The notes beneath the pieces are model-generated. The model did no database searches, was not told the origin of the DNA, and saw only the letters and a list, made by a program, of their open reading frames with translations. This document shows, piece after piece, positions 1 to 64,000 of a DNA stretch of 64,000 nucleotides. A program made the position numbers and the translations under genes. How positions within the stretch are numbered: the stretch's first letter is position 1; each line of letters starts with the position of its first letter. This DNA is from Methanofollis ethanolicus (GTDB lineage: Archaea > Halobacteriota > Methanomicrobia > Methanomicrobiales > Methanofollaceae), in NCBI RefSeq assembly GCF_001571385.1, contig NZ_BCNW01000001.1, forward strand, positions 992,001 through 1,056,000, given 5' to 3'.

Positions 1-191
1 GCCCGGGTGTACTGGCCTGTCGCCATCAGCACCTCCCCCTTGCCGATCAGGAAGTCAGGGTGGTCGGGCACCACCTTGAGTGCACGCTCGAAAAAAGAGA
101 GCGCTTCCTCGTATTCGTGCATGGAGAGGTGTGTGATGCCCTCGTTGTACCATCCGAGAGCATATCTTTTCTGTCGGGGTATATCCTGCAT
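1..191 (-). CDS. TPR-repeat protein, N-terminal part (runs off the window)
   Basis: The first 63 codons of a protein read leftward and are cut by the window edge. They contain TPR-type helices (YALGWYNEGITHLSMHEYEE, then ALSFFERALKVVPDHPDFLI), the usual W/Y-G-A-F-P spacing of a 34-residue TPR. TPR proteins are protein-interaction scaffolds; no partner can be named. The ATG at 191 is chosen because an A+T-rich TATA-like stretch lies at about 228-240, placing transcription start about 15 nt before the ATG. It is transcribed divergently from nfeD. Confidence 0.7.
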   Translation of the reverse strand, partial: MQDIPRQKRYALGWYNEGITHLSMHEYEEALSFFERALKVVPDHPDFLIGKGEVLMATGQYTR

Positions 192-382
192 GGCGATCAC
201 GGGCGGTGCGACGAATGATCAAATACTATTTATTATATTTATTTGTTTTCCTGGATCCAGGGGAACAATAATACTGAATTCATAATATAATCATATATTT
301 TTGTAATGTGTGAGAAAATAGTGGTTATTTGTTGGTGGATCTCTCCCGCCTTTCTCGTCCCTGCCTCTCTCTGGCGAGGGCG

Positions 383-448
383 TCCATTAAAGAGGTGATG
401 ACCTGGCATGGAAGAATATTTTTTGCCAGAAAAAAAGCCTTTAATGGA
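383..448 (+). other. Nested stem-loop, candidate small RNA or terminator
   Basis: TCCATTAAAG (383-392) pairs perfectly with CTTTAATGGA (439-448). Inside it, CTGGCA (403-408) pairs with TGCCAG (424-429). The two stems are separated by a nearly symmetric internal loop (10 and 9 nt). The structure lies upstream of the nfeD TATA box, so it is not part of the nfeD leader if that promoter is right. It could end a short transcript starting near 320, or be the end of a mobile element. Function is unknown. Confidence 0.45.
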
Positions 449-487
449 ACATTCGGCACGATCAAAACTCTGTATATCTCCAGACAG

Positions 488-517
488 GTTTATATGCGGC
501 CTCTCCGTATTCTTCGT
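488..517 (+). promoter_or_regulatory. TATA box of nfeD, leaderless spacing
   Basis: A TTTATATG box (about 489-496) lies about 26 nt before the ATG at 518. This is the archaeal TATA-to-start distance, so the nfeD transcript is probably leaderless and the start at 518 is supported over upstream in-frame codons. Confidence 0.55.
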
Positions 518-976
518 ATGGATCCTGTGCTGGGCATCTCCCTTGGCTGGGTTCTGATCGTGCTCGGGGCCCTCCTGCTCGTTATCGAAGCCACGAATCC
601 CGGCTTCTTCGTCGCCGTCCCCGGGACCGTGATGATCATCCTGGGTGTTCTCTTTGTGCTGGGCGTCGATGTTTTCGGGTCGACCCTCGGCGTCGTCGTC
701 GGGGTGGTGACTGCCCTTGCGGCGGCCGCGGTCACGGTCTGGCTCTACTCCCGGATCACTCCCCAGGAAAAGCCGACGACGATCAGCCGCGACTCCGTCG
801 TCGGCCAGGAGGGGCATGTTGTCAGGGACGTGGACCCTGACTCCATCGCGGGGAAGGTCAGGATCGGTGGTGTCGAGTGGAGCGCCAGCTCGGCCTCCGC
901 CCCTCTCAGGGTGGGGACGAGAGTCGTCGTCGTCCGTTCCGAGGGCGTGCATGTCGTTGTCGATGAGGTGAAATGA
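518..976 (+). CDS. NfeD-family membrane protein
   Basis: The 152-aa protein has three hydrophobic helices in its first ~80 residues, then a C-terminal beta-barrel of the NfeD OB-fold type (VGQEGHVVRDVDP, GKVRIGGVEWSA, GTRVVVVRSEGVHVVV). Short NfeD proteins are membrane partners of SPFH proteins such as stomatin and are thought to organise membrane domains. The stomatin gene starts on the next base after this stop codon, so the two form an operon. The start at 518 rather than 329 removes an implausible basic N-terminus and fits the TATA box. Confidence 0.88.
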   Translation: MDPVLGISLGWVLIVLGALLLVIEATNPGFFVAVPGTVMIILGVLFVLGVDVFGSTLGVVVGVVTALAAAAVTVWLYSRITPQEKPTTISRDSVVGQEGHVVRDVDPDSIAGKVRIGGVEWSASSASAPLRVGTRVVVVRSEGVHVVVDEVK

Positions 977-2053
977 ATGGTGGTTGAAGAAATACTCAAC
1001 AATCTGGTCACGATCTTCCTGATCCTCGTGGTTATCTATATTATGTCGCGGGGGGTCGTGATCATCCAGCCCTATGAACAGGGGCTGCAGATCAGGCTTG
1101 GAAAGTATATTGGAAGGCTGAACCCGGGTTTCCGGTGGGTCATCCCCCTGATCACGTTTGTCCAGAAGATCGACCTCCGCACTCAGGTGATGGATGTCCC
1201 GTCGCAGGAGGTGATCACCAAGGACAACTCCCCGACCAATGTCGACGCCATCGTGTACACCCGTGTGGTGGACCCGGAGAAGGCCTTCTTCGAGGTCGCG
1301 AACTACCGGATGGCGACGGTTGCCCTTGCCCAGACAAGCCTTCGCGGCATCATCGGCGATATGGAGCTTGACGAGGTGCTCTACAACCGCGACCTGATCA
1401 ACACGAAGCTGCGTGACATCCTGGACAGGGAGACCGACCAGTGGGGTGTGAAGGTTGAGCGCGTGGAGATCAAGGAGGTCGACCCTGTCGGTGCGGTGAA
1501 GCAGGCGATGACCGAGCAGACTGCCGCGGAGAGGGAACGGCGCGCGGCGATCCTCCGCGCCGAGGGTGACAAGCGCTCGGCGATTCTCCGCGCCGAGGGT
1601 GAGAGGCAGTCCGTGATCCTCCAGGCCGAGGGCGAGCGGCAGAGCAAGGTCCTCCGTGCCGAGGGTGAACGGCTCTCCAGGATCCTCCAGGCGCAGGGTG
1701 AGGCCCAGGGGCTGCGCATCCTCTCCCTTGGCTCCCGGCCGCTGGACAAGAAGACGATCACCGTCCTCTCCCTCGACGCCCTGAAGCAGATGGCAGACGG
1801 GCAGGCGACGAAGATCATCTTCCCCTTCGAGGTGTCGAGTCTGATCAAGCAGAGCGCGCGCTTCCTCGGGGCGACCGACGAGATGCCCGATGTCGAGGGT
1901 GCCGCAGAGGCTGGAGAGATCGACGACTCGATCCTCGGCGAGGTGCCGAAGCCTGAAGAGATTGCAAAACTCCTCGAACGCCTCGAAGAGAAACTGGAAA
2001 ATGAGGCTGAGTCGATCGAGGAACTGAAGGTAGGAAAGAAAGAGTCAATCTAA
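977..2053 (+). CDS. SPFH/stomatin-like (band 7) membrane protein
   Basis: This 358-aa protein is a slipin-type stomatin. An N-terminal membrane helix (about residues 7-27) is followed by the SPFH domain (about 30-175: QPYEQGLQIRLGKY, NVDAIVYTRVVDP, WGVKVERVEIKEVDP). Residues 191-245 are five consecutive 11-residue repeats of the type (A/V/R)IL(R/Q)AEGERxS, predicted to form a right-handed coiled coil. The acidic tail ends SIEELKVGKKESI. The protein likely oligomerises at the cytoplasmic membrane with NfeD. A decayed copy of its 3' end lies at 2760-2852. Confidence 0.93.
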   Translation: MVVEEILNNLVTIFLILVVIYIMSRGVVIIQPYEQGLQIRLGKYIGRLNPGFRWVIPLITFVQKIDLRTQVMDVPSQEVITKDNSPTNVDAIVYTRVVDPEKAFFEVANYRMATVALAQTSLRGIIGDMELDEVLYNRDLINTKLRDILDRETDQWGVKVERVEIKEVDPVGAVKQAMTEQTAAERERRAAILRAEGDKRSAILRAEGERQSVILQAEGERQSKVLRAEGERLSRILQAQGEAQGLRILSLGSRPLDKKTITVLSLDALKQMADGQATKIIFPFEVSSLIKQSARFLGATDEMPDVEGAAEAGEIDDSILGEVPKPEEIAKLLERLEEKLENEAESIEELKVGKKESI

Positions 2054-2068
2054 TTTTCTTTTTTTCGC
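2050..2068 (+). terminator. T-rich terminator after the stomatin gene
   Basis: The stop codon is followed at once by TTTTC and a run of seven T residues, a typical archaeal U-tract terminator. A similar T-rich stretch follows the right flank of the mobile element near 3767-3778, consistent with that flank being the old 3' end of a stomatin paralogue. Confidence 0.55.
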
Positions 2069-2140
2069 GAGAATTTCTGTTCTGGAGTGCCTGTGCCGGG
2101 GGCTCCCGGTTTTTTTATCATGCAGGGAAACTCCTGCGAC

Positions 2141-2450
2141 CTATCCATATTTCTCCTCTCGCAGCCTCATCGCCGTCAGCACGATCGTCCCGATAATAAA
2201 GAATATCCCGTCCAGAAACGCATGGTCGAACGCGATCTCCAGTTCGGCGATCGAGTGGAAGAGGTGGATTGCTCCGGTCACGCTTTCCGGGTCGTCGCCC
2301 TGATCCGGCGGTTGAATGCCGTCTCGAAGACCACGATGCCGATCGCCGAGGCAAGGTGGCGTCTTCTCAAGCAACTCGAAAAAGAGGTGGAGTGCGGTGA
2401 GACGATCGAGGAACCGAAGACCGGGTCTGTCCCCGGGGCCCGGTAATTTT
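2141..2450 (-). pseudogene. Decayed reading frame with a membrane-helix end
   Basis: On the minus strand protein-like stretches appear in different frames: one with ASAIGIVVFETAFNRRI, and downstream in another frame HLFHSIAELEIAFDHAFLDG followed by a hydrophobic helix (IFFIIGTIVLTAM) and a stop. The frame change near 2300 suggests a broken gene for a small membrane protein. No family could be assigned, and the possibility of chance reading frames in G+C-rich DNA remains. Confidence 0.35.
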
Positions 2451-2501
2451 TTTTCGGCACGAAAAATATCTTTTTTCCGGTTCAGGAAAATGTTCTGCCT
2501 C

Positions 2502-2714
2502 TTACCGGATCTTCCTGAAGTGATACCACTCTTTGATGTGTTCGTTGAAGTATGTCCCATGGGAGGAGGCCGCCATCAACTCCCGATAGACCGACGCAGG
2601 GACGTCTGAAAACTGATAGAGAGAACCGTTTGTGAACTCGATCTCCAGGGTGCCTGAGAGGGGACTGTATCCGACTGACTGGATAGTGGTGGAAGTGACC
2701 GCCTGCCGCAACAT
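2502..2714 (-). CDS. KTSC domain protein
   Basis: The 70-aa protein is a single KTSC domain: VTSTTIQSVGYSPLSGTLEI, FTNGSLYQFSDVPASVY, ASSHGTYFNEHIKEWYHFRK. KTSC domains are small alpha/beta domains named for a lysyl-tRNA synthetase C-terminal occurrence; some stand-alone copies lie near phage or RNA-related genes and their activity is not established. Length matches stand-alone KTSC proteins. It sits alone between decayed sequences, in a zone that has taken several insertions. Confidence 0.85.
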   Translation of the reverse strand: MLRQAVTSTTIQSVGYSPLSGTLEIEFTNGSLYQFSDVPASVYRELMAASSHGTYFNEHIKEWYHFRKIR

Positions 2715-2759
2715 GGATCTGCCATGGTGCGTGTCTGTTGATATACCGTTCTATTCGGG

Positions 2760-2852
2760 GTGTCGAGCCTCATCAGGCAGAGCGCACGCTTCCTCAAGGG
2801 CACCGACGAGACGATCGAGGAACTGAAGACCGGGAAGAAAGAGTCGATATAA
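2760..2852 (+). pseudogene. Remnant of a second stomatin gene, 3' end only
   Basis: Thirty codons read VSSLIRQSARFLKGTDETIE then ELKTGKKESI and a stop. The intact stomatin upstream ends with VSSLIKQSARFLGATDE and, after an acidic segment, SIEELKVGKKESI. The match at both ends, with the middle acidic segment missing, shows a truncated paralogue. The mobile element at 2854-3756 begins two bases after the stop. Confidence 0.8.
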
Positions 2853-2904
2853 TGGCTCTGTAGAAACCCTCATACTTCAGCCGATGTAGCCCCGATCCTA
2901 TGAA

Positions 2905-3095
2905 GAGGTACACAGATCCACTGCCTTCCCCACGATCTAGCCGGGGGACTTTTGCCCCCGGACCCCCGCGCGAGGATTGGACCTCAAAGGGGGAAACCTG
3001 CATTTTGAAGAGGGGACTGCCCTCCACCCCCTATCCTCGTGGCAGGGGGATCGGGGGGCGGCAGCCCCCGGACCAAGCACATCTGAATAGAATTT
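2905..3095 (+). repeat. G-rich hairpin repeat, copy 1
   Basis: Two hairpins with G/C arms occur here: CCGGGGGACTTTTGCCCCCGG near 2940-2960 with one base masking the symmetry, and GGGGGGCGGCAGCCCCC near 3054-3070. The linking sequence ACTGCCCTCCACCCCCTATC is shared with the other copies of this family in the window (3142-3488, 19.5, 38.7, 56.7, 61.1 and 62.5 kb). Confidence 0.55.
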
Positions 3096-3141
3096 TTCTC
3101 CCTATCGCTTCAGGAAGTACTTTCCCATGAGGGTTTACCAT

Positions 3142-3488
3142 GAGCATATCCCAAAACTCTCGTTCACTCCCCCCATCTCTGCATGGGGGCTCGGGAGAAT
3201 AGATCACGATCGAGTCGATGTCTTCCCGAATTCCATGAAGAGTCGTGCGAAACCACCGCCTTCCCCCACCTCTCTGCCGGGGGACCGACGCCCCCGGACC
3301 CCCGAAACAGGATAGGGTCGGGGAAGAGAGATCCTGATGAAGGAGATTGCCATCCACCCCCTATCGCAATGATGGGGGTCGGGGGGTGAAACCCCCCGGA
3401 CAAGACGCTAGAACAGGGTTTTTCAGAACCGAATGTGAGCCCTTTCATCGGTGTGAATGAAGGTTCGGATCCGTTTTGGGATGACCTC
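3142..3488 (+). mobile_element. Miniature inverted-repeat element, copy A
   Basis: The 347-bp element has imperfect 16-bp ends: GAGCATATCCCAAAAC (3142-3157) and GTTTTGGGATGACCTC (3473-3488), 13 of 16 positions pairing. CAT flanks it on both sides (3-bp target duplication). An inverted, closely similar copy lies at 62382-62760 and ends at the same termini. It contains two strong hairpins (CCGGGGGACCGACGCCCCCGG and GGGGGGTGAAACCCCCC types) and no gene, so it would need a transposase from elsewhere. Confidence 0.75.
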
Positions 3489-3559
3489 CATGAAAATGAT
3501 CCCGAAGAACGTCTCTCCGGGTTTGCACGAGACTCTGACTCTCATCGAGCATCCCCTTT

Positions 3560-3690
3560 TCGAGATGGGAGGTCCGCATTCTGCCTTCCCGGCCCTATCG
3601 CACTGCGGGGGTCCGGGGGCAACGAGAAGACCGAAGGTCTTCGAGGTAGTCCCCCGGCGCGAGCGTGGGGGAAGGCATGTTGACCAGCAG
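3560..3690 (-). repeat. G-rich hairpin repeat, partial copy
   Basis: This stretch carries GGGGGTCCGGGGGCAACG, a perfect GAAGACC/GGTCTTC hairpin, then AGTCCCCCGGCGCGAG and GGGGGAAGGC. The first and last blocks match one end of the 62.4-kb element in the same orientation; the GAAGACC hairpin recurs near 19690-19705. It belongs to the outer 2854-3756 element. Confidence 0.45.
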
Positions 3691-3825
3691 ACCACAAAAA
3701 ACAATTTTCATCGCGTATGCTTGAGTCCCCCGAGACTCATGCCCGATTCTACAGAGTCGATATAATCTTCTTTTTTTGGTTCGGGAAAATTTCTGTTTTT
3801 GGTGCCGGTCGGGCTTCCTTCGTCG

Positions 3826-4314
3826 TCACGCCCCTCTCCACCCAAGGATCCGATACGCAAGTTCCGCAAGACCGACATTCACTGCCATCACGCAGGCGTA
3901 GATCACAGCGTTGGAGAGAGGGGTGTGCCAGTAGATGGCCGGCACCATCGAGAGGCCGGAAGAGACGAGGAGAATGGGGAAGAAGATCCCGACGACAGAG
4001 ACCAGGATGCCGCAGGCGAGAACGCGTCTGAAGCCGGGCGTCTCACCTGACCGACCGGAGACGACGAAGGGCGGGATGAGCACCGCCACGGGTACCCCGA
4101 ATGCCAGAGTCCCGATAAGAAGCGTCGGGGCGTCGGTCTGCATGAGCAGGGCAAAACCGAGCACGGCGAGGAGGATGAGTATCCCGAGGCGGTGAAGGCG
4201 ATCGCCCGTCCGCGTGAGAAGTGCATGGACACAACCGAGCAGCACGAGCCCTATGACGCAGGCGACGACCTCGAAGAGTATCACGAGGAAGAAAAAGCCT
4301 TCGACGACATCCAT
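3826..4314 (-). CDS. Hypothetical four-helix membrane protein
   Basis: The 162-aa protein has hydrophobic helices near residues 5-33, 43-58, 66-86 and 98-120 plus a final amphipathic helix, with short polar loops. No family was recognised. Normal codon use and a consistent membrane topology support a real gene. It lies between the inserted elements on its 3' side and the DJ-1-like gene on its 5' side, with no operon partner. Confidence 0.65.
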   Translation of the reverse strand: MDVVEGFFFLVILFEVVACVIGLVLLGCVHALLTRTGDRLHRLGILILLAVLGFALLMQTDAPTLLIGTLAFGVPVAVLIPPFVVSGRSGETPGFRRVLACGILVSVVGIFFPILLVSSGLSMVPAIYWHTPLSNAVIYACVMAVNVGLAELAYRILGWRGA

Positions 4315-4399
4315 TCCGGATCCTCATGCAGATGATTGGTGGGCTCCCCCTTGTATCTTTGTATTCCCTCTCAAGGGGTGGGCCTTGCCTGTTTTGAAA

Positions 4400-4430
4400 A
4401 AAAGGACTCTGTTGAATCGCTCATGAAGCA
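4400..4430. other. Possible solitary insertion-sequence end
   Basis: GGACTCTGTTGAATCGCTCA (4404-4423) resembles the left terminus of the 2854 element, GGCTCTGTAGAAACCCTCAT, at most positions. No matching second end was found nearby. It may be a decayed terminus of the same family. Confidence 0.25.
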
Positions 4431-4519
4431 AAGTTACAAGCGGTTCTTTGAAAGCCACCTCAGTGGTTTTCATGGCCCCGGCAGAAGGTAGAGGGAAGGC
4501 GGCGGATCTGTGCTCCCTC

Positions 4520-4569
4520 CCCGGAGATTTTATACCCCCGGGACTTCAAATCCTCTGTAAAGTGCACGG
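4520..4569 (+). promoter_or_regulatory. TATA box of the DJ-1-like gene
   Basis: TTTTATACC (about 4528-4536) is placed for transcription start about 10 nt before the ATG at 4570. It is flanked by CCCCGGAG and CCCCGGGA, which form no clean palindrome. Confidence 0.45.
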
Positions 4570-5204
4570 ATGAAAGGTAGCGTCTATCTCTTCGCATGTC
4601 CTGCTTTTGCCGACTGGGAACCGCCGCTTGCGGTCTCCATGATCTCTGATACGAACAAAACATTCCCGAAAAACAGGAGTTACCGGGTGATCACCTTCGG
4701 GCTTTCGAAAGATCCGGTCATGTCGCTCGGCGGGATCACGGTCCTCCCAGACGTCGATGTCGGCGGGGTCGACCTTGCTGATGCGGCGATGGTGATCCTG
4801 CCCGGGTCGTCGTTCTACGAAAACCACGACCCTGCCGAACTGGCCTCTCTGATCCGGGAGTGCGTACGGCAAAAAATCCCCGTAGCGGCGATCTGGGGGG
4901 GGCGCTCTTCCTCGCACGACACGGGTTTCTTGACGCCGTCAGCCACACCAGTTGCGGTCCCGGGTGGCTGAAGGAGCACGCTCCCAACTATCGCGGGGAA
5001 GCGCAGTACGTTCATGTGCCGAGCGTCGCCGACGGCGGCATCATCACGGCAAACCCCTTCGGTTTCGTGGAGTTTGCCGCAGAGATCATCCGGGCGCTGG
5101 ACGTGTTCCCGCCCGAATTTCTCGAATTCTGGGTCCGCACCATCAAGACCGGCTACCTGAACGTCGATTCGGTCGACCCGACGGCGGGAAAGATGAAAGA
5201 GTGA
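4570..5204 (+). pseudogene. DJ-1/PfpI-family protein with a frameshift
   Basis: Two overlapping frames together encode one ~210-aa DJ-1/PfpI (type 1 glutamine amidotransferase-like) protein. Frame 1 gives MKGSVYLFACPAFADWEPPL to IPVAAI; the next frame gives GGALFLARHGFLDAVSHTSC to KMKE. The switch is at a run of eight G residues (4894-4901). In the family this spot is AAICGA with the nucleophilic Cys; here the codon reads TGG. Loss of one base from TGCGGGGGGG would explain both the missing Cys and the shift. It may be a true mutation or a homopolymer sequencing error. If intact, it would act as a cytosolic DJ-1-like hydrolase or chaperone. Confidence 0.75.
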
Positions 5205-5219
5205 GAAGTGGCGGCGGCG

Positions 5220-6323
5220 CTACGGCGACCTTTCGCGCGGCCCTGCCTCGACCAGGCCCCGCACCCACTCCCTGTTCGCCCAGAGAGCGCAGCCGCCGTG
5301 TGTCTCTGTCAGCCGCTCATGGTGGCTGCGGATCTCTTCGAGAAGGCCTGAACGAAGAGCGTCTTTCAGGGCCGTCTGCGTGAGGTTCGCATCGGAGAAG
5401 GGTGCCGCCGGGCATGGTTCGAGTCCTCCGGAGGCGTTGACGTGGACGAAGCCCCGGCCTGCGGCGAGGCAGCCGCCGTACATTCCTTCTTCGCCGGGAA
5501 AACCGATGAAGAGGGCAGGATACTCCTGGTTGAAAGCGGCGATCCGGGCGTTGAGCGACGCTCGCCGACCGTCGTCGAGGACCAGGCCGTCGGTGCCGGG
5601 TTCGATCGGGACGTACTCGACAAAGACGAAAGCCCGGGCACCCGCCTCCGTCATCTGCCCTATGAAGCCGCCGTCGGTGACGCGATCGAGGTTTTTGCCG
5701 GTGACCGTGACCGAGCAGCCGAAGAAGACCCACCGCTCCTTCAGCAGCGACGAGGCTGAGAGCAGGCGGTCGTAGACTCCCTCTCCCCGTCTGGCGTCGG
5801 TGTCGGCCCTGAACCCTTCAAGGCTGATCATCGGCACCAGGTTCCTCCTGGCCGCGATCCTGTCGGCCATCCCTTCATCGATCATGAGGCCGTTCGTGAA
5901 GACGACGAAGAGGAGGTGGGGGTGCTCTTCCGCGAGATTCAGGATCTCCCCGGCCCGAAGGAGAGGCTCGCCGCCGGCGAAGACGACCACCGAGACGCCC
6001 AGGTCGGACGCCTGCGCCACGACCGAGCCGAGTTGCTCCACGGTCATCTCAGGCGCCGCCTCACGCTGCTGCGCCCGCATGTAGCAGCCCCTGCAGGAGA
6101 GGTTGCAGCGCGACGTGAGCGAGATCATCATCACCGGTGGGACGAGGACGCCCTGCCGCTCATACTCCTGCCTGATCGATGCGGCCCGCCGCTGGCGGTA
6201 CAGGATCCTCGCCCCCGTGACGGCGAGCGCGGGGTCGGCGGCGGCGATCCCGAGCGCACGCGTGAGTGTGGATGCGATCACGCCGTCGAAAAGATCGCGG
6301 TAGCCTCCGTCTTCTTCGGTCAT
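5220..6323 (-). CDS. Radical SAM protein with C-terminal cysteine cluster
   Basis: The 367-aa protein has the radical SAM motif SRCNLSCRGCYM (Cys73, Cys77, Cys80) and the AdoMet-binding FAGGEPLLR. Its C-terminal third has further Cys residues (GMYGGC, LEPCPAAPF, HGGCALW) resembling a SPASM/Twitch-type auxiliary cluster, as in peptide-modifying and cofactor-maturing enzymes. The substrate is unknown; no precursor peptide is seen nearby. The ATG at 6323 is preceded by GTGAGGG and removes an unlikely Pro/Arg-rich extension. It lies 92 bp downstream of the flavodoxin-ferredoxin gene, a plausible electron donor. Confidence 0.88.
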   Translation of the reverse strand: MTEEDGGYRDLFDGVIASTLTRALGIAAADPALAVTGARILYRQRRAASIRQEYERQGVLVPPVMMISLTSRCNLSCRGCYMRAQQREAAPEMTVEQLGSVVAQASDLGVSVVVFAGGEPLLRAGEILNLAEEHPHLLFVVFTNGLMIDEGMADRIAARRNLVPMISLEGFRADTDARRGEGVYDRLLSASSLLKERWVFFGCSVTVTGKNLDRVTDGGFIGQMTEAGARAFVFVEYVPIEPGTDGLVLDDGRRASLNARIAAFNQEYPALFIGFPGEEGMYGGCLAAGRGFVHVNASGGLEPCPAAPFSDANLTQTALKDALRSGLLEEIRSHHERLTETHGGCALWANREWVRGLVEAGPRERSP

Positions 6324-6415
6324 GCCCTCACGCCTTCGGTCGCCGACGCCTTTTTCCCGACATTCAGGGGGATTTGCTGGCGATGCGATCCGCGGATCAT
6401 GCTGAAAGACCCGTT

Positions 6416-7234
6416 TCACCGATCGTGCAGGTTCACCGCCCGGGCTTGCGCCTCCATGTCCGCGACCTTCACGTCGGGGTGGCGGTACCGCCCCCGCCCT
6501 TCCGTGCCCAGCAGCATGCGGAACTGGATCGCCTCGACCGGGCAGAAGTGGAGACAGGCGCAGCAGAGTTCGCAGCGGTGGCTCCATGCCGGCCGGCCGT
6601 CGACGATCTCGATGTTGGCTGCCGGGCAGACCTTTGCGCAGGTTCCGCAGCCGGTGCAGGCGTCCGATGCGGAGAAGTCCCTGTCCGCCCCGTGCACCTG
6701 TCTGCTGAAAGGCCCGTAGGTCAGGGCCTTCATCACTGCGGAGATGGGAGCGAACCCCGGCTGGGCGGCACGCCCGCGGCCGATCGCCTCCGCGATCTCT
6801 CCGAGGTGTCTGTCGGCGGCCGCCAGGATCTCGTCGCGCTTCGCCCCCGAGGGCGGGCGGAACAGCGGCGGGAAATTTCCCGGCATCCTGACCGCAAAGG
6901 CGGCGTCGAGCCTTTTGTCCTGCCGCCTCCTGAAGATGCCGTCCAGCTGGTGGAGGGCGGAGATGCCCATGCCGCCCATCGTGACGACCGCGAAGACGTA
7001 GTCCGTCCGGGAGAGGTCGAGCCTCCCGGCAAACTCCGCCACCATCACCGGCACGCCGCCGTCGTAGACCGGGCAGACGATCCCCAGGCGTCCTGTCTCA
7101 GGGACGACGTTACCATCTGTGTTCTGCAGCGATGCGATGGGGATTAACTCGCAGTCCCCGAGGTCTGCGGCGATCTTCCTTGCGGCGGCAAGTGAGTTGC
7201 CGGTGCCGGTGAAGTAGTAGATGACGGTTTTCAT
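6416..7234 (-). CDS. EFR1-type flavodoxin-ferredoxin protein
   Basis: The 272-aa protein joins a flavodoxin-like domain (about 1-165; YYFTGTGNSLAAA as the FMN phosphate loop) to a two-[4Fe-4S] ferredoxin domain (CTGCGTCAKVCP and CELCCACLHFCP, about 200-240). EFR1-family proteins shuttle electrons in anaerobes; partners are mostly unknown. The start overlaps the stop of the upstream ArsR-flavodoxin gene by four bases (ATGA), showing translational coupling. It likely supplies low-potential electrons, perhaps to the radical SAM enzyme encoded downstream. Confidence 0.9.
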   Translation of the reverse strand: MKTVIYYFTGTGNSLAAARKIAADLGDCELIPIASLQNTDGNVVPETGRLGIVCPVYDGGVPVMVAEFAGRLDLSRTDYVFAVVTMGGMGISALHQLDGIFRRRQDKRLDAAFAVRMPGNFPPLFRPPSGAKRDEILAAADRHLGEIAEAIGRGRAAQPGFAPISAVMKALTYGPFSRQVHGADRDFSASDACTGCGTCAKVCPAANIEIVDGRPAWSHRCELCCACLHFCPVEAIQFRMLLGTEGRGRYRHPDVKVADMEAQARAVNLHDR

Positions 7235-8142
7235 GGTCTTTCGTCTCCGTTTTCGGTTCTGTTTTGCGCCTCTTCGCTGGAATCGCGGAGGGGGTACGCT
7301 TCGACGATCCGACCGATGAGATCGGTGTCCGCGTTTCTGATTTCTACGTCCTCCTGCGTGAGGCTGATTTCGGTCACGACCTCCACTCCCCGCGAAGCGA
7401 GCGCCTTCCTGAGGAGGGGGAGGGCTTCGCCGGGCTGGCCACAGCAGGTGACGAAGACCACGGCCTTCTTCCCCTCGCAGCCTGAAAGCGCCTTTACGGC
7501 GGCATTGATCGGCGGGGCCGGCTTCCAGGCCCAGACCGGCGTGCCGATGATGAGCAGGTCGTAGGGCGAGACGTCGATCTCTTCGGGAACGATCGGATCG
7601 CAGGCCCCTTTCCGCGAGCGCAGGACGCCGGTCGTGTATGCGGTGAAGGTTGAGTAGTCCTTCTGTGTCTTCACCTCCACGAGATCGCAGCTGCAAGCAC
7701 TCTGTATCTGGCGGGCGACGTTCCGGGTCACGCCGGTATAGGAGTAATAGACGACGCAGGCGTTCAGGGCGGTGCTCCGTATCGTCCTGCGGACCATCTC
7801 CCGGTCGCACGTGTCCATCACGCTGGCGTACATCTGATCGAGGTACTCCCTGAGCGTCACCATCCGGTCCCGGTTGATGGTGTGGTAGACATACAGTCCC
7901 TCCCGCCGGGACTCGACAATCCCCACCCCTTTCAGGGTCTTGAGGTGCTGGGAGGCGGCCGGCTGGGAGATGCCGAGCCTTTCCGCAAGATCGGAAACCC
8001 CGAGTTTTCCCGTCGTATCCGTCGCCAGCAGGTAGATGATCTTGAGCCTGGTGAGGTCGCCGAGGACCTTGAAAGCTCCTGCCATCTCGGAAACGATCTT
8101 GCAGAGCCTGTCGTCGGCATCGCATCTGTTACGTGCGCCCAT
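7231..8142 (-). CDS. ArsR-type regulator fused to a flavodoxin domain
   Basis: The 303-aa protein starts with a winged-helix ArsR domain (about 15-95: FKVLGDLTRLKIIYLL, LGISQPAASQHLKTLKG). After a linker comes a flavodoxin domain (about 128-275: VVYYSYTGVTRNVARQIQ, YDLLIIGTPVWAWKPAPP, KAVVFVTCCGQPGEA). Classical ArsR metal-binding Cys pairs are absent from the HTH region, though Cys residues occur in and after the linker. The fusion suggests DNA binding controlled by flavin redox state. It is the first gene of a three-gene operon and probably regulates it. Confidence 0.88.
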   Translation of the reverse strand: MGARNRCDADDRLCKIVSEMAGAFKVLGDLTRLKIIYLLATDTTGKLGVSDLAERLGISQPAASQHLKTLKGVGIVESRREGLYVYHTINRDRMVTLREYLDQMYASVMDTCDREMVRRTIRSTALNACVVYYSYTGVTRNVARQIQSACSCDLVEVKTQKDYSTFTAYTTGVLRSRKGACDPIVPEEIDVSPYDLLIIGTPVWAWKPAPPINAAVKALSGCEGKKAVVFVTCCGQPGEALPLLRKALASRGVEVVTEISLTQEDVEIRNADTDLIGRIVEAYPLRDSSEEAQNRTENGDERP

Positions 8143-8180
8143 GCAACTGCATAATGATATGCTTATATTGTTATATAATT
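8138..8180 (-). promoter_or_regulatory. Promoter and candidate operator of the redox cassette
   Basis: On the minus strand a TTATATAA box (about 8171-8178) sits about 30 bp before the ATG at 8142. Between them are the inverted repeats ATGCA-GT-TGCAT (8141-8152, covering the start codon) and GCATA-TCAT-TATGC (about 8149-8162). A dimeric ArsR protein bound here would block transcription start, so autoregulation is plausible. Confidence 0.5.
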
Positions 8181-8398
8181 TTGCGCAGGCCCACCGTACA
8201 AGCGGGAGGCGGAGAGGCCGATCAACGCTATCATGTGGAAAAAAGAACCTTGTCAGCGCGGTTTATTTTCTGCCTGCGACTCGGTGCGGTGTTTCGTCGG
8301 CCTGCCCCTCTCCACCCACACAGAAAAAGGAACGGCGGTTATAACTCCTGTCAGGAATATCTGTTGTAACTGAATACGGCCAGGAGCACTTTCTGGCA

Positions 8399-8765
8399 AC
8401 AGGGGATTGGAGATGTCTCGTGGTACGCGTTCTTCACGATGCTGGAGTAAACGTGCCGGAAGTACGGGAAGACTCTCCTGAAGATCGGACGGTTCGATCC
8501 CTCCTCAAAGATATGCAGTAACTGTGGGCATCTCAAGCAGGATCTTGCCCTCTCTGACAGGGAGTGGATCTGTCCTGATTGTGGTATTCATCACGACCGC
8601 GATGTCAACGCGGCGATCAATATCAAGAAGTTTGCCCTGCAAGAACAGAATCTTGTTGGGGTATCAGGTGCGGAACGCACCGTTGAGCCTGTGGACTTGC
8701 CTCAGGAGAGGGAGGATGAAGCAGGAAGCCACGCCCAACAGGCGCGTGGTAGTTCACCCCGGTAA
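8399..8765 (+). pseudogene. 3' remnant of an IS200/IS605-family TnpB gene
   Basis: The frame encodes DVSWYAFFTMLE, an in-frame TAA (8448-8450), then RKYGKTLLKIGRFDPS and the TnpB zinc finger (CSNCG, CPDCG) followed by HHDRDVNAAINIKKFA, the last catalytic Asp region of the RuvC-like nuclease. Everything upstream of the C-terminal third is missing and the TAA replaces the usual Tyr-Lys. The stop at 8763 lies across the truncated end of the permease gene on the other strand. It cannot encode an active nuclease; its 3' end might still keep guide-RNA sequence. Confidence 0.85.
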
Positions 8766-9168
8766 AGAGGAGGATGACGGCGATGATCAGCGCGTGCTTT
8801 CCGGCGGCGCTCCACGCTGCGGGGAGGTACGACGCCCCGTAACTCCCGAAGGCGTAGGCGTAGAGCGCGATCATCACGATATAACTCTCCCAGAGCAGGA
8901 CGTTCAGTCCGCCCGAGAGTAGACCTCCTCCGAAGGCTTTGTCCAGGAACCTGGTGGTTCCGCCCGCACTCGGGAACGCCACCGAGAGACGGGCGTACGA
9001 GTACGAGGTGACGAGAGCGACGATCCCCGCCAGGAGAAACGCGACCGGTGTCCCTCCCTTCCCGAGGTCCGCGGCAAGGCCGAGAACGGCGAAGATGCCG
9101 CCGCCGACCATCCCGCCGATCCCGATGGCGACGACCTGGACGAGGCCGAGACTCCGGTTCGCCGTTAT
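8752..9168 (-). pseudogene. APC-family amino acid permease, 3' truncated
   Basis: The frame starts TANRSLGLVQVVAIGIGGMV and continues GGGIFAVLGLAADLGKGGTP, the N-terminal helices of an APC-superfamily transporter. After about 140 residues (VILLFTGVNY) it runs into the TnpB remnant, losing the remaining helices. At the expected start the codon is ATA (9166-9168) rather than ATG, overlapping the TAA of the upstream permease; an original ATGA overlap changed by one base is likely. Both changes indicate decay. Confidence 0.7.
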
Positions 9169-10414
9169 CTCCTCTCCTTCCCGATGAACTCCCTGATCTC
9201 GGCGGCCGCACGCTCTCCTTCTGGCGTGTCCTCGATGACGAAAAAGAGCGTCCCGGCAAGGAGGGCCGCGCCCCCGGCCGCCAGGACCGACAGGGGAAGG
9301 GTGACGAGCATGGGGATGCAGGAACCCGCGCCGACCAGGGGGAGGAGAGGGCCGAACGGAACCTTGAAGTAGGTCCGATCATCGGGGACGGTGTTGGTGA
9401 GATCGACGATCACCCCGAGGTTTCCGAGGAGGATCAGTCCTGCCGCGACGCCTGCCGAAGAAGCACGGCATTCGCCGGCTTTTCGCCCCTGAGGGCGGCA
9501 AAAAGTCCGGCGATCTGCTTTTCGGCCGCCATCGTGAGGATCGCCCTGGAACCGCCGATGATGTTGGCGTTCGCCGCCGAGAGCGTGGAAAATATCGCCC
9601 CGAGAGCGATGATCGTCTCTCCCCATCCGCCGAAGAAGACGACCGCGGCATCGAAGAGGCTGCTATCGCCGTACTCCGGAAGATGGGCGGCCAGGAGGGC
9701 GACCTCGACGCCGCAGTAGATCACGGCGACGATCCCGATCGAGGCGAGGGTGGCGAGGGGGAAGACCCGCGCCGAACTCCTGATCTCGCCGCCCATCATC
9801 GTCGCGACCTGGAAACCGAGATAGGCGAAGAAGACCATCGCAACACCGTCGAACATCGTACCGGTCCCGTGGGGGAAGAAGGGTGTGAGGTCTGCAGGCG
9901 TGAGATATGTCGCCCCAACGGCCGCCACCAGGGTAAGGATGGCGATCTTCACTGCGACGAGGGCCACCTCGGCCCGTCCGGCCTCGGCGGTGCTCCTCAG
10001 GTTGAGGACAGTGAGCAGGGCGAGACCCGCAAGGGCTGCGGTCCTGGGGTCGAAGGCAGTGCCGAGAAGGCGGTTTGCATAGATGCCGAGGCCGAGAAGG
10101 ACGAAGGCCGAGGCGATGGTGACGCTGATGTACATCCCCCACCCGGCAAGAAAACCGGGATACGGCCCGAGCATCCGGTGGGCATAGAGATATCCGCCAC
10201 CGTCGCCCGGGCAGATGCTCGCAAGGACGGCATAGGACAGACCGGTGAAGGCGACGAGGATACCGCAGAGATATGACAGAATGGCCGAGGGCCCGGCCGT
10301 CTGTATCATGAGGCCGGAGAGCACGAAAACTCCTGCTCCTACCATGTTTCCGACTGCGAGGGCGACCGCGGTGCCTGCGCTGAGCCTACCGCTGCGGGTG
10401 TAACCGTCGTCCAT
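9165..10414 (-). pseudogene. APC-family amino acid permease, frameshifted
   Basis: The first 315 residues (MDDGYTRSGRLSAGTAVALA, NMVGAGVFVLSGLM to RGEKPANAVLL) are a normal APC transporter with about ten membrane helices. The frame then changes near 9450-9470, and the rest (AAGLILLGNLGVIVDLTNTV to FIGKERR) is read in another frame down to 9165. The joined product would be about 415 aa, normal for the family. It is the first of two damaged tandem permease genes. A single-base sequencing error is the alternative, but the neighbouring decay favours a real lesion. Confidence 0.7.
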
Positions 10415-10453
10415 CAGGTTACAGCCATGTCCCTTCGGTAAAAAAAGAGATCC

Positions 10454-11758
10454 TCAGATATGGAGGAGATAGGGCAACGCGATCAGCCCGAGCATCATCG
10501 AGAGGAGGACCCAGGAGACGAAGGTGACGATCGCCTGCCCGTATCGGCCCCATCCCCGCGGTTCGAGGACGCGGTCGACCCCCTCCTTGAGGATGTAGCC
10601 GCCGTCGAGGGGCACCATCGGGATGGCATTGAAGATCCCGACATTGATGTTGATCCAGGCCGACCAGAAGAGGAAGTGGACGATTCCCCAGAAGAAGGGG
10701 AAGGGCTCCTCGTAGTAGGCCGCGGCCGGGGTCTCGAAGGCGAGCACCTTCAACTGCTGGCCGCCGACAGACATGTCGAAGGGGATGGTGACAAAGCGCA
10801 ACCAGCCTATGGGGGAGAACATCTGTCCGACCATGCCCTGCACGCTTGCGGCGTCGTAGTAGTAGATACCCATGTAGCCCGAACTTCTCGGCCCGACCTG
10901 TGCGGTGATCGCCTCGGGCCATGCCGTCAGGTTGAGGGTGCGGTCTGTCAGGACACCGTCCTTCTCGACGGTGAGGCTGAGGCGGTCGCCGGGACTCGTC
11001 GTGTCGAGGGCCGCCGTCACCTCGTCCCGCGTCGCGACCGGGACGCCGTTGACCTCTGTTATGACGCTCGGCGTCGGCAGGCCCGCGTCATATGCCGGAC
11101 CCCCCTCGTAGACCCCGTAGACCGCCGGGGAACTGAGGGGCGTCGCCATCCCCACGACCAGGATGAAGAGCACGAAACATATGCCGCCGATGACAATATT
11201 GTTCGTGATCCCGGCGCCAAGCATCCTGGCCTTCGGCCAGCCGCGGACACGCTCCGCGTCCTCCTCGTCGGGCTCGACAAAGGCCCCGATCGGGATGACC
11301 GCATAGAGCAGGCCGGCGCTCTTCACTTTTATGTCCTCGATCCTGCAGAGGATGCCGTGGCCTGCCTCGTGGATCACGAGGGTGAGGAAGAACGCGAACC
11401 AGACCGCGAGGGTCGAGGGGACGTACTCGTTGATCCCCGGGAGGAGGAGGATATTCTGGGGCTTGTAGATCCCGGTCGGCTCGGGCTGGGTGACAAGGGT
11501 GACGTTGAAGGCGAAGACGAGCATGAGGGTCATCAGCACGGCCGAGATGATCACCATGACGACCCCGACCGTCCCGTAGGCGCGGAGTACCCGGGAGTAC
11601 GGCCTGAACCAGTCGAAGACCCCGACGTTTTCCGTCTTGATCATCATGATCGGACCATAGAACCCGATATGGTCGGCAAATTTCCCGGTCGCCTTCACGT
11701 ACGCGGCCGCCAGGATGTAGATGCCGAGAAGAAGTATGAGGATCGTTACCCAGTCCAT
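10454..11758 (-). CDS. Site-2 protease-like M50 membrane metalloprotease with PDZ domain
   Basis: The 434-aa protein has the zinc motif HEAGH (residues 130-134) in a membrane helix and the second M50 motif NAIPMVPLDGGYIL near residue 380. A PDZ domain (about 215-300; PAYDAGLPTPSVITEVNGVP) sits between. This is the architecture of the S2P/RseP group, which cut membrane proteins within the bilayer, often to release regulators. No anti-sigma-like substrate is adjacent. A TATA-like TTTATATAT lies near 11885-11895 on this strand, giving a leader of about 100 nt. Confidence 0.92.
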   Translation of the reverse strand: MDWVTILILLLGIYILAAAYVKATGKFADHIGFYGPIMMIKTENVGVFDWFRPYSRVLRAYGTVGVVMVIISAVLMTLMLVFAFNVTLVTQPEPTGIYKPQNILLLPGINEYVPSTLAVWFAFFLTLVIHEAGHGILCRIEDIKVKSAGLLYAVIPIGAFVEPDEEDAERVRGWPKARMLGAGITNNIVIGGICFVLFILVVGMATPLSSPAVYGVYEGGPAYDAGLPTPSVITEVNGVPVATRDEVTAALDTTSPGDRLSLTVEKDGVLTDRTLNLTAWPEAITAQVGPRSSGYMGIYYYDAASVQGMVGQMFSPIGWLRFVTIPFDMSVGGQQLKVLAFETPAAAYYEEPFPFFWGIVHFLFWSAWININVGIFNAIPMVPLDGGYILKEGVDRVLEPRGWGRYGQAIVTFVSWVLLSMMLGLIALPYLLHI

Positions 11759-11957
11759 CTGAGAATAGTTGTGGTTGCCGCATCCAGATAAGGGTTCTCG
11801 CCCGGGGAGGCGGCACCGTCGCTCTCCGCGGTTTTATTCAGATATTGTGCGGTAATCCCGGCCATCTGGATGCAATCGAAATGTAATATATAAATCGACA
11901 GAAATTTCGGTGTCGTCCTGCCCAAAAAGTATTATATCAACGCTTTTTTCGACAGGA

Positions 11958-12593
11958 TCAGAAATCGCCGAGCGTCGCCTGGTGCCGCCTGTCCATCAGC
12001 CGCGCCACCGTCTCCCAGCTCTGCCGGGCACAGGCGGGGGGCATGCCATGGCCGGAGATGTAGTCCTTCAGGTACGTGATGGTCGCCTGGTCGGAGGGAT
12101 ACCCGCTCCCGATCTCCCCCTCTTCGGCGTGCAGTGCCTCGATCGCGTGGTCACGCGTCACCTTTGCGACGATGGAGGCGGCCGAGACGACAGGGAAGAG
12201 GGCGTCGCCGTGGTGGCGGGCGACGACCGTGCAGGCCCCGCCCAGGAGCGCGGCGACCGTCGTCCCGTACCGCTCCTCGTTCACATCGCAGGCATCGACA
12301 TAGGCGGTCAGCGGGGCGAGGGCGCGGATCGCGTCGGCATGCCCCCGGGCCACCAGGGCGTTCATGGTCATCTCCCGGCGCAGGCGGTCGATCTCGGCCG
12401 CCGATATCTCGACCACTGTCCAGGGGAAGGAACCCGTGATCTCGGCATAGAGCCTCTCGCGCTGCCGGGGGGTGAGGGCCTTGGAGTCCCGCACCCCTGC
12501 CGGCAGGTCGGCCTCCCTCTCGCACCCGACCGCCCCGACCACCATCGGGCCGAGGACCGCGCCTTTCCCGGCCTCGTCGACGCCGCATATCAT
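11958..12593 (-). CDS. rnhB: Ribonuclease HII
   Basis: The 211-aa protein begins MICGVDEAGKGAVLGPMVVG, with the catalytic Asp6-Glu7 pair of RNase HII, and contains YVDACDVN and ASIVAKVTRDHAIE, the remaining conserved catalytic regions. It removes ribonucleotides and RNA primers from DNA. Length is normal. It is divergent from the potassium-channel regulator gene, with 56 bp between start codons. Confidence 0.95.
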   Translation of the reverse strand: MICGVDEAGKGAVLGPMVVGAVGCEREADLPAGVRDSKALTPRQRERLYAEITGSFPWTVVEISAAEIDRLRREMTMNALVARGHADAIRALAPLTAYVDACDVNEERYGTTVAALLGGACTVVARHHGDALFPVVSAASIVAKVTRDHAIEALHAEEGEIGSGYPSDQATITYLKDYISGHGMPPACARQSWETVARLMDRRHQATLGDF

Positions 12594-12649
12594 GGGAAGA
12601 GGGTACGATGCACAAGATATTTCAAGACAGGGGCGGCAAACTGGTGTAG

Positions 12650-13318
12650 ATGTACCTCATCATCGTGGGCCTCGGGGGAATTGGACGAAACCTGACGGCG
12701 ATATCCGCAGAACACGGCGATTCTGTCGTCGTCATCGACCAGGACGAGTCGAAGTGCAACGATATCCTCGACCACTATGATGTGCTTGCGATCACCGGCG
12801 ACTCCACAGACAGTTCTGTCCTGGACGATGCCGGGATCGACCGGGCGCAGAGCCTTGTCGCCACCACGAGCGACGATGCCGTCAACCTGATGACCTGCTG
12901 GCTGGCAAAACGCTACAATGTCCCGAACGTCGTCTCCATCGTGAACCAGAAGGAACACTCTGCCCTCTTCAAGGAGGTCGGCGTGAAGATCAGCGAGAAC
13001 CCGGACGAACTTGTGGCGAACCGCCTGTATTACTGGGCCGAGAACCCGAACATGCAGCAGCTTGCCTCCATCCCTGGCGGGACAATCTTCGAGATCGTCG
13101 CCGAGGACGGTGCGCCGATCATCGACCACGAGATCAAAGAACTCGAAGTGAAGAACTTCGTCTTCATCGCCATCCGCCGGGCTGGCGGCGAACTGATCAT
13201 CCCGAGCGGGCAGGTGAAGATCCGGCCGGGCGACAATATCACCGTCTTTACCAAGAAGGAAGCCGAGTCCGAGTGTCTCGACATCCTCAACAGGCAGCTG
13301 AAAAAGGCCGGGGAATAA
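12650..13318 (+). CDS. TrkA/KtrA-type potassium channel regulator (RCK domains)
   Basis: The 222-aa protein has an RCK_N nucleotide-binding domain (MYLIIVGLGGIGRNL; VVVIDQDESKCNDI; ATTSDDAVNLMTCWLAKR) and an RCK_C ligand domain (about 140-215; ELIIPSGQVKIRPGDNITVF). Such subunits gate K+ transporters in response to NAD(H), ATP or c-di-AMP. No channel gene is adjacent. A TATA-like GATATTTC about 30 bp before the ATG suggests a nearly leaderless transcript. Confidence 0.9.
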   Translation: MYLIIVGLGGIGRNLTAISAEHGDSVVVIDQDESKCNDILDHYDVLAITGDSTDSSVLDDAGIDRAQSLVATTSDDAVNLMTCWLAKRYNVPNVVSIVNQKEHSALFKEVGVKISENPDELVANRLYYWAENPNMQQLASIPGGTIFEIVAEDGAPIIDHEIKELEVKNFVFIAIRRAGGELIIPSGQVKIRPGDNITVFTKKEAESECLDILNRQLKKAGE

Positions 13319-13368
13319 AAAAAGTATGCGGCAGGCCCGTCAGGACCTGGCCTCTTTTTAACCTTTAT
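13317..13368. terminator. Shared terminator between convergent genes
   Basis: A-rich sequence after the TAA of the RCK gene and a CTTTTTAACCTTTATT stretch before the stop of the reductase gene give T-tracts on each strand in the 50-bp convergent gap. Confidence 0.4.
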
Positions 13369-14565
13369 TCAGATGAGGGCGTGTGTCAGTCCCTTGAGTT
13401 CGAGGAGCATCTTCGGGTTTCTCTTGATGATCTCGGTGAGGAGGGCCATTACCGTGATCTCGCTGAAGTTGATGCCTTCGATGGATTGGGCAAGGGTGTT
13501 CATCTTCTCGTCGGAGAGGGTGATGAAGTACTCCTTCACCTTATAGTTCCGCTCGAGGGTCTTGCCCATCTTCGCCTGCCGCCACCCGGCGTCGTAGGGC
13601 ATCAGGGCCTCCTTCGAGGTGTCGCCCTGTGCGATTGCCTTCGCCGCCACCTCCGCGGCAAGCCTGCCGGTGATCATGGCGTTGCCGATACCGCCGCCGG
13701 TGATGGGGTCGACGACACGTGCAGCATCGCCCACGATCATCAGGCCGTCGGCCACCGTGCAGGGGAGGGGCCTCGATACCGGGTCGCCGCCGAAGATGCA
13801 CTCGATGATCTTGCCGTTCGGGAAGTTCTCGCGCATGAACCTGTCAAGATAGTCCCGTGCCCGCATATCGGGCTTGTTCTTCGACGCCGGGATGCCGATG
13901 CCGATATTGGCGCTCCGCTCGCCCTTGGCGAAGACCCACAGGTAGCCCTGCGGGGCGACGTCGTTGCCGAGGTAGAAGTCGTTCGAGTTCGGGTCGATAT
14001 CGATATCGGTGACGAGGTACTGGATGCAGCTCATCATCTCGGTCAGCGGGATGGTGGTGTCGATGCCGCACCAGCGTGCGAATTTCGCCTCGACGCCGTC
14101 GGCGGCGATGGTGACCTTCGCCCTCACATCCTGCCTCTTTCCGCAGCACTCGACGACGGCACCGCGGACGTGGCGCCCTTCCATGATCGGGGCAACGGCG
14201 CGGGTCTTCACAAAGACATCAGACCCTGCCTTCGATGCCTGCCAGACGAGTTCGCGGTCGAAGACCTTCCTGTCGAGGACATAGCCGACCTCTGCGCCGG
14301 CCTTGTTCTCATCGAGGGCGATGGTCGTGCCGTCAGGGGCGACGATCCGCGCCCTCTTGATATCGGCGGAGACCCAGCGGGGGTCGGGCTCGATAAAACT
14401 CTTCAGGAGTTCTTTGCCGATCCCTTCGGCACACCGGACCGGTGCTCCGATCGCCGGCCGTTTCTCGATCAGGCAGACCGAGAGACCCAATCTGGCAGCG
14501 GTCCATGCTGCAAGGGCCCCTCCGGGTCCGCCGCCGACGACAAGAACGTCGTACTCATTCTTCAT
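13369..14565 (-). CDS. Digeranylgeranylglycerophospholipid reductase
   Basis: The 398-aa flavoprotein starts [20 protein letters not shown], an FAD-binding GxGxxG fold, and has [20 protein letters not shown], the second FAD motif of the geranylgeranyl reductase family. These enzymes saturate the double bonds of archaeal isoprenoid lipids. A GGR next to a small two-cluster ferredoxin is a known arrangement; the overlap here (ferredoxin stop inside this start region) implies the ferredoxin gives it electrons. Length and motifs are complete. Confidence 0.92.
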
Positions 14566-14734
14566 CGGTCACCTCCAGAGCTCCGAGCGGGCAGGCCTTC
14601 GTGCAGATGCCGCAGCAGCGGCAGATGTCGCTCTCGACTGTCAGGTACGCATCGACGAGTTCGAGAGCCCCTTCAGGGCAGACCGAAACACATGCGCCGC
14701 AGTAGCCACATATTTCCCGGTGAATTTGAAGCAT
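14555..14734 (-). CDS. Small 2[4Fe-4S] ferredoxin, partner of the lipid reductase
   Basis: This 59-aa protein starts [20 protein letters not shown] and contains [12 protein letters not shown], giving two CxxCxxCxxxCP cluster motifs typical of clostridial-type ferredoxins. Its last 11 bases overlap the first codons of the geranylgeranyl reductase gene, so the two are translationally coupled. The likely role is electron delivery to that FAD enzyme for lipid saturation. Confidence 0.92.
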
Positions 14735-14967
14735 TGTAATCAGTATTATACCGCCTTTCCATTAATCTTATCTTCCCTTTTCTGCCGTCGGCCTTTCCGG
14801 AAATATGGGTAATTGCAGGGATTATCTCAGGGATATGGACAATCGACCGGTTCTTTTCCTGTGGTGCCGGGATCCGTATCCCTCCGACGGATTGGTCCGG
14901 CGGTGACCCGCGGGGGCCTGCTATCAGGGAGAATGCTGCCGCGAAACCGGTGCTCTTTGTCCTTCTC

Positions 14968-16125
14968 TCAGACCTGCCTGACCGCGATCTCCCGGCCGCT
15001 CGTCCGGGTGTATCCGGCGATCCTCTCGACAGTATGGGCGACCATGCCGCCCGAGGTCAGGATCAGGGAGTCTTCGCCGTTCACGGCGCGTAACAGGCAC
15101 TTGTCGATGACGCCGTAGGTGAAGTCGAGGTCTATCCCCGCCTCCCGCGCCACCTTCTTTGCCTTCGTCCCCATGGCGCCGACCCACACCGGTGCGCTCC
15201 CCGCGAGGAGATGGGCGAGTGCGGTGGTGCCGTCAGGGCCAGCGACGTCCCTGAGATAGATGATGCCGTGGCCGTCGCGGCTCACGCCGCCGCGGAGACG
15301 GCACTCGATGAGGTCGGTGAAGGCGAGTGCGCTCTTCGGCGGTGCGGCGTCGGCCAGCACGCGCCGGCCCCTCAGTTCCCGGAAGAGGTCCAGCACGGTC
15401 GGGGGTTTGAGGCGCGCCCGGGCGAGGTGGGTGCTGTCGGCGAAGATCTCTTCTGGCGCTCCCATCCTGAGCACCGCCCCGGCCTCCATGAGCACGACCT
15501 TGTCGGCCCAGCGGTAGGCGAGTTCGACGTCGTGCGTCGAGAGGAGGATCGTTCGGCCGCCATGGTTCATCTCGTCGAGGAGGTCCATCACCTCCTCGGA
15601 GGTCGCGGGGTCGAGGGAACTTGTCGGTTCGTCGAAGACGAGCACCTCGGGGTCCATCGCGAGCACCCCCGCAATGGCGACCCTCTTCTTCTCCCCGCCT
15701 GAGAGGTGGTGAGGTGGGCGTTTCTCGTAGCCGGAGAGGCCGACATAGTGGAGGGCGTCGCCGACGACTTTTTTCACCGTCTCCTGCGGCATGCCGAGGT
15801 TCGCCGGCCCGAAGGCGACATCCTGCCAGACTGTCGGGGCAAAGATCTGGGCGTCGGAGTTCTGGAAGACAAGGCCGACCGACCTCCGTACCTCGCGGAG
15901 GGAGCGGGCGTCGTACGCCACCGGCCTGCCGCCGACGAGGACCCTCCCTTTCGTCGGCCTGAGCATCCCGTTGCACATCAGGAGAAGGGTCGTCTTTCCC
16001 GCGCCATTCGGACCGACAAGGGCGACCTTGCTCCCTCTGCTGACGGCGATGTCGATCCCTTTCAGGGACTCGGGGCGGTCGGGGTAGGCAAAGTGCACGT
16101 TCTGGAATTCGATTGCTGCTGTCAT
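14968..16125 (-). CDS. cbiO: Cobalt ECF transporter ATPase CbiO with C-terminal extension
   Basis: The 385-aa protein has a complete ABC ATPase: Walker A GPNGAGKTTLLL, Q-loop FQNSDAQIF, signature LSGGEKKRVAIAG, Walker B VLVFDEPTSSLD and the switch His in STHDVEL. It powers cobalt uptake with CbiMNQ. About 110 residues after the ATPase (from near 270) form an extra alpha/beta domain containing VWVGAMGTKAKKVAREAGID and DSLILTSGGMVAHTVERI, which was not recognised. The ATG at 16125 is 8 bp after the CbiQ stop. Last gene of the cbiMNQO operon. Confidence 0.93.
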   Translation of the reverse strand: MTAAIEFQNVHFAYPDRPESLKGIDIAVSRGSKVALVGPNGAGKTTLLLMCNGMLRPTKGRVLVGGRPVAYDARSLREVRRSVGLVFQNSDAQIFAPTVWQDVAFGPANLGMPQETVKKVVGDALHYVGLSGYEKRPPHHLSGGEKKRVAIAGVLAMDPEVLVFDEPTSSLDPATSEEVMDLLDEMNHGGRTILLSTHDVELAYRWADKVVLMEAGAVLRMGAPEEIFADSTHLARARLKPPTVLDLFRELRGRRVLADAAPPKSALAFTDLIECRLRGGVSRDGHGIIYLRDVAGPDGTTALAHLLAGSAPVWVGAMGTKAKKVAREAGIDLDFTYGVIDKCLLRAVNGEDSLILTSGGMVAHTVERIAGYTRTSGREIAVRQV

Positions 16126-16133
16126 GGTCGTTC

Positions 16134-16919
16134 TCAGAATATCTGTATCCCGCCAGTCAGGAGGGCGAGCGAACCGCACAGGATGAGGTAGGCGGCGACG
16201 GCCGCGGCACCCCCGCGGGAGAGCGTCGTCTCTCCGCCGCAGGCCGGGAATATGCCGTCATAGCACCGGGCGTCCATGGCGAGGATGAGTTCCTCGCCTT
16301 TCTCCCATGCCCGTACAAAGAGTGTCCCCGCGAGCATCGAGAAGGACCGCACCGAGTTCCCGAACCCGGCATAGCCCTGCCTGATCTCCTGCGCATTCCG
16401 GGTGGCCACCGCCTCGCCGATGAGGACGAAGATGAAGTGGTAGATGAGCATGGCAAGGTCGACGAACTCGGGTGGCAGCCTGAGGGAGCGCATTACCGTG
16501 AAGATCTCGACCATGGGCGTGGTGAGAGCGATAAAGAAGAGGGCGCACATCCCGGCGAAGGTCCGGGCGAGGACAAGGGCGGCCTGGTTGGCGCTCCCTG
16601 TCGTGACAGCGAGGGTGATGCCGCTGATCGGCATGCTCCAGACGGTCTCACCGCCGCCGGAGAGGAAGAGGATCACGCCCGCAGAGAGGACGGCGAAGGA
16701 GAGGGGGATGGTGAGGAGTGCGGCGTAGAAGCGCGCCGGGATGCGCGCGATCCCGACGGTGATCGCCGCCATGGACGCGGCGATGAAGGCCGGGGCGATG
16801 GGGCCTGCGGAGATGAGGGCGGCGGCGATCGCCCCGCCGCCGAGGAGGAGTTTTGCCCGCGTGTCGGTCTCCCGCAACGTGCTCTGCTGGGCATAATCGT
16901 CCAGTATGTTCTCCATCAT
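16134..16919 (-). CDS. cbiQ: Cobalt ECF transporter T-component CbiQ
   Basis: The 261-aa membrane protein has five to six helices and the ECF T-component signature (RGYAGFGNSVRSFSMLAGTL is the local form, with the charged coupling helix FVRAWEKGEELILAMDARCY). It links the CbiO ATPase to the CbiM core. It lies between cbiN and cbiO. Confidence 0.93.
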   Translation of the reverse strand: MMENILDDYAQQSTLRETDTRAKLLLGGGAIAAALISAGPIAPAFIAASMAAITVGIARIPARFYAALLTIPLSFAVLSAGVILFLSGGGETVWSMPISGITLAVTTGSANQAALVLARTFAGMCALFFIALTTPMVEIFTVMRSLRLPPEFVDLAMLIYHFIFVLIGEAVATRNAQEIRQGYAGFGNSVRSFSMLAGTLFVRAWEKGEELILAMDARCYDGIFPACGGETTLSRGGAAAVAAYLILCGSLALLTGGIQIF

Positions 16920-16959
16920 CCTCTGCAGTCCTCACCTGTACCCGGAAAATCGGGGTGTT

Positions 16960-17250
16960 TCAGGTAGTGATCTGTCGTCCGCGGTAATAATACCCGAAGA
17001 AAAACCCGATCACGAGGGCTCCGATCGCTGCCTGAAGCGAGAAGAAGAGGGACTCGATCTCGCCGCTTGGCGGTTCGTAGACTGGTGTTGTCCAGGGTTC
17101 GTACTCCGAGCCTGTCATCTCCTTGATGACGTCCTCGGCCTGGTCGTCGGCCCCGGCCCATTCGTGTTCGCCGGTGGAGAGGACGACGAGGATGGACGCG
17201 GCAAAGACAAGGACGATCGCGAGGACGGCGATCTCCAGGGCATACTTCAT
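16960..17250 (-). CDS. cbiN: Cobalt transport protein CbiN
   Basis: The 96-aa protein has an N-terminal helix, an extracytoplasmic loop with [13 protein letters not shown] and the conserved [17 protein letters not shown], then a C-terminal helix. This matches CbiN, the small accessory membrane subunit that loads cobalt into CbiM. It overlaps the end of cbiM by four bases. Confidence 0.94.
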
Positions 17251-17942
17251 GCCCCCACCCCCCTGAGACGGCCGGCCGCCGCGTCGGTGAGGACGCCGAG
17301 CTTCACCAGGATCTCGGAGCGGACATCGATGATGTACTTGAAGGTCAGGGCGATGACCGCACCCTCGATGATGGAGAGGGGGACCTGCGTGACTGCGAAG
17401 ACGGTGGCAAAGGCGGCGAATGAGGTGGCGAAACCGCCGACTTCGGCCGGGAAGGCGAGGGCAAGCTGGACCGAGGTCACCACGTAGGTGAAGAGGTCGG
17501 CGAGGGCGGCGGCGAGAAAGACTGTCAGGTATGTGTTGAGCCCTGTCTTCTGGCCTCCTTTATAGATCGCCCAGGCAAGGATGGGCCCTGCGATCCCCAT
17601 GGAGAAGACATTCGCGCCGAGGGTGGAGAGGCCGCCATGGGCGAGGAAGATCGCCTGGTACAGGAGGACGATCAGTCCGAGGATGGAGGTGATGCAGGGG
17701 CCGAAGAGGATCGCCCCGAGGCCTGTGCCGGTCGGGTGAGAGCAGCTCCCGCTCACTGAAGGGAGTTTGAGGGAGGAGAGGACGAAGACGAACGCCCCCG
17801 CGACGGCAAGGAGGGGGAGGGTCTCTCTCTTCTCCCGCATCAGTATTCGCAACTGGTACATCCCGTAGATGATGAACGGCGCCGAGACCAGGAACCAGAA
17901 GAGGCACCAGGCTGGTGGGAGGAATCCTTCCATGATGTGCAT
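17247..17942 (-). CDS. cbiM: Cobalt ECF transporter S-component CbiM
   Basis: The 231-aa membrane protein begins [16 protein letters not shown]; the metal-binding N-terminal Met-His-Ile-Met of CbiM/NikM is intact. Conserved [17 protein letters not shown] and later helices agree. First gene of cbiMNQO, which brings in Co2+ for corrinoid cofactors needed in methanogenesis. No cobalamin riboswitch is seen upstream; the leader is A+T-rich with AAATTAATTT near 17960. Confidence 0.95.
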
Positions 17943-18163
17943 GTCATATCATCCTATCAAATTAATTTGCATTAAGGTAACAATAATTTGGTTTGTGCCA
18001 GCCGTATTTATCTCTGTCTTTTTCTGGGTGCGTCCAGTGCCTCCCTGTCGAGGAGGGGCCTGAGGGATCTGGAGTCTTTCCGGCGGAAAAAAAGGGTGGA
18101 GAAGATCTCTCCACGGCTATGCCTGGCAGTGGCCCGGGTGCCGGGAGGGCAGTGGCTGGCGCA

Positions 18164-19279
18164 TCAGGGGAGAGTGAAGGTTCCATACTTCCCGCCGCCG
18201 CCCGGGACTAGATGCACCCGCCCCTCCCTGAAGGCCTCGACCGCCGCGCCGACCGCCGGGTCGGCCTCCCTGATCTCGGCGACCGGTACCTCGGCGAGGA
18301 CGGCGATCTCTGTCCCGAAGGTCTCTACCAGGCGGTAATATCTCGCTTCCACCTTCTTGGTCGTGGCCGAGGAGACGCCGAGTACGACCCTGATGATCTC
18401 GCCGAGGGGGATGACATGGTAATACGGCGGCCTCTCCGAGGGTGCGCCGCCGCCCAGTTCCCGCGCCCTGTCAAAGACCCCTTTCTTGATCTGGCCGCCG
18501 TCCTCAGGGCATGTCCAGCCGAGACGCACGGCCTCCTCTAGGGAGTACGGGGTATAGCACCGTGTGCAGGCGGTCCTGTTGTACTTCCCCTCCTCCGGGA
18601 AAAATCCGGCATTGAGGGTGATCTTTCCCCGGCGCACCGCGTCGAAGGCGGCCTCCGGCGTTACGCGGTTGAGGTCGAGACCGTTGAACTCCCGCCCGAG
18701 TTTTGCGGGGTGGGTGGAGTGGGCGTCTGAGTTCGAGAGGAAGGGGACGCCGTCGAGTTCCCGTATCCCGGCGCCGTACGAGGTGTCGGCCGAGAGGCCG
18801 AGTTCCAGGAAGTCGATCGTCTCCCCGCCATAGCACGACGCCACCGAGTCATGTGCCGCATAGAGGGATGTCCAGGGGGTGAAGGCATGGGCCGGCCCGA
18901 CAAGGCCGCCGAGGTCGTGGACGGCGGCGGCGATCGCCTCGCCGGTGAGGTGGACATGCGGCCGCCCACCCGTGGCGATGTCCTTGCTATGCGGTGCGAA
19001 GATGCCGGCCAGCTCCTCGAAGGCGGAGAAGTCTTTCATGAGGATGAGGTGGTGGACTCTCCCCTTCCCCTCCACCTCTGCTGTCGGGAGGACGGCGATG
19101 CCGGTGTCGTTCTCGTGCTCTTCCCATGCCTTCCGCCATGCAGGATGGAGGGCGTCCCCGCTCCCGAGGACGCTGATCCCCTTCATGGCCGCACCGGCAA
19201 GGAGGCTCTCCGGCGTCATCGAGGGCGAGGTCGCCATGGAATAGGGCGAATGAATGTGGAAGTCGGCGTAGACTGACAT
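18164..19279 (-). CDS. Endonuclease Q-like PHP-domain protein
   Basis: The 371-aa protein starts with the PHP metal site YADFHIHSPYS and has VGPAHAFTPW and FLSNSDAHS, the other metal-binding stretches. The length, order and the insert CTRC...CP match the EndoQ family (TIGR00375), which nicks DNA 5' of hypoxanthine, uracil or abasic sites. The zinc finger is unusual: the second pair reads CPEDGG, so the fourth Cys is replaced by Asp. Function as EndoQ is inferred from family likeness. Single gene with start at 19279. Confidence 0.8.
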   Translation of the reverse strand: MSVYADFHIHSPYSMATSPSMTPESLLAGAAMKGISVLGSGDALHPAWRKAWEEHENDTGIAVLPTAEVEGKGRVHHLILMKDFSAFEELAGIFAPHSKDIATGGRPHVHLTGEAIAAAVHDLGGLVGPAHAFTPWTSLYAAHDSVASCYGGETIDFLELGLSADTSYGAGIRELDGVPFLSNSDAHSTHPAKLGREFNGLDLNRVTPEAAFDAVRRGKITLNAGFFPEEGKYNRTACTRCYTPYSLEEAVRLGWTCPEDGGQIKKGVFDRARELGGGAPSERPPYYHVIPLGEIIRVVLGVSSATTKKVEARYYRLVETFGTEIAVLAEVPVAEIREADPAVGAAVEAFREGRVHLVPGGGGKYGTFTLP

Positions 19280-19821
19280 GGTTCTGGCAGATTATTCTGC
19301 CGTCTATCGGGATTAGTCTATGCCGGAGGGTCGGGGTGGTCAATTAACCGAAGGTTTCGCTGTCCGGGAGCAGCGAGCGATAGCGAGTTCGAGGAAATCT
19401 TTCATTTTTTGCGTCTGTCCCCCGTAGACCGTATGGGGAAAGGCAGTGGATCTGCGTCTTCCTCCGGGGGTCAAAGCCCCCCGGTCCCCCCACCATTAGG
19501 ACAGGGGGTGGATGGCAGTCTTCTTCGATATGCAGGGTTTATCCTTCCCCGTCTTATCCTGTTTTCGGGGGACGACCGGAGGAAGTCGAGAAAATCTTTG
19601 ATATTCGAGGTTCGGGGGCGTAAGTCCCCCGCTCAGAGTATGAGGAAGGCAGTAGATCAGCGGCTCGTCCCGTGGGACCGGGCAGCGAAGACCTATCGGT
19701 CTTCTTGAGCTCACTTCGTCTGCACAGCGAATATCTGTGGTTCTTGATTTCAGATCGAAGAAACGTGAAACCCAACGACTCGCTCGAAGAAAAAACACGC
19801 CCCGAAAAAAAGAGAAAAAAA
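19280..19821. other. Intergenic region with a G-rich hairpin repeat
   Basis: This 540-bp gap lies between the EndoQ-like gene start and the PAC2 gene end. It contains one copy of the dispersed G-rich repeat (about 19410-19660) and a perfect GAAGACC/GGTCTTC hairpin near 19687-19706. No reading frame here has credible protein character. Confidence 0.6.
19410..19660 (-). repeat. G-rich hairpin repeat, copy at 19.5 kb
   Basis: Blocks CCGGGGGTCAAAGCCCCCCGG, GGGGGTGGATGGCAGTCT, CGGGGGCGTAAGTCCCCCG and GAGGAAGGCAGTAGATCA follow in the same order as in the 62.4-kb element. Its 16-bp termini were not found, so this is either a diverged relative or a fragment. Confidence 0.55.
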
Positions 19822-20568
19822 TTATCCGATATAGGTCAGTTTTTCTTCTTCCCGCCCTTTTTCCATCTCTTCGTACTTCGCCAGGATCTTCTCCACCTCT
19901 GCGGCATGCTCGGCAAGCCGGGTGGCGTCGACCGTGATCCCGAGGAGGCGGCAGAGGACGGCAAGGACTGCGGTTGCGCTCTTCGGGTCGACGACATATC
20001 CCGGTGTCTCACCCATCAGGCAGATCCCCTCGATCTCCCGCATGGCAGCAAGGCCGAGAAGCAGACCCGAAGCACCGACGATCCCGCCGGGCTCCTCGCC
20101 GGTCATGACGCCGCCGGCGACGACGATCCCTGCGGCAAGGCTCTCGTCGTTGGCCGCCCCGAGGATTCTCGACTCCTCGGTGAGGTGACCGACACCATAG
20201 CCGCCGAGGGTGTAGATCCTCTTCACCCCGAGCTCCTCGGCGATGTCAAGGTAGGCCTCGCAGAGGAGGTAATGCCCCTCATTCGAGGTGCTCTGGAAGT
20301 CGCCGATCAGGAAAGCGATCGAACGACCCTCGTCGTTCTTCCAGAGGTATACTTCGTTGTTTGGGAGGCGGACCCGGCCGCCGGGTTCGATGAGCACCTG
20401 CGGCGGAAGGAAGATGGAGGTGATGTCGACGATCTTCTCTGCCCCGAGTTCCTGGATCATGTGCTCGACGACGAGTTTGCCGACCTGGCCGATGCCCGGC
20501 AGTCCTTCGATGAGGACGTCGGCCTTGACCTCTTCTTCGGTTAAAAAGTCGATATTTATGTCATCCAT
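19822..20568 (-). CDS. PAC2-family (proteasome assembly chaperone-like) protein
   Basis: The 248-aa protein has GLPGIGQVGKLVVEHMIQEL, PNNEVYLWKNDEGRSIAFLI and KRIYTLGGYGVGHLTEES, the family signature of PAC2/COG2047 proteins. Archaeal members are suggested proteasome-assembly chaperones. It overlaps the end of nop10 by 13 bases and is the last gene of the L44e-S27e-aIF2a-Nop10 operon. Confidence 0.9.
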   Translation of the reverse strand: MDDINIDFLTEEEVKADVLIEGLPGIGQVGKLVVEHMIQELGAEKIVDITSIFLPPQVLIEPGGRVRLPNNEVYLWKNDEGRSIAFLIGDFQSTSNEGHYLLCEAYLDIAEELGVKRIYTLGGYGVGHLTEESRILGAANDESLAAGIVVAGGVMTGEEPGGIVGASGLLLGLAAMREIEGICLMGETPGYVVDPKSATAVLAVLCRLLGITVDATRLAEHAAEVEKILAKYEEMEKGREEEKLTYIG

Positions 20569-20717
20569 CGTTTTGCCTCTCTCCGGTAGTCACCGTACCG
20601 GTCCTGCGGTGAATACCGTGCAGGGTGGGCCGACCGTGTCGGCGACCCGCAGATCGGGCAGGTTAAAAATAGGGTATAGCGGCGGTCATGCTCGCAATAC
20701 CTGATCCGCCCGCTCAT
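20556..20717 (-). CDS. nop10: Ribosome biogenesis protein Nop10
   Basis: A 53-aa protein, starting MSGRIRYCEHDRRYTLFLTC, carries the zinc CPICG pair and the AHPARYSPQDRYGDYRRE core that define archaeal Nop10, a subunit of the H/ACA box pseudouridylation complex with Cbf5, Gar1 and L7Ae. Its ATG overlaps the aIF2-alpha stop (ATGA), and its stop lies inside the PAC2 gene. The position after the aIF2-alpha gene is conserved in archaea. Confidence 0.95.
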   Translation of the reverse strand: MSGRIRYCEHDRRYTLFLTCPICGSPTRSAHPARYSPQDRYGDYRREAKRWMT

Positions 20718-21502
20718 GCACTCTTTGCCTTTTGTTTTCTGACGAACTTGCCGGTGTCGCCCGCCCGCTCCATGACGCCGATCGCGGATCTGGAAGCCTT
20801 CTCGATGGCTTTCTCGGCCCGCTTATAGTCCGGGGCGGTGACCTTGACCCGGTAATTCGGCGCACCGAAATAGGTGAGTTCGATATCGACATCGTCGATC
20901 TTCGGCTGTGCGCTCCTGAGAGCCCGCCTGATGATGTTCACACCGTCAGGTTTCATCGATGAGAGGACAAGGGTGCCGGTGATCGTCACCTTCGGGATCT
21001 TCACGTTCTCGTTGGCGACGACCATCAGAGCGTCGTTGACCTGCTTTGAGAAACCGAATTTTGTGAGGGTCGCTTCGCCGCTTATGACGATATCCTCGAA
21101 AGCCGGGTACAGCAGGCCGTAGGAGGAGTAAAAGGCCTCTGTGATCGTATGGAGGTCGGCGCCGGTGTCATTGGCGACAAAACCGATCCACTTCTCGGCC
21201 TTCTGCTCGTTCTTCCACTCCTGGATCTTTTCCCGCCTCTGGTGGTCGTTGACGTCCTTGAGGGAGAGATCGATGTGCCCGCGGTCGGCGTCGACATTGA
21301 GCACCTTGCAGACGATCTTCTGCCCTTCACGGACAAAGTCGCGGATATGCTTGATCCAGCCGGTGGCGACCTCGGAGATGTGGATGAGCCCTTTCTTGTT
21401 CTCGTATTCGTCCAGACGCACAAATGCCACGAAGTCCTTAACGTCCTCTACCGTACAAACGACGAGTTCGCTTTCTTCCGGCCATTCATTCAGTTCATGC
21501 AT
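20714..21502 (-). CDS. eif2a: Translation initiation factor aIF2 subunit alpha
   Basis: The 262-aa protein has an N-terminal S1 domain (WPEESELVVCTVEDVKDFVA, NKKGLIHISEVATGWIKHIR), a helical middle domain and a C-terminal alpha/beta domain. This is the archaeal aIF2-alpha, which with beta and gamma brings initiator tRNA to the ribosome. Third gene of the L44e operon. Confidence 0.96.
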   Translation of the reverse strand: MHELNEWPEESELVVCTVEDVKDFVAFVRLDEYENKKGLIHISEVATGWIKHIRDFVREGQKIVCKVLNVDADRGHIDLSLKDVNDHQRREKIQEWKNEQKAEKWIGFVANDTGADLHTITEAFYSSYGLLYPAFEDIVISGEATLTKFGFSKQVNDALMVVANENVKIPKVTITGTLVLSSMKPDGVNIIRRALRSAQPKIDDVDIELTYFGAPNYRVKVTAPDYKRAEKAIEKASRSAIGVMERAGDTGKFVRKQKAKSA

Positions 21503-21511
21503 CGGACGGTC

Positions 21512-21700
21512 TCACTGGAGTTCGGCCTTGATCTCTGCGTTGATCTTTGCCTTCCCGCCGGTCGGCTCGGCGAGCACATGCCCGCAGACCGCACAGTCCA
21601 CGACCGTGCTGGCCTTCTCGAAGATCACCTGTTCGTTCTCGCAGTCCGGGCACTTGACCCTGAGGAATTTGCTTCTGTTTTCACGGTGCTGACGTACCAT
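21512..21700 (-). CDS. rps27e: Ribosomal protein S27e
   Basis: The 62-aa protein starts [20 protein letters not shown] and has the zinc ribbon CPDC...CAVC of eS27. The ATG at 21700 is chosen because it gives the family length and lies five bases after the L44e stop. Confidence 0.96.
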
Positions 21701-21705
21701 ATCTC

Positions 21706-21984
21706 TCACTCCACAATCTCGAATTTGCCTGCTCTCCAGCCTGCACGGAGGTGTGCCTTCCCGCACTTCGTGCAGCGGTACCTGACATTGACCTTCTTGG
21801 TCGGCTTGTCGCCGCCGGGCACCTTGGAGTACTTGCCCATGTTACCTACTTTGCCTCTGCGCGCCTTCTGCCGGTCGATCCAGTGCAGGCCGCTGGTGCG
21901 TCCCTTTTTCACCTTTTCAACTTCATGCGTCTCGTGCGATCTGCAGAACGGACAGTAGGCCTTGAATTTTGCTGGCATCTTCAT
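21706..21984 (-). CDS. rpl44e: Ribosomal protein L44e
   Basis: The 92-aa protein has the CPFC and CTKCGKAH zinc pairs and the basic core ([20 protein letters not shown]) of eL42/L44e. It is the first gene of a five-gene translation operon. A second ATG two codons in (21978) could also serve. A 7-bp hairpin lies 26 nt upstream. Confidence 0.96.
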
Positions 21985-22009
21985 GATATAAGCCCCTCGT
22001 GATCTCTTT

Positions 22010-22027
22010 CGGCCCGGTTACGGGCCG
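22010..22027 (-). promoter_or_regulatory. Leader hairpin before the L44e operon
   Basis: CGGCCCG and CGGGCCG form a perfect 7-bp stem with a four-base loop, 26 nt before the L44e start codon. Its place in the leader of a ribosomal-protein operon suggests translational feedback control, but no protein-binding signature was identified. Confidence 0.4.
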
Positions 22028-22137
22028 TTTCGGCAGTGCCGGAATACGCTTTTCCCCGCGGGAAATCCCAAACCGGCAAAGATCCGGAAGATTTTTTCCG
22101 CGGCCATATTCCGAAACTATTCTCTCGAATACCTGTA

Positions 22138-22833
22138 TTATTTGATAAGCCTTATATTTAAGGCTATGTTGCGTTCGCAGAGGACCTCCGCGTTCCCCTT
22201 CGGAAGGGTGACGATGTCCTCCTCCTCGAGGGCGTACGTCCGGCCGTCGAGCCCCATGAATCCTGGCACATCCTGCTTCATGAGTACGACGGCGGTTCTG
22301 TCTGTGGCTTCGGCTGCGGCTTTCTCTTCGGGTGCCGCCGGCGCCACCGGACCTTCATCCTCAAAGAAGGCCTCCTCCCCGAAATCGAAGGGCGTGCTGC
22401 CTTCGGCAGGGTGGTCTTCCTTGAGGGTTTCTTTCACGGCGTCCGCCTCTCCTGCGGTTTCTCCCATGAGGGTGTCGCGGCAGACCCCTATCTCCCGGCA
22501 GACCGCGTCGAACATGGCCCGCTCGGGAGGGAGCATCAGTTTCACCTCGTCCTTGTCGTAGTACCGCTCCTCGATCTGGGCCTCGGCAAGTTTGAGGATC
22601 TTCTTGAGGCGGAGTTTAATGATCGTGTTGAGCGTTTCCCGGGTGCTGTGGTACTGGTCGAGGAGTTCTGCCGCCTCCTCGGAGAGCGGGTTGGAAAACT
22701 CCCTGATACGCGCCTGGATCTCTTCAAGGCTCTTCTTTCCGTTCCTGAAGAGGTCGCCGGGGACCTCGGAGAGTTTTCCGCTCTCCTTCTCGTTCCAGAC
22801 GATCAGACGGATGTCATTGAGGAAGTCGCTCAT
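22138..22833 (-). CDS. GINS complex subunit (Gins51-type)
   Basis: The 231-aa protein has a helical A domain at the N-terminus (residues 1-120), an acidic linker, and a C-terminal beta-rich B domain: DVPGFMGLDGRTYALEEEDI, LPKGNAEVLCERNIA. This A-then-B order is that of archaeal Gins51 (Sld5/Psf1 type), which links MCM helicase, RecJ-like protein and primase at replication forks. Its start overlaps the PriS stop by four bases; priS-gins adjacency is common in archaea. Confidence 0.9.
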   Translation of the reverse strand: MSDFLNDIRLIVWNEKESGKLSEVPGDLFRNGKKSLEEIQARIREFSNPLSEEAAELLDQYHSTRETLNTIIKLRLKKILKLAEAQIEERYYDKDEVKLMLPPERAMFDAVCREIGVCRDTLMGETAGEADAVKETLKEDHPAEGSTPFDFGEEAFFEDEGPVAPAAPEEKAAAEATDRTAVVLMKQDVPGFMGLDGRTYALEEEDIVTLPKGNAEVLCERNIALNIRLIK

Positions 22834-23966
22834 GCCCTGCCTCCGATCTCGGCAATCCCGCGGCAGCAGAGGAAGACCGCGAGGGCTTCGGGAACGACGT
22901 TCGTACCTTTTCTCAGTTTCCAGGTGTTCCCGAGAATCGGCATCGCGAGCGGGAAGGCAAGGTCGATCTTCACCTCGCGCTCCCCGAAGACGACCGCGTC
23001 GACAAGGGGGTCGAACCCGGCGAGGTCGCCGGGCGGGATCTCGACGACCCGGAGGCCGCTCCCGCCGTGGAGGGAGGTCGGCATCCTGATCAGCCGTTTG
23101 ATGTCGGTCGTCACCGGTTCATCGACGAGGGCCGCCTGACTTTTGAGGAGGGGGAGCAGTTCGCCCCCTTCCGCGGAGAGAAGAGTCTGCATCACCGGTG
23201 AGGTGAGGAGTGCGTCTGTGGGGCGCTCCTCCTCGCCGCCGAAGTTCTGCAGGGCCACGAGGAACCGACCGGCATAGGTCTCGCCGACTCCTTTCATTCC
23301 CTTGAGGTGTTTCAGGGCGGCCTTCTCGCCGCCGGCGAGAAGACGGTCCGCGTAGATCTTCATGGCGACGGAAAAACGCTTCTGCCACCCGGAAGAACCG
23401 TTCCCCGCGGCGAAGAGCATCTGCGGCTCGATCCCGGTCCCGCAGAGGTAGTCCACGACCTCGCGCCGTTCGCGGCTCTCCCAGCCCCTCACCCTCGGGT
23501 CGCGCATATGGACGTGATAACCCCGTCCGCCCGAGAAGACAAGGGAGAGGGTGCGCGCCGAAAAGCCGAGTTCACCGGTGAGCATGTCGAGGAGTTTCTC
23601 CGTCTCCTCCTTCACACGGGCGAGCATGGCATCATAGGGCACGCCGCGGATGAGGTGGTCGGCGTCGATGTCGAAGATCAGGTCGGCCCCTGTCCAGCCC
23701 TTCTCCCCCATCGTCCCTGCTGCCGGGTTCGTGTAGTACGCCGTCGAGTAATAGGCATGGGACGGGACCATCGACCTGATATACTCCAGGCATTCGTCCT
23801 GCGACCCGAAACCAAGATGCCGCCGCATTCGCACCTCGGGCTTTGCGTCGAAGAAGATGAACCCCCACTCCCGGTTTTCGAGCGCCGGCGGGACACTGAG
23901 GTGGCCCTGCTGGTAATACGACATGAAGCGTTGCCGGACGAATTCGAGGGTTGCGGGTTTCATCAA
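22830..23966 (-). CDS. priS: DNA primase small (catalytic) subunit PriS
   Basis: The 378-aa protein has the catalytic aspartates in DLIFDIDADHL and the SGGRGYHVH motif of archaeo-eukaryotic primases. N-terminal YYQQGHLSVPPALENREWGF also matches. It makes RNA/DNA primers with PriL. It overlaps both the upstream Elp3 gene and the downstream GINS gene by four bases. Confidence 0.95.
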   Translation of the reverse strand: MMKPATLEFVRQRFMSYYQQGHLSVPPALENREWGFIFFDAKPEVRMRRHLGFGSQDECLEYIRSMVPSHAYYSTAYYTNPAAGTMGEKGWTGADLIFDIDADHLIRGVPYDAMLARVKEETEKLLDMLTGELGFSARTLSLVFSGGRGYHVHMRDPRVRGWESRERREVVDYLCGTGIEPQMLFAAGNGSSGWQKRFSVAMKIYADRLLAGGEKAALKHLKGMKGVGETYAGRFLVALQNFGGEEERPTDALLTSPVMQTLLSAEGGELLPLLKSQAALVDEPVTTDIKRLIRMPTSLHGGSGLRVVEIPPGDLAGFDPLVDAVVFGEREVKIDLAFPLAMPILGNTWKLRKGTNVVPEALAVFLCCRGIAEIGGRA

Positions 23967-25534
23967 AGCCTCTTTACCATATATGGACCTTCACGTTCAT
24001 AGTCCTGACTCCGGTAGTACGGGCGGACGCCGATACCGCTGTTGATGGCAAGCCTCCCGTATCCCTCATCCTCCGCCATCGCCTCGGCCCTGGCAAGAAG
24101 TTCTTTGCCGAAACTCCGGTGCTGGAACTCTCCCTCCTCACCGTCCTCCCCGATCGGGACCATCGTCCCGTACACATGGAGTTCGCGCAGGAGGGCGGCG
24201 CCTTCCAGTTCCGGCCTGAAGACCTCGCCCGGATACCTGAGGCGCGCAAACCCGATCAGGGCGTCCCCTGCTTTGGCCTGGATGAAGTGCTCCTCGCCGC
24301 CGCAGCACCGGTATGCGAGGTCGCGGAAGGACGGTTCCGCGCCGGCCGGGTGCCTACCCGCTTCCCGGCACCTGATACACCGGCATGTCCCCCCCTCTGC
24401 CCTGAGCCTCTCCTGCGCGAGCTGCCTGAAGTTGGAGTGGCGCGACCCGGCCACAATCAGCCGTGCCGGGATGTCGCGCTGGACCCGCTGGAGACGGACA
24501 TACTCGGGGAGGAGGGCCTTCGCATGGGCGATGAGCCCGACCAGATCGTCTTCCGGGTACGGTGCATACTCGCCGCGTTGCCAGAGCGCCTCGATCTCCG
24601 ATCCCGGCGTGACGAGCGTCGGGTAGATCTTCAGGAAGTCCGGCCTGAACTGTTCGTCGTCGAAGAGGGTCCGGAACATTTCCCTGTCCTCTTCGAGGTC
24701 GCTCCCGGGCAGGTTCGGCATGATATGGAAACCGACCTTGATCCCGGCATCGCGGAGCATTGTGTTCGCCTCCACGGCGTCCCCGACAGTGCAGCCGCGC
24801 CTGTTGAAGGCGAGGATCCGATCGTCTGTGTGCTGGACCCCGAGTTCCACCTTGGTCACCCCGAGGTCGAGCATGCCGTTGATGTGCTCCCTCCGGCACC
24901 AGTCTGGCCGCGTCTCGAAAGTGGCGGCGATGCACCGCACTGCCGCCTGCTCGTTCCCGGCGAAGACCTCGTCCATGGGGGGGAGAGGCCGGTGCGTCCC
25001 GGTGCCGTACTCGTTCATTGCATGGATACAGGATGTGACAAACTCTTCCTGATACTCCCGCGGCCGTGCCGTGATCGTCCCGCCCATCACGATCAGTTCG
25101 GCCTTGTCCACATAGTGGCCGAGGGCCTCAAGCTGGGAGAGACGCGCCTGCACCTGTTCATAGGGGTCGTACCCGTTCTGGGCGCCCCGCAGGGCCGCAG
25201 GTTCCTGTCCCGTATAACTCTGGGGCGAGTGGAAGGGGTGGTCAGGCCCGCCAGGGCAGGGGAGACATTTCCCGTGTGGACAGGGTGCGGGCGAGGTCAT
25301 CACGGCCACCGGGGCGACGCCCGAGATCGTCCGCGTCGGCTTGACCAGGAGGAGGCGACGGAGCCGCTTTGCCTCTTGTGGGGTGGCTGCAGCAAGAATG
25401 GCAGAGTTTTTCGGGACCACCGCGCAACTGTGCTCCCGACAGACCTCGATCTTGATCCGCTGGAGGTCTGCGGGGTCGCAGGGGGAAGAAGAGATCCGGG
25501 AGATTATCTCCCGGTAGATTTCGACATCATCCAT
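23963..25534 (-). CDS. elp3: Elp3-family tRNA U34 modification enzyme (radical SAM plus acetyltransferase)
   Basis: The 523-aa protein has the Elp3 radical SAM region with closely set cysteines (CPHGKCLPCPGG), then a TIM-barrel core (VELGVQHTDDRILAFNRRG) and a C-terminal GNAT domain (GKELLARAEAMAEDEGYGRL, INSGIGVRPYYRSQDYEREG). Archaeal Elp3 adds carboxymethyl groups to wobble uridine using acetyl-CoA. It is in an operon with UPF0058, priS and gins51. Confidence 0.94.
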   Translation of the reverse strand: MDDVEIYREIISRISSSPCDPADLQRIKIEVCREHSCAVVPKNSAILAAATPQEAKRLRRLLLVKPTRTISGVAPVAVMTSPAPCPHGKCLPCPGGPDHPFHSPQSYTGQEPAALRGAQNGYDPYEQVQARLSQLEALGHYVDKAELIVMGGTITARPREYQEEFVTSCIHAMNEYGTGTHRPLPPMDEVFAGNEQAAVRCIAATFETRPDWCRREHINGMLDLGVTKVELGVQHTDDRILAFNRRGCTVGDAVEANTMLRDAGIKVGFHIMPNLPGSDLEEDREMFRTLFDDEQFRPDFLKIYPTLVTPGSEIEALWQRGEYAPYPEDDLVGLIAHAKALLPEYVRLQRVQRDIPARLIVAGSRHSNFRQLAQERLRAEGGTCRCIRCREAGRHPAGAEPSFRDLAYRCCGGEEHFIQAKAGDALIGFARLRYPGEVFRPELEGAALLRELHVYGTMVPIGEDGEEGEFQHRSFGKELLARAEAMAEDEGYGRLAINSGIGVRPYYRSQDYEREGPYMVKRL

Positions 25535-25539
25535 ACCGG

Positions 25540-25812
25540 TTAATGTTCTTGCATTACGACCTCATTAGTGGTCGCTTCGTGCATGTTCTCCAGCTGGCGG
25601 AGGTGTGGGGTTGTCCGCAGCTGGTGAACGAGGTCTTCACCAAGGGCGAGGATCGCTTTTTTGTGAGTGATCTTGTTCTTGTGGATATGGGCGGGGGATA
25701 CATGAAGCACATCATAGTCGGGGGTGTAGACCTCCTCTCCTGTGGTGGTCTCGTAATACTTCTTGATGTGCATCAGCAACATGTGTAAATGGAGCAACTC
25801 TTCCTTCTGCAC
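25540..25812 (-). CDS. UPF0058 family protein
   Basis: The 90-aa protein starts at GTG 25812 with QKEELLHLHMLLMHIKKYYE and has VLHVSPAHIHKNKITHKKAI, the signature of archaeal UPF0058. Function is unknown. The GTG is preceded by AGGTGATT and matches the family N-terminus better than the upstream ATG at 25839. It is the first gene of the Elp3-PriS-GINS operon, five bases before elp3. Confidence 0.88.
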   Translation of the reverse strand: MQKEELLHLHMLLMHIKKYYETTTGEEVYTPDYDVLHVSPAHIHKNKITHKKAILALGEDLVHQLRTTPHLRQLENMHEATTNEVVMQEH

Positions 25813-25863
25813 GCAATCACCTAACTTCAAAAAATACATTTTTTCGGAGGTTGATATAACTTA

Positions 25864-26754
25864 TTGGTGATGTTTATATTCCCCTACCAGAACGCAGCAG
25901 GCACGCTCCTTGGACTGGCAGTGGGGGACGCGTTGGGTGCGCCCCTCGAAGGCCTTCCGCCGCCGGAAAAAACCGTGACAAATATGGTCGGCGGAGGGAT
26001 CCACGGCATGACACGGGGCGAATATACCGACGACACCCTGCAGGCCGTGGGGCTGGCCCAGTCCCTCGTCTTTTGCAGGGGCTTTTTGCCCGAAGACTTC
26101 GTAGAACGCCTCATTACGGGTTTTGATCGCGCGCCGGAGTACTACGGCCCCACCTCGCGGATGGTCTTCTCCCTCATCAAGGAGGGTTTCAGCCCTGAAG
26201 ACGCGGCCCGGATCGCTCATATCCATAACAGGGGGAGCAGGACCAACGGGAGCGTGATGCGTGGGCCGCCGCTCGGGATCTATTATGCGCCTGTCCGTGT
26301 GCGAGAGATGAGCCTTGCCTGCTCGGCCCTCACCCACCATGACCCGGTCGCCGGGGAATGCTCGGCCTTCGTGAACCTGATGATCTCGGAGATGTGCCGG
26401 GGGATGCCGAAGGTCAGCGCCTTCTGTCACGCCCTCGACCGCTGCGAGAACCCGGAGGTGCTTGAACGGGTCGGGAACTTCCATGCCTGGCCCCTCGAGC
26501 CCTCCCTCGACGCCGTCCAGACCACCCACTGCGCCGTCGCCGTCTTCATGAGTGCTGACGGTTTTGAAAAGACGGTGTTGCGGGCCGTCAACCTGGGGGG
26601 CGACGCCGATACCGTCGGGGCGATCGCCGGTGCCCTTGCCGGTGCCTGTTACGGTTTTTCCACCATACCCCACCGCTGGCTCGTGGGTTTCAGGCACACC
26701 GGCCAACTCCTTGCCCTGGCGCAGCGGCTCTGGGCCGCTGCGGAGCACGCCTGA
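25864..26754 (+). CDS. ADP-ribosylglycohydrolase family protein
   Basis: The 296-aa protein has the two Mg2+ motifs of the DraG/ARH fold: GEYTDDTLQAVGLAQSL near residue 58 and GGDADTVGAIAGALAGA near 248, plus LGLAVGDALGAPLEG at the N-terminus. Such enzymes remove ADP-ribose from proteins or small molecules. GGAGG at 25846-25850 precedes possible starts TTG 25864, GTG 25867 and ATG 25870; the exact start is uncertain by two codons. It stands alone, convergent with UPF0179. Confidence 0.9.
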   Translation: MVMFIFPYQNAAGTLLGLAVGDALGAPLEGLPPPEKTVTNMVGGGIHGMTRGEYTDDTLQAVGLAQSLVFCRGFLPEDFVERLITGFDRAPEYYGPTSRMVFSLIKEGFSPEDAARIAHIHNRGSRTNGSVMRGPPLGIYYAPVRVREMSLACSALTHHDPVAGECSAFVNLMISEMCRGMPKVSAFCHALDRCENPEVLERVGNFHAWPLEPSLDAVQTTHCAVAVFMSADGFEKTVLRAVNLGGDADTVGAIAGALAGACYGFSTIPHRWLVGFRHTGQLLALAQRLWAAAEHA

Positions 26755-27204
26755 TCAGACAGGCCTGAGTTCGACGAGTTTCAGGTTCTTTCCCTTCTCG
26801 CAGACGTCGGGGGCATTACCGAGCACCTTTGCGACAAGGTACTTCTCCCCTTCAATGATGCCGTCGGGGTGACAGAGGAGGTAACCCCGGCAGTCGGTCT
26901 TTGTGCAGACAGGTTCATACCTGACCGTCGAGTTGAGGATCGCCCGGTCTGCCGGGATGAGGGTGATGATCGGCGCCTCGATCACCTCGACGGCGCAGAT
27001 GCCGTCGCGGTGGATAGGGCAGTCCTGATCGGTGTTCTTCCGTATCTCGACGATCTGGTATTTTTTTCCTGGCTGGAGGTTGTGGCACACCTTCAGGAGT
27101 TTGCAGGTCTGGCACACGGCCACCTGCCCCTCGTACACGAATTCAAGCCCTTTTTCTGCCAGGCATCTCCCAATCAGGGTCACTTTCGGTTTTGTTTCTG
27201 CCAT
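26755..27204 (-). CDS. UPF0179 family protein
   Basis: The 149-aa protein has many Cys residues in the UPF0179 pattern (CQTCKLLKVCHNLQPGKKYQ, TDQDCPIHRDGICAVEVIEA, CTKTDCRGYLLCHPDGI), suggesting a metal or Fe-S site. The function of this archaeal family is not known. It begins six bases after the egsA stop. Its stop abuts the stop of the convergent ADP-ribosylglycohydrolase gene with no spacer. Confidence 0.9.
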   Translation of the reverse strand: MAETKPKVTLIGRCLAEKGLEFVYEGQVAVCQTCKLLKVCHNLQPGKKYQIVEIRKNTDQDCPIHRDGICAVEVIEAPIITLIPADRAILNSTVRYEPVCTKTDCRGYLLCHPDGIIEGEKYLVAKVLGNAPDVCEKGKNLKLVELRPV

Positions 27205-27210
27205 ACCATA

Positions 27211-28290
27211 TCACTCCTCGTACAGCATCCTGATGATCCGTTCGGCATTCTCTTTCGAGAGGCCCATGTCCAGGATGGTGAAACGTTCGGGCCTGATGGT
27301 GCGTGCCGCAAGGACCGCCTCGACCGCGGTTGCGTCGTCGATCCCGAGTTCTGCCGGTGTTGTCGGCGCTCCGATCCTCTTCAAAGAGTCCCGTATCCAC
27401 CGCCAGTCTCCGCCGTGGAGGTACATCGTAATGATCGCCCCGACGCCGCACTGCTCCCCGTGGAGCGCCTTTCCCGGTGCGATCCGATCAAGGGCGTGGG
27501 AGAACTTGTGCTCGCCGCCGCTCGCAGGCCTGGACGATCCCGCGATGCTCATCGCAACGCCCGATGAGACGAGGGCCTTCATGACGATCCAGGCGCTTTC
27601 CTCGGTCAGACCACTGATCACGTCGGCGTTCTTCACGATGATCTCGGCGGTCATCTTCGAGAGGGCCATCGCGTACTCGGAGATGGGTTCGCCCCGCAGC
27701 CTGTTGGCGAGTTCCCAGTCCAGGATCGCGGTGTAGTTCGAGATGATATCGGCGCACCCCGCAGCAAGGAGGCGGGGAGGTGCGGCGGCGATGATCCCGG
27801 TGTCGGCCACGACCGCGATGGGAGGGTGGGCGCTCAGGGAGACGCTCCCCTCGGGGGTCGGGATGCTTGCCCGCGACGAGGCGATGCCGTCGTGGGCGGC
27901 GGCCGTCGGGACCGAGATGAACTGGCGGTCAAGGTTGTACGAGACGATCTTGGCGGTGTCGATCACCCGCCCGCCCCCAACCCCGATGATGAAGTCGGCG
28001 CCGGCACCTTCCCTCTCGATCCGTGCGATGTCGGCCGCGGTGTTCGAACCGACGATGCAGGTCTTCACATCGCAGGTGTCCGCGAGGAGGGAGACGATCT
28101 CGTCTCCTGCAACGGTCATCGTATGTTCTCCGGCGAGAAGGAGGGCATGGGAACCGAAACAGAGGTCCTTACAGACCGAAGGTATCTCCCTGAGGACGTT
28201 ATGCCCGATGAGGATGTCTCTGGGGAGCTGCATCCATCTGGACTTGTCAAAGACCTTCTCCCTGAGTACTTTAATATCCTCTCCGTCCAT
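27211..28290 (-). CDS. egsA: sn-glycerol-1-phosphate dehydrogenase
   Basis: The 359-aa enzyme makes the archaeal lipid backbone sn-glycerol-1-phosphate from dihydroxyacetone phosphate with NAD(P)H. Seen are IGVGGGRVIDTAKI (nucleotide site), SVPTAAAHDGIASSRASIPT, GGEHKFSHALD and ALHGEQCGVGAIIT, which hold the Zn ligands (Asp, two His). The ATG at 28290 is used; a GTG three codons upstream is also possible. It is divergent from DUF63, with only 11 bp between start codons. Confidence 0.95.
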   Translation of the reverse strand: MDGEDIKVLREKVFDKSRWMQLPRDILIGHNVLREIPSVCKDLCFGSHALLLAGEHTMTVAGDEIVSLLADTCDVKTCIVGSNTAADIARIEREGAGADFIIGVGGGRVIDTAKIVSYNLDRQFISVPTAAAHDGIASSRASIPTPEGSVSLSAHPPIAVVADTGIIAAAPPRLLAAGCADIISNYTAILDWELANRLRGEPISEYAMALSKMTAEIIVKNADVISGLTEESAWIVMKALVSSGVAMSIAGSSRPASGGEHKFSHALDRIAPGKALHGEQCGVGAIITMYLHGGDWRWIRDSLKRIGAPTTPAELGIDDATAVEAVLAARTIRPERFTILDMGLSKENAERIIRMLYEE

Positions 28291-28335
28291 TGAGATCACA
28301 GATGATTAGGGAGTTCCTCTACAAATACTACATCG
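28262..28335. promoter_or_regulatory. Interlocked divergent promoters of egsA and the DUF63 gene
   Basis: TTTAATAT (about 28270-28277) lies inside egsA about 26 bp before the DUF63 ATG at 28302. AGTATTTG on the other strand (about 28322-28330) lies inside the DUF63 gene about 30 bp before the egsA ATG. Each TATA-like element is therefore in the other gene's coding region, and the DUF63 transcript is probably leaderless. Confidence 0.4.
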
Positions 28336-29147
28336 ATCCGATCAGGTACGGCCAGCCGTACACGATCGTCGATACGCTCACCTACGCCCTCATCCTCATC
28401 TTTTCGGTCTGGCTCGTCTATCGCGGCCTCCGCCGTTTCGGGATCGAGGTCGACCGGCGTTTCACACTCTCGACGATCCCCTTCGTGGTGCTCGGCGGTC
28501 TTCTGCGAGTCGTCGAGGACACCGGGATGATCACGTCGGACGCCCACATCCTCCTGATCACGCCCATCATCTTCTTCGTGGTCTTCTTCATCACCGTCAT
28601 CGCACTCTTCTTCTCCCGCATCCTGGAGGTGAAGGGCCTTGTCGCCGACTCGATACGGGTCTACGGATGGATCGGCATCGCCCTTTCGGTAGCGACGGCG
28701 CTTCTCCTCCTCGGGTGGGGTGCGGTCAACACCAGGATCGACTTCGTCGTCCTCTTTGCGATCCCGGCGATGGCGGCGGTCTCGACCGCGGCGGTCTGGG
28801 GTTTCCTCAGGTACATCCTCCGCTGGGAGTACGTCGCCGACCCCCTGTACACTCTCCTCATCGCCGGCCACATGCTCGACGCGAGCGCCACGAGTTTCGG
28901 GATCGACCTCCACCCCATGGGCTATGTGGAGCAGCATGTCGTCGGCTCCCACCTGATCGAGTGGACAGGGACGGCCTTTTCGATGTTCCCCTTGAAACTC
29001 GCCGTGATCATCCCCGCGATATATGTCCTTGAAATGTACCGGAAGGAGGGGAACCCGGCCTTCTGGCACCTGGTGGTCCTTGCGATGATCGTCGTCGGTC
29101 TGGCGCCCGGTATCAGGGACATGATGAGGATGGTGATCTATGTCTAG
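28302..29147 (+). CDS. DUF63 family membrane protein
   Basis: The 281-aa protein has about eight membrane helices and the DUF63 hallmarks: FLYKYYIDPIRYGQPYTIVD near the N-terminus, GGLLRVVEDTGM, and MLDASATSFGIDLHPMGYVE with HVVG. The family is archaeal and uncharacterised. It overlaps the SpoIIM-like gene by eight bases, so they are co-translated. Confidence 0.92.
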   Translation: MIREFLYKYYIDPIRYGQPYTIVDTLTYALILIFSVWLVYRGLRRFGIEVDRRFTLSTIPFVVLGGLLRVVEDTGMITSDAHILLITPIIFFVVFFITVIALFFSRILEVKGLVADSIRVYGWIGIALSVATALLLLGWGAVNTRIDFVVLFAIPAMAAVSTAAVWGFLRYILRWEYVADPLYTLLIAGHMLDASATSFGIDLHPMGYVEQHVVGSHLIEWTGTAFSMFPLKLAVIIPAIYVLEMYRKEGNPAFWHLVVLAMIVVGLAPGIRDMMRMVIYV

Positions 29148-29706
29148 GCGGGAGTTCCTCCCCTATCTTGCCGCGACGGTCGTCATCTTCTCTGTCGGCA
29201 TCGTCGGAGGCTATGGCCTCGCCGCTTCTGGAGACCCGGCGGCAGACCAGATCCTGGAGACGATCATGGGGGGTGTCTTCTCCCAGATCCTCGGCGACAG
29301 TCCTGTCATGCTCGCCGTGAAGATCTTCCTGAACAACCTGCAGGCCTGCGTCCTCCTCTTCCTTGGCGGCGCCACTTTCGGCCTCCTGACCTTCTTCATC
29401 CTCTTCTCGAACGGCCTCGTGATCGGCCTCTTTGCCGACCAGATCGCGGAGAAGGTCGGACCTCTCGGCCTCCTTGCAGGGCTCGCTCCTCACGGGATCT
29501 TCGAAATCCCGGCCATCTTCATCGCCGCGGCCCTCGGCCTCGCCCTTGCCCGTTCCGTCTTTGCCGACGCCAGGGGGCAGGGGGACGCGGCGGCCGATGC
29601 CGCCCGGTTGGGTGGCCTCTTTCTCCGCATTGTCGTGCCCCTTCTTGCCGTGGCGGCCATTATAGAGGCCTTTATAACGCCCGAACTCCTACGTTTAGTA
29701 GTTTGA
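29140..29706 (+). CDS. Stage II sporulation protein M-like membrane protein
   Basis: The 188-aa protein has five membrane helices and the SpoIIM/DUF95 motif [20 protein letters not shown] with [20 protein letters not shown]. In archaea the role is unknown; members often sit beside membrane or regulatory genes. It lies between DUF63 and proS, 10 bp before proS. Confidence 0.92.
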
Positions 29707-29716
29707 GGTTACTTTC

Positions 29717-31153
29717 ATGGAAGAAGAGAGCGGTTCACTTCCCCTAAAATCCGACTTTTCCGCCTGGTACAATGACGTGCTCTGGCGTGCCGAGATCATG
29801 GACGTCAGGTACCCGGTCAAGGGCCTGTACGTCTGGTACCCCTTCGGCTTCGGCCTGCGGCGTCACACCTATGCGATCCTCCGCGATCTTCTGGACCGGT
29901 CCGGCCATGAAGAGACTCTCTTTCCCCTCCTCATCCCCAAAACCGAGTTCATGAAGGAGGCCGAGCACATCAAGGGCTTCGAGGACGAGGTCTACTGGGT
30001 CACCCACGGCGGCCTGTCAGAACTCGACATCCCCCTTGCCCTGCGGCCAACGAGCGAGACGGCGATCTACCCGATGTTCTCTCTCTGGGTCAGGTCACAC
30101 GCCGACCTGCCTATCAAGGTGTACCAGATTGTCAACACCTTCCGGTACGAGACCAAGCACACGAGGCCCCTGATCCGCCTCCGCGAGATCACCTCCTTCA
30201 AGGAGGCGCACACGGCCCATGCGACCTGGGAGGAGGCCGCGGCCCAGGTCGAGATCGCCCTGTCCCTGTACACGCGTTTCTACGACGACCTCGGCATCCC
30301 GGTGATCATCTCGAAGCGGCCTGACTGGGACAAGTTCCCGGGCGCTGACTACACGATGGCGGTGGACGCCCTGATGCCAGACGGCCGGACCCTCCAGGTT
30401 GGGACCGCCCACCACCTCGGCGACCACTTCTCGAAGACCTACGATATCACCTACGAGGACGCGAACGGCGAGAGGCAGTTCGTCTCCCAGACCTGCTACG
30501 GCATCTCGGAACGGTGCATCGCGGCGACGATAGGCGTCCACGGCGACGACAAGGGCCTGATCCTCCCCCCGAAGGTGGCGCCCGTGCAGGCGGTGATCAT
30601 CCCGATCATCATGAAGAAGCGGGCCGATGAGGTCACGGCCGCGGCTGCGACCCTGAAGGACGAACTCGAAGCCTCTGGTGTGCGTGTGAAGGTGGACGAC
30701 CGCGATATGCGGCCCGGCGCGAAGTATTACCACTGGGAGATGCGGGGCGTGCCCCTGCGTATCGAGGTCGGCCCCCGCGACCTGGATGCCGGCACGGTCG
30801 TCGTCGCCACGCGGGACGGCGAGAAGATGGCGGTGAAGCGCGACGAGATCGTCGTGCGCATCCCGGAGATCTGTGCGGCATTTTCCCTGCGCCTGCGGGA
30901 GAAGGCCGAGGCCTTCCTCACCTCCCACCTCGTTCCTGCGGAGAGCGTTGAAGAAGCGGTCCAGGCGGTCGAGACAGGCATCGCCGTCGTGCACTGGTGC
31001 GGTGACGAGGCGTGTGCAGAAAGAATCGAAAAAGAGACGAATGCGAGCGTCCTTGGCACAGAGGTCAGGAGCCCGCATGTCGTGAAGACGGAGGGACGCT
31101 GCATTGTCTGCGGCCGCCCCGGCACGTCGACGGTAATTGCCCGGACTTACTGA
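29717..31153 (+). CDS. proS: Prolyl-tRNA synthetase, archaeal/eukaryotic type
   Basis: The 478-aa class II synthetase has motif 2 ([20 protein letters not shown]), the motif 3 region, the anticodon-binding domain (about 285-400) and the C-terminal zinc-binding domain of the archaeal/eukaryotic type ([13 protein letters not shown] and CIVCGRP), ending in Tyr as usual for this group. It overlaps the convergent zinc-ribbon gene by seven bases. Confidence 0.96.
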
Positions 31154-31608
31154 GAGCAGTGGGGGCAGTGGTAGGCGATGGTGAAACCCGGCCTGCCGGC
31201 ATCCCCTGCAATCACTTTTTTCCCGCCCCTGACGAAGAGTTTGCCGCAGGAGGTGCAGCGTCTGGGTATGATACGTTCCAGGCGGCGGAACGGGACTTCG
31301 ACCTCGAAAGAGGTCGTCGCCGTGGCGTCCTCCCCGAAGATGTCCTCTTCGTCGAACTTCTGGATCACCTGCATGATCTGGAGGGGGTTCGCGCCGAGTT
31401 CGTCCAGTTTCTTAAAGAGGAAATAGTGGCAGATGAGCCACGAGAGGTCGGAGCGCTCGATGCCGTCCTCATCGACCTCGATGTCGTCCTCCGGGTCTTC
31501 GAGGGTGCCGCCGCAGAGGGGGCACTTCCCTCCGATCAACTCCTCGAGATAGACCTCTTCGTTGCAATACGGACAGATGGTGTGGTGGGCGCGTGTACGT
31601 GATGTCAT
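31147..31608 (-). CDS. Zinc-ribbon protein downstream of pdaD
   Basis: The 153-aa protein has two zinc ribbons: an N-terminal [20 protein letters not shown] with CGG, and a C-terminal [18 protein letters not shown] followed by CPHC. Between them is an acidic helical domain ([20 protein letters not shown]). The family was not recognised; it could bind nucleic acid or regulate. It starts three bases after the pdaD stop, so the two are co-transcribed. Confidence 0.8.
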
Positions 31609-31611
31609 ATA

Positions 31612-32100
31612 TTACTCCATGAGGAAGACTGCGGCCGCAAGGACGGTCGTCCATCTGCCGTCCTCGTCCACGATTGCGCTTTCAGTGATATTTAAAGTTT
31701 TTTCCGGGGTTTTGTCGGTGATGCTCTCGTACATCTTGTACGCGAGGTGCTCGGCGTACTGCCCGGCCTTTTCCTTGTCGTCACCGAATGCATGGTGTTC
31801 GGCGAAGTAACCCCATTCCTCCTCCATGTTCTGGGGGATTGCGACCCCGATCGATGCGGAAATCCTGCGGTGGGGTTCGTTGGAGGCGATCCTGGACATA
31901 ACCGTGAAGACGACGCTCCCTGGTTCGAGGTCGAGAAGACCCTCCTCACGCGGGATGATCCGGCACTTTGGCGGGAGGATCGAACTGACTGTCACGAGAT
32001 TGTAACACTCGATCTTCGCCGCCCTGAGAGCCATCTCAAAGGACCCGAGGTACTCGGAATCCCGTCCCACGCCGCAGGTAAAAAACACCCTTTTTGGCAC
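31612..32100 (-). CDS. pdaD: Pyruvoyl-dependent arginine decarboxylase
   Basis: The 162-aa proenzyme has LVTVSSILPPKCRIIPREEG; self-cleavage at the Ser-Ser converts the second Ser to the pyruvoyl cofactor. It makes agmatine, the first step of archaeal polyamine synthesis. GTG 32100 (PKRVFFTCGVGRD) is chosen as start because it fits the family and a GATATA box at 32120-32125; an in-frame TTG at 32115 is the alternative. The transcript is probably leaderless. Confidence 0.9.
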   Translation of the reverse strand: MPKRVFFTCGVGRDSEYLGSFEMALRAAKIECYNLVTVSSILPPKCRIIPREEGLLDLEPGSVVFTVMSRIASNEPHRRISASIGVAIPQNMEEEWGYFAEHHAFGDDKEKAGQYAEHLAYKMYESITDKTPEKTLNITESAIVDEDGRWTTVLAAAVFLME

Positions 32101-32703
32101 AAATGTTCTGGTCAACCCCTATATCACCCATGGAATGAATTGCTTCTCTATTTGTGTTCCCCTCTACTTAAAAGTATATTTCTTTGCAGAATATTTTCGA
32201 GATTTCGTGATATTATCCGATTATATCTGTTTAATCGAATCTTTGAGAGGATTATATTCTCGTCAGCGTATCAATCGTCCGGGAGGAGGTGTTTGGTGAT
32301 GACGTCTTCCGGGTGTGTGCCTGAAGGCCGAAGGGTACTTTTGAACGTGCCGGTTGTCCGTATGATTCTCATACCTCGACCTCCCTCGCAGATTTATCAG
32401 TTGCTGAGGAGACGGTTGTGAGTATGGGATGGTGTGGAGAGTGATATCCGTCCATGACCCCATTTCCGGACTGTCTTTTTGCAATAAAATGATAGATAGA
32501 CGATTATGCCATAACAAGTATATATGCCGTCGACATATCCTCTGCCAGGGACACAGAAAAGGTGTTCCGGCGGGATCCCACCTCCGACGTCCAACCGCAG
32601 ATGGGATTCCACCTTAGCCCGGAGGCAGACGGATTCTTTGCTGTATTGGTATTTATCGATTCTGTTGTTGCTTCCGGGACAGATTCACGGAGGTAACAGA
32701 CGA
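32101..32703. other. A+T-rich accessory gap
   Basis: This 600-bp gap between pdaD and the secreted protein gene is clearly richer in A+T than its surroundings. It holds a 33-codon ORF with a ribosome-binding site (32271-32372), a TATA-like CATATATACT near 32518-32527 on the minus strand and TATTTATCG near 32648 on the plus strand. No other credible gene is seen; decayed mobile DNA is possible. Confidence 0.5.
32271..32372 (-). CDS. Possible 33-aa small protein
   Basis: An ATG at 32372 is preceded by GGGAGGTCGAGGT, a strong ribosome-binding site. The frame encodes MRIIRTTGTFKSTLRPSGTH then PEDVITKHLLPDD. The basic start, acidic end and natural-looking composition suggest a small protein or the end of a larger decayed gene. 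No family was recognised. Confidence 0.4.
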   Translation of the reverse strand: MRIIRTTGTFKSTLRPSGTHPEDVITKHLLPDD

Positions 32704-33867
32704 ATGAAAAAAATGAAGAGCCTGGCGATGTGTTCCCTGCTCATCACGATGCTTCTGATGGGTGCGGTATGTGTGTCGCCGGTAAGCGCAGAAGAAAATG
32801 GGGAAAGTGTTGATCTCAGTACATATACTCTTCCTTGTTTGAAGGAGAACGAGTCGATTGAGACTATTACCATTTCCGGCACATTAAGTCCTCAATCTGA
32901 AGTAAATCTTCAATCTGAAACGAAAAACAGAGATGATGAAAAATGTGGGATCCCCTTTGGTTCGGTGATTGTTCACTCAAATGATGGAATCACACGGGTC
33001 TTTGATAATAATGGCATTCACCTGCTGTCCGTTAGCGATGATCGATCAAAAAGTGTTCCGACACCTGCCGGTATTGAAAAGTCCTGTACACGAGTTCACG
33101 AGGTTCCGAATGATTCAAGGGTCTATCATCGTGGTGATAGAATCTATGTCCTCTCCCCTGAGGATGAACTGATTCTTCTGATCATAGATGAGTGTTCATC
33201 TGCGAATCAGGGCACAGACAATGCTGTCAGGGGTTGGGTTGGCAATGACTGGCTGGAATGTGCGCAAGATAAATCTGCGGAATATATCTCTGAGTATACC
33301 GCGTACTGGGATGTTCCCACTGCGCCGCCTTCCCTTGATGGAGATACCGAGAGGATTTACCTTTTTAATGGCATTGAACCCGTGGACACGAAGTTCTTAC
33401 TTCAACCTGTTATCGAGTATAATTACAGGTGGCAGGGCGCAGCGTGGGCATGTGACACGACAGATCTTCAAAATGGTGATACGATCATAGGACCATATAT
33501 CAATACAAATACGGGGGATCAGATAAAAGGCCGTATTTACTGGAGTGAGTCCAGTCGCATGTGGTCTATTGTGCTTCAGGACGACACATCTGGCGAGTAT
33601 AGTTCGATAACGACGGATTGCGTTAACGGGCCGCAACGTCGGAATACTGCAGCATGCGTGCTGGAAGGCTGGCATGTCGATGATCTGAACGATCTGCCTG
33701 GCAATACGCTCTTCCATGATATGTCCTATAAGTCCTCGGGACAATCAATGAGTATAAATCTAGAGCCAGATTATTCGAGGTTCGCGCCACGAGAGATTAT
33801 CAATAGTTGTTATGTGGATATTCAGCAAAATCCATCGCGCGTACGGCTTCGTACCGATTATTGTTGA
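32704..33867 (+). CDS. Secreted protein, possible eqolisin-like beta-sandwich
   Basis: The 387-aa protein has a signal peptide (MKKMKSLAMCSLLITMLLMG, cut near VSA-EE) and no membrane anchor. The C-terminal half (about 190-365) has YLFNGIEPVDTKFLLQPVIE, a Trp-rich strand (WQGAAWAC), GDTIIGPYI, WSIVLQDD and CVLEGWHVDDLNDLPG. The order of a Gln-bearing first motif and a Glu-bearing later motif recalls G1 (eqolisin) peptidases and related beta-sandwiches; this is weak. Ten or so Cys may form disulfides. Its A+T-rich codons differ from neighbours, suggesting transfer. A good GGAGGT precedes the ATG at 32704. Confidence 0.7.
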   Translation: MKKMKSLAMCSLLITMLLMGAVCVSPVSAEENGESVDLSTYTLPCLKENESIETITISGTLSPQSEVNLQSETKNRDDEKCGIPFGSVIVHSNDGITRVFDNNGIHLLSVSDDRSKSVPTPAGIEKSCTRVHEVPNDSRVYHRGDRIYVLSPEDELILLIIDECSSANQGTDNAVRGWVGNDWLECAQDKSAEYISEYTAYWDVPTAPPSLDGDTERIYLFNGIEPVDTKFLLQPVIEYNYRWQGAAWACDTTDLQNGDTIIGPYINTNTGDQIKGRIYWSESSRMWSIVLQDDTSGEYSSITTDCVNGPQRRNTAACVLEGWHVDDLNDLPGNTLFHDMSYKSSGQSMSINLEPDYSRFAPREIINSCYVDIQQNPSRVRLRTDYC

Positions 33868-33886
33868 TCCTCTGGAGGGCATGTGC

Positions 33887-34513
33887 ATGAAGAGACTTCT
33901 TTCCCCATTTTTTCTGGTCCTGCTTCTCGTCGTCTGCTCGGGCTGCACCTCGACCACCCCACCTGTGGAGGCCACGCTGAACGAGACGCCGACGCTTCCT
34001 GTACTCTACCACAACAACGTTGCAGTCGACCTCTCCGCAATCGAGATCAACGACCCCGAACTCTTCACGGCGAACCTGACCTCGACGATCTTGACTGTCC
34101 TCTCAGACTCCCGCGCCGGTCTCCTCCTCGATCACGGCTGGAACATCACCTCGGTCAGGCAGGAATTCAACGACGAAGTCCTCGACCGGCCCTATGTCAG
34201 GGTCGAGTTCATGAAAAACAATCTCTCTTTCTATTTCCTTGTTGACGAGGATAAGGATCAGATCCTCAGAGGATATTGCGGGGCAGAGGTCTGGGTTGCA
34301 GGCCCTATCTCAGGCCCACTCCCGAAAGATTATTCACAGTCTTTTGATAAGCACACGAGGCGGTTGTATGTCTATGACTATCGGAATGGAACGTGGAGTG
34401 ATAATGACGAGGTGACAGTCTACACAAAAAATGGTATATCAGTTTTTGTCGAGGATAAAGAAGTCATGATTTATGATAAAAATGATATCTACTATCTTGA
34501 TCCTGATTTTTGA
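33887..34513 (+). CDS. Lipoprotein, first of a tandem pair
   Basis: The 208-aa protein starts MKRLLSPFFLVLLLVVCSGC; the Cys after CSG is a good lipobox Cys for lipid attachment outside the membrane. The core has NETPTLPVLYHNNVAVDLSA, PELFTANLTSTILTVLSDSR and GAEVWVAGPISGPLPKDYSQ. The family is unknown. ATG 33887 has GGAGGG seven bases upstream; ATG 33881 is too close. The next gene is a close paralogue. Confidence 0.75.
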   Translation: MKRLLSPFFLVLLLVVCSGCTSTTPPVEATLNETPTLPVLYHNNVAVDLSAIEINDPELFTANLTSTILTVLSDSRAGLLLDHGWNITSVRQEFNDEVLDRPYVRVEFMKNNLSFYFLVDEDKDQILRGYCGAEVWVAGPISGPLPKDYSQSFDKHTRRLYVYDYRNGTWSDNDEVTVYTKNGISVFVEDKEVMIYDKNDIYYLDPDF

Positions 34514-34530
34514 CGAGCAGAGGGATATTG

Positions 34531-35109
34531 ATGGCACATCAAATCACACCTTGTTTCCTGGCCTCCCTGACTCTCATCGTACTCCTTGTCTGCTCGGGGT
34601 ACACCTCGACCCCTCCGCCGACCGAGATGCCGGTGAACGAGACGCCGACGCTTCCTGTACTCTACCACAACAACATTGCAGTCGACCTCTCCGCAATCGA
34701 GATCAACGACCCCGAACTCTTCACGGCGAACCTGACCTCGACGGTCTCGACGGTCCTCCTCGACTCCCGCGCCGGTCTCCTCCTCGATCACGGCTGGAAC
34801 ATCACCTCGGCCAGGCAGGAATTCGACGAAGAGGTTCTTGAACGGCCGTATGTACTGGTTGAGTTCATGAAGAACGGACTCTCTTTCTATCTCATGGTGG
34901 ACGAGGAAGAGGGACAGGTATTCGGGGGATATTGCGGTGCAAAGGTCTGGGTTGCAGGTCCGATCTCAGGCCCTCTCCCGAAAGATTACTCTCAGGCCCT
35001 TGACAAGCATACACGGCAGTGGTGGGTCTTCGATCACCGGGATGAGTCTCTAGGGATGGTCATGGCCTATGATAAAAATGGGATCTACAGATTCAATTCC
35101 GAGTTCTGA
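34531..35109 (+). CDS. Secreted paralogue of the preceding lipoprotein, lipobox altered
   Basis: The 192-aa protein is a tandem copy: about 180 bp of the middle (from NETPTLPVLYHNN) is nearly identical in DNA, while both ends differ more. The signal peptide ends LLVCSGYTST, so the lipobox Cys of the first copy is Tyr here; an upstream Cys might serve instead, or the protein may be soluble. It ends IYRFNSEF. Start ATG 34531 has AGAGGGA upstream and lies 18 bp after the previous stop. Confidence 0.75.
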   Translation: MAHQITPCFLASLTLIVLLVCSGYTSTPPPTEMPVNETPTLPVLYHNNIAVDLSAIEINDPELFTANLTSTVSTVLLDSRAGLLLDHGWNITSARQEFDEEVLERPYVLVEFMKNGLSFYLMVDEEEGQVFGGYCGAKVWVAGPISGPLPKDYSQALDKHTRQWWVFDHRDESLGMVMAYDKNGIYRFNSEF

Positions 35110-35273
35110 GAATAGGATTTTATCTCGACTCTGTTGTAATCCTCGTGTTCAGGTAATGAACCCTCCGCTCTTCCCTCAATCAAAACAGCAGTCTTCATCG
35201 AAAGGAAATGAATAAGAGTTCGGGGATGCCCTCATAATCATGCGGATAGAGGAGGAGAGACCCTCCTCTCCCC

Positions 35274-37880
35274 TCACCCTTTCAAATATTTCTCAGGCTC
35301 CGCTTCGAACGCCTTCTTGCACCCCGGTGCACAGAAGTAATACCTCTTCCCTTTGTACTCACTCGTGTGCTGTGCGGTCGTCGGGTCGACCTTCATCTTG
35401 CAGACCGGATCGATCTCCATGCCTCTTTCCTCCGTCTTCCCTCTTTTCGCCTCCGGCATATAACCTTTGAGGAGGAGGGAGAGCGTCACGACGGTCACCG
35501 AACTCGCGGCCATGGCGAGGCCGGCGAGTTCGGGCCTGAAGGTGATGCCGAATGCGGGGTACAGGACGCCGGCGGCGACGGGGATAAGGGCGGCATTGTA
35601 GGCGAAGGCCCAGAAGAGGTTCATCTTCACCCGGCCGATCGTCTTCCGGGAGAGCTGGATCGCTGCCGGCACGTCTGTCAGGTCGTCTTTGACGAGCACC
35701 ACGTCCCCGCTCTCGATGGCGACGTCTGTCCCGCTGCCGATGGCGATCCCGAGGTCGGCCTGGGCGAGGGCCGGGGCGTCGTTGATGCCGTCGCCGACAA
35801 AGGCGACCTTTTTGCCCTGGTCCTGGAGTGCCCTCACCTCGGCGGCCTTCTCGTCCGGGAGCACCTCGGCGAGGACGCGGTCGATCCCGATCCTGCCGGC
35901 GATGGCATGGGCCGTCCTCTGGTTGTCCCCGGTGACCATCACGACGGAGAGGCCCATCTTTTTCAGGGCGGCGACCGCCCGCATGGCGGTGGGTTTGAGG
36001 GTGTCCGCGACGGCGACGATGCCGGCGGTCCTGCCGTCGGCCGCGAGGAAGGAGACGGTCTTTCCCTCCTCTTCCAGGCGTCCCGCGGCGTCCGCGGCCT
36101 CGCCGGCAAGGGACACGCCCCTCTCCGCGAGGAGGGCCCTGTTGCCGAGTACGACCTGCCTGCCCTCGACGACGGCGACGACGCCCTTCCCCCGCACGGT
36201 GTCGAAGGCCGTGCTCTCCGGGACGGCGAGTCCGTGCTCTCCGGCAGACCTGACGATGGCCGTGGCGACCGGGTGCTGCGAGTTCCTCTCCACGCCCGCG
36301 GCAAGGGCGAGCACCTCGTCCCTCTCCGCGGCAAGACCCACCACGTCGGTGACCTCAGGTTTCCCCTTCGTCAGGGTGCCGGTCTTGTCGAAGGCGACGG
36401 TGGTGAGGTTCTCGGCTGACTCCAGGGCCTCGCCGCTCTTGATCAGGATGCCGAGTTCGGCCCCCCGGCCGACGCCGACGGTGATTGCGGTCGGGGTCGC
36501 AAGGCCGAGGGCGCAGGGGCAGGCGACGACGAGGACCGAGATGAGGGTGGTGAGGGCGAAGAGGAGGGTGGAGTTGAGGACGACGTACCAGGTGAGGAAG
36601 GAAGCGGCGGCGATGGCGAGGACCGCCGGGATGAAGTAGGTGACGGCGGTGTCCGCGATCCTCTGGACAGGGGGTTTGGTGCCCTGCGCCTCCTCGACGA
36701 GCCTGATGATCCGGGCGAGGACGGTGTCCCTGCCCACCCGCGTGGCCTCGACCTCGAGGACGCCGTCCTGGTTGATGGTGCCGCCGACGACGCCTGACCC
36801 TGTTTCCTTTCCGACCGGAACGGGCTCGCCGCTGATCATCGACTCGTCCACATAACTCTCCCCCTTTCTGACCGTGCCGTCGACCGGCACCTGCTCTCCC
36901 GGCCTGACCAGGACGATGTCGCCTGGCCTGACGTCATCGATCGGCCTCTCCTCCTCCTTCCCGTCCGCGAGGACGGTGGCGGTCTTCGGCCGCAGGCGTA
37001 CGAGGGCGGCGATCGCCTCGCCGGTCCGCCCCTTGGCCCGCGCCTCCAGGTACCGGCCGAGGGTGAGGAAGGTGGCGAGCATCACGGCGGTCTCGTAGAA
37101 GAGGAAGTCGGTGGTGAGGACGATCCCGAAGGTGCCGAGGACCGAGGCCGCGAAGGCGACGCCGATGCCCATCGCGTACATGACGTCCATGTTCAGGGTC
37201 CGGTTCTTCAGGGCCCTCCAGGCGCCGAGGAAGATCGGCCAGGAGAGGTAGACGAAGGGCGGGGTGGCGATGACGAGGAGGAGGTAGGGCATGGCCACAG
37301 GCACCGGGGGCATCGCGAACATCAGCCCCATCAGCACCGCGGAGGCGACGGCGCCGACGATGATGCGCCGTTTTTTGTCCTGGAGGTCGGCTTCACGGGC
37401 CTTCTTTTCTATCTCGCCCGTCTCCTCCCCCTCCATGCCGAGGTACTGGTATCCGGCGTCTTCGATCGCCGCCTTCATCTCCGGGATGCCGACGGTGTCG
37501 GGGTTGTAGATGACATAGGCTCTCTCGGAGCCGAGGTTGACGGTGGCCGAGACGACGCCGGGCAGGGCCTGCAGGGCCGTCTCGATGGTCTTCACGCAGG
37601 TGGCGCACATCATCCCGCCGACCTTGAGGGTGGCCCTGCCGGTGACGACCGCGTAGCCCGCGCCCGCGACGGCCTGCTCGATCTCGGTCGCGCTCACCTT
37701 TGCCGGGTCGTACTCCACGGATGCCTGCTCGGTGCCGAGGTTCACCGAGGCCCCCTTCACCCCGTCCATGTTCTTCAGGGCCTTCTCGATGGTGAGGGCG
37801 CAGGTGGCGCAGTGCATGCCGGAGACCCTGAGGGTCTCTTTCCGGGTCTGGTCCTCCTGTTTCTCTTCCTCCGTCTCCAT
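35274..37880 (-). CDS. copA: Cu+-exporting P1B-type ATPase with YHS domain
   Basis: The 868-aa pump has two N-terminal heavy-metal domains (GMHCATC, GMMCATC), eight membrane helices with the metal-path [13 protein letters not shown], the phosphorylation site [17 protein letters not shown] in the nucleotide domain, and the hinge [14 protein letters not shown]. It exports Cu+ (or Ag+) from the cytoplasm. A C-terminal YHS-type domain (about 820-868; [33 protein letters not shown]) adds a further metal-binding site. The family is complete and intact. Confidence 0.96.
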
Positions 37881-37917
37881 ACGCCCCTGTTGGGTATCTT
37901 CTGATATGAACCCTCCC

Positions 37918-38601
37918 TCACCGGAATGTGGCGGAGTCCCGGGCGAGGGCGGCGAGGCGGTGGGCGGCCCGCAGGGGTTCGGGGGTGCGGAAACGGGGCG
38001 TGGTCAGGAGGACTATCCTGACGGCCCCGGCAAGGTCGATGAGGTGGCCGGGGGAGACATAGGCCGGCCTGACGCAGGGGCGGGTCCGCACCGCGCACCC
38101 GATCACCTCTCCCTTCTCCGTCACCGGGGACGCCGACCCCCGCGATGCGTCCGGTCCCCCGGCCTCACCGCAGAGGAGGGTGTCGGCGACGCCGACCGAG
38201 GGGATGCCGGTGACGACGCCGAGGTGCGAGGCGATCCCGCACCGCCGGGGATGGGCGATGCCGTGGCCGTGAACCATCAGGAGGTCGGGCCGGCAGGTCA
38301 ACCGACCGAGGGCGGCAAGGAGGGATGGCCCCTCCCTGAAGGCGAAGAGGCCGGGGATGTAGGGGAAGGTCACCGGCACCGCGGCGGTCGCCCCCTCCAC
38401 GAACCTGAGGGAGGGGTAGGCGAGGACCGCGGCCGCCCCGAAGACCGTCCTGCCGTCGGCAGAGTACGCCGCGTCGAGTCCGGCGATACGGATCGGTTCA
38501 GGCGACCCCGCGGGGACCACAAACCGGCGCAGTTCCTTCTGGAGGGCGAGGGCGTCGGCAGGACCGGTCGGCCAGGGGACGGGATCGTGGCGCGGTGTCA
38601 C
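37918..38601 (-). CDS. nfi: Endonuclease V
   Basis: The 227-aa protein has [14 protein letters not shown] (catalytic Asp), [14 protein letters not shown] and [20 protein letters not shown] of EndoV, which cleaves DNA or RNA near deoxyinosine. The Lys of the usual VAKT segment is Asp here ([10 protein letters not shown]). Start is GTG 38601. It lies 37 bp after copA in the opposite transcriptional order (upstream on the minus strand), possibly co-transcribed. Confidence 0.9.
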
Positions 38602-38644
38602 GAGGAGGGATGGGGATGGGGGTACTTAAGGGTGAGGATGCCTG

Positions 38645-38835
38645 TGTCGGGGGGCTGCCGCTCGAAAATCAAAGATTTTCTCGATTCACTTCGTTCATCC
38701 TCCCATACCCCCCGCCATTAAGATAGGAGTGGGATGGCAATCTAAGATCCTTCTTATAATCCCATGTTAGAATCCTCTGTTCATTCTCCCCCTATTTCCG
38801 GGGTGGGGTACGAGCAAAGCGAGCATGAGATAAAC
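38645..38835 (-). repeat. Dispersed G-rich repeat, diverged copy
   Basis: In the 355-bp gap before msrA, GGGGGGCTGCCGC, a GAAAATC-AAA-GATTTTC hairpin followed by TCGATTCACTTCGTTC, CCCCCCGCCATTAAGATAGG and GTGGGATGGCAATCTAAG match blocks of the family at lower similarity. The rest of the gap shows no gene. Confidence 0.45.
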
Positions 38836-38956
38836 GAAGATTTTCGAGGGAACCTCGCTGCCTGACGAGATACGGTACTGCGGGATGACAAGACCGCCTC
38901 CACCTGCCTCGCCACTCCCTCCAAACTCTTATCCCCCTCCCCCTCCACCCCGGTGC

Positions 38957-39448
38957 ATGGTCGGAGAGAAAGAGTATGAACGCGCCTACTTCGCGGCAGG
39001 ATGTTTCTGGGGTGTGAAGGCGGCGTTCAGGGAGGTGAAGGGCGTTGTGGAGACCGCTGTCGGGTTCATGGGGGGACAGATCGCTGACCCGACCTATGAG
39101 GTGGTCTGCACAGGGAGGACCGGGCATGCCGAGACTGTGGAGGTGGTCTTCAATCCTGCGGCGGTCTCGTATGCCTCCCTCCTCGACGTCTTCTGGGATA
39201 TCCACGACCCGACGACGAAGAACAGGCAGGGACCGGACATCGGCACCCAGTACCGCTCCGCAGTCTTTTTCCTGACGCCGGCCCAGGAGGCCGCGGCCCT
39301 GGCATCTCGGGAGAGGCTGGAGCGTTCGGGGCGCTATTCCCGGCCCATCGTCACCGGGATCGTGCCGGCGGGGCCGTTCTATCGCGCCGAGGAGTACCAC
39401 CAACGGTACTACGAGAAAAAAGGGATTGGGGGGTGCCGGATCAGATGA
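38957..39448 (+). CDS. msrA: Peptide methionine sulfoxide reductase A
   Basis: The 163-aa enzyme has the catalytic Cys in [12 protein letters not shown] and conserved [22 protein letters not shown] and [12 protein letters not shown]. It repairs oxidised methionine (S-epimer). ATG 38957 gives the family length. It overlaps the 3' end of the convergent mntP by eight bases. Confidence 0.95.
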
Positions 39449-39998
39449 GGAGGTGGTCGGCGAGCACCCGCAGCCCGATCAGAATGAGGATGACCCCTCC
39501 GATGATCTCGGCACGCTCCCGGTTCTTTCCGCCGAAGACCGTCCCGAACCAGAACCCGCCGAGGGAGAGGAGGGCGGTGACGACCCCGATGATGACGGAG
39601 GGCAGGAGGATCGGTGACCCGAGGGCGGCAAAGGAGAGGCCGACGGCAAGGGAGTCGATGGAGGTCACGACAGCGAGCATGATGAGGACGGCGGCGCTGC
39701 TGAAGGCGATCTTCTCGCCGTCCTCGCCTTTGAGCCCTTCAATGATCATTTTCCCGCCGATAAATGCGAGGAGGACGAAGGCGATCCAGTGGTCTATGCC
39801 CGAGATGAACGCGTACAGGAGCGTCCCGGCATACCAACCGGCGATGGCCATCCCTGTCTGGAAGACGCCGAAGAGGAGGGCGAGGACGAGTGCGGTCCGC
39901 ACCCGTCCCTCCCTCACAGTCACCCCGCCAGCGATGGAGACGGCAGTGGCGTCCATGGCGAGGCCGACAGAGATGAGGAGGACTGAGAGAAGATCCAT
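39441..39998 (-). CDS. mntP: Putative manganese efflux pump MntP
   Basis: The 185-aa protein has six membrane helices and MntP motifs: [16 protein letters not shown] near the N-terminus and [15 protein letters not shown] in helix 4, each with the conserved Asp. It exports Mn2+. ATG 39998 starts at the membrane helix as in the family. Confidence 0.92.
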
Positions 39999-40085
39999 GA
40001 TGCAGTACGACGTCGGCGTCCGCACACATAACCCTGCGGTCGATACCACCACATCCTTTAATGCAGATCCCGTCTACGTCCGGCT

Positions 40086-40796
40086 ATGCCGAAGGAGACG
40101 GAGACAGAGGCAGAGCGCATGGTCGAGGAGGGGGACGCTTTCATCAGTCAGGGCAACAGGCCGGCGGCGTCGGCCCGGTACAGAGAGGCCCTCGGACTGG
40201 ACCCGGCTCATGCCGGGGCCCTGTACAGGCTCGGCACCATCCATGAGGAGGACGGGGAACCTGACCTGGCTGTCATCTGTTATGACGGCATCCTCGCCGA
40301 GAACCCGGACGACCCCGAGGTCTGGACCCGGCGCGCCCATGCCCTCATCGCCGCGGAGGATGTGGACGGTGCCGTGGAGAGTGCGCGGCATGCTGTGGGG
40401 GTCGGCAACCGATACGCTCCGGCGTGGTACCTCCTGGGCGTGGCCGAGAAGATGCGCATGAACCTGCACTCCGCACTGGAGGCGTTTCACCGGGCGGCTG
40501 AACTCGAACCCGCCAACCCGGACTGCTGGTTTATGGCGGGGGTCACTCTCGACATGATGTTCAGGCACGAGGACGCGGTCGCCGCCTACCGCCGGGCCCT
40601 GGAGATCGCCCCCTATCACCTGGAGGCCCGCAAGGCGACGGCCTATGCCCTCATCCTCCTGGAGAGGTACGAGGAGGCGGTGGAGGCGTGCGACAGAATC
40701 CTCGAACTCTGCCCTGACTACGCGCCTGCGGTCTATATCCGGGGGATCGCCCTGCGCGGGAGAGAGGCGGTCGCATACGGGGGCAGGTGTGTCTAG
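40086..40796 (+). CDS. TPR-repeat protein
   Basis: The 236-aa protein consists of about six TPRs: AERMVEEGDAFISQGNRPAA, YREALGLDPAHAGALYRLGT, AICYDGILAENPDDPEVWTR and so on (cognate Ala, Gly, Tyr and Pro positions). No signal peptide or membrane helix. It is probably a cytosolic interaction scaffold with unknown partner. TTTAATG at about 40048-40054 may be its TATA box. Confidence 0.85.
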   Translation: MPKETETEAERMVEEGDAFISQGNRPAASARYREALGLDPAHAGALYRLGTIHEEDGEPDLAVICYDGILAENPDDPEVWTRRAHALIAAEDVDGAVESARHAVGVGNRYAPAWYLLGVAEKMRMNLHSALEAFHRAAELEPANPDCWFMAGVTLDMMFRHEDAVAAYRRALEIAPYHLEARKATAYALILLERYEEAVEACDRILELCPDYAPAVYIRGIALRGREAVAYGGRCV

Positions 40797-40835
40797 AGGT
40801 AGAGGAAGCAGTCCCCTTCGACGGCCCGGAGGCCC

Positions 40836-41945
40836 TCAGATCTCGACGAGTTCATAGTCCGCGGACCCGAGGCCGATCTCCTCGCCGTACCTCACCTGGA
40901 TCATGCCGTCGCTGTACGGGTTCACCCCCCTGAACTTGTCGGCGCCGGGCTCGCGGTTGCCGAGGAGACGGCTTTCGGCCATGCCGGGCTGGGCATTGAC
41001 GAGGTCGAAACTTGCGGCGTCGATGGCGACCGGGTCTGTCGAGGCGAGTATCCCGATGTCAGGGACGATCGGCCTATCGCTCCAGGGGCAGCAGTCGCAG
41101 TCGGGCGTGATGTTCGTCAGGACATTGATGTAGCCGACCCTCCCCGCCTTGTCCTTCACCGCGCCGAGGGCGTACTCGGTCATCATCTCCATGAAGGGGA
41201 CGAGTCCCTCCTTCCAGTTGAAGTCGATAGCCCCGTTCGGGCAGACGGTCATGCACTCGCCGCAACCGATGCACCGCGTCGTGGTGAGGGTGATGCCGCC
41301 GGGCCCTCCCTCCAGGGCGCCGGTCGGGCAGACCCTTGCGCAGGTGGCGCACTCCGCGCAGGCGCCGGCCTCGATGATGGGGACGAGGCCCTGGTGCTGG
41401 TCCATCTTCCCCGCGGCAGGTGCGCACCCCATCGCCAGGTTCTTGATCGCCCCGCCGAATCCCGCCATCCCGTGCCCCTTCACGTGGGAGACGACGATCA
41501 TGCTCTCCGCGTCCAGGATGTCGCCCGCGATCTTCACCTTCGCAAAATGCTTCCTGTCGATCCCGACCTCCCGCCAGTTCTGCGAGTGAAGGCCGTCGGC
41601 GATGACGATCGGAGCCCCTGTCACCTCGTAGCCGAAACCGTGGCCGAGCGCCGTGGCGATGTGGTCGACGGTGTTGTCGCGCTGCCCCGAGTACAGGGTG
41701 TTCGTGTCGGTGAGGAAGGGGTTGCCCCCGGCGTCCCTGATCCTGTCGACGACCTGCCGCACCCAGACCGGCGAGACGAAGGTGTCGCATCCCTCTTCGC
41801 CGAAGTGAAGTTTCACCGCGGTCAGGTCGCCCTCCTCGATGCAGGAGGCGAGGCCCGCGGTGTCGAAGAGTCTCCGTATCCGCGTGATGGTGTTTTCCCG
41901 GCCGTTGCCAAGGCCGATCCGCGCGAAGTAGACCCTGCTCGTCAT
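40836..41945 (-). CDS. DUF362 protein with two [4Fe-4S] clusters
   Basis: The 369-aa protein has the DUF362 N-terminal domain (VKLHFGEEGCDTFVSPVWVR, FLTDTNTLYSGQRDN), VVSHVKGHGMAGFGGAIKNL and a ferredoxin insert (CAECATCARVCP, CIGCGECMTVCP, about 200-250), then DCDCCPWSD and the C-terminal part of DUF362. The role is unknown; similar proteins are common in methanogens. ATG 41945 follows GGGGTATT. A leader ORF extending to 41999 was judged non-coding. Confidence 0.9.
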   Translation of the reverse strand: MTSRVYFARIGLGNGRENTITRIRRLFDTAGLASCIEEGDLTAVKLHFGEEGCDTFVSPVWVRQVVDRIRDAGGNPFLTDTNTLYSGQRDNTVDHIATALGHGFGYEVTGAPIVIADGLHSQNWREVGIDRKHFAKVKIAGDILDAESMIVVSHVKGHGMAGFGGAIKNLAMGCAPAAGKMDQHQGLVPIIEAGACAECATCARVCPTGALEGGPGGITLTTTRCIGCGECMTVCPNGAIDFNWKEGLVPFMEMMTEYALGAVKDKAGRVGYINVLTNITPDCDCCPWSDRPIVPDIGILASTDPVAIDAASFDLVNAQPGMAESRLLGNREPGADKFRGVNPYSDGMIQVRYGEEIGLGSADYELVEI

Positions 41946-42019
41946 AATACCCCATGGTGTATTCGCCTTCAGGGAAAAATGTGGTGTATGAGTGGTCACC
42001 GATGCTCAAAAAAGAGGGT

Positions 42020-42760
42020 TTAGTCCTCGGTGATCCACCGGTACAGCAACGCCGCCACGACGGCGCCGATGACCGGGCCGATGACGTAGATCGGGAAGAG
42101 GCCCCAGAGGTTTGTCCCGCCGAGGACCATGTCGCCCAGATACGGCCCGAAGGTGCGGGCCGGGTTCAGGGACGACCCGGCGATGTTCCCGGTCGTCGTG
42201 ATGATCCCGGCGACGGTGAGGCCGATGACGAGGCCTGCAAAGCCGGGCGGCGCTCTTTTGTCCACGGCCACCCCCATGATCGCGAGCATCAGGAGGAAGG
42301 TGCCGATTGCCTCGACCAGGATCGCCTGCGAGAAGGAGATGCCTGGAAACGGCGTGGTTGCGCCGAGGCCGCCGACCGTGACGGCGTCCATGCCCGCGCA
42401 GGCCGCAAATGCGAAGCTTGCGAGGGCCGCGCCGACGAACTGGGACGCCACATAGGGGACGACCTCCCGCGCCGGGAACATCCCGGCCGCCCAGAGTGCG
42501 ATCGTCACCGCCGGGTTGATGTGCGCCCCGGAGACCCTTCCCAGGGCATAGATCACCGCGGCGATCGCGATCCCGAAGGCGAGACCTATCGCAAGCCAGT
42601 CCCCGAGGCCGCCGAGGGCGCCGATCCCGATGTTGAAGGGGTTCGGCGTCTCCGCGCCATGGGCGATCATCAGGGTGACGGCCGCGGCGCCGGCACCGAA
42701 GAAGACCAGGACAAATGTCCCGATCAGTTCGGCGACGCTTCTCTTCATGAGGGAGACCAT
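42020..42760 (-). CDS. aqpM: Aquaporin AqpM
   Basis: The 246-aa MIP channel has two NPA boxes (GAHINPAVTIAL and GSSLNPARTFGP) and six membrane helices. It belongs to the archaeal AqpM group, moving water and possibly small neutral solutes or gases. A second in-frame ATG at 42748 is possible. It lies seven bases after DUF2180, suggesting co-transcription with DUF2193 and DUF2180. Confidence 0.94.
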   Translation of the reverse strand: MVSLMKRSVAELIGTFVLVFFGAGAAAVTLMIAHGAETPNPFNIGIGALGGLGDWLAIGLAFGIAIAAVIYALGRVSGAHINPAVTIALWAAGMFPAREVVPYVASQFVGAALASFAFAACAGMDAVTVGGLGATTPFPGISFSQAILVEAIGTFLLMLAIMGVAVDKRAPPGFAGLVIGLTVAGIITTTGNIAGSSLNPARTFGPYLGDMVLGGTNLWGLFPIYVIGPVIGAVVAALLYRWITED

Positions 42761-42767
42761 TGGTCAC

Positions 42768-42974
42768 TCACTCCTGCAGGGCGGCATGGCATTCCGGGCA
42801 GAGGATCCTCGGGAGGGCTTTCTTCATCTTCTGTGCCGGGAAGGGGTATCCCCCTTCCCAGAGGTCCACGTCGCTCCGAACCATATGATCGGTGCAGAGG
42901 CCCATGCCGCAGACGATGCAGATCCCCGCGGCCTCGGTCGTCTTCCCCTCCTGTGCGCAGATATAGCATTTCAT
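42768..42974 (-). CDS. DUF2180 family zinc-ribbon protein
   Basis: The 68-aa protein starts MKCYICAQEGKTTEAAGICI, then VCGMGLCTDHM and later CPEC: three Cys pairs typical of DUF2180, a methanogen family of unknown function. ATG 42974 starts directly at the first zinc pair. It lies just downstream of DUF2193; the pairing suggests a joint role. Confidence 0.9.
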   Translation of the reverse strand: MKCYICAQEGKTTEAAGICIVCGMGLCTDHMVRSDVDLWEGGYPFPAQKMKKALPRILCPECHAALQE

Positions 42975-42997
42975 CGGATTCACCCGCGGCGATGCCC

Positions 42998-44497
42998 TCA
43001 GACTGCCTCTCTCCACTGGCAGTACTCGTGCCTGAAGTCGACCATCGAGGCCGAGGCGCAGTCCTTGCAGGCCCGCACCGGGGCGGCGATCTGCTCGGGG
43101 TGGAGGGCGATGATGTTCGTCATCATTGTCGCCGTCACCGGTTCACTCGTCAGCAGACAGGGGTAGTCGGCGAGGCGCATCAAGGCCGAGTAGCGCACGG
43201 TGATCGCCGACGCCGGGTAGGCGTAGCGCTGCGGGTTCATGATCACCTCGCTCTCATGGATGGGCGCGAGGTCCACCGGGAAACCCGCGGCCTTCGGGGT
43301 CAGCATATCGCCCGACCCGTTCCTCTTCCTCCGTGCGGCGTCGAGCATCCGCCAGCCGCGCCAGATCATGTCCATGAAGTCGCAGTTGTGGAGTTCGGCC
43401 GCGGCGCCGCGGGTGGGGTACAGCTGCACGAAGTTGTGGAAGCGCTTCGTGAGCAGGTCGACGACCATCGGGGCGTTGAAACCGTCGAGTTCGAGGATAT
43501 ATTCGGTCGCCGCCGCCGACGATCCGGTGGCGATGGAGAGGAGTTGATACTCACTTTTGACCGTGTCGAGGGCCGCCCGCACGCTCCTGTCCATCACCTC
43601 GGTCACTGCCTCGATGATGCCCATGACCACGTCGTCCTTGCACATGTTGAAGGTGGACTGGGCGATGTGGTGCGCGATGTCGCCGACGCAGTAGGCCGGG
43701 ACGGTGACGATGTTGCCGTAGTGGACGCCGCCGTCGATCGCGGCCTTCACGAAGGGCTCGATGTCCTTTTTGTACCCCTCCATGTACTTCGCCGGGTCGA
43801 AGGAGGTCATGCCTGCCTTCTCCATCAGGTCGACCTGCGCCCTGACCGGGTGGTCGTAGATCGCCTGGAGCTGTTTGACCTCCTGTTTCGTGGCATCGGC
43901 CAGGGTGTCGCCCGCCTCCACGGCGTTGGCAAAGACCTCGCCGATGCCGTACGAGGTGTTCATGCCCCAGGACTTTGCCGCCAGGATTGCCTGCCTGTGC
44001 TCTGTCGGGATCTTGACGGTCTGGAGGACCTGGTTGACGACATTGGAGGTGCTGCCCGGTATCAGGGCGAAGTCGACGACGCAGGTCGGGCCGTAGAACC
44101 CGGCATACCGCCTCGCCGCCTCGCGGCCGATCAGGGCTTCGGACTTCCCGATCGCCTTGATGAAGGTGTCCATGCTCTTTCTGAACGTCGGGTCCTCGGC
44201 ATAGAGGACTTCGAGGACGGCAGGCGTCTGGTAGTGCTCGACAAAGGGGTCGTCCTCAGGGCGGACATAGTTGGTGAGGCCTGAGAGGTTCCTGTAATGG
44301 GCCTTCACTGACTCCACATGGAGGTCGATCACGGCCTTGCTCTGCCCTTCGCCGGCCTTCATCTTCGCCGCGGCGTCGACGTAGGCCTTGCCGTCTTTCA
44401 CCTTGAATGCCGTGCCGCGCTTCTTTTTGATCGTCTCCACGTCGGCGCGCTGCGCCGCCATGGCCTCGTCAAGAATTTTCGTATAGATCTCTTTCAT
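42998..44497 (-). CDS. DUF2193 family protein
   Basis: The 499-aa cytosolic protein matches the DUF2193 family of methanogens through MKEIYTKILDEAMAAQRADV, YVRPEDDPFVEHYQTPAVLE, FYGPTCVVDFALIPGSTSNV, HIAQSTFNMCKDDVVMGIIE and a C-terminal Cys cluster (CKDCASASMVDFRHEYCQWR). Its reaction is not known. The length and several conserved Cys recall methyltransferase or corrinoid-linked enzymes but no catalytic motif was seen. ATG 44497 follows GGAGGAG; the longer frame to 44581 adds residues unlike the family. Confidence 0.9.
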   Translation of the reverse strand: MKEIYTKILDEAMAAQRADVETIKKKRGTAFKVKDGKAYVDAAAKMKAGEGQSKAVIDLHVESVKAHYRNLSGLTNYVRPEDDPFVEHYQTPAVLEVLYAEDPTFRKSMDTFIKAIGKSEALIGREAARRYAGFYGPTCVVDFALIPGSTSNVVNQVLQTVKIPTEHRQAILAAKSWGMNTSYGIGEVFANAVEAGDTLADATKQEVKQLQAIYDHPVRAQVDLMEKAGMTSFDPAKYMEGYKKDIEPFVKAAIDGGVHYGNIVTVPAYCVGDIAHHIAQSTFNMCKDDVVMGIIEAVTEVMDRSVRAALDTVKSEYQLLSIATGSSAAATEYILELDGFNAPMVVDLLTKRFHNFVQLYPTRGAAAELHNCDFMDMIWRGWRMLDAARRKRNGSGDMLTPKAAGFPVDLAPIHESEVIMNPQRYAYPASAITVRYSALMRLADYPCLLTSEPVTATMMTNIIALHPEQIAAPVRACKDCASASMVDFRHEYCQWREAV

Positions 44498-45209
44498 GCT
44501 TTTCTCCTCCTGCAAAATGGTCGCATCGTGCTCCCACTCTTCTGGAAGCTCTGGTCTCGGCAGTGTGCCGGTATCATACAAATCGGGTCGAGCGAATGAC
44601 TGAGAGAAACTGAATGCCGGATGGTGTCTCTGTGCCTCCCCTGCCGCTCTCTCAGGGTCTGGCCTGTGGTGACGCCTGCCTTTTCGTGCAGCCGCCCTGT
44701 ATTTTCACCTCCTTACAAAGCGTGAATGGTTCAGCCATTCAGATAATAGTTTCCATCTTGGTATTGTCCCTGCATGGACTCTTCTGTCATGAAAATACGA
44801 GGCAAAATCCGGACAATTTCCAGCCTCACTCCCTTCCCCTCCCCGATACCAGGAGGGCCGGGAGAGGGGATGACATTACCTTCAATCATATGCGGGCTCA
44901 GAGGGAGTTGAGTCCTGCCGGATTTCACCCTGTTCCGCACACGGGCCCCGGTCTGCCAGGATCGCCGGATCTCCTCGATATGGCCCTGAATGGAAGGCTT
45001 GATCCCCTGATTGGGGGCAGATCCGGGTGTATCTGACCGGGGCGTGTCCCGAGGATCCCCGCCCTCATGCCGATATGCAGGCACCAATGGATAGGATGAG
45101 GGGGATTTTTACAGAGCCTGATTTTCTCTGTTAGCCTCACAGTTTCGATCAAAAAAGAGGTGGACAGCCCCTTTCCAGAGTCACGTCTCCAGGATCTGCG
45201 GATCGTTGC
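44498..45209. other. Long leader and gap before the DUF2193 gene
   Basis: This 710-bp gap carries no convincing gene. A perfect inverted repeat TGAATGG-TTCAG-CCATTCA occurs at 44723-44741, and AAGGAGGTG on the minus strand at 44706-44714 resembles a ribosome-binding site, followed by a short frame that ends before the DUF2193 start. The rest is unremarkable G+C-rich sequence. Confidence 0.45.
44723..44741 (-). promoter_or_regulatory. Inverted repeat upstream of DUF2193
   Basis: A seven-base perfect inverted repeat (TGAATGG/CCATTCA, five-base spacer) lies about 230 bp before the DUF2193 ATG and just upstream of an isolated AAGGAGGTG. It may be a regulator-binding site or leader hairpin. Confidence 0.35.
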
Positions 45210-47135
45210 TCACGCCCGTTTCTCGCCGATCCGGCCTTCCGCGGCCTTCAGGACCATGCCGATCATCTCGGGATACGAGACCCCGGCGATCTTCGCCATC
45301 TTGGCAAGGTGGCCGTCCCAGCACCATCCCGGATTCGGGTTCACTTCAAGGAGTTTCGGTTCGCCATCGGCCGAGAGCCGCCAGTCGAGGCGGGTATAGT
45401 CGCGGCTGCCGAGTCTTCTCGTCATCTGGACGCTCCACTCGATGATCTGTTTCTCTGTTTCCTCGGGGAGGTCGGCCTTGATGGAGGTGATCTTCCAGTA
45501 CGGCGAGTCCTGGACCCACTTTGCCTCGTAACCGCAGATCCTGGGGAGTCCGGGCGGGAGGGCAGAGTAGTCCTCCTCGATGATGGGCAGGACCGTGTAC
45601 GACTCGGGTGGGTTGCCGATGATCCCGACAGAGAGGTCGGGGCCGGTGAGGTACTCCTCGACCAGGATCGGTTTCTCGAAACCGAAGCGCGACCTGATCG
45701 ACGAGATCGCACGCGTCAGGTCTTCGAACGAATACGCGACGTTCTTCTCGGTGATCCCGAAACTCGAGTCCCCCGAGTTTGGCTTCACGATCGCAGGCAG
45801 CCTGAAGGGGATATCGTAGGCGATCTCCTCACCGCGGACGAGCACCGCCTCGGGCACCGGGATATGCATCTCCCGCGCCACGCCCCTGACAAGCGACTTG
45901 TCGTAGCAGAACGCGAGGCACTGGGGGGCCGACCCGGTGTACGGGATCCCCAGGACCTCGAGGAGGGCGGGGACATGCAGTTCCTTCCAGGGGTCGTTGA
46001 GGAAGCCCTCGTCGCAGAGGTTGAAGACATAGTCGGTCTTGCTGCGCACTCTCTCCAGGTCGGCGATAAGGGTCTGGTGGTTGTCAAGGAAGGCGAAACG
46101 GTAGCCTTTCAACTGCTTCAGCGCCTCTTTGAGCCGGTTGATGGTGTCATAGTCGTCCTCGTCGAAGACACAGTCCGGCTTGATGTCGTCCCTGAGGCGC
46201 GGGTCGCCGAAGATGACCGTCACCTGCCGCACGTCAGAGGCCGCACCCTTCGCAGGCTCTGTCCATGCCTTGGCGATCGTGCCGGTGACGACGATCCGCC
46301 TCTCCATCATGCCGAGGTCCTGGTTCCGTGCCGACTCGGTCGCGATCTCGCCGTGCCTACCGATGGCGGAGAACCCGGCCGAAGAGATGAGTTCCTCGAT
46401 CTTTTCTCCGGTGTACAGCCGCTCTGCATAGAACTGGTCGGCGATCACCCCCTTCTCTACATGGGTGATCACCTCCCGCGAAATGAGCCGCGCCCCGTCT
46501 GCCGAGAGGGACCGCTCCCTGCATACGAAGTGTTTTTTATCGATCCATTCCCAGGAACGCTTCTGGAAGTTGTCCCTGAGATACCCGCCATCAGAGATGT
46601 CGATGAGGATCCTGCCATCCGGCTTGAGGACGCGGGCGACTTCGGCAAGAACCACGTGGTCGTCCTCCCCGCTCTCGAAGTAACCAAAACTGTTCCCGAG
46701 AATCATCACGGCGTCGAAGGTGTCGGTGCGGTACGGGAGACGTCGTGCGTCCCCTTCCTTGAACCTGACATCCAGCCCCTCCTTCTTTGCGGAGGCCCGC
46801 GCCTTCTGGACCAGATAGTGGGAACGGTCGAGCCCTTCGGCGGCGAAGCCGCGCCGGGCCAGTTCGAGGGTGTGGCGCCCCTGTCCACAGCAGACATCGA
46901 GGATACGGTCGTCCTTCCTGAGGCCGGCCGCTTCTGAAAAGAGGTCTATCTCCTTTACCGTCAGGGTGTCGTCGCCGACCACGTCGCCGTCTGTCTTGAG
47001 GTAGAGGTGGTTGAAGATCCCCCGCCACCACTCCGGCGGGACATGGGCTTCGAGATTGTTCACCGGACCAAGCGACCGCTCCTGCATTTTTTTCTTCTTC
47101 CCGTCCGAAATGGAGGTTGGCTTTCGTTTGTTCAT
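45210..47135 (-). CDS. Fusion of a SAM methyltransferase and a D-Ala-D-Ala-ligase-type ATP-grasp
   Basis: The 641-aa protein has a class I methyltransferase domain (about 40-290: DDRILDVCCGQGRHTLELA, FDAVMILGNSFGYFE, VARVLKPDGRILIDIS) and an ATP-grasp domain (about 305-640: DYVFNLCDEGFLND, GIPYTGSAPQCLAFCYDKSL, LPAIVKPNSGDSSFGIT, VEEYLTGPDLSVGIIG, LLEVNPNPGWCWD). ATP-grasp enzymes of this type join a carboxylate to an amine. Archaea lack peptidoglycan of the bacterial type, so the product is probably a methylated amide or peptide-like metabolite. No partner genes are adjacent; the next gene is ferritin. Confidence 0.88.
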   Translation of the reverse strand: MNKRKPTSISDGKKKKMQERSLGPVNNLEAHVPPEWWRGIFNHLYLKTDGDVVGDDTLTVKEIDLFSEAAGLRKDDRILDVCCGQGRHTLELARRGFAAEGLDRSHYLVQKARASAKKEGLDVRFKEGDARRLPYRTDTFDAVMILGNSFGYFESGEDDHVVLAEVARVLKPDGRILIDISDGGYLRDNFQKRSWEWIDKKHFVCRERSLSADGARLISREVITHVEKGVIADQFYAERLYTGEKIEELISSAGFSAIGRHGEIATESARNQDLGMMERRIVVTGTIAKAWTEPAKGAASDVRQVTVIFGDPRLRDDIKPDCVFDEDDYDTINRLKEALKQLKGYRFAFLDNHQTLIADLERVRSKTDYVFNLCDEGFLNDPWKELHVPALLEVLGIPYTGSAPQCLAFCYDKSLVRGVAREMHIPVPEAVLVRGEEIAYDIPFRLPAIVKPNSGDSSFGITEKNVAYSFEDLTRAISSIRSRFGFEKPILVEEYLTGPDLSVGIIGNPPESYTVLPIIEEDYSALPPGLPRICGYEAKWVQDSPYWKITSIKADLPEETEKQIIEWSVQMTRRLGSRDYTRLDWRLSADGEPKLLEVNPNPGWCWDGHLAKMAKIAGVSYPEMIGMVLKAAEGRIGEKRA

Positions 47136-47334
47136 TGAGGCAGCACTCCAGCATGCACATATGGTCGATCCAGCCCGGATTTTTCCGGGTACAGGTGGTA
47201 TGCCCGGTGCGGTACTGAAGATCCCATCTGCTATCGTGGTGGATGGTACTACATAGGGTTTTGCCGGAGACCTGGAGGCGAACCCCTCATAAGGCCGCTT
47301 CCCGGCCCGTGCAGGCAGGCCCCTGGCAGGAGCG

Positions 47335-47357
47335 CGTTCCGGGAAAAAAGGGAGCGA
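47335..47357 (-). terminator. T-tract after ferritin
   Basis: CCCTTTTTTCCCGG follows the ferritin stop on the minus strand, a plausible U-tract terminator. Confidence 0.4.
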
Positions 47358-47891
47358 TCAGGGTGCGCTCTGACCGCTGCTTCCGGCCGTTGCCGGCGGC
47401 GTGAAGACCCTCGTGCCGAGTTCTTTGTCGAGCATGAGAAGGGCGTTCGTGTCGGTGCCGACCCTCTTCAATTTGCCCAGGATTTCGGTGTCGTTCTCCT
47501 CTTCCTCGACCTGCTCGTCCACGTACCACCGCAGGAGGTTGGAGGTGGCGTGATCCCTCTCTTTTGCGGCAATATCGACGAGGTCGTAGATCATCTTCGT
47601 CACCTTCTGCTCATGGGCATAGGTGGCCTCGAAGACGGCGAGGGGGGAGTCCCAGTTGTTTGGCGGCGCCTCGATCGGGAGCATCGTCAATCTCCCTCCC
47701 CGTGCAGCACAGTAATCGAAAAATTTCATCGCGTGGAACTGTTCCTCCTGCACCTGGACCCGCATCCAGTTCGCAAAGCCGGGCAGGTTCTCAGCCGAGA
47801 ACCAGGCTGCCATCGAGAGGTAAAGGTAGGCCGAGTAGAGTTCCCGGTTGATCTGTCGGTTCAGCGCCTCAAGCATCGTGTGCGAGATCAT
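47358..47891 (-). CDS. ftnA: Ferritin (non-heme iron storage)
   Basis: The 177-aa protein has LNRQINRELYSAYLYLSMAA, QVQEEQFHAMKFFDY and EEENDTEILGKLKRV, containing the ferroxidase-site Glu and His residues of FtnA-type ferritins. It oxidises and stores iron as a 24-mer. The C-terminal 20 residues are longer and Ser/Ala-rich than usual. Confidence 0.94.
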   Translation of the reverse strand: MISHTMLEALNRQINRELYSAYLYLSMAAWFSAENLPGFANWMRVQVQEEQFHAMKFFDYCAARGGRLTMLPIEAPPNNWDSPLAVFEATYAHEQKVTKMIYDLVDIAAKERDHATSNLLRWYVDEQVEEEENDTEILGKLKRVGTDTNALLMLDKELGTRVFTPPATAGSSGQSAP

Positions 47892-47978
47892 GACATCACC
47901 AGACTTCCCCTGGGAGAGACAGGATATATAGTTTTTGAGAGTGCCGATCCTCCTGATGGGCGATTGTCGCCGGTATCT

Positions 47979-48818
47979 CTATGTCTTCTCCTTGAGGATG
48001 GTCCTGATCGTGCGTTCCCGTTCATCCTTCCCGATCCCGCCCATTGCGGTCCAGGGATTTGCCGGGGCCTCCTCCTCGTAGAAGATGCCGAGGGCGATGG
48101 GTGCGTCGGTCGAGTAGTCCCATTCTCTTGCCTTGCCCATCGCCCCTGTCAGGTCGGCGGTATCGTGCCCTTCGAGGAGGTAGACCCGGTCGTCGTAGTA
48201 CTCCGTCAGGTTGTTGTAGGTGGCGCAGACCTGGAGCACGTCCACGAAGGAGAAGCCACGGTGGAGGACCGCCGCCGTCAGCACCTCCCTGAGGTGGTCC
48301 CTCTTCCGCGTGTATGTCCGGGCGACGAAGGTTGCTCCCGATGCGAGCATCAGTGCGACCGGGTTGATCGGCCTCTCCCTGATGCCGCCGGGCGTCGAAC
48401 GTCCCCTGAAACCCTCGTACGAGGTCGGGGTGTACTGGCCGGTGGTCAGGCCGTAGACCCGGTTGTCGTGGATGATGACGGTGATGTCCTGGTTTCTCTT
48501 CGCCGCAAAGACAAGGTGGTCGAGCCCTTCAGCATAGGCGTCGCCGTCGCCCGCGCAGGCGATGACGGTGAGGCCGGGGTTTGCAAGTTTGATCCCGGCC
48601 GCCACCGGGAGGGTCCGGCCGTGGATGGCATAGAAACTGTTGACCGCGAGGTAGTCGGCGATCTTGGCATGGCAGCCGATGCCGCTGACGAGCACGAAGT
48701 CCTCGGCCCGCCTCCCCTCCTCTGCGAGGTCGGTGAGGACGTCCTTGAGGGCGTGTTCGATGGCGAAGTTCCCGCAACCCGGGCACCAGGTGTTCTTCGC
48801 CCTGGTGATCCAGGTCAT
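47979..48818 (-). CDS. 2-oxoacid:ferredoxin oxidoreductase, beta subunit
   Basis: The 279-aa protein has WCPGCGNFAIEHA, GIGCHAKIADYL, the TPP site ACAGDGDAYAEGLDHLVFA with VIIHDNRVYGLTTGQ, all typical of beta (TPP-binding) subunits of the 2-oxoglutarate/2-oxoacid:ferredoxin oxidoreductase family. Its ATG overlaps the alpha subunit stop (ATGA). The acid used is not determined; the two-subunit form suggests a broad 2-oxoacid enzyme. Confidence 0.92.
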   Translation of the reverse strand: MTWITRAKNTWCPGCGNFAIEHALKDVLTDLAEEGRRAEDFVLVSGIGCHAKIADYLAVNSFYAIHGRTLPVAAGIKLANPGLTVIACAGDGDAYAEGLDHLVFAAKRNQDITVIIHDNRVYGLTTGQYTPTSYEGFRGRSTPGGIRERPINPVALMLASGATFVARTYTRKRDHLREVLTAAVLHRGFSFVDVLQVCATYNNLTEYYDDRVYLLEGHDTADLTGAMGKAREWDYSTDAPIALGIFYEEEAPANPWTAMGGIGKDERERTIRTILKEKT

Positions 48819-50461
48819 GCGGTCACCCCCTGCAGACGCCTCTCCAGTTCTTCGAGGGCGAAAGGCCGGCCGTCGTACTTCCCGACGACGACATCGGCCT
48901 TGATGCCGTGGGCGGACACAAGACGGGCGAGCTGGCCGGTGACATTCTCCTCCACCGCGACGATCCGCCCGGCCCCGGCAAGTGCGGCCTTCACCTGCGC
49001 CTCGGGGAAAGGGGAGAGGACGACAGGTCTGACCACCCTGAGGCCGAGGCTTTCTGCGACCTCGGTGCAGACGCCTGCCGTCGAGCCCCAGCACAGGAGG
49101 GCGGTCTCTGCGCCGGGGTCGCCGGCGGTCGTCACGCAGGGGTAGCCTTCGAGCACCCGTGCGGCTGTCGTCCCTTTCTCCTGGAGTTTTTCTGCCATCC
49201 GCGCCACGATCGCCCCGTCCTCGGTGGTGATCCCGGCTTCGTCGTGGGCATAACTGTTCACCTTCACCATCGCCCCCGCGATGCCGGGGAAGGCGATGGG
49301 GGAGACCCCGCCTGTCCCGGCCCCATACCGCCCGTACTCCCCTGTCCCGTCCCAGAGGGATGACTCCAGCGCCGGCCTTTTCTCTGTCTCCCCGAAGGAG
49401 AAAATCCCCTCGCCGAGGTTCTTGTCGGTGAGAAGAATTGCCGGTGTCTGGAAATGCCAGGCGAGGTCCATGAGAGCCCCTGCCCAGTACCATGCCTCCT
49501 CGGGCGTACCCGGCGCTGCGACGATCCGGGGGAACTCGCCCTGCCCTGCCGAGAGGGCGAAGAGGAGGTCCCCCTGGGCCGAGTACGTCGGCACCCCCGT
49601 GCTCGGGCCAGGCCTCTGGGCGAGGACGACGAGCACAGGTATCTCGGCCATGCCTGCCAGGGAGAAGCCCTCTGTCATGAGGCAGAACCCGCCGCCCGAG
49701 GTGCCGACAGCCACGCGCCGGCCGGCATAGGCGGCGCCGAGAGCCGTGAGCATCACCGCGATCTCGTTTTCAGGGTGGACGACGCTGATGCCGAAGCGGT
49801 CGGCAAGCCCTGCGAGGGTGTGGAGGATGCTCGACGAGGGTGTCATCGGGTAGGCGACGTACCCCTCCATGCCGGCGTCGAGGAGGCCGAGGGCGACCGC
49901 ATCATTCCCGGTGATCGTCGGGAGAGGTTTTCTGCCGGTTGCGGGAAGGCGCAGCACCTCCCGTGACACATCGTAGCCGCGGCGTGCGACCCGCAGGTTC
50001 GCCTCCTGCTCTTTCGGGACCGCCCGCGCGAAGACCTCTTCGACCGTTGTCCAGGGGATCCCGCAGGCCTTGCAGAAGGCCCCGATAATCGCGGAGTTCC
50101 TGGTGATCGGCGGGGCCCTCTCCTCTGTCACGATGGTGTCGAGGTCCACGCCGATCCCATCGCCCTTCACGACACCCGCGTCACGGATGACCTCGCCGCC
50201 CTCCCTGAGCCGGCCTGCATGGCGCCGCACCGTTTCCTGGTCCATCGCAAGGAGGAAATCGACCTTTTCCCTGTGGCAGCGGACCTCTTCCTCCGCCGCC
50301 CTGATGACAGAGAAATTGTGTCCCCCCTTGATGAGAGAGGGGTAGTCGTAGTACATGTACGCCCGCAACCCGCACGCCGAGAGGATCCGGGTGATGACAG
50401 TCCCCGCGATATTGATGCCTTCCCCTGCCCTGCCCCCGATGAGTATGGAGATCTCTTCCAT
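48815..50461 (-). CDS. 2-oxoacid:ferredoxin oxidoreductase, fused gamma-alpha subunit
   Basis: The 548-aa protein has an N-terminal gamma domain (about 1-180: ILIGGRAGEGINIAGTVITR, YYDYPSLIKGGHNFSVIRAA) fused to the alpha pyrimidine-binding domain (about 190-548: GNDAVALGLLDAGMEGYVAY, PSTGVPTYSAQGDLLFALSA). No ferredoxin-like delta subunit is nearby, as in the two-subunit enzymes of some archaea. It splits a 2-oxoacid to acyl-CoA, CO2 and reduced ferredoxin. ATG 50461 is used. Confidence 0.92.
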   Translation of the reverse strand: MEEISILIGGRAGEGINIAGTVITRILSACGLRAYMYYDYPSLIKGGHNFSVIRAAEEEVRCHREKVDFLLAMDQETVRRHAGRLREGGEVIRDAGVVKGDGIGVDLDTIVTEERAPPITRNSAIIGAFCKACGIPWTTVEEVFARAVPKEQEANLRVARRGYDVSREVLRLPATGRKPLPTITGNDAVALGLLDAGMEGYVAYPMTPSSSILHTLAGLADRFGISVVHPENEIAVMLTALGAAYAGRRVAVGTSGGGFCLMTEGFSLAGMAEIPVLVVLAQRPGPSTGVPTYSAQGDLLFALSAGQGEFPRIVAAPGTPEEAWYWAGALMDLAWHFQTPAILLTDKNLGEGIFSFGETEKRPALESSLWDGTGEYGRYGAGTGGVSPIAFPGIAGAMVKVNSYAHDEAGITTEDGAIVARMAEKLQEKGTTAARVLEGYPCVTTAGDPGAETALLCWGSTAGVCTEVAESLGLRVVRPVVLSPFPEAQVKAALAGAGRIVAVEENVTGQLARLVSAHGIKADVVVGKYDGRPFALEELERRLQGVTA

Positions 50462-50555
50462 GGTCAACCCTCAGCGGGGGAGGTTCGGGACCACACATAT
50501 AGGTTTGCCCCGTGCAGGCGCAACGCTCAAATAGAGGAGATTCAAAGATGAAAGC

Positions 50556-51059
50556 ATGAAAAGCGTTACTCTCATGCTTGTTCTGGCAGTAATGGCTGCC
50601 TTCGCCCTCTCTGCCGGATGCACCGGATCGTCTCCCGAAACGACCCCCACACCGACCCTGACTGCCACCCCTGTGACGACCGTGCCCGTGACGGCCCCGA
50701 CGGTCTCTCTCCAGCCTGAACCGACCGACGTCATGCCTGCCGATTACCTGGTCGCTGCGCAGGTGCAGAAGGATCCGATCTACCGCGGCATCACTGTCAC
50801 CTTCAGCGGCGGCCTCGGCCAGGAGAATGTGAAGGAGTTCACCGCCACCGTCACCCGCTCAGACGGCACGACCGAGACAAAGTCTCTTACCAAACCCTCG
50901 GGTAAATCTCTTTCGAAGGGGCAGAACGTTGAGTTTACCGGAACGGCCGGCGACGACCGCGTCCAGGTCTGGGTTGTGATGGATAGGCCGCTTGGCAAGG
51001 ACGCGCTGACGAAGTTCACGATCTGGGACAATGTCCTCGGTGCCAAGGGGACGAAGTAA
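50556..51059 (+). CDS. Secreted lipoprotein with Thr/Pro-rich linker
   Basis: The 167-aa protein has a signal peptide with lipobox (AAFALSAGCTGSSPE), a Thr/Pro-rich linker (about 27-60) typical of methanogen surface proteins, and a C-terminal beta domain (about 65-165: YRGITVTFSGGLGQENVKEF, DRVQVWVVMDRPLG). No family was recognised. Single gene. Confidence 0.75.
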   Translation: MKSVTLMLVLAVMAAFALSAGCTGSSPETTPTPTLTATPVTTVPVTAPTVSLQPEPTDVMPADYLVAAQVQKDPIYRGITVTFSGGLGQENVKEFTATVTRSDGTTETKSLTKPSGKSLSKGQNVEFTGTAGDDRVQVWVVMDRPLGKDALTKFTIWDNVLGAKGTK

Positions 51060-51065
51060 CCCAAT

Positions 51066-51749
51066 TCACTCCTTTTTTCTGACCGTCCACCTGAGCAGGA
51101 CGCCGTCGTCGATCTTTTCGACACTCGCAAGTTCAAGGCGCGGGAACGCGTCCTCCGCGACAAAACCCTCCCCGTCCGCAGGTGTCGGTGCGTCCCTGCC
51201 GCCGATGACGATCGATCCGACATAGGTAATGAGTTCGTCGACAAGACCGGCCCTGAAGAGTCCCCAGATGAGTGTCCCCCCTCCCTCGACCATCAACCGC
51301 CCGATGCCGCGGGCGCCGAGTTCGTCCATGAGTCTCCCGAGGTCGACCCCCTCCTCACCTGTGACGATCACCTCTGCCTTCTCCCTGAGGGTACTGACTC
51401 GTTCTGCGGGTGCGGACGCAGAGACCGCAACGATCCTCCGCCCCTCCCCCTTCATGAGGATATCGGCGTCAGGCGGCGTCCGTGCCGCCGAGTCGACGAT
51501 GATCCGCACCGGGTGTTCGTCACGCCCTCCCTCTCTGCGCGCGGCCCTCAGGTCCGCAGACTTGACTGTGAGGGATGGGTTGTCCGAGAGGATGGTGCCG
51601 ATCCCCACCATGATGCCGTCGGCACCGGCCTTGATGCGGTCGACGCGCTGAAAATCGGTTGTACCTGAGATCTTCACCTGGCGCCGTTCTCGTGTCGAGA
51701 TCTTCCCGTCGGCGCTCATTGCAAGGTTGACAAAGACATACGGACGCAT
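51066..51749 (-). CDS. arfC: Pyrimidine reductase of riboflavin/F420 pathway (ArfC-type)
   Basis: The 227-aa protein starts MRPYVFVNLAMSADGKISTR and has GIGTILSDNPSLTV and LMVEGGGTLIWGLFRAGLVD, matching the RibD C-terminal reductase family. The archaeal form reduces 2,5-diamino-6-(ribosylamino)pyrimidinone 5'-phosphate with NAD(P)H, an early riboflavin step that also feeds the deazaflavin F420. ATG 51749 fits the archaeal length. Confidence 0.92.
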   Translation of the reverse strand: MRPYVFVNLAMSADGKISTRERRQVKISGTTDFQRVDRIKAGADGIMVGIGTILSDNPSLTVKSADLRAARREGGRDEHPVRIIVDSAARTPPDADILMKGEGRRIVAVSASAPAERVSTLREKAEVIVTGEEGVDLGRLMDELGARGIGRLMVEGGGTLIWGLFRAGLVDELITYVGSIVIGGRDAPTPADGEGFVAEDAFPRLELASVEKIDDGVLLRWTVRKKE

Positions 51750-51827
51750 GTTCTGAGGTTTTGATCCGCTCTGATTTATTGTGCGCGTTTTCTTATTTTC
51801 AACGCCGTTATTTTTTGAAATAAAAAG

Positions 51828-51866
51828 AAGGCAATATATAATCGTTGGATTCACATTTCTGTGCGC
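51828..51866 (+). promoter_or_regulatory. TATA box of the histidine kinase gene
   Basis: AATATATAA (about 51831-51839) lies about 30 bp before the ATG at 51867, so the leader is only a few bases long. Confidence 0.45.
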
Positions 51867-53300
51867 ATGATGTCGAGGGATTGGAATGCCCCCATGATCT
51901 CCCCCTGGGACCTGAGGCGGTGGCTGTACCTGATCGGGATCAATGGTCCGCTCATTGGCCTTCTTGCCCTTATCGTCATCTATTCGATCGTGCAAACCGC
52001 GGGGTTCGCTATTTCCTATCTCTACTATGTCCCTCTCGTGATCGTGGCAACCTGGTACTCGAACAGGTCGATATGGACTGCGGCTGCACTCTCATCAGGG
52101 TACACGGCAGTGACACTCTTCCTCGCTTTCGGCGGGTATGCCGTTGACCCGATCGTCCTCTTTCTTTTCACCATGCTCTATCTCTGGGGGATGACGGCCG
52201 TCACCCTCTTTGGCGCCAGGTCAGGCAGAATTCCAGGCTCGATCCTGCAAAAAGGCCCTTCCTTTTTTTTCGACGCAAAAAGTTTCCAGATCACCCGGGC
52301 CGATCCTGCCCTCGCCGGGATCCTGGGTCTGCCGGTTCACGAGATCTCAGGCATGTCTCTTGCCTCGCTCTGGGAAGACCGCACTGATCTGAAGGCCTTC
52401 TGCGGGGTGCTGGAGAGGGGGGTTGCGGTCCTCCACTACGAGACCTTTTTCCATGACCCTTCCGGACGACCGGTGCCTGTGCTCCTTTCCTGCGTTCCCG
52501 GTATGCACGAACACCGCTGTTCGGTCCTTGATGTTGCCTCCCTGAAGGCGTTCCGGGATGCACGTTCAGCCGGGGAGGCCGCGGTCAGGAGGTGTGCCGC
52601 AGAGGTCGAACGGCGGCAGGACTTTGTCACCACGGCGGCCCACGAACTCAGAACCCCTCTCCAACCGGTCTACGGCTACCTCTATCTCCTCCTTGAGGAC
52701 AGGCAGAAGTACGGTCTCGATGACGAGGTCTGCCGTATCCTCGGGATCTGTATGGAGAATATCAGCCGCGAGAAGAATGCCGTGAACAGGATGCTGGAAC
52801 TGAGCCTTATTGAGGGAGGAAAAGTGCGGTGCGAGCGTGCTCCTGTCGACCTTGCGGGTATTGTCGGCGAGGTGCTCGCCTGCCATGACTTTGGCACCGA
52901 TGTGTCGCTATCCCTCAGGATCCCGGAGAATACGGTGATCGATGCGGACCATGACCAGTTCTTCATCGTTCTTGAGAGCCTCATCACCAATGCCGTCAGG
53001 TACAGCGAACCCCCGAAGGTCGTCGAGATCTCGTACGCCGAGGACGGTGCCACCCGGTATGTCATGGTGAAGGACAATGGTATCGGGATCGAGCCCGGGA
53101 AGATCAGGACAATATTCGAACCATTTTATCTTGTCGACGGGGAAAGGACGAGCCGGACCTTCAACAGGATGGGGCTCGGCCTTTCCATCGCCGAGAGATA
53201 TGCCCGCCTGAACGGGGGGGAGATCCGGGTCGAGAGCGTGCCTGGTGAGGGGAGCACATTTACGATCGTCCTGCGGCAGGGAAGCGATCATGGGGCGTAG
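51867..53300 (+). CDS. Membrane-bound histidine kinase with PAS-like domain
   Basis: The 477-aa kinase has about four membrane helices (residues 15-110), a PAS-like domain (about 130-235; SFQITRADPALAGILGL), the HisKA phospho-acceptor region AAHELRTPLQP near residue 258, and an HATPase domain (NAVRYS, DNGIGIEPGKIRTIFEPF, GLGLSIAERYARLNGGEI). The signal sensed by the membrane region is unknown. It overlaps the response regulator by 11 bases. Confidence 0.9.
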   Translation: MMSRDWNAPMISPWDLRRWLYLIGINGPLIGLLALIVIYSIVQTAGFAISYLYYVPLVIVATWYSNRSIWTAAALSSGYTAVTLFLAFGGYAVDPIVLFLFTMLYLWGMTAVTLFGARSGRIPGSILQKGPSFFFDAKSFQITRADPALAGILGLPVHEISGMSLASLWEDRTDLKAFCGVLERGVAVLHYETFFHDPSGRPVPVLLSCVPGMHEHRCSVLDVASLKAFRDARSAGEAAVRRCAAEVERRQDFVTTAAHELRTPLQPVYGYLYLLLEDRQKYGLDDEVCRILGICMENISREKNAVNRMLELSLIEGGKVRCERAPVDLAGIVGEVLACHDFGTDVSLSLRIPENTVIDADHDQFFIVLESLITNAVRYSEPPKVVEISYAEDGATRYVMVKDNGIGIEPGKIRTIFEPFYLVDGERTSRTFNRMGLGLSIAERYARLNGGEIRVESVPGEGSTFTIVLRQGSDHGA

Positions 53301-53655
53301 GATCCTGGTCGTCGACGACGACCGCCCCACCCTTGAGATGGTCTCGCTCCTCCTGGAGCGGGGCGGGTACGAACCGGTCGTCTCAGGGAATGCTGCAGAA
53401 GCCCTCGGCATCGCCCGTGTCTCCCGGCCCGATCTTGTCCTCCTTGACGTTCTGATGGAACCTCTCGACGGATGGGAGTTTCTTGACGCACTCATGGCCG
53501 ATCCCGCCCTCTCCCCTATTCGGGTGATGCTCTTCACCGCCTGCCCTCTTGTCGGGGGGGAATATGAAAAATATCGCGGACCTGTCGTGAAGGTCTTCCA
53601 GAAACCGGTGTACCCGCCTGAGTTGATGAAGGCGCTGGAGAGGTTTTTTCCATGA
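53290..53655 (+). CDS. Single-domain response regulator
   Basis: The 121-aa receiver starts MGRRILVVDDDRPTLEMVSL and has the phospho-acceptor Asp in LVLLDVLMEPLDG, plus the conserved Thr (MLFTACPL) and Lys (FQKPVYPPE). It has no DNA-binding output domain, so it probably acts by protein contact, as many methanogen regulators do. It pairs with the overlapping kinase. Confidence 0.92.
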   Translation: MGRRILVVDDDRPTLEMVSLLLERGGYEPVVSGNAAEALGIARVSRPDLVLLDVLMEPLDGWEFLDALMADPALSPIRVMLFTACPLVGGEYEKYRGPVVKVFQKPVYPPELMKALERFFP

Positions 53656-53734
53656 CACATTTTTGATCCTTATTTCAGGTCTTTGAAATTCTCTCTTTTG
53701 TGTATCATCGTTTTCGAGATCTCCGGGACGCGAG

Positions 53735-53752
53735 ATACATATATATATTTTG
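53735..53752 (+). promoter_or_regulatory. TATA box upstream of the thioester-like protein gene
   Basis: ATACATATATATATTT (about 53735-53750) is a strong TATA-like box, giving a leader of about 85-100 nt before ATG 53862. Confidence 0.4.
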
Positions 53753-53861
53753 AAAGTATTTTCTGGATTGTCACGGGGGTGACGGTCGCGGTGCTGTCTG
53801 TGGGGGTGGTATCGTATTCCGGATGCTTTCGATGAACTATTGTTGCGAAAACAGGAGATGT

Positions 53862-55133
53862 ATGATGAGATATCTACTCTGTATCGTGCTGGTGCTCTGC
53901 TCCCTGCTTCTTGTTCCGGCCTGTGCGGTTCCGATCGAGGGTGAAGGGGACGTCACCGCGTATAACTCACTGAAACTCCGGTCCCCGGAGACTCTGAACG
54001 ATGTTGTTGAAAGACCTCTCTATGCGGGGTGGGCCGTTCCTGTCGGCACCGTATCAGTCTGGACCGAGAACGGCAATCTTATGGTTGCCTGTACGACGAC
54101 GGGGGGCTGGACCCTGAAAGGAGTGCGTCTGGATGTGGAATGCATCGAGACCGGGTTTATTCCCGGTATGGCCCGCGGGAGCCCGTCGAAGAAGAGTGAG
54201 GCGGGATACGGCCGGGGTTGGCAGGAGAATACCGGCAATAGCGGTTATCCAGTCCAGGAGAATAGAAACGGAAACTCGATCGTCGGACACTTCGAGTATA
54301 AGGCCAGCTATTCCGATGGCGGGAGGACCACAACCGGCCCCATCGAGGTGGGCCCTGTCACCCGTGCCGCCGTGTACGTCTCCGCCCATGCCACAGTTGC
54401 ACGTGGCGGGGACACGGTCCCTCTGCCGCCGCCAGGCGTCGTGACCTATCTCCCTGTCCAGTATAACAAGGGAGGCGCCTCTGATGTCTCCTCCCTCTTT
54501 ACCGCCACCATCACCGGCGGAGGACTGGACGGCGTCTACCCGGCGTGGTGCATCGACTATGACACTGCGATCCGGTCAGGGACCGAGTACACGGCGAATT
54601 TCTACCCTGCATACGGCCGTGGCGTACCCCCTCCCCCGCGGGACTATGAGGAGAGCGACCTTTCCTGGGAGGAGATCCTGCACTGCATCTCCTATCTGAT
54701 CAACCATAAGGACGGCTCGTACACCTTCCCGTCCGACGATCCCTTCTTCCCTGGCGAGACCGTCTCATGGTCCGACCCTGAGAACTGGAAGGAACTCCAG
54801 GGCGTGATGTGGTGGGTCGGCAAGCCCTCGTTGATGCCGGAGAATATGGTCGGGACATCCTCCGGAGGCCAGATCCGGTGGGATAACAGGATCGCCTATG
54901 CAATCCTCTCTTCCGCCGGTGCCAAAGGTTGCACCTCCTTCAAACCTGAGCGCGGCGACATTGCCATCGAGGTCGTCGACCCCTACTCGCCCGGTGCGCC
55001 CGAGACGCCGCGGCAGTTGATGGTCATCGAACTGCCTGACCCCTGTGGGCCCTACAAGGAGAAGTGTGCGTGGGGGGTGGGGTGCGGCCTCTTCCCGGGA
55101 AAAACCGGGCAACATATATGCCGCATACGGTGA
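53862..55133 (+). CDS. Secreted protein with thioester-domain-like region
   Basis: The ~423-aa protein has a signal peptide (MMRYLLCIVLVLCSLLLVPA) and two beta-rich parts. Residues about 210-345 contain VYPAWCIDYDTAIRSGTEYT, ILHCISYLINHKDGSYTF and NWKELQGVMWWVGKP: a Cys in W-C-I-D-Y and a Gln in L-Q-x-x-x-W. This is the order and spacing of thioester domains, whose Cys and Gln form an internal bond in surface adhesins. The protein lacks a C-terminal membrane helix; Cys residues at the end may form disulfides. An adhesin-like role is inferred. Confidence 0.75.
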   Translation: MMRYLLCIVLVLCSLLLVPACAVPIEGEGDVTAYNSLKLRSPETLNDVVERPLYAGWAVPVGTVSVWTENGNLMVACTTTGGWTLKGVRLDVECIETGFIPGMARGSPSKKSEAGYGRGWQENTGNSGYPVQENRNGNSIVGHFEYKASYSDGGRTTTGPIEVGPVTRAAVYVSAHATVARGGDTVPLPPPGVVTYLPVQYNKGGASDVSSLFTATITGGGLDGVYPAWCIDYDTAIRSGTEYTANFYPAYGRGVPPPPRDYEESDLSWEEILHCISYLINHKDGSYTFPSDDPFFPGETVSWSDPENWKELQGVMWWVGKPSLMPENMVGTSSGGQIRWDNRIAYAILSSAGAKGCTSFKPERGDIAIEVVDPYSPGAPETPRQLMVIELPDPCGPYKEKCAWGVGCGLFPGKTGQHICRIR

Positions 55134-55277
55134 AGAGCAACATTGATTGAACCTGATACGGTCGGGTTTCTCTTCCCGGCCCTCTCTCTTTTTCTTTGAT
55201 GTGAGGTAGCCCTTCCTCCCCTGTCCGGCATCAGATCATTCTTATCGCCCGGCCACACACCTGATACACGCGGGATC

Positions 55278-55943
55278 ATGTCGATGGATTACAGTGTACT
55301 GTTCATGGACGCCGCGGAATACACGCGGGGTGCGTTCTCAGGCCGGTGGAAGGATGTGCTCATGCTGCTGGTCAGCCTCATCATCTTCCCGCTCATCCCG
55401 GTCTTCTTCGGGCATCTTGCGCGGGTCATGCGCGGGGAGAAGCCCGCGCCGTCGGTGGAGTGGTCGTGGCGGTCGTATGCGGACGGGATCAAGCTCCTCG
55501 TGATATGGTTCTTCTACACTCTCCCGGCGATTGTGGCCGGTATCCTGCTCTTTGGATACGTCCTCGTCGTGTACGAGATGGAGGGCGTGAAGGCGATCGA
55601 GCCCGTCCTCCCCGAGATCATCGGCGGTTTCCTTGTTGTCTTCGTCGTCTATATTTTCACGGCCCTGATAGCAAACCTTGCAGGTGTCAGGTTTGCACGG
55701 GAGCGGAGATTCTTTGCCGCATTTTCCGTCAGGACGATCTGGGGTCTGGTCGATCGCATAGGCTTCTGGGACTATGTCATCGCGGTGGTGCTCGTATCGG
55801 CCTTTATGAACGCGATCATTGCCGTCATCGCGCTCATCCCCGTGGACATTGTCGTCTTCGTCCTTGAAGTGCTGGCTTTCATCCCGCTGGTGGTCTTTCA
55901 GGCGCGGTATTTTTCCCGCGTCTACGACCTGGCGATGGAGTGA
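55278..55943 (+). CDS. DUF4013 membrane protein
   Basis: The 221-aa protein starts MSMDYSVLFMDAAEYTRGAF and has five to six membrane helices with GHLARVMRGEKPAPS and WSWRSYADGIKLLVI, matching DUF4013 proteins of methanogens. Function unknown. It is independent of its neighbours. Confidence 0.85.
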   Translation: MSMDYSVLFMDAAEYTRGAFSGRWKDVLMLLVSLIIFPLIPVFFGHLARVMRGEKPAPSVEWSWRSYADGIKLLVIWFFYTLPAIVAGILLFGYVLVVYEMEGVKAIEPVLPEIIGGFLVVFVVYIFTALIANLAGVRFARERRFFAAFSVRTIWGLVDRIGFWDYVIAVVLVSAFMNAIIAVIALIPVDIVVFVLEVLAFIPLVVFQARYFSRVYDLAME

Positions 55944-56012
55944 GGAGACTTCTCCCTCCTCCATGTCAAGTTATATTAACATGGCTCGCGAACACATGTA
56001 CTTACACAGTCC

Positions 56013-56417
56013 ATGGATCGAAGCCGTTTTTTCCTCTGTATTGCGCTGATCGCCCTTGCCGAGGCGGCTGTCTTCGGGGCAGCCCTGGTTGCTGGCTATG
56101 ACAACCTTGCCGAGCTCTCCTTCTATGTCGCCCTCCTCCTGATGTTTGTCTGTCGGCAGCGGGTGAAAGGCGTGCTCTGGGACGAGCGTCTGGAGAGGCT
56201 CGACGAGCAGGTGGCCCTGAAGACCCTGCGGGTCGCTCTCTTCCTGATGCTCTTTTTCGGGGCTGGCTTCGTGGTCTCCGGTCTTCTGCTTCAGCTGGAG
56301 CGGGCCGTCAACGATGGGTTCTTCCTGCTCTCCCTCTCGGGCGGGATCATCCTTCTGTATCTGATTTTCTGGATCCTGGCGATGAAACCGTACTGGAGCG
56401 AGGGTGAGGATGAATAA
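56013..56417 (+). CDS. DUF2178 membrane protein
   Basis: The 134-aa protein has four membrane helices (residues 5-28, 32-48, 70-92, 105-125) and DERLERLDEQVALKTLRVAL, the DUF2178 signature. DUF2178 genes usually precede a small HTH regulator, as here; the regulator ATG overlaps this stop by eight bases, so the pair is one unit. Confidence 0.88.
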   Translation: MDRSRFFLCIALIALAEAAVFGAALVAGYDNLAELSFYVALLLMFVCRQRVKGVLWDERLERLDEQVALKTLRVALFLMLFFGAGFVVSGLLLQLERAVNDGFFLLSLSGGIILLYLIFWILAMKPYWSEGEDE

Positions 56418-56616
56418 CCGGCTCAAGGTGTACCGGGCGATGCACGACCTCACACAGGAGCAGCTGGCCCTGGAACTGGGGGTGACGAGGCAGACGATCA
56501 TCGCCATCGAGAAGAGCAAATACGATCCCTCCCTCGATCTCGCCTTCAAGATCGCCCGCTATTTCGGCGTCACCATCGAGGACGTCTTCAGTCCGGCCAC
56601 TCCTGACGGGGACTGA
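56410..56616 (+). CDS. Cro/C1-type HTH regulator
   Basis: The 68-aa protein starts MNNRLKVYRAMHDLTQEQLA and has LELGVTRQTIIAIEKSKYDP, SLDLAFKIARYFGVTIEDVF, a complete HTH_3 domain of the YozG/DUF2178-linked type. It probably controls its own operon with DUF2178. Start at 56410. Confidence 0.93.
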   Translation: MNNRLKVYRAMHDLTQEQLALELGVTRQTIIAIEKSKYDPSLDLAFKIARYFGVTIEDVFSPATPDGD

Positions 56617-56689
56617 TGGTTACCCGGCTCCAGCGATATCGATTCGTCTTTTTTGGAGAATTCCGATCGACATTCCACGCGGAGGGGAA

Positions 56690-56760
56690 GGTCTCGCAGT
56701 TCCCTCCTCTCAGGACACCCTTTGGATAGGGGTTGGATGGCAATCTCTCTCCTCAGGATC
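56690..56760 (-). repeat. Dispersed G-rich repeat, short copy
   Basis: GGATAGGGGTTGGATGGCAA then TCTCTCTCCTCAGGATCTCC match the conserved core of the family; the G-rich hairpin is reduced here. Confidence 0.4.
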
Positions 56761-56810
56761 TCCGGTTCGCCCTTCCCGGGGCCAATCCTGAGAAGACAGA
56801 ACAGGAGATC

Positions 56811-56891
56811 ATGAGGAGAGAGAGCGATCTCATGAGGAGAGAGAGCGATCTCATGAGGAGAGAGAGCGATCTCATGAGGAGAGAGAGCGAT
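56811..56891 (+). repeat. 21-bp tandem repeat, about four units
   Basis: The unit ATGAGGAGAGAGAGCGATCT plus C repeats at 56811, 56832, 56853 and 56874 (last unit incomplete). The units are identical, suggesting recent expansion by slippage. Being 21 bp, it keeps any frame; the frame encodes a seven-residue unit MRRESDL but no real gene contains it. Confidence 0.9.
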
Positions 56892-57133
56892 CATCCCACT
56901 CCTCTCCTCATTGGTAGGCGCAGGCGGAGTGATCCTGAGTCGCCCATCACGTTGTGTATCCTAACGTCTCCGGAAACGATCAAAAAAGTACCGCGCCGAA
57001 AAACCGGGACGCCCGATCGCTACGCGAGTGACGTGGTGATGTGCGTGCGGTGCGGTCGGGCGAGTGTCCATCTCTGGTGATAGCGAACCGGGCGGTCCCC
57101 ACGACCGCCCGGTCAGATGTGTGTTCTCCTGTC

Positions 57134-57751
57134 TCAGATGAGGCCAAAGATCATGCTGATGATCGCCATGACTGCCGGGGCGATGAGGGCCTTCCCGAGG
57201 GGGAGGTCATGGGCGTGGAGAAGTCCGTAAGCCTCGATCACGACCGACCAGACCAGGACGACGAGACCGACGATGACGGTGACGGCCATGGCCGGAGCCA
57301 TCGCGCCGAGCGCCGCCGGCCCGGCCGTGGCGATGGCGTTGACGTCAGGGTGGTAGATGAGAAAGACTGCGAGTGTCAGGATGCCTGCGAAGACCTGCGG
57401 AAGGTTTGCGTAGCCGACCGTGGAGAGCGTCGACCTGAATGACCCGGTGCCGCCGAGGAGTTTCACGATCCCGTGGATGACGAGGGATCCGATCGCCCAG
57501 GCGAAGAGCGTCCCGACGACCACGACAAGAGCGGCGACGGTGCCAGCGATCATCTGCATGGTGACCGGGTCGACGTCGGTGACATCGATCGTCATTGAAG
57601 ACGCCATGAGGTAGGCTCCGGCTCCGGCAAGGAGCGCTGAGATGAAGACGATCAATGCAGGGAGACCGATTCTCTCCCTTCCTGCACCCAGCGCCCCGAA
57701 AAAGCGGTTCGGGGCGATGAGGACGTTTATCAGGGAAGTGTCATTATCCAT
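57134..57751 (-). CDS. Yip1-domain membrane protein
   Basis: The 205-aa protein starts MDNDTSLINVLIAPNRFFGA, with five membrane helices and LIHGIVKLLGGTGSFRSTL-type Yip1 signature (here GIVKLLGGTGSFRSTLSTVG). Archaeal Yip1 members are uncharacterised membrane proteins. Divergent from the CARDB protein. Confidence 0.82.
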   Translation of the reverse strand: MDNDTSLINVLIAPNRFFGALGAGRERIGLPALIVFISALLAGAGAYLMASSMTIDVTDVDPVTMQMIAGTVAALVVVVGTLFAWAIGSLVIHGIVKLLGGTGSFRSTLSTVGYANLPQVFAGILTLAVFLIYHPDVNAIATAGPAALGAMAPAMAVTVIVGLVVLVWSVVIEAYGLLHAHDLPLGKALIAPAVMAIISMIFGLI

Positions 57752-57864
57752 ATCTATTCACCTGGAGAGGGGTCGCCTCTGCGGCCCCTGCTGCAGATCA
57801 ATGTACGTCCTGTGAGACTATATGAATACTTCTATTGACAAATGGTAAGTTATTAAAGACAAAA

Positions 57865-57920
57865 TGTACATAATATTTTACACGCATGCGGGGCAGGGGC
57901 CCCGCGCTGGAGTTATACAT
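57865..57920 (+). promoter_or_regulatory. Promoter region of the CARDB-ABC operon
   Basis: ATAATATTTTA (about 57870-57880) is a good TATA-like box. It is followed by a G+C-rich GCGGGGCAGGGGCCCGC that may fold weakly near the transcription start. The ATG is at 57921. Confidence 0.4.
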
Positions 57921-59141
57921 ATGCATCGTACAGGCCTTGCCCTTATCATCGGGCTGATCCTTCTCGTCTGCGCCGCACCTGCTGCGTCCGCTATCGAGAC
58001 CCTGGAAGAAACGACGGACAAATCTGTGTCGCAGGCGTCGGTTTCGGTTACGAAGACCACCGTCGAACCCGGAACCCTCATGCCCGGTGACATCGCCGCC
58101 GTCAGCATCGAGGTGACCAATAACGGCGCCACGGCCGTCCTGGTCACGCGCACCTTCCTGCGGGACGCAATGATCCCCTCCATCGGCGAACAAACCTCCG
58201 GAGGCATCATCAGTGCCGGTGCAAAGCAGACTTTCACCTACACCGTGAAGGCCGACACAAACACCCACACCGGCACCTACTACCCCTGGTACTACATGGA
58301 GTTCCGCGAGGGAGGTAGCCTGAGCACCCATATCCCGGTCCAGGTCGACGAGACCCCGGCCACTGTCCTTGTCACCTCCCGCCCCGACTCCTTTGTCGAG
58401 GGCAAGAAGGAACACATCAAGCTGGTCATCGGCAACCCCCGCTCCTCCCCGATCAGCGGCGTCTCGGTCGTGCCTTTCGGCGACGGGATCGAGGCGGTCC
58501 AGACCGGCCACTTTGCCGGTTCCATCCCGCCCTCGGGCACTGCCAACCTCACCTTCGATGTGACCCCCACGAAGGAGACCACCCTCGGGTTTGAGGTCAC
58601 CTACCGCACCGGCATGAACACCCACACCACGCGCACCGAGATCCCTGTTGTCTTTGGCGACGCCAAGACGATGGCCCACCTTGTCGTGAACAACATCGAG
58701 GTAAAGGGCGGGTTCGGTTCGTACTCGATCAGCGGCGACGTCACCAATGCCGGCCTCACCACCGCCCGCGGCGTCCTCGTCACCACAGGCGCCCCGGCCG
58801 TGCCCGAGAACCCGTACCCCGAGTATGTCCTCGGCAGTCTTGAGGCCGACGATCTGTCGAGCTTCGACCTCAACTGCCGTGTCGAGAACGCCACCCAGAT
58901 CCCCCTGCTGATCTCCTTCAGGGACGCGGACGGCACCCTGTACACGCAGTCGACCACCGTTTCGCTCGACAAGGCGGGAGGATACGTCCAGAAAAAGGCC
59001 CCTGAGGGCGCGGAGAACGCGGAGTCCGGTCTCCCCCTGCCTGTCATCGCCATCCTCGGCGTGCTCGCCGTCCTCGCCTGCGGACTGATCGTGAAGAAGA
59101 CCGGTCTGGTCGACGACCTGAGGAACTCGCGGAGGCCATGA
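57921..59141 (+). CDS. Secreted CARDB-like protein with membrane anchor
   Basis: The 406-aa protein has a signal peptide (GLALIIGLILLVCAAPAASA), about three immunoglobulin-like beta domains of the COG1361/CARDB type (VSVTKTTVEPGTLMPGDIAA, PATVLVTSRPDSFVEG, GSYSISGDVTNAGLTTARGV) and a C-terminal membrane helix near 375-395 ending basic. It sits outside the membrane. It overlaps the ABC ATPase by four bases; such proteins occur beside MacB-like transporters in methanogens and may form the extracellular part. Confidence 0.88.
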   Translation: MHRTGLALIIGLILLVCAAPAASAIETLEETTDKSVSQASVSVTKTTVEPGTLMPGDIAAVSIEVTNNGATAVLVTRTFLRDAMIPSIGEQTSGGIISAGAKQTFTYTVKADTNTHTGTYYPWYYMEFREGGSLSTHIPVQVDETPATVLVTSRPDSFVEGKKEHIKLVIGNPRSSPISGVSVVPFGDGIEAVQTGHFAGSIPPSGTANLTFDVTPTKETTLGFEVTYRTGMNTHTTRTEIPVVFGDAKTMAHLVVNNIEVKGGFGSYSISGDVTNAGLTTARGVLVTTGAPAVPENPYPEYVLGSLEADDLSSFDLNCRVENATQIPLLISFRDADGTLYTQSTTVSLDKAGGYVQKKAPEGAENAESGLPLPVIAILGVLAVLACGLIVKKTGLVDDLRNSRRP

Positions 59142-59821
59142 TGGACGAGGAGGCGGTCATCAGCCTCAGGGACGTCACGAAGATCTATCCCCTGGCTGCA
59201 GGGGACGTCACATCTCTCGACCATGTCTCCCTGTCGATACCGAAGGGAGACTTCGTGGCGATCATGGGGCCGTCGGGTTCGGGCAAGTCGACTCTCCTGA
59301 ACCAGATCGGCTGTCTTGACACCCCGACCGCCGGGGACGTCATCATCAACGGAGTGAACACGAAGGATCTCTCCGACGATGCCCTTACCGAACTGCGGCG
59401 TGACTCCATCGGGTTCATCTTCCAGAAGTTCAACCTCATCCCGGTCCTTTCGGCACAGGAGAACGTGGAATATCCCTATATCGTCAAGAACCGGCGGCGC
59501 GACGACGGCGGGGGGGCTGCCGCCCTCCTGGAACGCGTGGGGATCGACGCAGGCCATGCCGCCCATACCCCGAACGAACTCTCGGGCGGACAGCAGCAGC
59601 GGGTGGCGATCGCCCGGTCCCTCATCAACGACCCGGCGATCCTCCTCTGCGACGAACCGACCGGCAATCTGGACTCGACGACCAGCGTGCAGATCATGGA
59701 ACTTCTTACTGAACTGAACCAGAGCGGGAAGACCATTGTGATGGTCACCCACGACCCTTCCACGGCGACCTATGCCAACAGGGTGATCAGGATCAGGGAC
59801 GGGAGGATTGAGGAGTCATGA
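59138..59821 (+). CDS. MacB/LolD-type ABC transporter ATPase
   Basis: The 227-aa protein has Walker A GPSGSGKSTLLNQIG, LSGGQQQRVAIARSL, Walker B ILLCDEPTGNLD and HDPSTATYANR. It is the LolD/MacB subfamily, which drives extracellular substrate handling by mechanical force. Both ends overlap neighbours by four bases. Confidence 0.95.
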   Translation: MMDEEAVISLRDVTKIYPLAAGDVTSLDHVSLSIPKGDFVAIMGPSGSGKSTLLNQIGCLDTPTAGDVIINGVNTKDLSDDALTELRRDSIGFIFQKFNLIPVLSAQENVEYPYIVKNRRRDDGGGAAALLERVGIDAGHAAHTPNELSGGQQQRVAIARSLINDPAILLCDEPTGNLDSTTSVQIMELLTELNQSGKTIVMVTHDPSTATYANRVIRIRDGRIEES

Positions 59822-61002
59822 TCTTCACCGATATCTACATGGACCTTGCAAAGAGGAACGTGCGCCTCCACTTCCTCCGCTCCCTTCTTGCGGTGATCGG
59901 GATCGTCATCGGCGTCTTTGCAATCACCTCGATGGGAATCATGGGCTCGGCTCTCCAGGTGGCGGTGAGTGGCGACCTCGCCGAGAAGGGCGGGCAGTTG
60001 AGTATCTACCCCTCTTCGTCAGGGATGGGCGTCTTCGGGGTCTCCTCGGAGAAGAAACTCATCACCGAGCAGCAACTCACGAAGATCAAGAAGGCGAGCG
60101 GGAAGAACCCGGTCGTCCCGTACCGTTCGAGTTATGTCACGTACTCGACAAAAGGGAAGGAGAGTTACGCCTCGATCTACAGCCTTGCGCCCGACGACCT
60201 CCCGCGGGTGGTTGAGCTCGAGGAGGGCGTGATGGTCAGGGGCGGGAGCCGCGCCCTTGTCTCGTCCTCAATCGCAAAGGAGCACGACCTCAGGGTCGGG
60301 AGCAGGGTGAAGATCGGCGAGGAGGGGCATGAGAAGAGTCTCCTTGTCGCCGGCATCCTGAAGGACAGCGGTTTCGGTGCCGGCATATCCACCTATAACT
60401 CGATCATCGTCGCCGACCGCCTGTACGACGAACTGGAGGGGAAGGCGAATGGCTATGACCAGGTGCTGGTCATGGTCAGGGACATCAACGAGATCGACAG
60501 CGTGAAGGACGCGATCGAGAAGAGCCTCAACAGCAGGAAGAAGACCGTGGAGATCATGGACATGCGGGGCCTGATCGAGTCGATCAACTCCATCATCGGC
60601 ACGGTTTCCCTTGTGGTGACGGGCATTGCCGGGATCTCCCTTGTCGTCGCTGCGGTGAGCATCTTCAATGTGATGATGATGTCGGTGAATGAACGGATCC
60701 GGGAGATCGGCATCCTCAAGAGCATCGGTGTGAAAAGAGGCGAGATCAGCCGGATGTTCCTGTACGAGGCGGCGATCCTGGGCTTTATCGGTTCGGTGAT
60801 CGGTGGCATCCTCAGTCTCCTCGGCGGCGGGGTGCTGATCCTGCTCGTCCTCCAGGACATCTCGTTCTTCTTCAGCCCCCCGGTCCTCCTCAATGTGGTC
60901 TGGGGCATGCTGGTGGGGACAGGGGTCTGCGTCCTCTCGGGCGTGTACCCCGCCTGGAAGGCCTCGAAACTCTCCCCGATCGTGGCGCTGGCGGCCGAGT
61001 GA
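59818..61002 (+). CDS. MacB/FtsX-type ABC transporter permease
   Basis: The 394-aa protein has one N-terminal helix, a large extracellular domain (about 45-265) and three C-terminal helices of the FtsX domain (about 270-394; SIFNVMMMSVNERIREIGIL, YEAAILGFIGSVIGGI). This four-helix layout is that of MacB/LolC permeases, which act mechanically rather than as channels. It ends the operon with the CARDB protein. Confidence 0.94.
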   Translation: MIFTDIYMDLAKRNVRLHFLRSLLAVIGIVIGVFAITSMGIMGSALQVAVSGDLAEKGGQLSIYPSSSGMGVFGVSSEKKLITEQQLTKIKKASGKNPVVPYRSSYVTYSTKGKESYASIYSLAPDDLPRVVELEEGVMVRGGSRALVSSSIAKEHDLRVGSRVKIGEEGHEKSLLVAGILKDSGFGAGISTYNSIIVADRLYDELEGKANGYDQVLVMVRDINEIDSVKDAIEKSLNSRKKTVEIMDMRGLIESINSIIGTVSLVVTGIAGISLVVAAVSIFNVMMMSVNERIREIGILKSIGVKRGEISRMFLYEAAILGFIGSVIGGILSLLGGGVLILLVLQDISFFFSPPVLLNVVWGMLVGTGVCVLSGVYPAWKASKLSPIVALAAE

Positions 61003-61069
61003 CGGCCTCAGCCCTGCCTTCTTTTTTTCTGGCTCTGGCGAATTTCTGATCCGCTCACGAATGCTCGCA

Positions 61070-61215
61070 CCCTCCACCATCAGGATAGGGGGTGGATTGC
61101 AATTCTCCCTCTTCAGGATCTCTGCTCTGTCTCCCCGGTCCCTATCCCAAGATCAGGGGACGACGAGCGATAACGAGGAGTCCCCCGGCATAGATTGTGG
61201 GGAAGGCGGTGGACA
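61070..61215 (-). repeat. Dispersed G-rich repeat, copy at 61.1 kb
   Basis: CACCATCAGGATAGGGGGTG then GATTGCAATTCTCCCTCTTC, TCAGGATCTC, AGTCCCCCGGCATAGA and GGGGAAGGCGGTGG follow the same order as the 62.4-kb element. Termini not found. Confidence 0.5.
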
Positions 61216-61268
61216 CGTGCTTCTCCTCATATGATGAGATAGACACGTCGACCCAGAGCACGCCTCTT

Positions 61269-62279
61269 CTACTCCGCCCCTCTTTTTTTCCTCCTGCTCC
61301 CGATCCCGGCCCTCTCCAGGGCATAACTGATCGCCCACCGCCCCCTGCCGAACTCCTCCCCCAGGACGTCGACGGCCGTCTTCTTCGTCGCCCCCTCTCT
61401 CACGAGTTGTCGATATCTCACCCTGAGCCTCCGGAGGTCTTCCGGCCGCCACCTCTTCCTCAGGTTTGCCGGGCCGCGGACGACAGGTCGACGTAGCGTC
61501 TCCACGAGTTCGCCGGGATGTACTCCGACCGTCTCCCGCGCTCCTGCCGCGAAGATCGTCTCCGAGACCTCGAAACCGACACAACGCCGGTTCAACCCGA
61601 TGGCCGCGTTCGCCGTCGAAAAACCCCCGAGGAAGAGGTCGCAGACGAGGTCGCCCTCGTTGCTGCTGTACTGGACCATCTTGGTGAGGAGTGCCGTCGG
61701 GAGTTCGTTTTTGTTCTTCGCCCTGCCCGGTTTGTATTCCCGGTTGATGGTCCAGACGTCTTCCCGGTCGAGGTAGTTGAGGCATCCCCCGTCCTCTGTC
61801 TTCTCCTCCCTGCCGAAGCGCGCCTCCAGATTGAAGGTCCGCTTTCCCCCGGGCTTTTCGTAGAAGAGGATGTGGTAGTGGGATGAGACATATTTTCGGC
61901 TGGTGTACACGCCGAAGGGGTACTTCCAGATGATGTGGTTCACCTCCTCAAGGGAGGTCTGGCGGAGGGCGTGGAGGATGTGGTAGAGGTTTGTGTAGCC
62001 GGAGACGATATAGAGGGAACCGCCCGGTCTGAGGATCCGTTCGGCCTCCCTGATCCAGCACTCGCTGAATGCCCCGTACTCCTCTTCCGGGATCTCGACA
62101 TAGCCGTCCACCACGAACTCTTCGTCCCTGTTGTAGTGGCGGTCCATCCTGTCGCCATGGATGCCGTACGGCGGGTCGGTGATGATCAGGTCGACGGAAT
62201 CCGTCTCAAGGTGCTCCGCGGCGCCGCGGACGCAGTCGCCGTTGTAGAAGAGGTTCCTGCCAATAGTGACCGATCTCAT
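61269..62279 (-). CDS. DNA methyltransferase with C-terminal helical extension
   Basis: The 336-aa enzyme has the catalytic DPPYGIHGDRMDRHY (motif IV) before the SAM motif region DLFLGGFSTANAAIGL (motif I, FLGGFST in place of FxGSGT), the beta-class order of N6-adenine or N4-cytosine methyltransferases. The last 60 residues (WRPEDLRRLRVRYRQLVREG and GRGRWAISYALERAGIG) look like a small HTH. No restriction enzyme is adjacent, so it is an orphan methyltransferase. Confidence 0.88.
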   Translation of the reverse strand: MRSVTIGRNLFYNGDCVRGAAEHLETDSVDLIITDPPYGIHGDRMDRHYNRDEEFVVDGYVEIPEEEYGAFSECWIREAERILRPGGSLYIVSGYTNLYHILHALRQTSLEEVNHIIWKYPFGVYTSRKYVSSHYHILFYEKPGGKRTFNLEARFGREEKTEDGGCLNYLDREDVWTINREYKPGRAKNKNELPTALLTKMVQYSSNEGDLVCDLFLGGFSTANAAIGLNRRCVGFEVSETIFAAGARETVGVHPGELVETLRRPVVRGPANLRKRWRPEDLRRLRVRYRQLVREGATKKTAVDVLGEEFGRGRWAISYALERAGIGSRRKKRGAE

Positions 62280-62381
62280 GTCATCATGTCTGACCCGGCA
62301 GTGTGTTTCTTTCCCTGTCCTGCCTCTAGTGATGTATTCCGGTCTCTGTTTTTGTTTTTATCGGTTGCCCTGTTACACAGG

Positions 62382-62760
62382 GAGGTCATCCCAAAACTGA
62401 TCCGAACCCTCATTCACGCCGATGAAAGGATTCAGCCGATGAAAGGACTCACATTCGGTTCTGAAAAATTCTGTTCTGAATTCTGTTCTGGCGTCTTGTC
62501 CGGGGGGTTTCACCCCCCGATCCCCCCATCATTGCGAGAGGGGGTGGAGGGCAATCTCCGTCATCAGGATCTCTTTTCCCTGACCCTATCCCGTTTCGGG
62601 GGTCCGGGGGCGTCAGTCCCCCGGCAGAGAGGTCGGGGAAGGCGGTGGTTTCGCACTATGCTTCAGGGAATTCAGGAAGATACCGACCCGATCATGATAT
62701 TTTCTCCCGATCCCTGCATGCAGAGATGGGGGGAATGAACGAGAGTTTTGGGATATGCTC
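62382..62760 (-). mobile_element. Miniature inverted-repeat element, copy B
   Basis: The 379-bp element has ends GAGGTCATCCCAAAAC (62382-62397) and GTTTTGGGATATGCTC (62745-62760). AGG flanks it on both sides (3-bp target duplication). It is the reverse complement of copy A at 3142-3488 with high similarity; about 30 bp of extra sequence near its left end accounts for the length difference. It lies upstream of the methyltransferase start and ends 88 bp from the PKD gene stop. Confidence 0.75.
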
Positions 62761-62847
62761 AGGATATGCCGCCCCGGCAGGAGTGCGACAGGGCCCGGCC
62801 CTCGCCTTCTCAGAAGGGCCGGGAAAAAAGTCGGGGACCTTTCTCCC

Positions 62848-63999
62848 CTATGCCGTGACGGTGATGTAGTCTTCCTTTATCTCCTGCCCGCGTGTGGCGT
62901 TTTCGCCGTACACGGTGAGGTTGACGTCAAAGCTGCCCGGTCCGGTGTAGGCATGGGCAGGGTTCTGCTCTGTCGAGGTGTTGCCGTCGCCGAAGTCCCA
63001 GAGCCACGAGGAGATATTCACGACCGTGCTCAGGTCGGTAAACTGCACGGCCAGAGGGGCCGGTCCCGACGTCCTGTTTGCGGTGAAATCGACCGTCCCT
63101 GCGGGTTCGCTGACATTGATGAAGCCTTCCACCGATGTGTTCCAGGTGACGTTCTCCGCATCTGTCAGGGTGAGGGTGACGGTAAAGAGCCCTGGTTCAT
63201 GGTAGGTGTAGATCGGGTTCTGCCGTGTCGACATATAACCGTCTCCGAAGTCCCAGTACCACGAGGAGATGTTGTCCACCGTGCTCAGGTCGGTAAACCG
63301 GACTGTGAGCGGGGCCTCCCCTGCGGTGACGTCCGCGGAGAAGTTTACCGCCGACGAGGCATTTGTCGGGGTCACGTTGATCAATCCCTCTTTTGTTGCG
63401 GTCGATGTCTTGTTCTGTGCATCTGTCACTGTCAGGGAGACATTGTAGAGGCCTGCCCGGGTATAGGTGAACGCCGGGTTCTGCTCTGTCGAGGTGGCGC
63501 CGGCGGTTCCGAAGTCCCAGAACCATGAGGTGACGTCCCTGACCGTGCTCGTGTCGTTGAACTGCACGGTGAGCGGCGCCGGCCCGCTTGTTGGTTCTGC
63601 CGTAAAGTTCGCTGTGTCCTCCCCGGCGAGACGGATCGTCATGTCGACGGCAGTGGTTGCGCTCTCCACGGTCTGTTCGAAGGAGTCTGTCTGGGGTGCG
63701 TAGATGAGCCTGATCTCCTCGCCGTCGCGGAGCGATTTATATGTCGCGTTGTTTGTGATATAGGCTGTCGCGACGTCATAGAACCACCAGATTGTCGTTT
63801 CGTTGTCTTCCGCACTCACGGCGATGTCATTGACTTTGTTGACATAGAACCCCCACTCTGCCTCCCAGACTTCATACGAGAAGTTCCCTGCTTCTGCTGC
63901 GGCATCGAGTGCTCCGAGCGGGGTGTTGCGGCTGATCTCAACGTCGGTGTCGGTGTTGATCGGCCTGATCATGAAAGTCTCGTCAGGGTCGACTGTCAC
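62848..63999 (-). CDS. PKD-domain surface protein, C-terminal part (runs off the window)
   Basis: The 383 visible residues have a DUF4430-like domain (about 1-115; RNTPLGALDAAAEAGNFSYE, TTIWWFYDVATAYITNNA) followed by three PKD domains (about 128-383) with the signatures SWFWDFGTAGATSTEQNPAF, SWYWDFGDGYMSTRQNPIYT and SWLWDFGDGNTSTEQNPAHA. PKD proteins are extracellular in methanogens. The N-terminus and any signal peptide are beyond the window edge; the stop at 62848 ends just after the last PKD domain, without an anchor. Confidence 0.92.
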   Translation of the reverse strand: MTVDPDETFMIRPINTDTDVEISRNTPLGALDAAAEAGNFSYEVWEAEWGFYVNKVNDIAVSAEDNETTIWWFYDVATAYITNNATYKSLRDGEEIRLIYAPQTDSFEQTVESATTAVDMTIRLAGEDTANFTAEPTSGPAPLTVQFNDTSTVRDVTSWFWDFGTAGATSTEQNPAFTYTRAGLYNVSLTVTDAQNKTSTATKEGLINVTPTNASSAVNFSADVTAGEAPLTVRFTDLSTVDNISSWYWDFGDGYMSTRQNPIYTYHEPGLFTVTLTLTDAENVTWNTSVEGFINVSEPAGTVDFTANRTSGPAPLAVQFTDLSTVVNISSWLWDFGDGNTSTEQNPAHAYTGPGSFDVNLTVYGENATRGQEIKEDYITVTA

Positions 64000-64000
64000 C

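Follow-up and report, generated by a model that had tools for sequence, protein, structure and literature searches.

A MITE with IS5-type ends in Methanofollis ethanolicus, and its body in common with a second MITE family

Two inverted repeats lying near opposite ends of the window (the whole 64-kb stretch of Methanofollis ethanolicus DNA that was analysed) are most probably copies of a non-autonomous element of the IS5 family that is mobilised in trans, that has its body in common with a second family of miniature inverted-repeat elements (MITE), and of which copy 1 is nested in a member of that second family; we place the probability of this reading at about 0.94. The two families are referred to as MITE-A and MITE-B, respectively. 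A MITE family absent from the literature searched is thus added together with an identified transposase source, and two MITE families that differ in their ends, duplication size and transposase have one body.

MITE-A copies in the window and in the host genome

The sequence-only reading had described the two copies as similar throughout in opposite orientation, with matching 16-bp termini and different 3-bp duplications, and each of these points was confirmed. End-to-end alignment revealed point changes between the copies, plus a 12-bp and a 17-bp insertion in copy 2, and similarity ended exactly at the terminal repeats. Both copies were bounded by GAGCATATCCCAAAAC and GAGGTCATCCCAAAAC, and the duplications CAT (copy 1) and AGG (copy 2) were present. 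The features are:

3142..3488, + strand: MITE-A copy 1, 347 bp; ends, CAT duplication, ~50 sister copies
3142..3157, + strand: left terminal repeat of copy 1, GAGCATATCCCAAAAC
3473..3488, - strand: right terminal repeat of copy 1, GAGGTCATCCCAAAAC on the reverse strand
3139..3141 (left) and 3489..3491 (right), no strand: target duplication of copy 1, CAT, 3 bp
62382..62760, - strand: MITE-A copy 2, 379 bp; ends, AGG duplication, orthologous empty site in G010 and G009
62382..62397, + strand: right terminal repeat of copy 2, GAGGTCATCCCAAAAC
62745..62760, - strand: left terminal repeat of copy 2, GAGCATATCCCAAAAC on the reverse strand
62379..62381 (left) and 62761..62763 (right), no strand: target duplication of copy 2, AGG, 3 bp

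Copy 1 contained no open reading frame of 100 amino acids or more, and the frames overlapping it (3031-3357 and 3457-3765) both exceeded the element. MITE-A is a short, gene-free, non-autonomous DNA transposon with terminal inverted repeats. Empty sites are direct evidence of its insertion: the flanks of copy 2, joined with one AGG, were continuous in two other genomes, G010 (95% over 363 bp) and G009 (93%), and at the site of copy 1 MITE-B paralogues without MITE-A (L201 and L197) read GGTTTACCATGAAAATGATCC, with a single CAT.

A genome-wide search of the kind that had been proposed was performed on the host genome (2.71 Mb in three contigs). With up to one mismatch, the terminal motif GAGNNNATCCCAAAAC matched 129 times (62 forward and 67 reverse), whereas its reversed control matched once forward and never in reverse; therefore, these repeats were not due to chance. 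Forty-one long copies were detected by blastn using copy 1 as the query, and 51 full copies were paired by their ends and aligned (332-507 bp, with a mean pairwise identity of 86%), corresponding to an estimated ~0.7% of the genome (51 copies of roughly 355 bp). One end pair 995 bp apart (L198), which looked like unrelated ends flanking a MITE-B, was excluded from this set. The 3-bp flanks were identical in 44 of the 51 full copies, against ~1 in 64 expected, and an exact duplication was missing in the other seven. When the 44 sites were lined up, the target was the quasi-palindrome TWNWC(NNN)GWNWA. The triplets differed between copies, so the MITE reading stands on the point at which the sequence-only reading had considered it vulnerable; nor did homology extend past the termini, except in copies lying in a common host repeat. 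The original description of a transposed miniature inverted-repeat element is upheld by its ends, 3-bp duplications, ~50 copies and empty sites, and by the autonomous partner that sister species carry (see below).

MITEs with MITE-A ends also occurred outside the genus, in two genera of the same order (L040 1359-1537, 179 bp; L083 1501-1596, 96 bp). Their 60-bp right flank was conserved, and the hairpin units described below were absent.

The transposase source of MITE-A

In the host genome, no intact transposase gene with MITE-A ends was found. The only PF01609 gene there was considered as the partner of MITE-A and rejected: it belongs to the partner of MITE-B (L058, with B ends GGCTCTGTAGAA). 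An IS5-type transposase fragment was reached through two elements: one of 179 bp that has MITE-A ends and lies in a different family of the order (G068), and a deleted one in G217. Used as a query, this fragment found intact elements within the genus. Two insertion sequences of 870 bp were present in G006 (flanked by TCT/TCT and ATG/ATG) and one of 871 bp in G007 (CTA/CTA); that of G005 was interrupted (TTC/TTC). All had the ends GAGCATATCCCAAAA and GAGGTCATCCCAAAAC or near variants, and the 870-bp elements of the sister species carried both MITE-A end types, GAGCAT and GAGGTC, with ATCCCAAAA. In the sister genomes, the ends of MITE-A and of the insertion sequence were identical over 21-23 bp. 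The transposase consisted of two frames overlapping at a run of A, which matched DUF4096 and DDE_Tnp_1; when joined, they scored 197.6 bits with NF033580 (IS5_3; cut-off, 110), the second-best family giving 37 bits. Furthermore, one of the G006 insertion sequences (L143) occupied TTTTC(ATG)GTAAA, a site used by many MITE-A copies.

The search for a transposase with the same ends, as had been suggested, was therefore successful in sister species, where the gene is intact, but not in the host genome, which retains only a truncated 5' half of the insertion sequence (419 bp, 93.6% identical) adjoining the MITE-A copy L020. This fossil indicated that the transposase source was once present and was then lost or broken. 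At L020 (1501-2273; G000 C1 ~2429345-2430117, G000 being the host genome), the MITE-A copy is without a target duplication and directly adjoins the half insertion sequence, an arrangement suggesting a deletion beside MITE-A. CTCTC adjoins GAGCAT in MITE-A of the host genome, but GAGGTC in the insertion sequence. Since these bases inside the terminal repeat are exchanged, internal deletion alone would not turn the G006 element into MITE-A.

From these data, a mechanism may be proposed in which an IS5-family DDE transposase acts in trans on the MITE-A ends, which begin with GAGCATATCCCAAAA and GAGGTCATCCCAAAAC; it would be translated from the two overlapping frames, probably with a -1 shift of frame at the run of A. 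The transposase would excise or copy MITE-A and insert it at TWNWC(NNN)GWNWA, with duplication of the central 3 bp. The MITE-B site into which copy 1 was inserted fits this consensus. Because no intact transposase of the IS5_3 type was found in the host genome, MITE-A is presumably now largely immobile there; the autonomous partners of both families are still present in sister Methanofollis species.

Nesting in MITE-B and the hairpin body

Copy 1 of MITE-A sits within a MITE-B at 2854-3758, a nesting that the earlier reading of the window had missed. The features of MITE-B and of the hairpin units are:

2854..3758, no strand: MITE-B, with ends GGCTCTGTAGAA / GACTCTGTAGAA; MITE-A-free paralogues in L201 and L197
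2846..2853 (left) and 3759..3766 (right), no strand: target duplication of MITE-B, GATATAAT, 8 bp
2941..2967, + strand: core of MITE-B hairpin unit I, in a stretch that aligns to the MITE-A body
3045..3071, - strand: core of MITE-B hairpin unit II
3258..3326, + strand: hairpin unit I of copy 1, GCCTTCC..CCGGGGG..CCCCCGG..GATAGGG..GGGGAAG
3348..3399, - strand: hairpin unit II of copy 1, on the reverse strand CCGGGGGG..CCCCCCG.CCCC..GATAGGGGGTGGATGGCA

The window MITE-B measures 555 bp once the nested MITE-A and the extra CAT are removed. Among the fetched loci, at least 25 elements had B ends and perfect 8-bp duplications, against a chance expectation of 0.003. The autonomous partner of MITE-B (954-1008 bp, with an 8-bp duplication) was broken in the host genome, where it is inserted in a MITE-A copy (L058, duplication CGAAAATC), and had an open frame of 301 amino acids in G006 (L057, duplication GAACAATC). 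Its transposase scored 237 bits with NF033579 (IS5_2; cut-off, 140). Judged from their profile matches, MITE-A and MITE-B would be moved by different IS5-family transposases, of the IS5_3 and IS5_2 types, respectively. MITE-B resembles MITE-A in its convergent hairpin units, in its occurrence in the same genomes and in the frequent nesting of the two, but differs in its ends, in its 8-bp duplications and in its IS5 subgroup. As read from the flanks, MITE-A lay within MITE-B repeatedly, in both orientations and at one site, which points to a target hot spot and not merely to one composite.

Two MITE-A copies of the host genome, L022 (G000 C1 ~601 kb) and L023 (~2247 kb), had identical flanks in opposite orientation. 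These are one MITE-B with a nested MITE-A at two positions, possibly a composite that was moved by its B ends. Direct repeats of 46 bp (85%) were observed at window positions 2009-2054 and 2808-2853, the second of which ends exactly at the MITE-B duplication; they resemble the 3' end of a gene, repeated where MITE-B inserted.

The two strong G/C hairpins noticed earlier inside the element are real, but they are not peculiar to MITE-A, being present in MITE-B too. Over 188 bp, the MITE-A consensus aligned with the window MITE-B freed of its insert (70.7%, E 4e-16); it also aligned with simple MITE-B copies, e.g. the 228-bp L049, and simple MITE-A copies with both hairpin units were found in G003, G006 and G010. 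Since simple copies of both families have the hairpin pair, the common body is independent of nesting. In both families, the body consists of the same two G/C-hairpin units, arranged convergently. When one unit was searched for with a strict pattern, matches were found in 11 of the 12 Methanofollis genomes, with up to 106 per genome (G006), and in none of 220 other genomes of the order; the reversed control never matched. Some units were without recognisable A or B ends, and these may be decayed or independent. Annotators should be aware that G/C-rich intergenic DNA of Methanofollis can consist of layers of mobile elements.

A free-standing pair of hairpin units is present at window positions 19440-19660, and in its second unit an AT-rich palindrome, TCGAGAAAATCTTTGATATTCGAG, enlarges the loop; units of L213 and L216 contain a similar insert.

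Alternative explanations and known systems

If the window copies were products of segmental duplication or prophage remnants, they need not have transposed at all. The flanks that L022 and L023 have in common would fit such an origin, and indicate that some MITE-A copies travelled within larger blocks; however, homology ends at the termini, the duplications vary by copy and the orthologous site of copy 2 is empty, with one AGG. A scan of viral contigs for the MITE-A right end gave three matches, all by chance and inside unrelated genes, which speaks against a prophage. Both origins were refuted for the two window copies, and we consider them virtually excluded as explanations. It is also very improbable that the hairpin pair is a REP/BIME-like repeat with a RAYT/Y1 transposase of its own, to which the termini are incidental. 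Like the MITE-A body, bacterial REP/BIME consist of G/C-rich hairpins in inverted pairs with many intergenic copies, and the Methanofollis units occur genus-wide, with at most 106 strict matches per genome, in MITE-A, in MITE-B and at positions where no A or B end was recognisable. On the other hand, the MITE-A and MITE-B units lie between transposon ends, and the A and B ends are directly flanked by the 3-bp and 8-bp duplications, respectively. Moreover, Y1 (PF01797) was absent from the unit-rich genomes G000, G003 and G006 and present in the unit-free G008, a distribution across genomes on which a Y1/RAYT origin of the hairpins was rejected.

A different question is whether the hairpins do something for the host. 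The sequence-only reading had suggested that they may affect transcription ends, and functional terminators or a regulatory RNA, with the repeats maintained by selection, would be consistent with the retention of the body by two MITE families and with the folding of the element, which was better than that of shuffled sequences (z -3.9). This z value is, however, as expected from inverted repeats. The neighbours of the elements were 23 co-directional, 8 convergent and 6 divergent, i.e. as expected without bias (from crude ORF calls), and the Rfam search returned no match above noise, only two sub-threshold ones (21.5 vs 98 bits and 18 vs 96.5 bits). The stems of unit I were nearly invariant and thus provide no covariation argument for an RNA structure. 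A transcriptional role is possible, but the orientation and Rfam results do not support it, and we regard selection for terminators or RNA as unlikely. Somewhat less doubtful, while still improbable, is that the hairpin pair is an advantageous cargo, acquired by two unrelated types of ends and retained by each throughout the genus. In that case, MITE-A and MITE-B would be competing vehicles for one payload, the advantage being, e.g., a host-protein site or a transposase-regulating site. With one body in two families, it can be tested whether what lies between MITE ends is passive filler or a payload.

As for the trans-mobilised IS5-family element preferred here, the earlier statement that no named family has this set of features was wrong at the family level, since an IS5-family insertion sequence has these ends and this duplication size. 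Archaeal MITEs that are linked to IS5, and whose inverted repeats measure 16 bp and direct repeats 3 bp, have already been tabulated (PMC3852290), among them one associated with ISMma12 in Methanosarcina acetivorans (140 bp, 24 copies, IR 16, DR 3; PMC3852290 Table 4). Like MITE-A, this element has an archaeal host, an IS5 partner, the same IR and DR lengths and tens of copies, and its similarity to the partner is confined to the ends; by the tabulated features, MITE-A differs in being longer (~350 bp) and in its two-hairpin body common to a second family. The autonomous partner of MITE-A resembles the two-frame IS427-like group of IS5 (NF033580; PF13340 + PF01609) in its GAG ends, its length (~850-870 bp) and its two overlapping frames, which meet at a run of A; the partner also has a 3-bp duplication. 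MITE-A itself is without a transposase and, apart from its ends, is unrelated to these insertion sequences. Within IS5, the two frames of the partner point to IS427 and the 3-bp duplication to IS1031; the same ambiguity was reported for ISLxx6 (PMC2516522). The literature searched contained no description of a Methanofollis MITE or IS5 element, or of Methanofollis intergenic repeats with a transposase, and a shallow search found no description of one body common to two MITE families with different ends. MITE-A is a new family within a known kind of MITE, and its body occurs between two types of ends.

Other repeats in the window were a 300-bp direct repeat, probably coding sequence, at 33926-34225 and 34582-34881 (87%, spacing 656 bp) and tandem repeats of a 21-bp unit, GAGGAGAGAGAGCGATCTCAT, at 56792-56896.

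Follow-up and report, generated by a model that had tools for sequence, protein, structure and literature searches.

How the state of the low-potential flavodoxin and ferredoxin pool is sensed in strict anaerobes is, to our knowledge, poorly known, and a protein in which a DNA-binding domain is joined to a flavodoxin raises the question of whether an electron carrier can itself serve as the sensor for the genes that it heads. Such a protein is encoded in a stretch of Methanofollis ethanolicus DNA of 64,000 nucleotides (the window, that is, the whole stretch that was analyzed), where three genes, all on the minus strand, encode the putative regulator, a flavodoxin-ferredoxin protein of the EFR1 family, and a radical SAM (rSAM) enzyme, respectively.

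The fused regulator and its origin

The features of the regulator are as follows.

7231..8142, minus strand: ArsR-flavodoxin fusion regulator, 303 aa (Pfam HTH_5 and Flavodoxin_4 over cut-off; structure model; one of 39 single-ORF fusions)
7876..8109, minus strand: ArsR-type winged helix, residues 12-89 (Pfam, model, and Foldseek matches to ArsR, NolR, and SmtB structures)
7297..7761, minus strand: flavodoxin fold, residues 128-282 (Pfam, model, and Foldseek)
7726..7743, minus strand: predicted FMN phosphate-binding loop SYTGVT, residues 134-139 (S134, G137, and T139 invariant, 25 of 25 aligned)
8101..8124, minus strand: C7 and C14, remnants of the relatives' N-terminal CX2CX2CX3C, with R and D at positions 4 and 10 (alignment)

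A reading of the sequence alone had pointed to the fusion of a DNA-binding domain with a flavodoxin as unusual, and the fusion is borne out: both domains lie in one open reading frame and exceed their Pfam gathering scores, with HTH_5 at E 1.4e-14 (54.2 bits against 22), which places the N-terminal part among the ArsR winged-helix domains, and Flavodoxin_4 (PF12682) at E 7.5e-9 (35.7 bits against 24). The AlphaFold model (mean pLDDT 84, pTM 0.58) comprises the winged helix, a single long connecting helix (residues 91-123), and an intact, complete flavodoxin fold (residues 128-282). With unrelated membrane receptors at high rmsd set aside, the top PDB matches in Foldseek were flavoproteins, including the FMN complexes 3edo and 3klb, and the other domain matched ArsR-family structures. 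The winged helix is thus common, by sequence and by fold, to the regulator and the ArsR/SmtB family (SmtB, NolR, and ArsR 6j05), from which the regulator differs in having no metal-site Cys/His residues in the known places and in its added flavodoxin domain. Stand-alone Flavodoxin_4-type flavoproteins (3edo, 3klb, and 4ici) have the fold, the phosphate loop, and a PVW-type loop in common with the regulator, but in the latter the flavodoxin is tethered to a DNA-binding domain.

The phosphate-binding loop motif of flavodoxins, which we take to be S/T-x-S/T-G-x-T, is present in the regulator, with S134, G137, and T139 invariant and residue 136 being S or T. Also invariant in the 25 aligned fusions are Y163, P202-V203-W204-A205, and P237-G238. 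The invariance of the loop residues argues for a working flavin site, and flavin redox sensing by the regulator is plausible; sensor and carrier could not be told apart by the net charge of this domain. In addition, C112, located in the helix leading to the flavodoxin, is invariant (25/25). An N-terminal CX2CX2CX3C motif, the spacing of which resembles that of a ferredoxin 4Fe-4S motif, was found in 23 of the 39 readable fusions (40 less the masked one of G193), and the separate ArsR protein of G102 has it as well; the motif might alternatively form a zinc site. The motif is missing in the other 16 fusions, including the window's copy, which cannot hold the cysteine centre of its relatives, because only C7 and C14 are kept.

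These cysteines bear on the automatic name of the protein, that of a metalloregulator (NF033788, 78.5 bits against a cut-off of 55), according to which it would be an ordinary ArsR/SmtB sensor of a metal or metalloid. The four-cysteine motif of the relatives could indeed bind metal, but the window's copy has two N-terminal cysteines only, and the metal motifs of known ArsR proteins, which we take to be an alpha-3N CXC or an alpha-5 Asp/His, were not found in the aligned fusions, the alpha-3 region (LGVSEL in relatives) lacking CXC and the alpha-5 region lacking a conserved His pair. Since the known ArsR metal sites are absent, metal sensing is not the leading view, and we consider it very improbable.

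A contiguous ArsR-plus-flavodoxin match was found in 40 of the 199 genomes sampled from the order, 39 of them with a single open reading frame. A stop codon parts the ArsR domain from the flavodoxin in G175, the two are adjacent overlapping genes in G102, where the ArsR start codon is unclear, and G104 has a broken ArsR stretch beside a flavodoxin. No full-length fusion was detected outside the order in 392 genomes of the phylum. Among the matches listed in a scan of the whole GTDB collection, fusions occurred only in contigs titled Methanoculleus, Methanoregula, Methanospirillaceae, Methanoregulaceae, Methanomicrobiales, or Euryarchaeota, and the matches listed from outside the order, bacteria included, were ArsR-only or flavodoxin-only. 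The 39 fusions cluster as a single group (support 100/98) in a tree built from 77 flavodoxin domains, with the window's domain beside the Methanoculleus-type fusions (99/85), and the three adjacent-but-split pairs are placed among stand-alone flavodoxins. Thus, the fusion most likely arose once. The ArsR-flavodoxin regulator is a real, conserved architecture, of which no published description was found in the open-licence literature.

The same data inform an alternative in which the flavodoxin domain senses nothing and is a mere electron carrier fused to a neighboring regulator, the response arising through cysteines such as C112. The invariance of C112, the separate adjacent ArsR and flavodoxin genes of G102 and G175, and a second flavodoxin after the fusion in 18 of the 40 loci would all fit such an arrangement. 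However, the tree does not derive the split pairs from the fusion, and the fusion, of single origin, persists unbroken in 39 genomes at identities of 46-72%, even though a single stop codon would suffice to release the carrier; we regard a non-sensing flavodoxin as unlikely.

The predicted operator and probable autoregulation

Ahead of the regulator gene lies one further feature.

8147..8175, minus strand: candidate operator/promoter site over the TATA box, 4 nt before the start codon (position and dyad conserved in relatives; single site in the window)

Inverted repeats over the promoter and start codon had been read as a sign of autoregulation, and an inverted repeat is indeed present before the start codon, at the position listed. 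The stretches upstream of 41 genes (39 fusions plus the separate ArsR genes from G175 and G102) were compared, and in 39 of the 41 a 29-bp site that fits TATAAGTGTATAAGCAAACACTTATACAG scored above 20 bits, ending 2-7 nt before the start codon; the two misses were L030, for which a wrong start had been taken (the site appears as G186), and L083 (G102), which has no good site. Random 112-nt pieces from these loci, used as a control, gave best scores averaging -38, with the highest values belonging to unmasked true sites. A search of the 199 genomes for the 18-bp core of the site, with at most one mismatch allowed, returned 24 matches in 24 genomes, all directly upstream of the fusion gene; there were none in genomes without the fusion and none with the reversed control. 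The window's own site, in which 8 of 29 positions deviate from the consensus, is too diverged to be among these 24, and the operator pattern, built from the relatives plus the window, matched once in the window and not at all in 100 shuffles. With a lax version of the pattern, 19 sites were found in the genome of the window and 79 in the control, so that it carries no information, and a scan for bacterial promoters, which is unsuited to archaea, found nothing.

With a conserved dyad over the TATA box and a core exclusively upstream of the fusion gene, local autoregulation of the operon is well supported by sequence comparison, and the regulator very probably controls the cassette through a dedicated predicted DNA site. 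Because the predicted operator overlaps the TATA box, its occupancy by the protein should prevent initiation. The promoter itself may account for part of the operator's conservation, but the TATA box alone does not explain the dyad and the exclusive pairing with the fusion gene.

An analogous precedent for a helix-turn-helix (HTH) protein with a sensor domain and redox-dependent binding to its own promoter is MsvR, which is a methanogen regulator with an N-terminal HTH, a C-terminal V4R sensor domain, and cysteines, and which binds a conserved motif at its own promoter in a redox-dependent manner and represses by blocking promoter elements (PMC3729527). The likeness to the fusion regulator lies in a methanogen HTH combined with a C-terminal sensor and cysteines and in the motif at the own promoter (PMC3729527). 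The sensor of MsvR is V4R, whereas the fusion regulator has a flavodoxin instead; no V4R domain was found among its Pfam matches to E 0.01, and the protein thus falls outside the MsvR type.

The modular cassette and its radical SAM enzyme

The remainder of the cassette and its surroundings comprise the following features.

6416..7234, minus strand: EFR1 family flavodoxin-ferredoxin protein, 272 aa (NF038196 E 5.2e-68; 4Fe-4S domains)
7231..7234, minus strand: ATGA stop/start overlap of the regulator and EFR1 genes (read in the sequence)
5220..6323, minus strand: rSAM enzyme, 367 aa (PF04055; aligned relatives; model pLDDT 81)
6084..6107, minus strand: rSAM CX3CX2C cluster motif, C73, C77, and C80 (invariant in the alignment)
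5289..5471, minus strand: rSAM auxiliary cysteines C285, C304, and C345, C-X13-G-X4-C ... C (invariant, 23/23)
4404..10439, no strand: variable island holding the cassette (blastn to L304-L306; missing from two close relatives and rearranged in another; rSAM remnant)

The EFR1 protein (P0002) is a clear member of its family (229.7 bits against a cut-off of 75), with no difference noted, and the four-base overlap of its gene with that of the regulator was read correctly at the outset. The third protein belongs to the radical SAM superfamily, as indicated by PF04055 (E 1.3e-17 in Pfam) together with CX3CX2C; 6323 was chosen as its start, this being the beginning of the conserved N-terminus. None of its six cysteines (C73, C77, C80, C285, C304, and C345) varies across 23 aligned relatives, and the auxiliary cysteine cluster that had been proposed is thus represented by three C-terminal cysteines. 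We take the twitch-type motif to be C-X9-15-G-X4-C plus one further cysteine, and find it as C285-X13-G299-X4-C304 and C345; the seven-cysteine C-terminal motif that we take as the mark of the SPASM subfamily is not present, only three C-terminal cysteines being invariant in the 23 relatives. In the model, which is weak around the cluster loops, the core is preceded by two long helices at the N-terminus, and Foldseek ranked SkfB, SuiB, and anSME best, followed by MoaA and viperins, fold matches of the model that denote general kinship and no assignment. The enzyme resembles the SPASM/twitch enzymes (SkfB, SuiB, anSME, NirJ, and AhbD) in core fold and auxiliary-cluster cysteine pattern, and differs from them in having three auxiliary cysteines only, a two-helix N-terminal extension, and no equivalog match.

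Two specific roles for this enzyme were considered and rejected. A RiPP maturase was suggested by the top ranks of SkfB and SuiB, but the N-terminus of the model consists of two long helices; moreover, no short conserved peptide gene adjoining the rSAM gene came up in the seed-based maps. As for a viperin or defence role, the scores (NF038283, 43.7 bits against a cut-off of 180; PADLOC pVip, 46.6 bits) amount to generic rSAM similarity.

The downstream chains of all 40 loci were mapped by tblastn with 12 seeds, on the same strand and with gaps of up to 1,000 bases. EFR1 was present in 32 loci, the rSAM enzyme in 25, a NapH-like membrane ferredoxin in 21, and a further flavodoxin in 18; rarer members were the small membrane protein Mem8 (12), another flavodoxin, Flv11 (12), and an FMN-reductase-like protein (7). 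EFR1 and rSAM occur together in 21 of the 40. Where present, the rSAM gene is the last in 17 of 25 loci, followed by Flv11 only in 7 and by other genes in 1. It is missing in 10 of the 35 loci whose contig continues (the contigs of G091, G094, G185, G189, and G193 stop within 100 bases of the last chain gene), and in five of the eight Methanoculleus-type fusions the chain has no rSAM gene despite a continuing contig (G067, G058, G075, G111, and G156). The window's precise chain (regulator, EFR1, rSAM, and nothing more) recurs in G169, and G099 has it inside the 1,000-base limit, with NapH further on. Furthermore, related rSAM genes without the fusion adjoin a TetR gene in L093, L096, L244, and, by clustering, L249, one of these pairs having an FMN-reductase-like gene in between.

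The sequence-only reading had suggested an operon that feeds electrons to an rSAM reaction and had named, as checks, a survey of the three-gene order and of the neighborhoods for a conserved substrate gene. The regulator-first order is conserved, but the exact three-gene order is uncommon among relatives; electron supply to the rSAM enzyme is not a constant role, given its presence in only 25 of 40 loci; and no conserved substrate gene was found in the seed-based chains. Since additional flavodoxins, NapH-like ferredoxins, or a small membrane protein occur in most loci, the window's set is a reduced form, and the absence of rSAM from 10 of 35 loci and its pairing with TetR in four others make carriers and rSAM separable. 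As read from gene order, the cassette is modular, with the regulator and carriers of the EFR1, flavodoxin, and NapH types as its shared core and the rSAM enzyme as a frequent client.

Several observations were made alongside. Mem8 (L079 5957-6577) is a conserved membrane protein of about 200 aa encoded between carriers and rSAM, without a Pfam or NCBIfam match, and a conserved 64-aa protein without a Pfam match is encoded just upstream of the regulator in several Methanoregula-type loci (L079 10483-10677). A locus from a different family (L256 8700-9690) has an ArsR gene directly before a broken EFR1 gene, a regulator-carrier pairing in unfused form.

Within the window's genus, the fusion was found in 1 of 12 genomes, namely the window's own. 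The stretches matching the window up to 4403 and from 10440 adjoin in G051 and G045 (blastn). In G039, in which a neighboring protein is 98% identical to that of the window, only the first 31 codons of the rSAM gene are left, and a gene for a 1291-aa DUF4062/STAND NTPase is found where the remainder would lie. On account of this remnant, the cassette was probably present in the ancestor common with G039 and lost there; the island thus probably comes and goes, and the sister genomes without the cassette indicate that it is dispensable. The NTPase gene (L304 5740-9615), which stands in place of the regulator and EFR1 genes, has a defence-like architecture and no PADLOC match. Elsewhere in the island, a DJ-1/PfpI-type gene adjoining the rSAM gene (4570-5204, plus strand) appears frameshifted, by decay or possibly sequencing error, its L304 counterpart being intact (211 aa; DJ-1_PfpI, E 6.7e-17), and two amino-acid permease genes (8623-10414, minus strand) look broken, one frameshifted near 9440 and one truncated; L304 holds an intact 439-aa counterpart of the first.

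A patchy, island-like distribution would also suit an alternative in which the flavodoxin domain senses not redox balance but a bound small molecule (a quinone, a flavin, or a xenobiotic to be reduced), with the cassette as a detoxification or repair set and the regulator as its substrate-responsive repressor. TetR proteins are often ligand sensors, and the occurrence of the same rSAM family with TetR in four loci, once with the intervening FMN-reductase-like gene, points in this direction. Nevertheless, the partners that dominate the seed-based maps are EFR1, NapH, and flavodoxin carriers, and no recurrent transporter or detoxification enzyme was seen among the clusters viewed in the 12-seed maps. 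Small-molecule sensing appears rather doubtful to us.

Proposed mechanism and its significance

Redox sensing via the flavodoxin seems the most likely mechanism, and the reading towards which we lean, if only somewhat, is that the fusion protein, as a one-component regulator, autogenously represses the operon that encodes it, with the FMN of the flavodoxin as the redox sensor for the carrier genes. It starts from what can be read in the DNA, that is, the fusion, the intact fold with its flavin loops, the gene order, and the dedicated predicted operator. From these we infer an ArsR-type dimer that would bind the dyad TATAAG-N6-CTTATA over the TATA box and start region and, when bound, would bar archaeal initiation factors and RNA polymerase from the promoter. 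The flavodoxin domain would bind FMN and serve as the sensor, and in most relatives CX2CX2CX3C may add a second input, as the probable N-terminal site of an Fe-S or other metal centre. Changes in the flavin (and in the metal centre) would travel along the long linker helix and alter the affinity for DNA, such that low-potential carriers (EFR1, flavodoxins, and NapH-like ferredoxins) would be made upon a shift in the electron supply of the cell. For the window's EFR1 carrier, the neighboring twitch-type rSAM enzyme is the probable recipient of electrons. A more elaborate version, which we put forward tentatively and would not bank on, has two redox centres in one chain, the flavodoxin FMN and the Fe-S-like N-terminal four-cysteine site, reading the low-potential electron pool through the type of carrier that the protein controls, with the window's copy as a flavin-only descendant.

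With the flavodoxin as the likely sensor, one operon, and one dedicated predicted operator, the question of sensing becomes testable with one protein and one 29-bp DNA, and natural variants with and without the second cysteine centre add to this testability. The cassette also draws attention to an uncharacterized rSAM enzyme of the twitch type and to the carriers that likely donate its electrons. Overall, a switch that combines DNA binding with an electron carrier and heads electron-transfer genes suggests a reader of the cell's electron supply.
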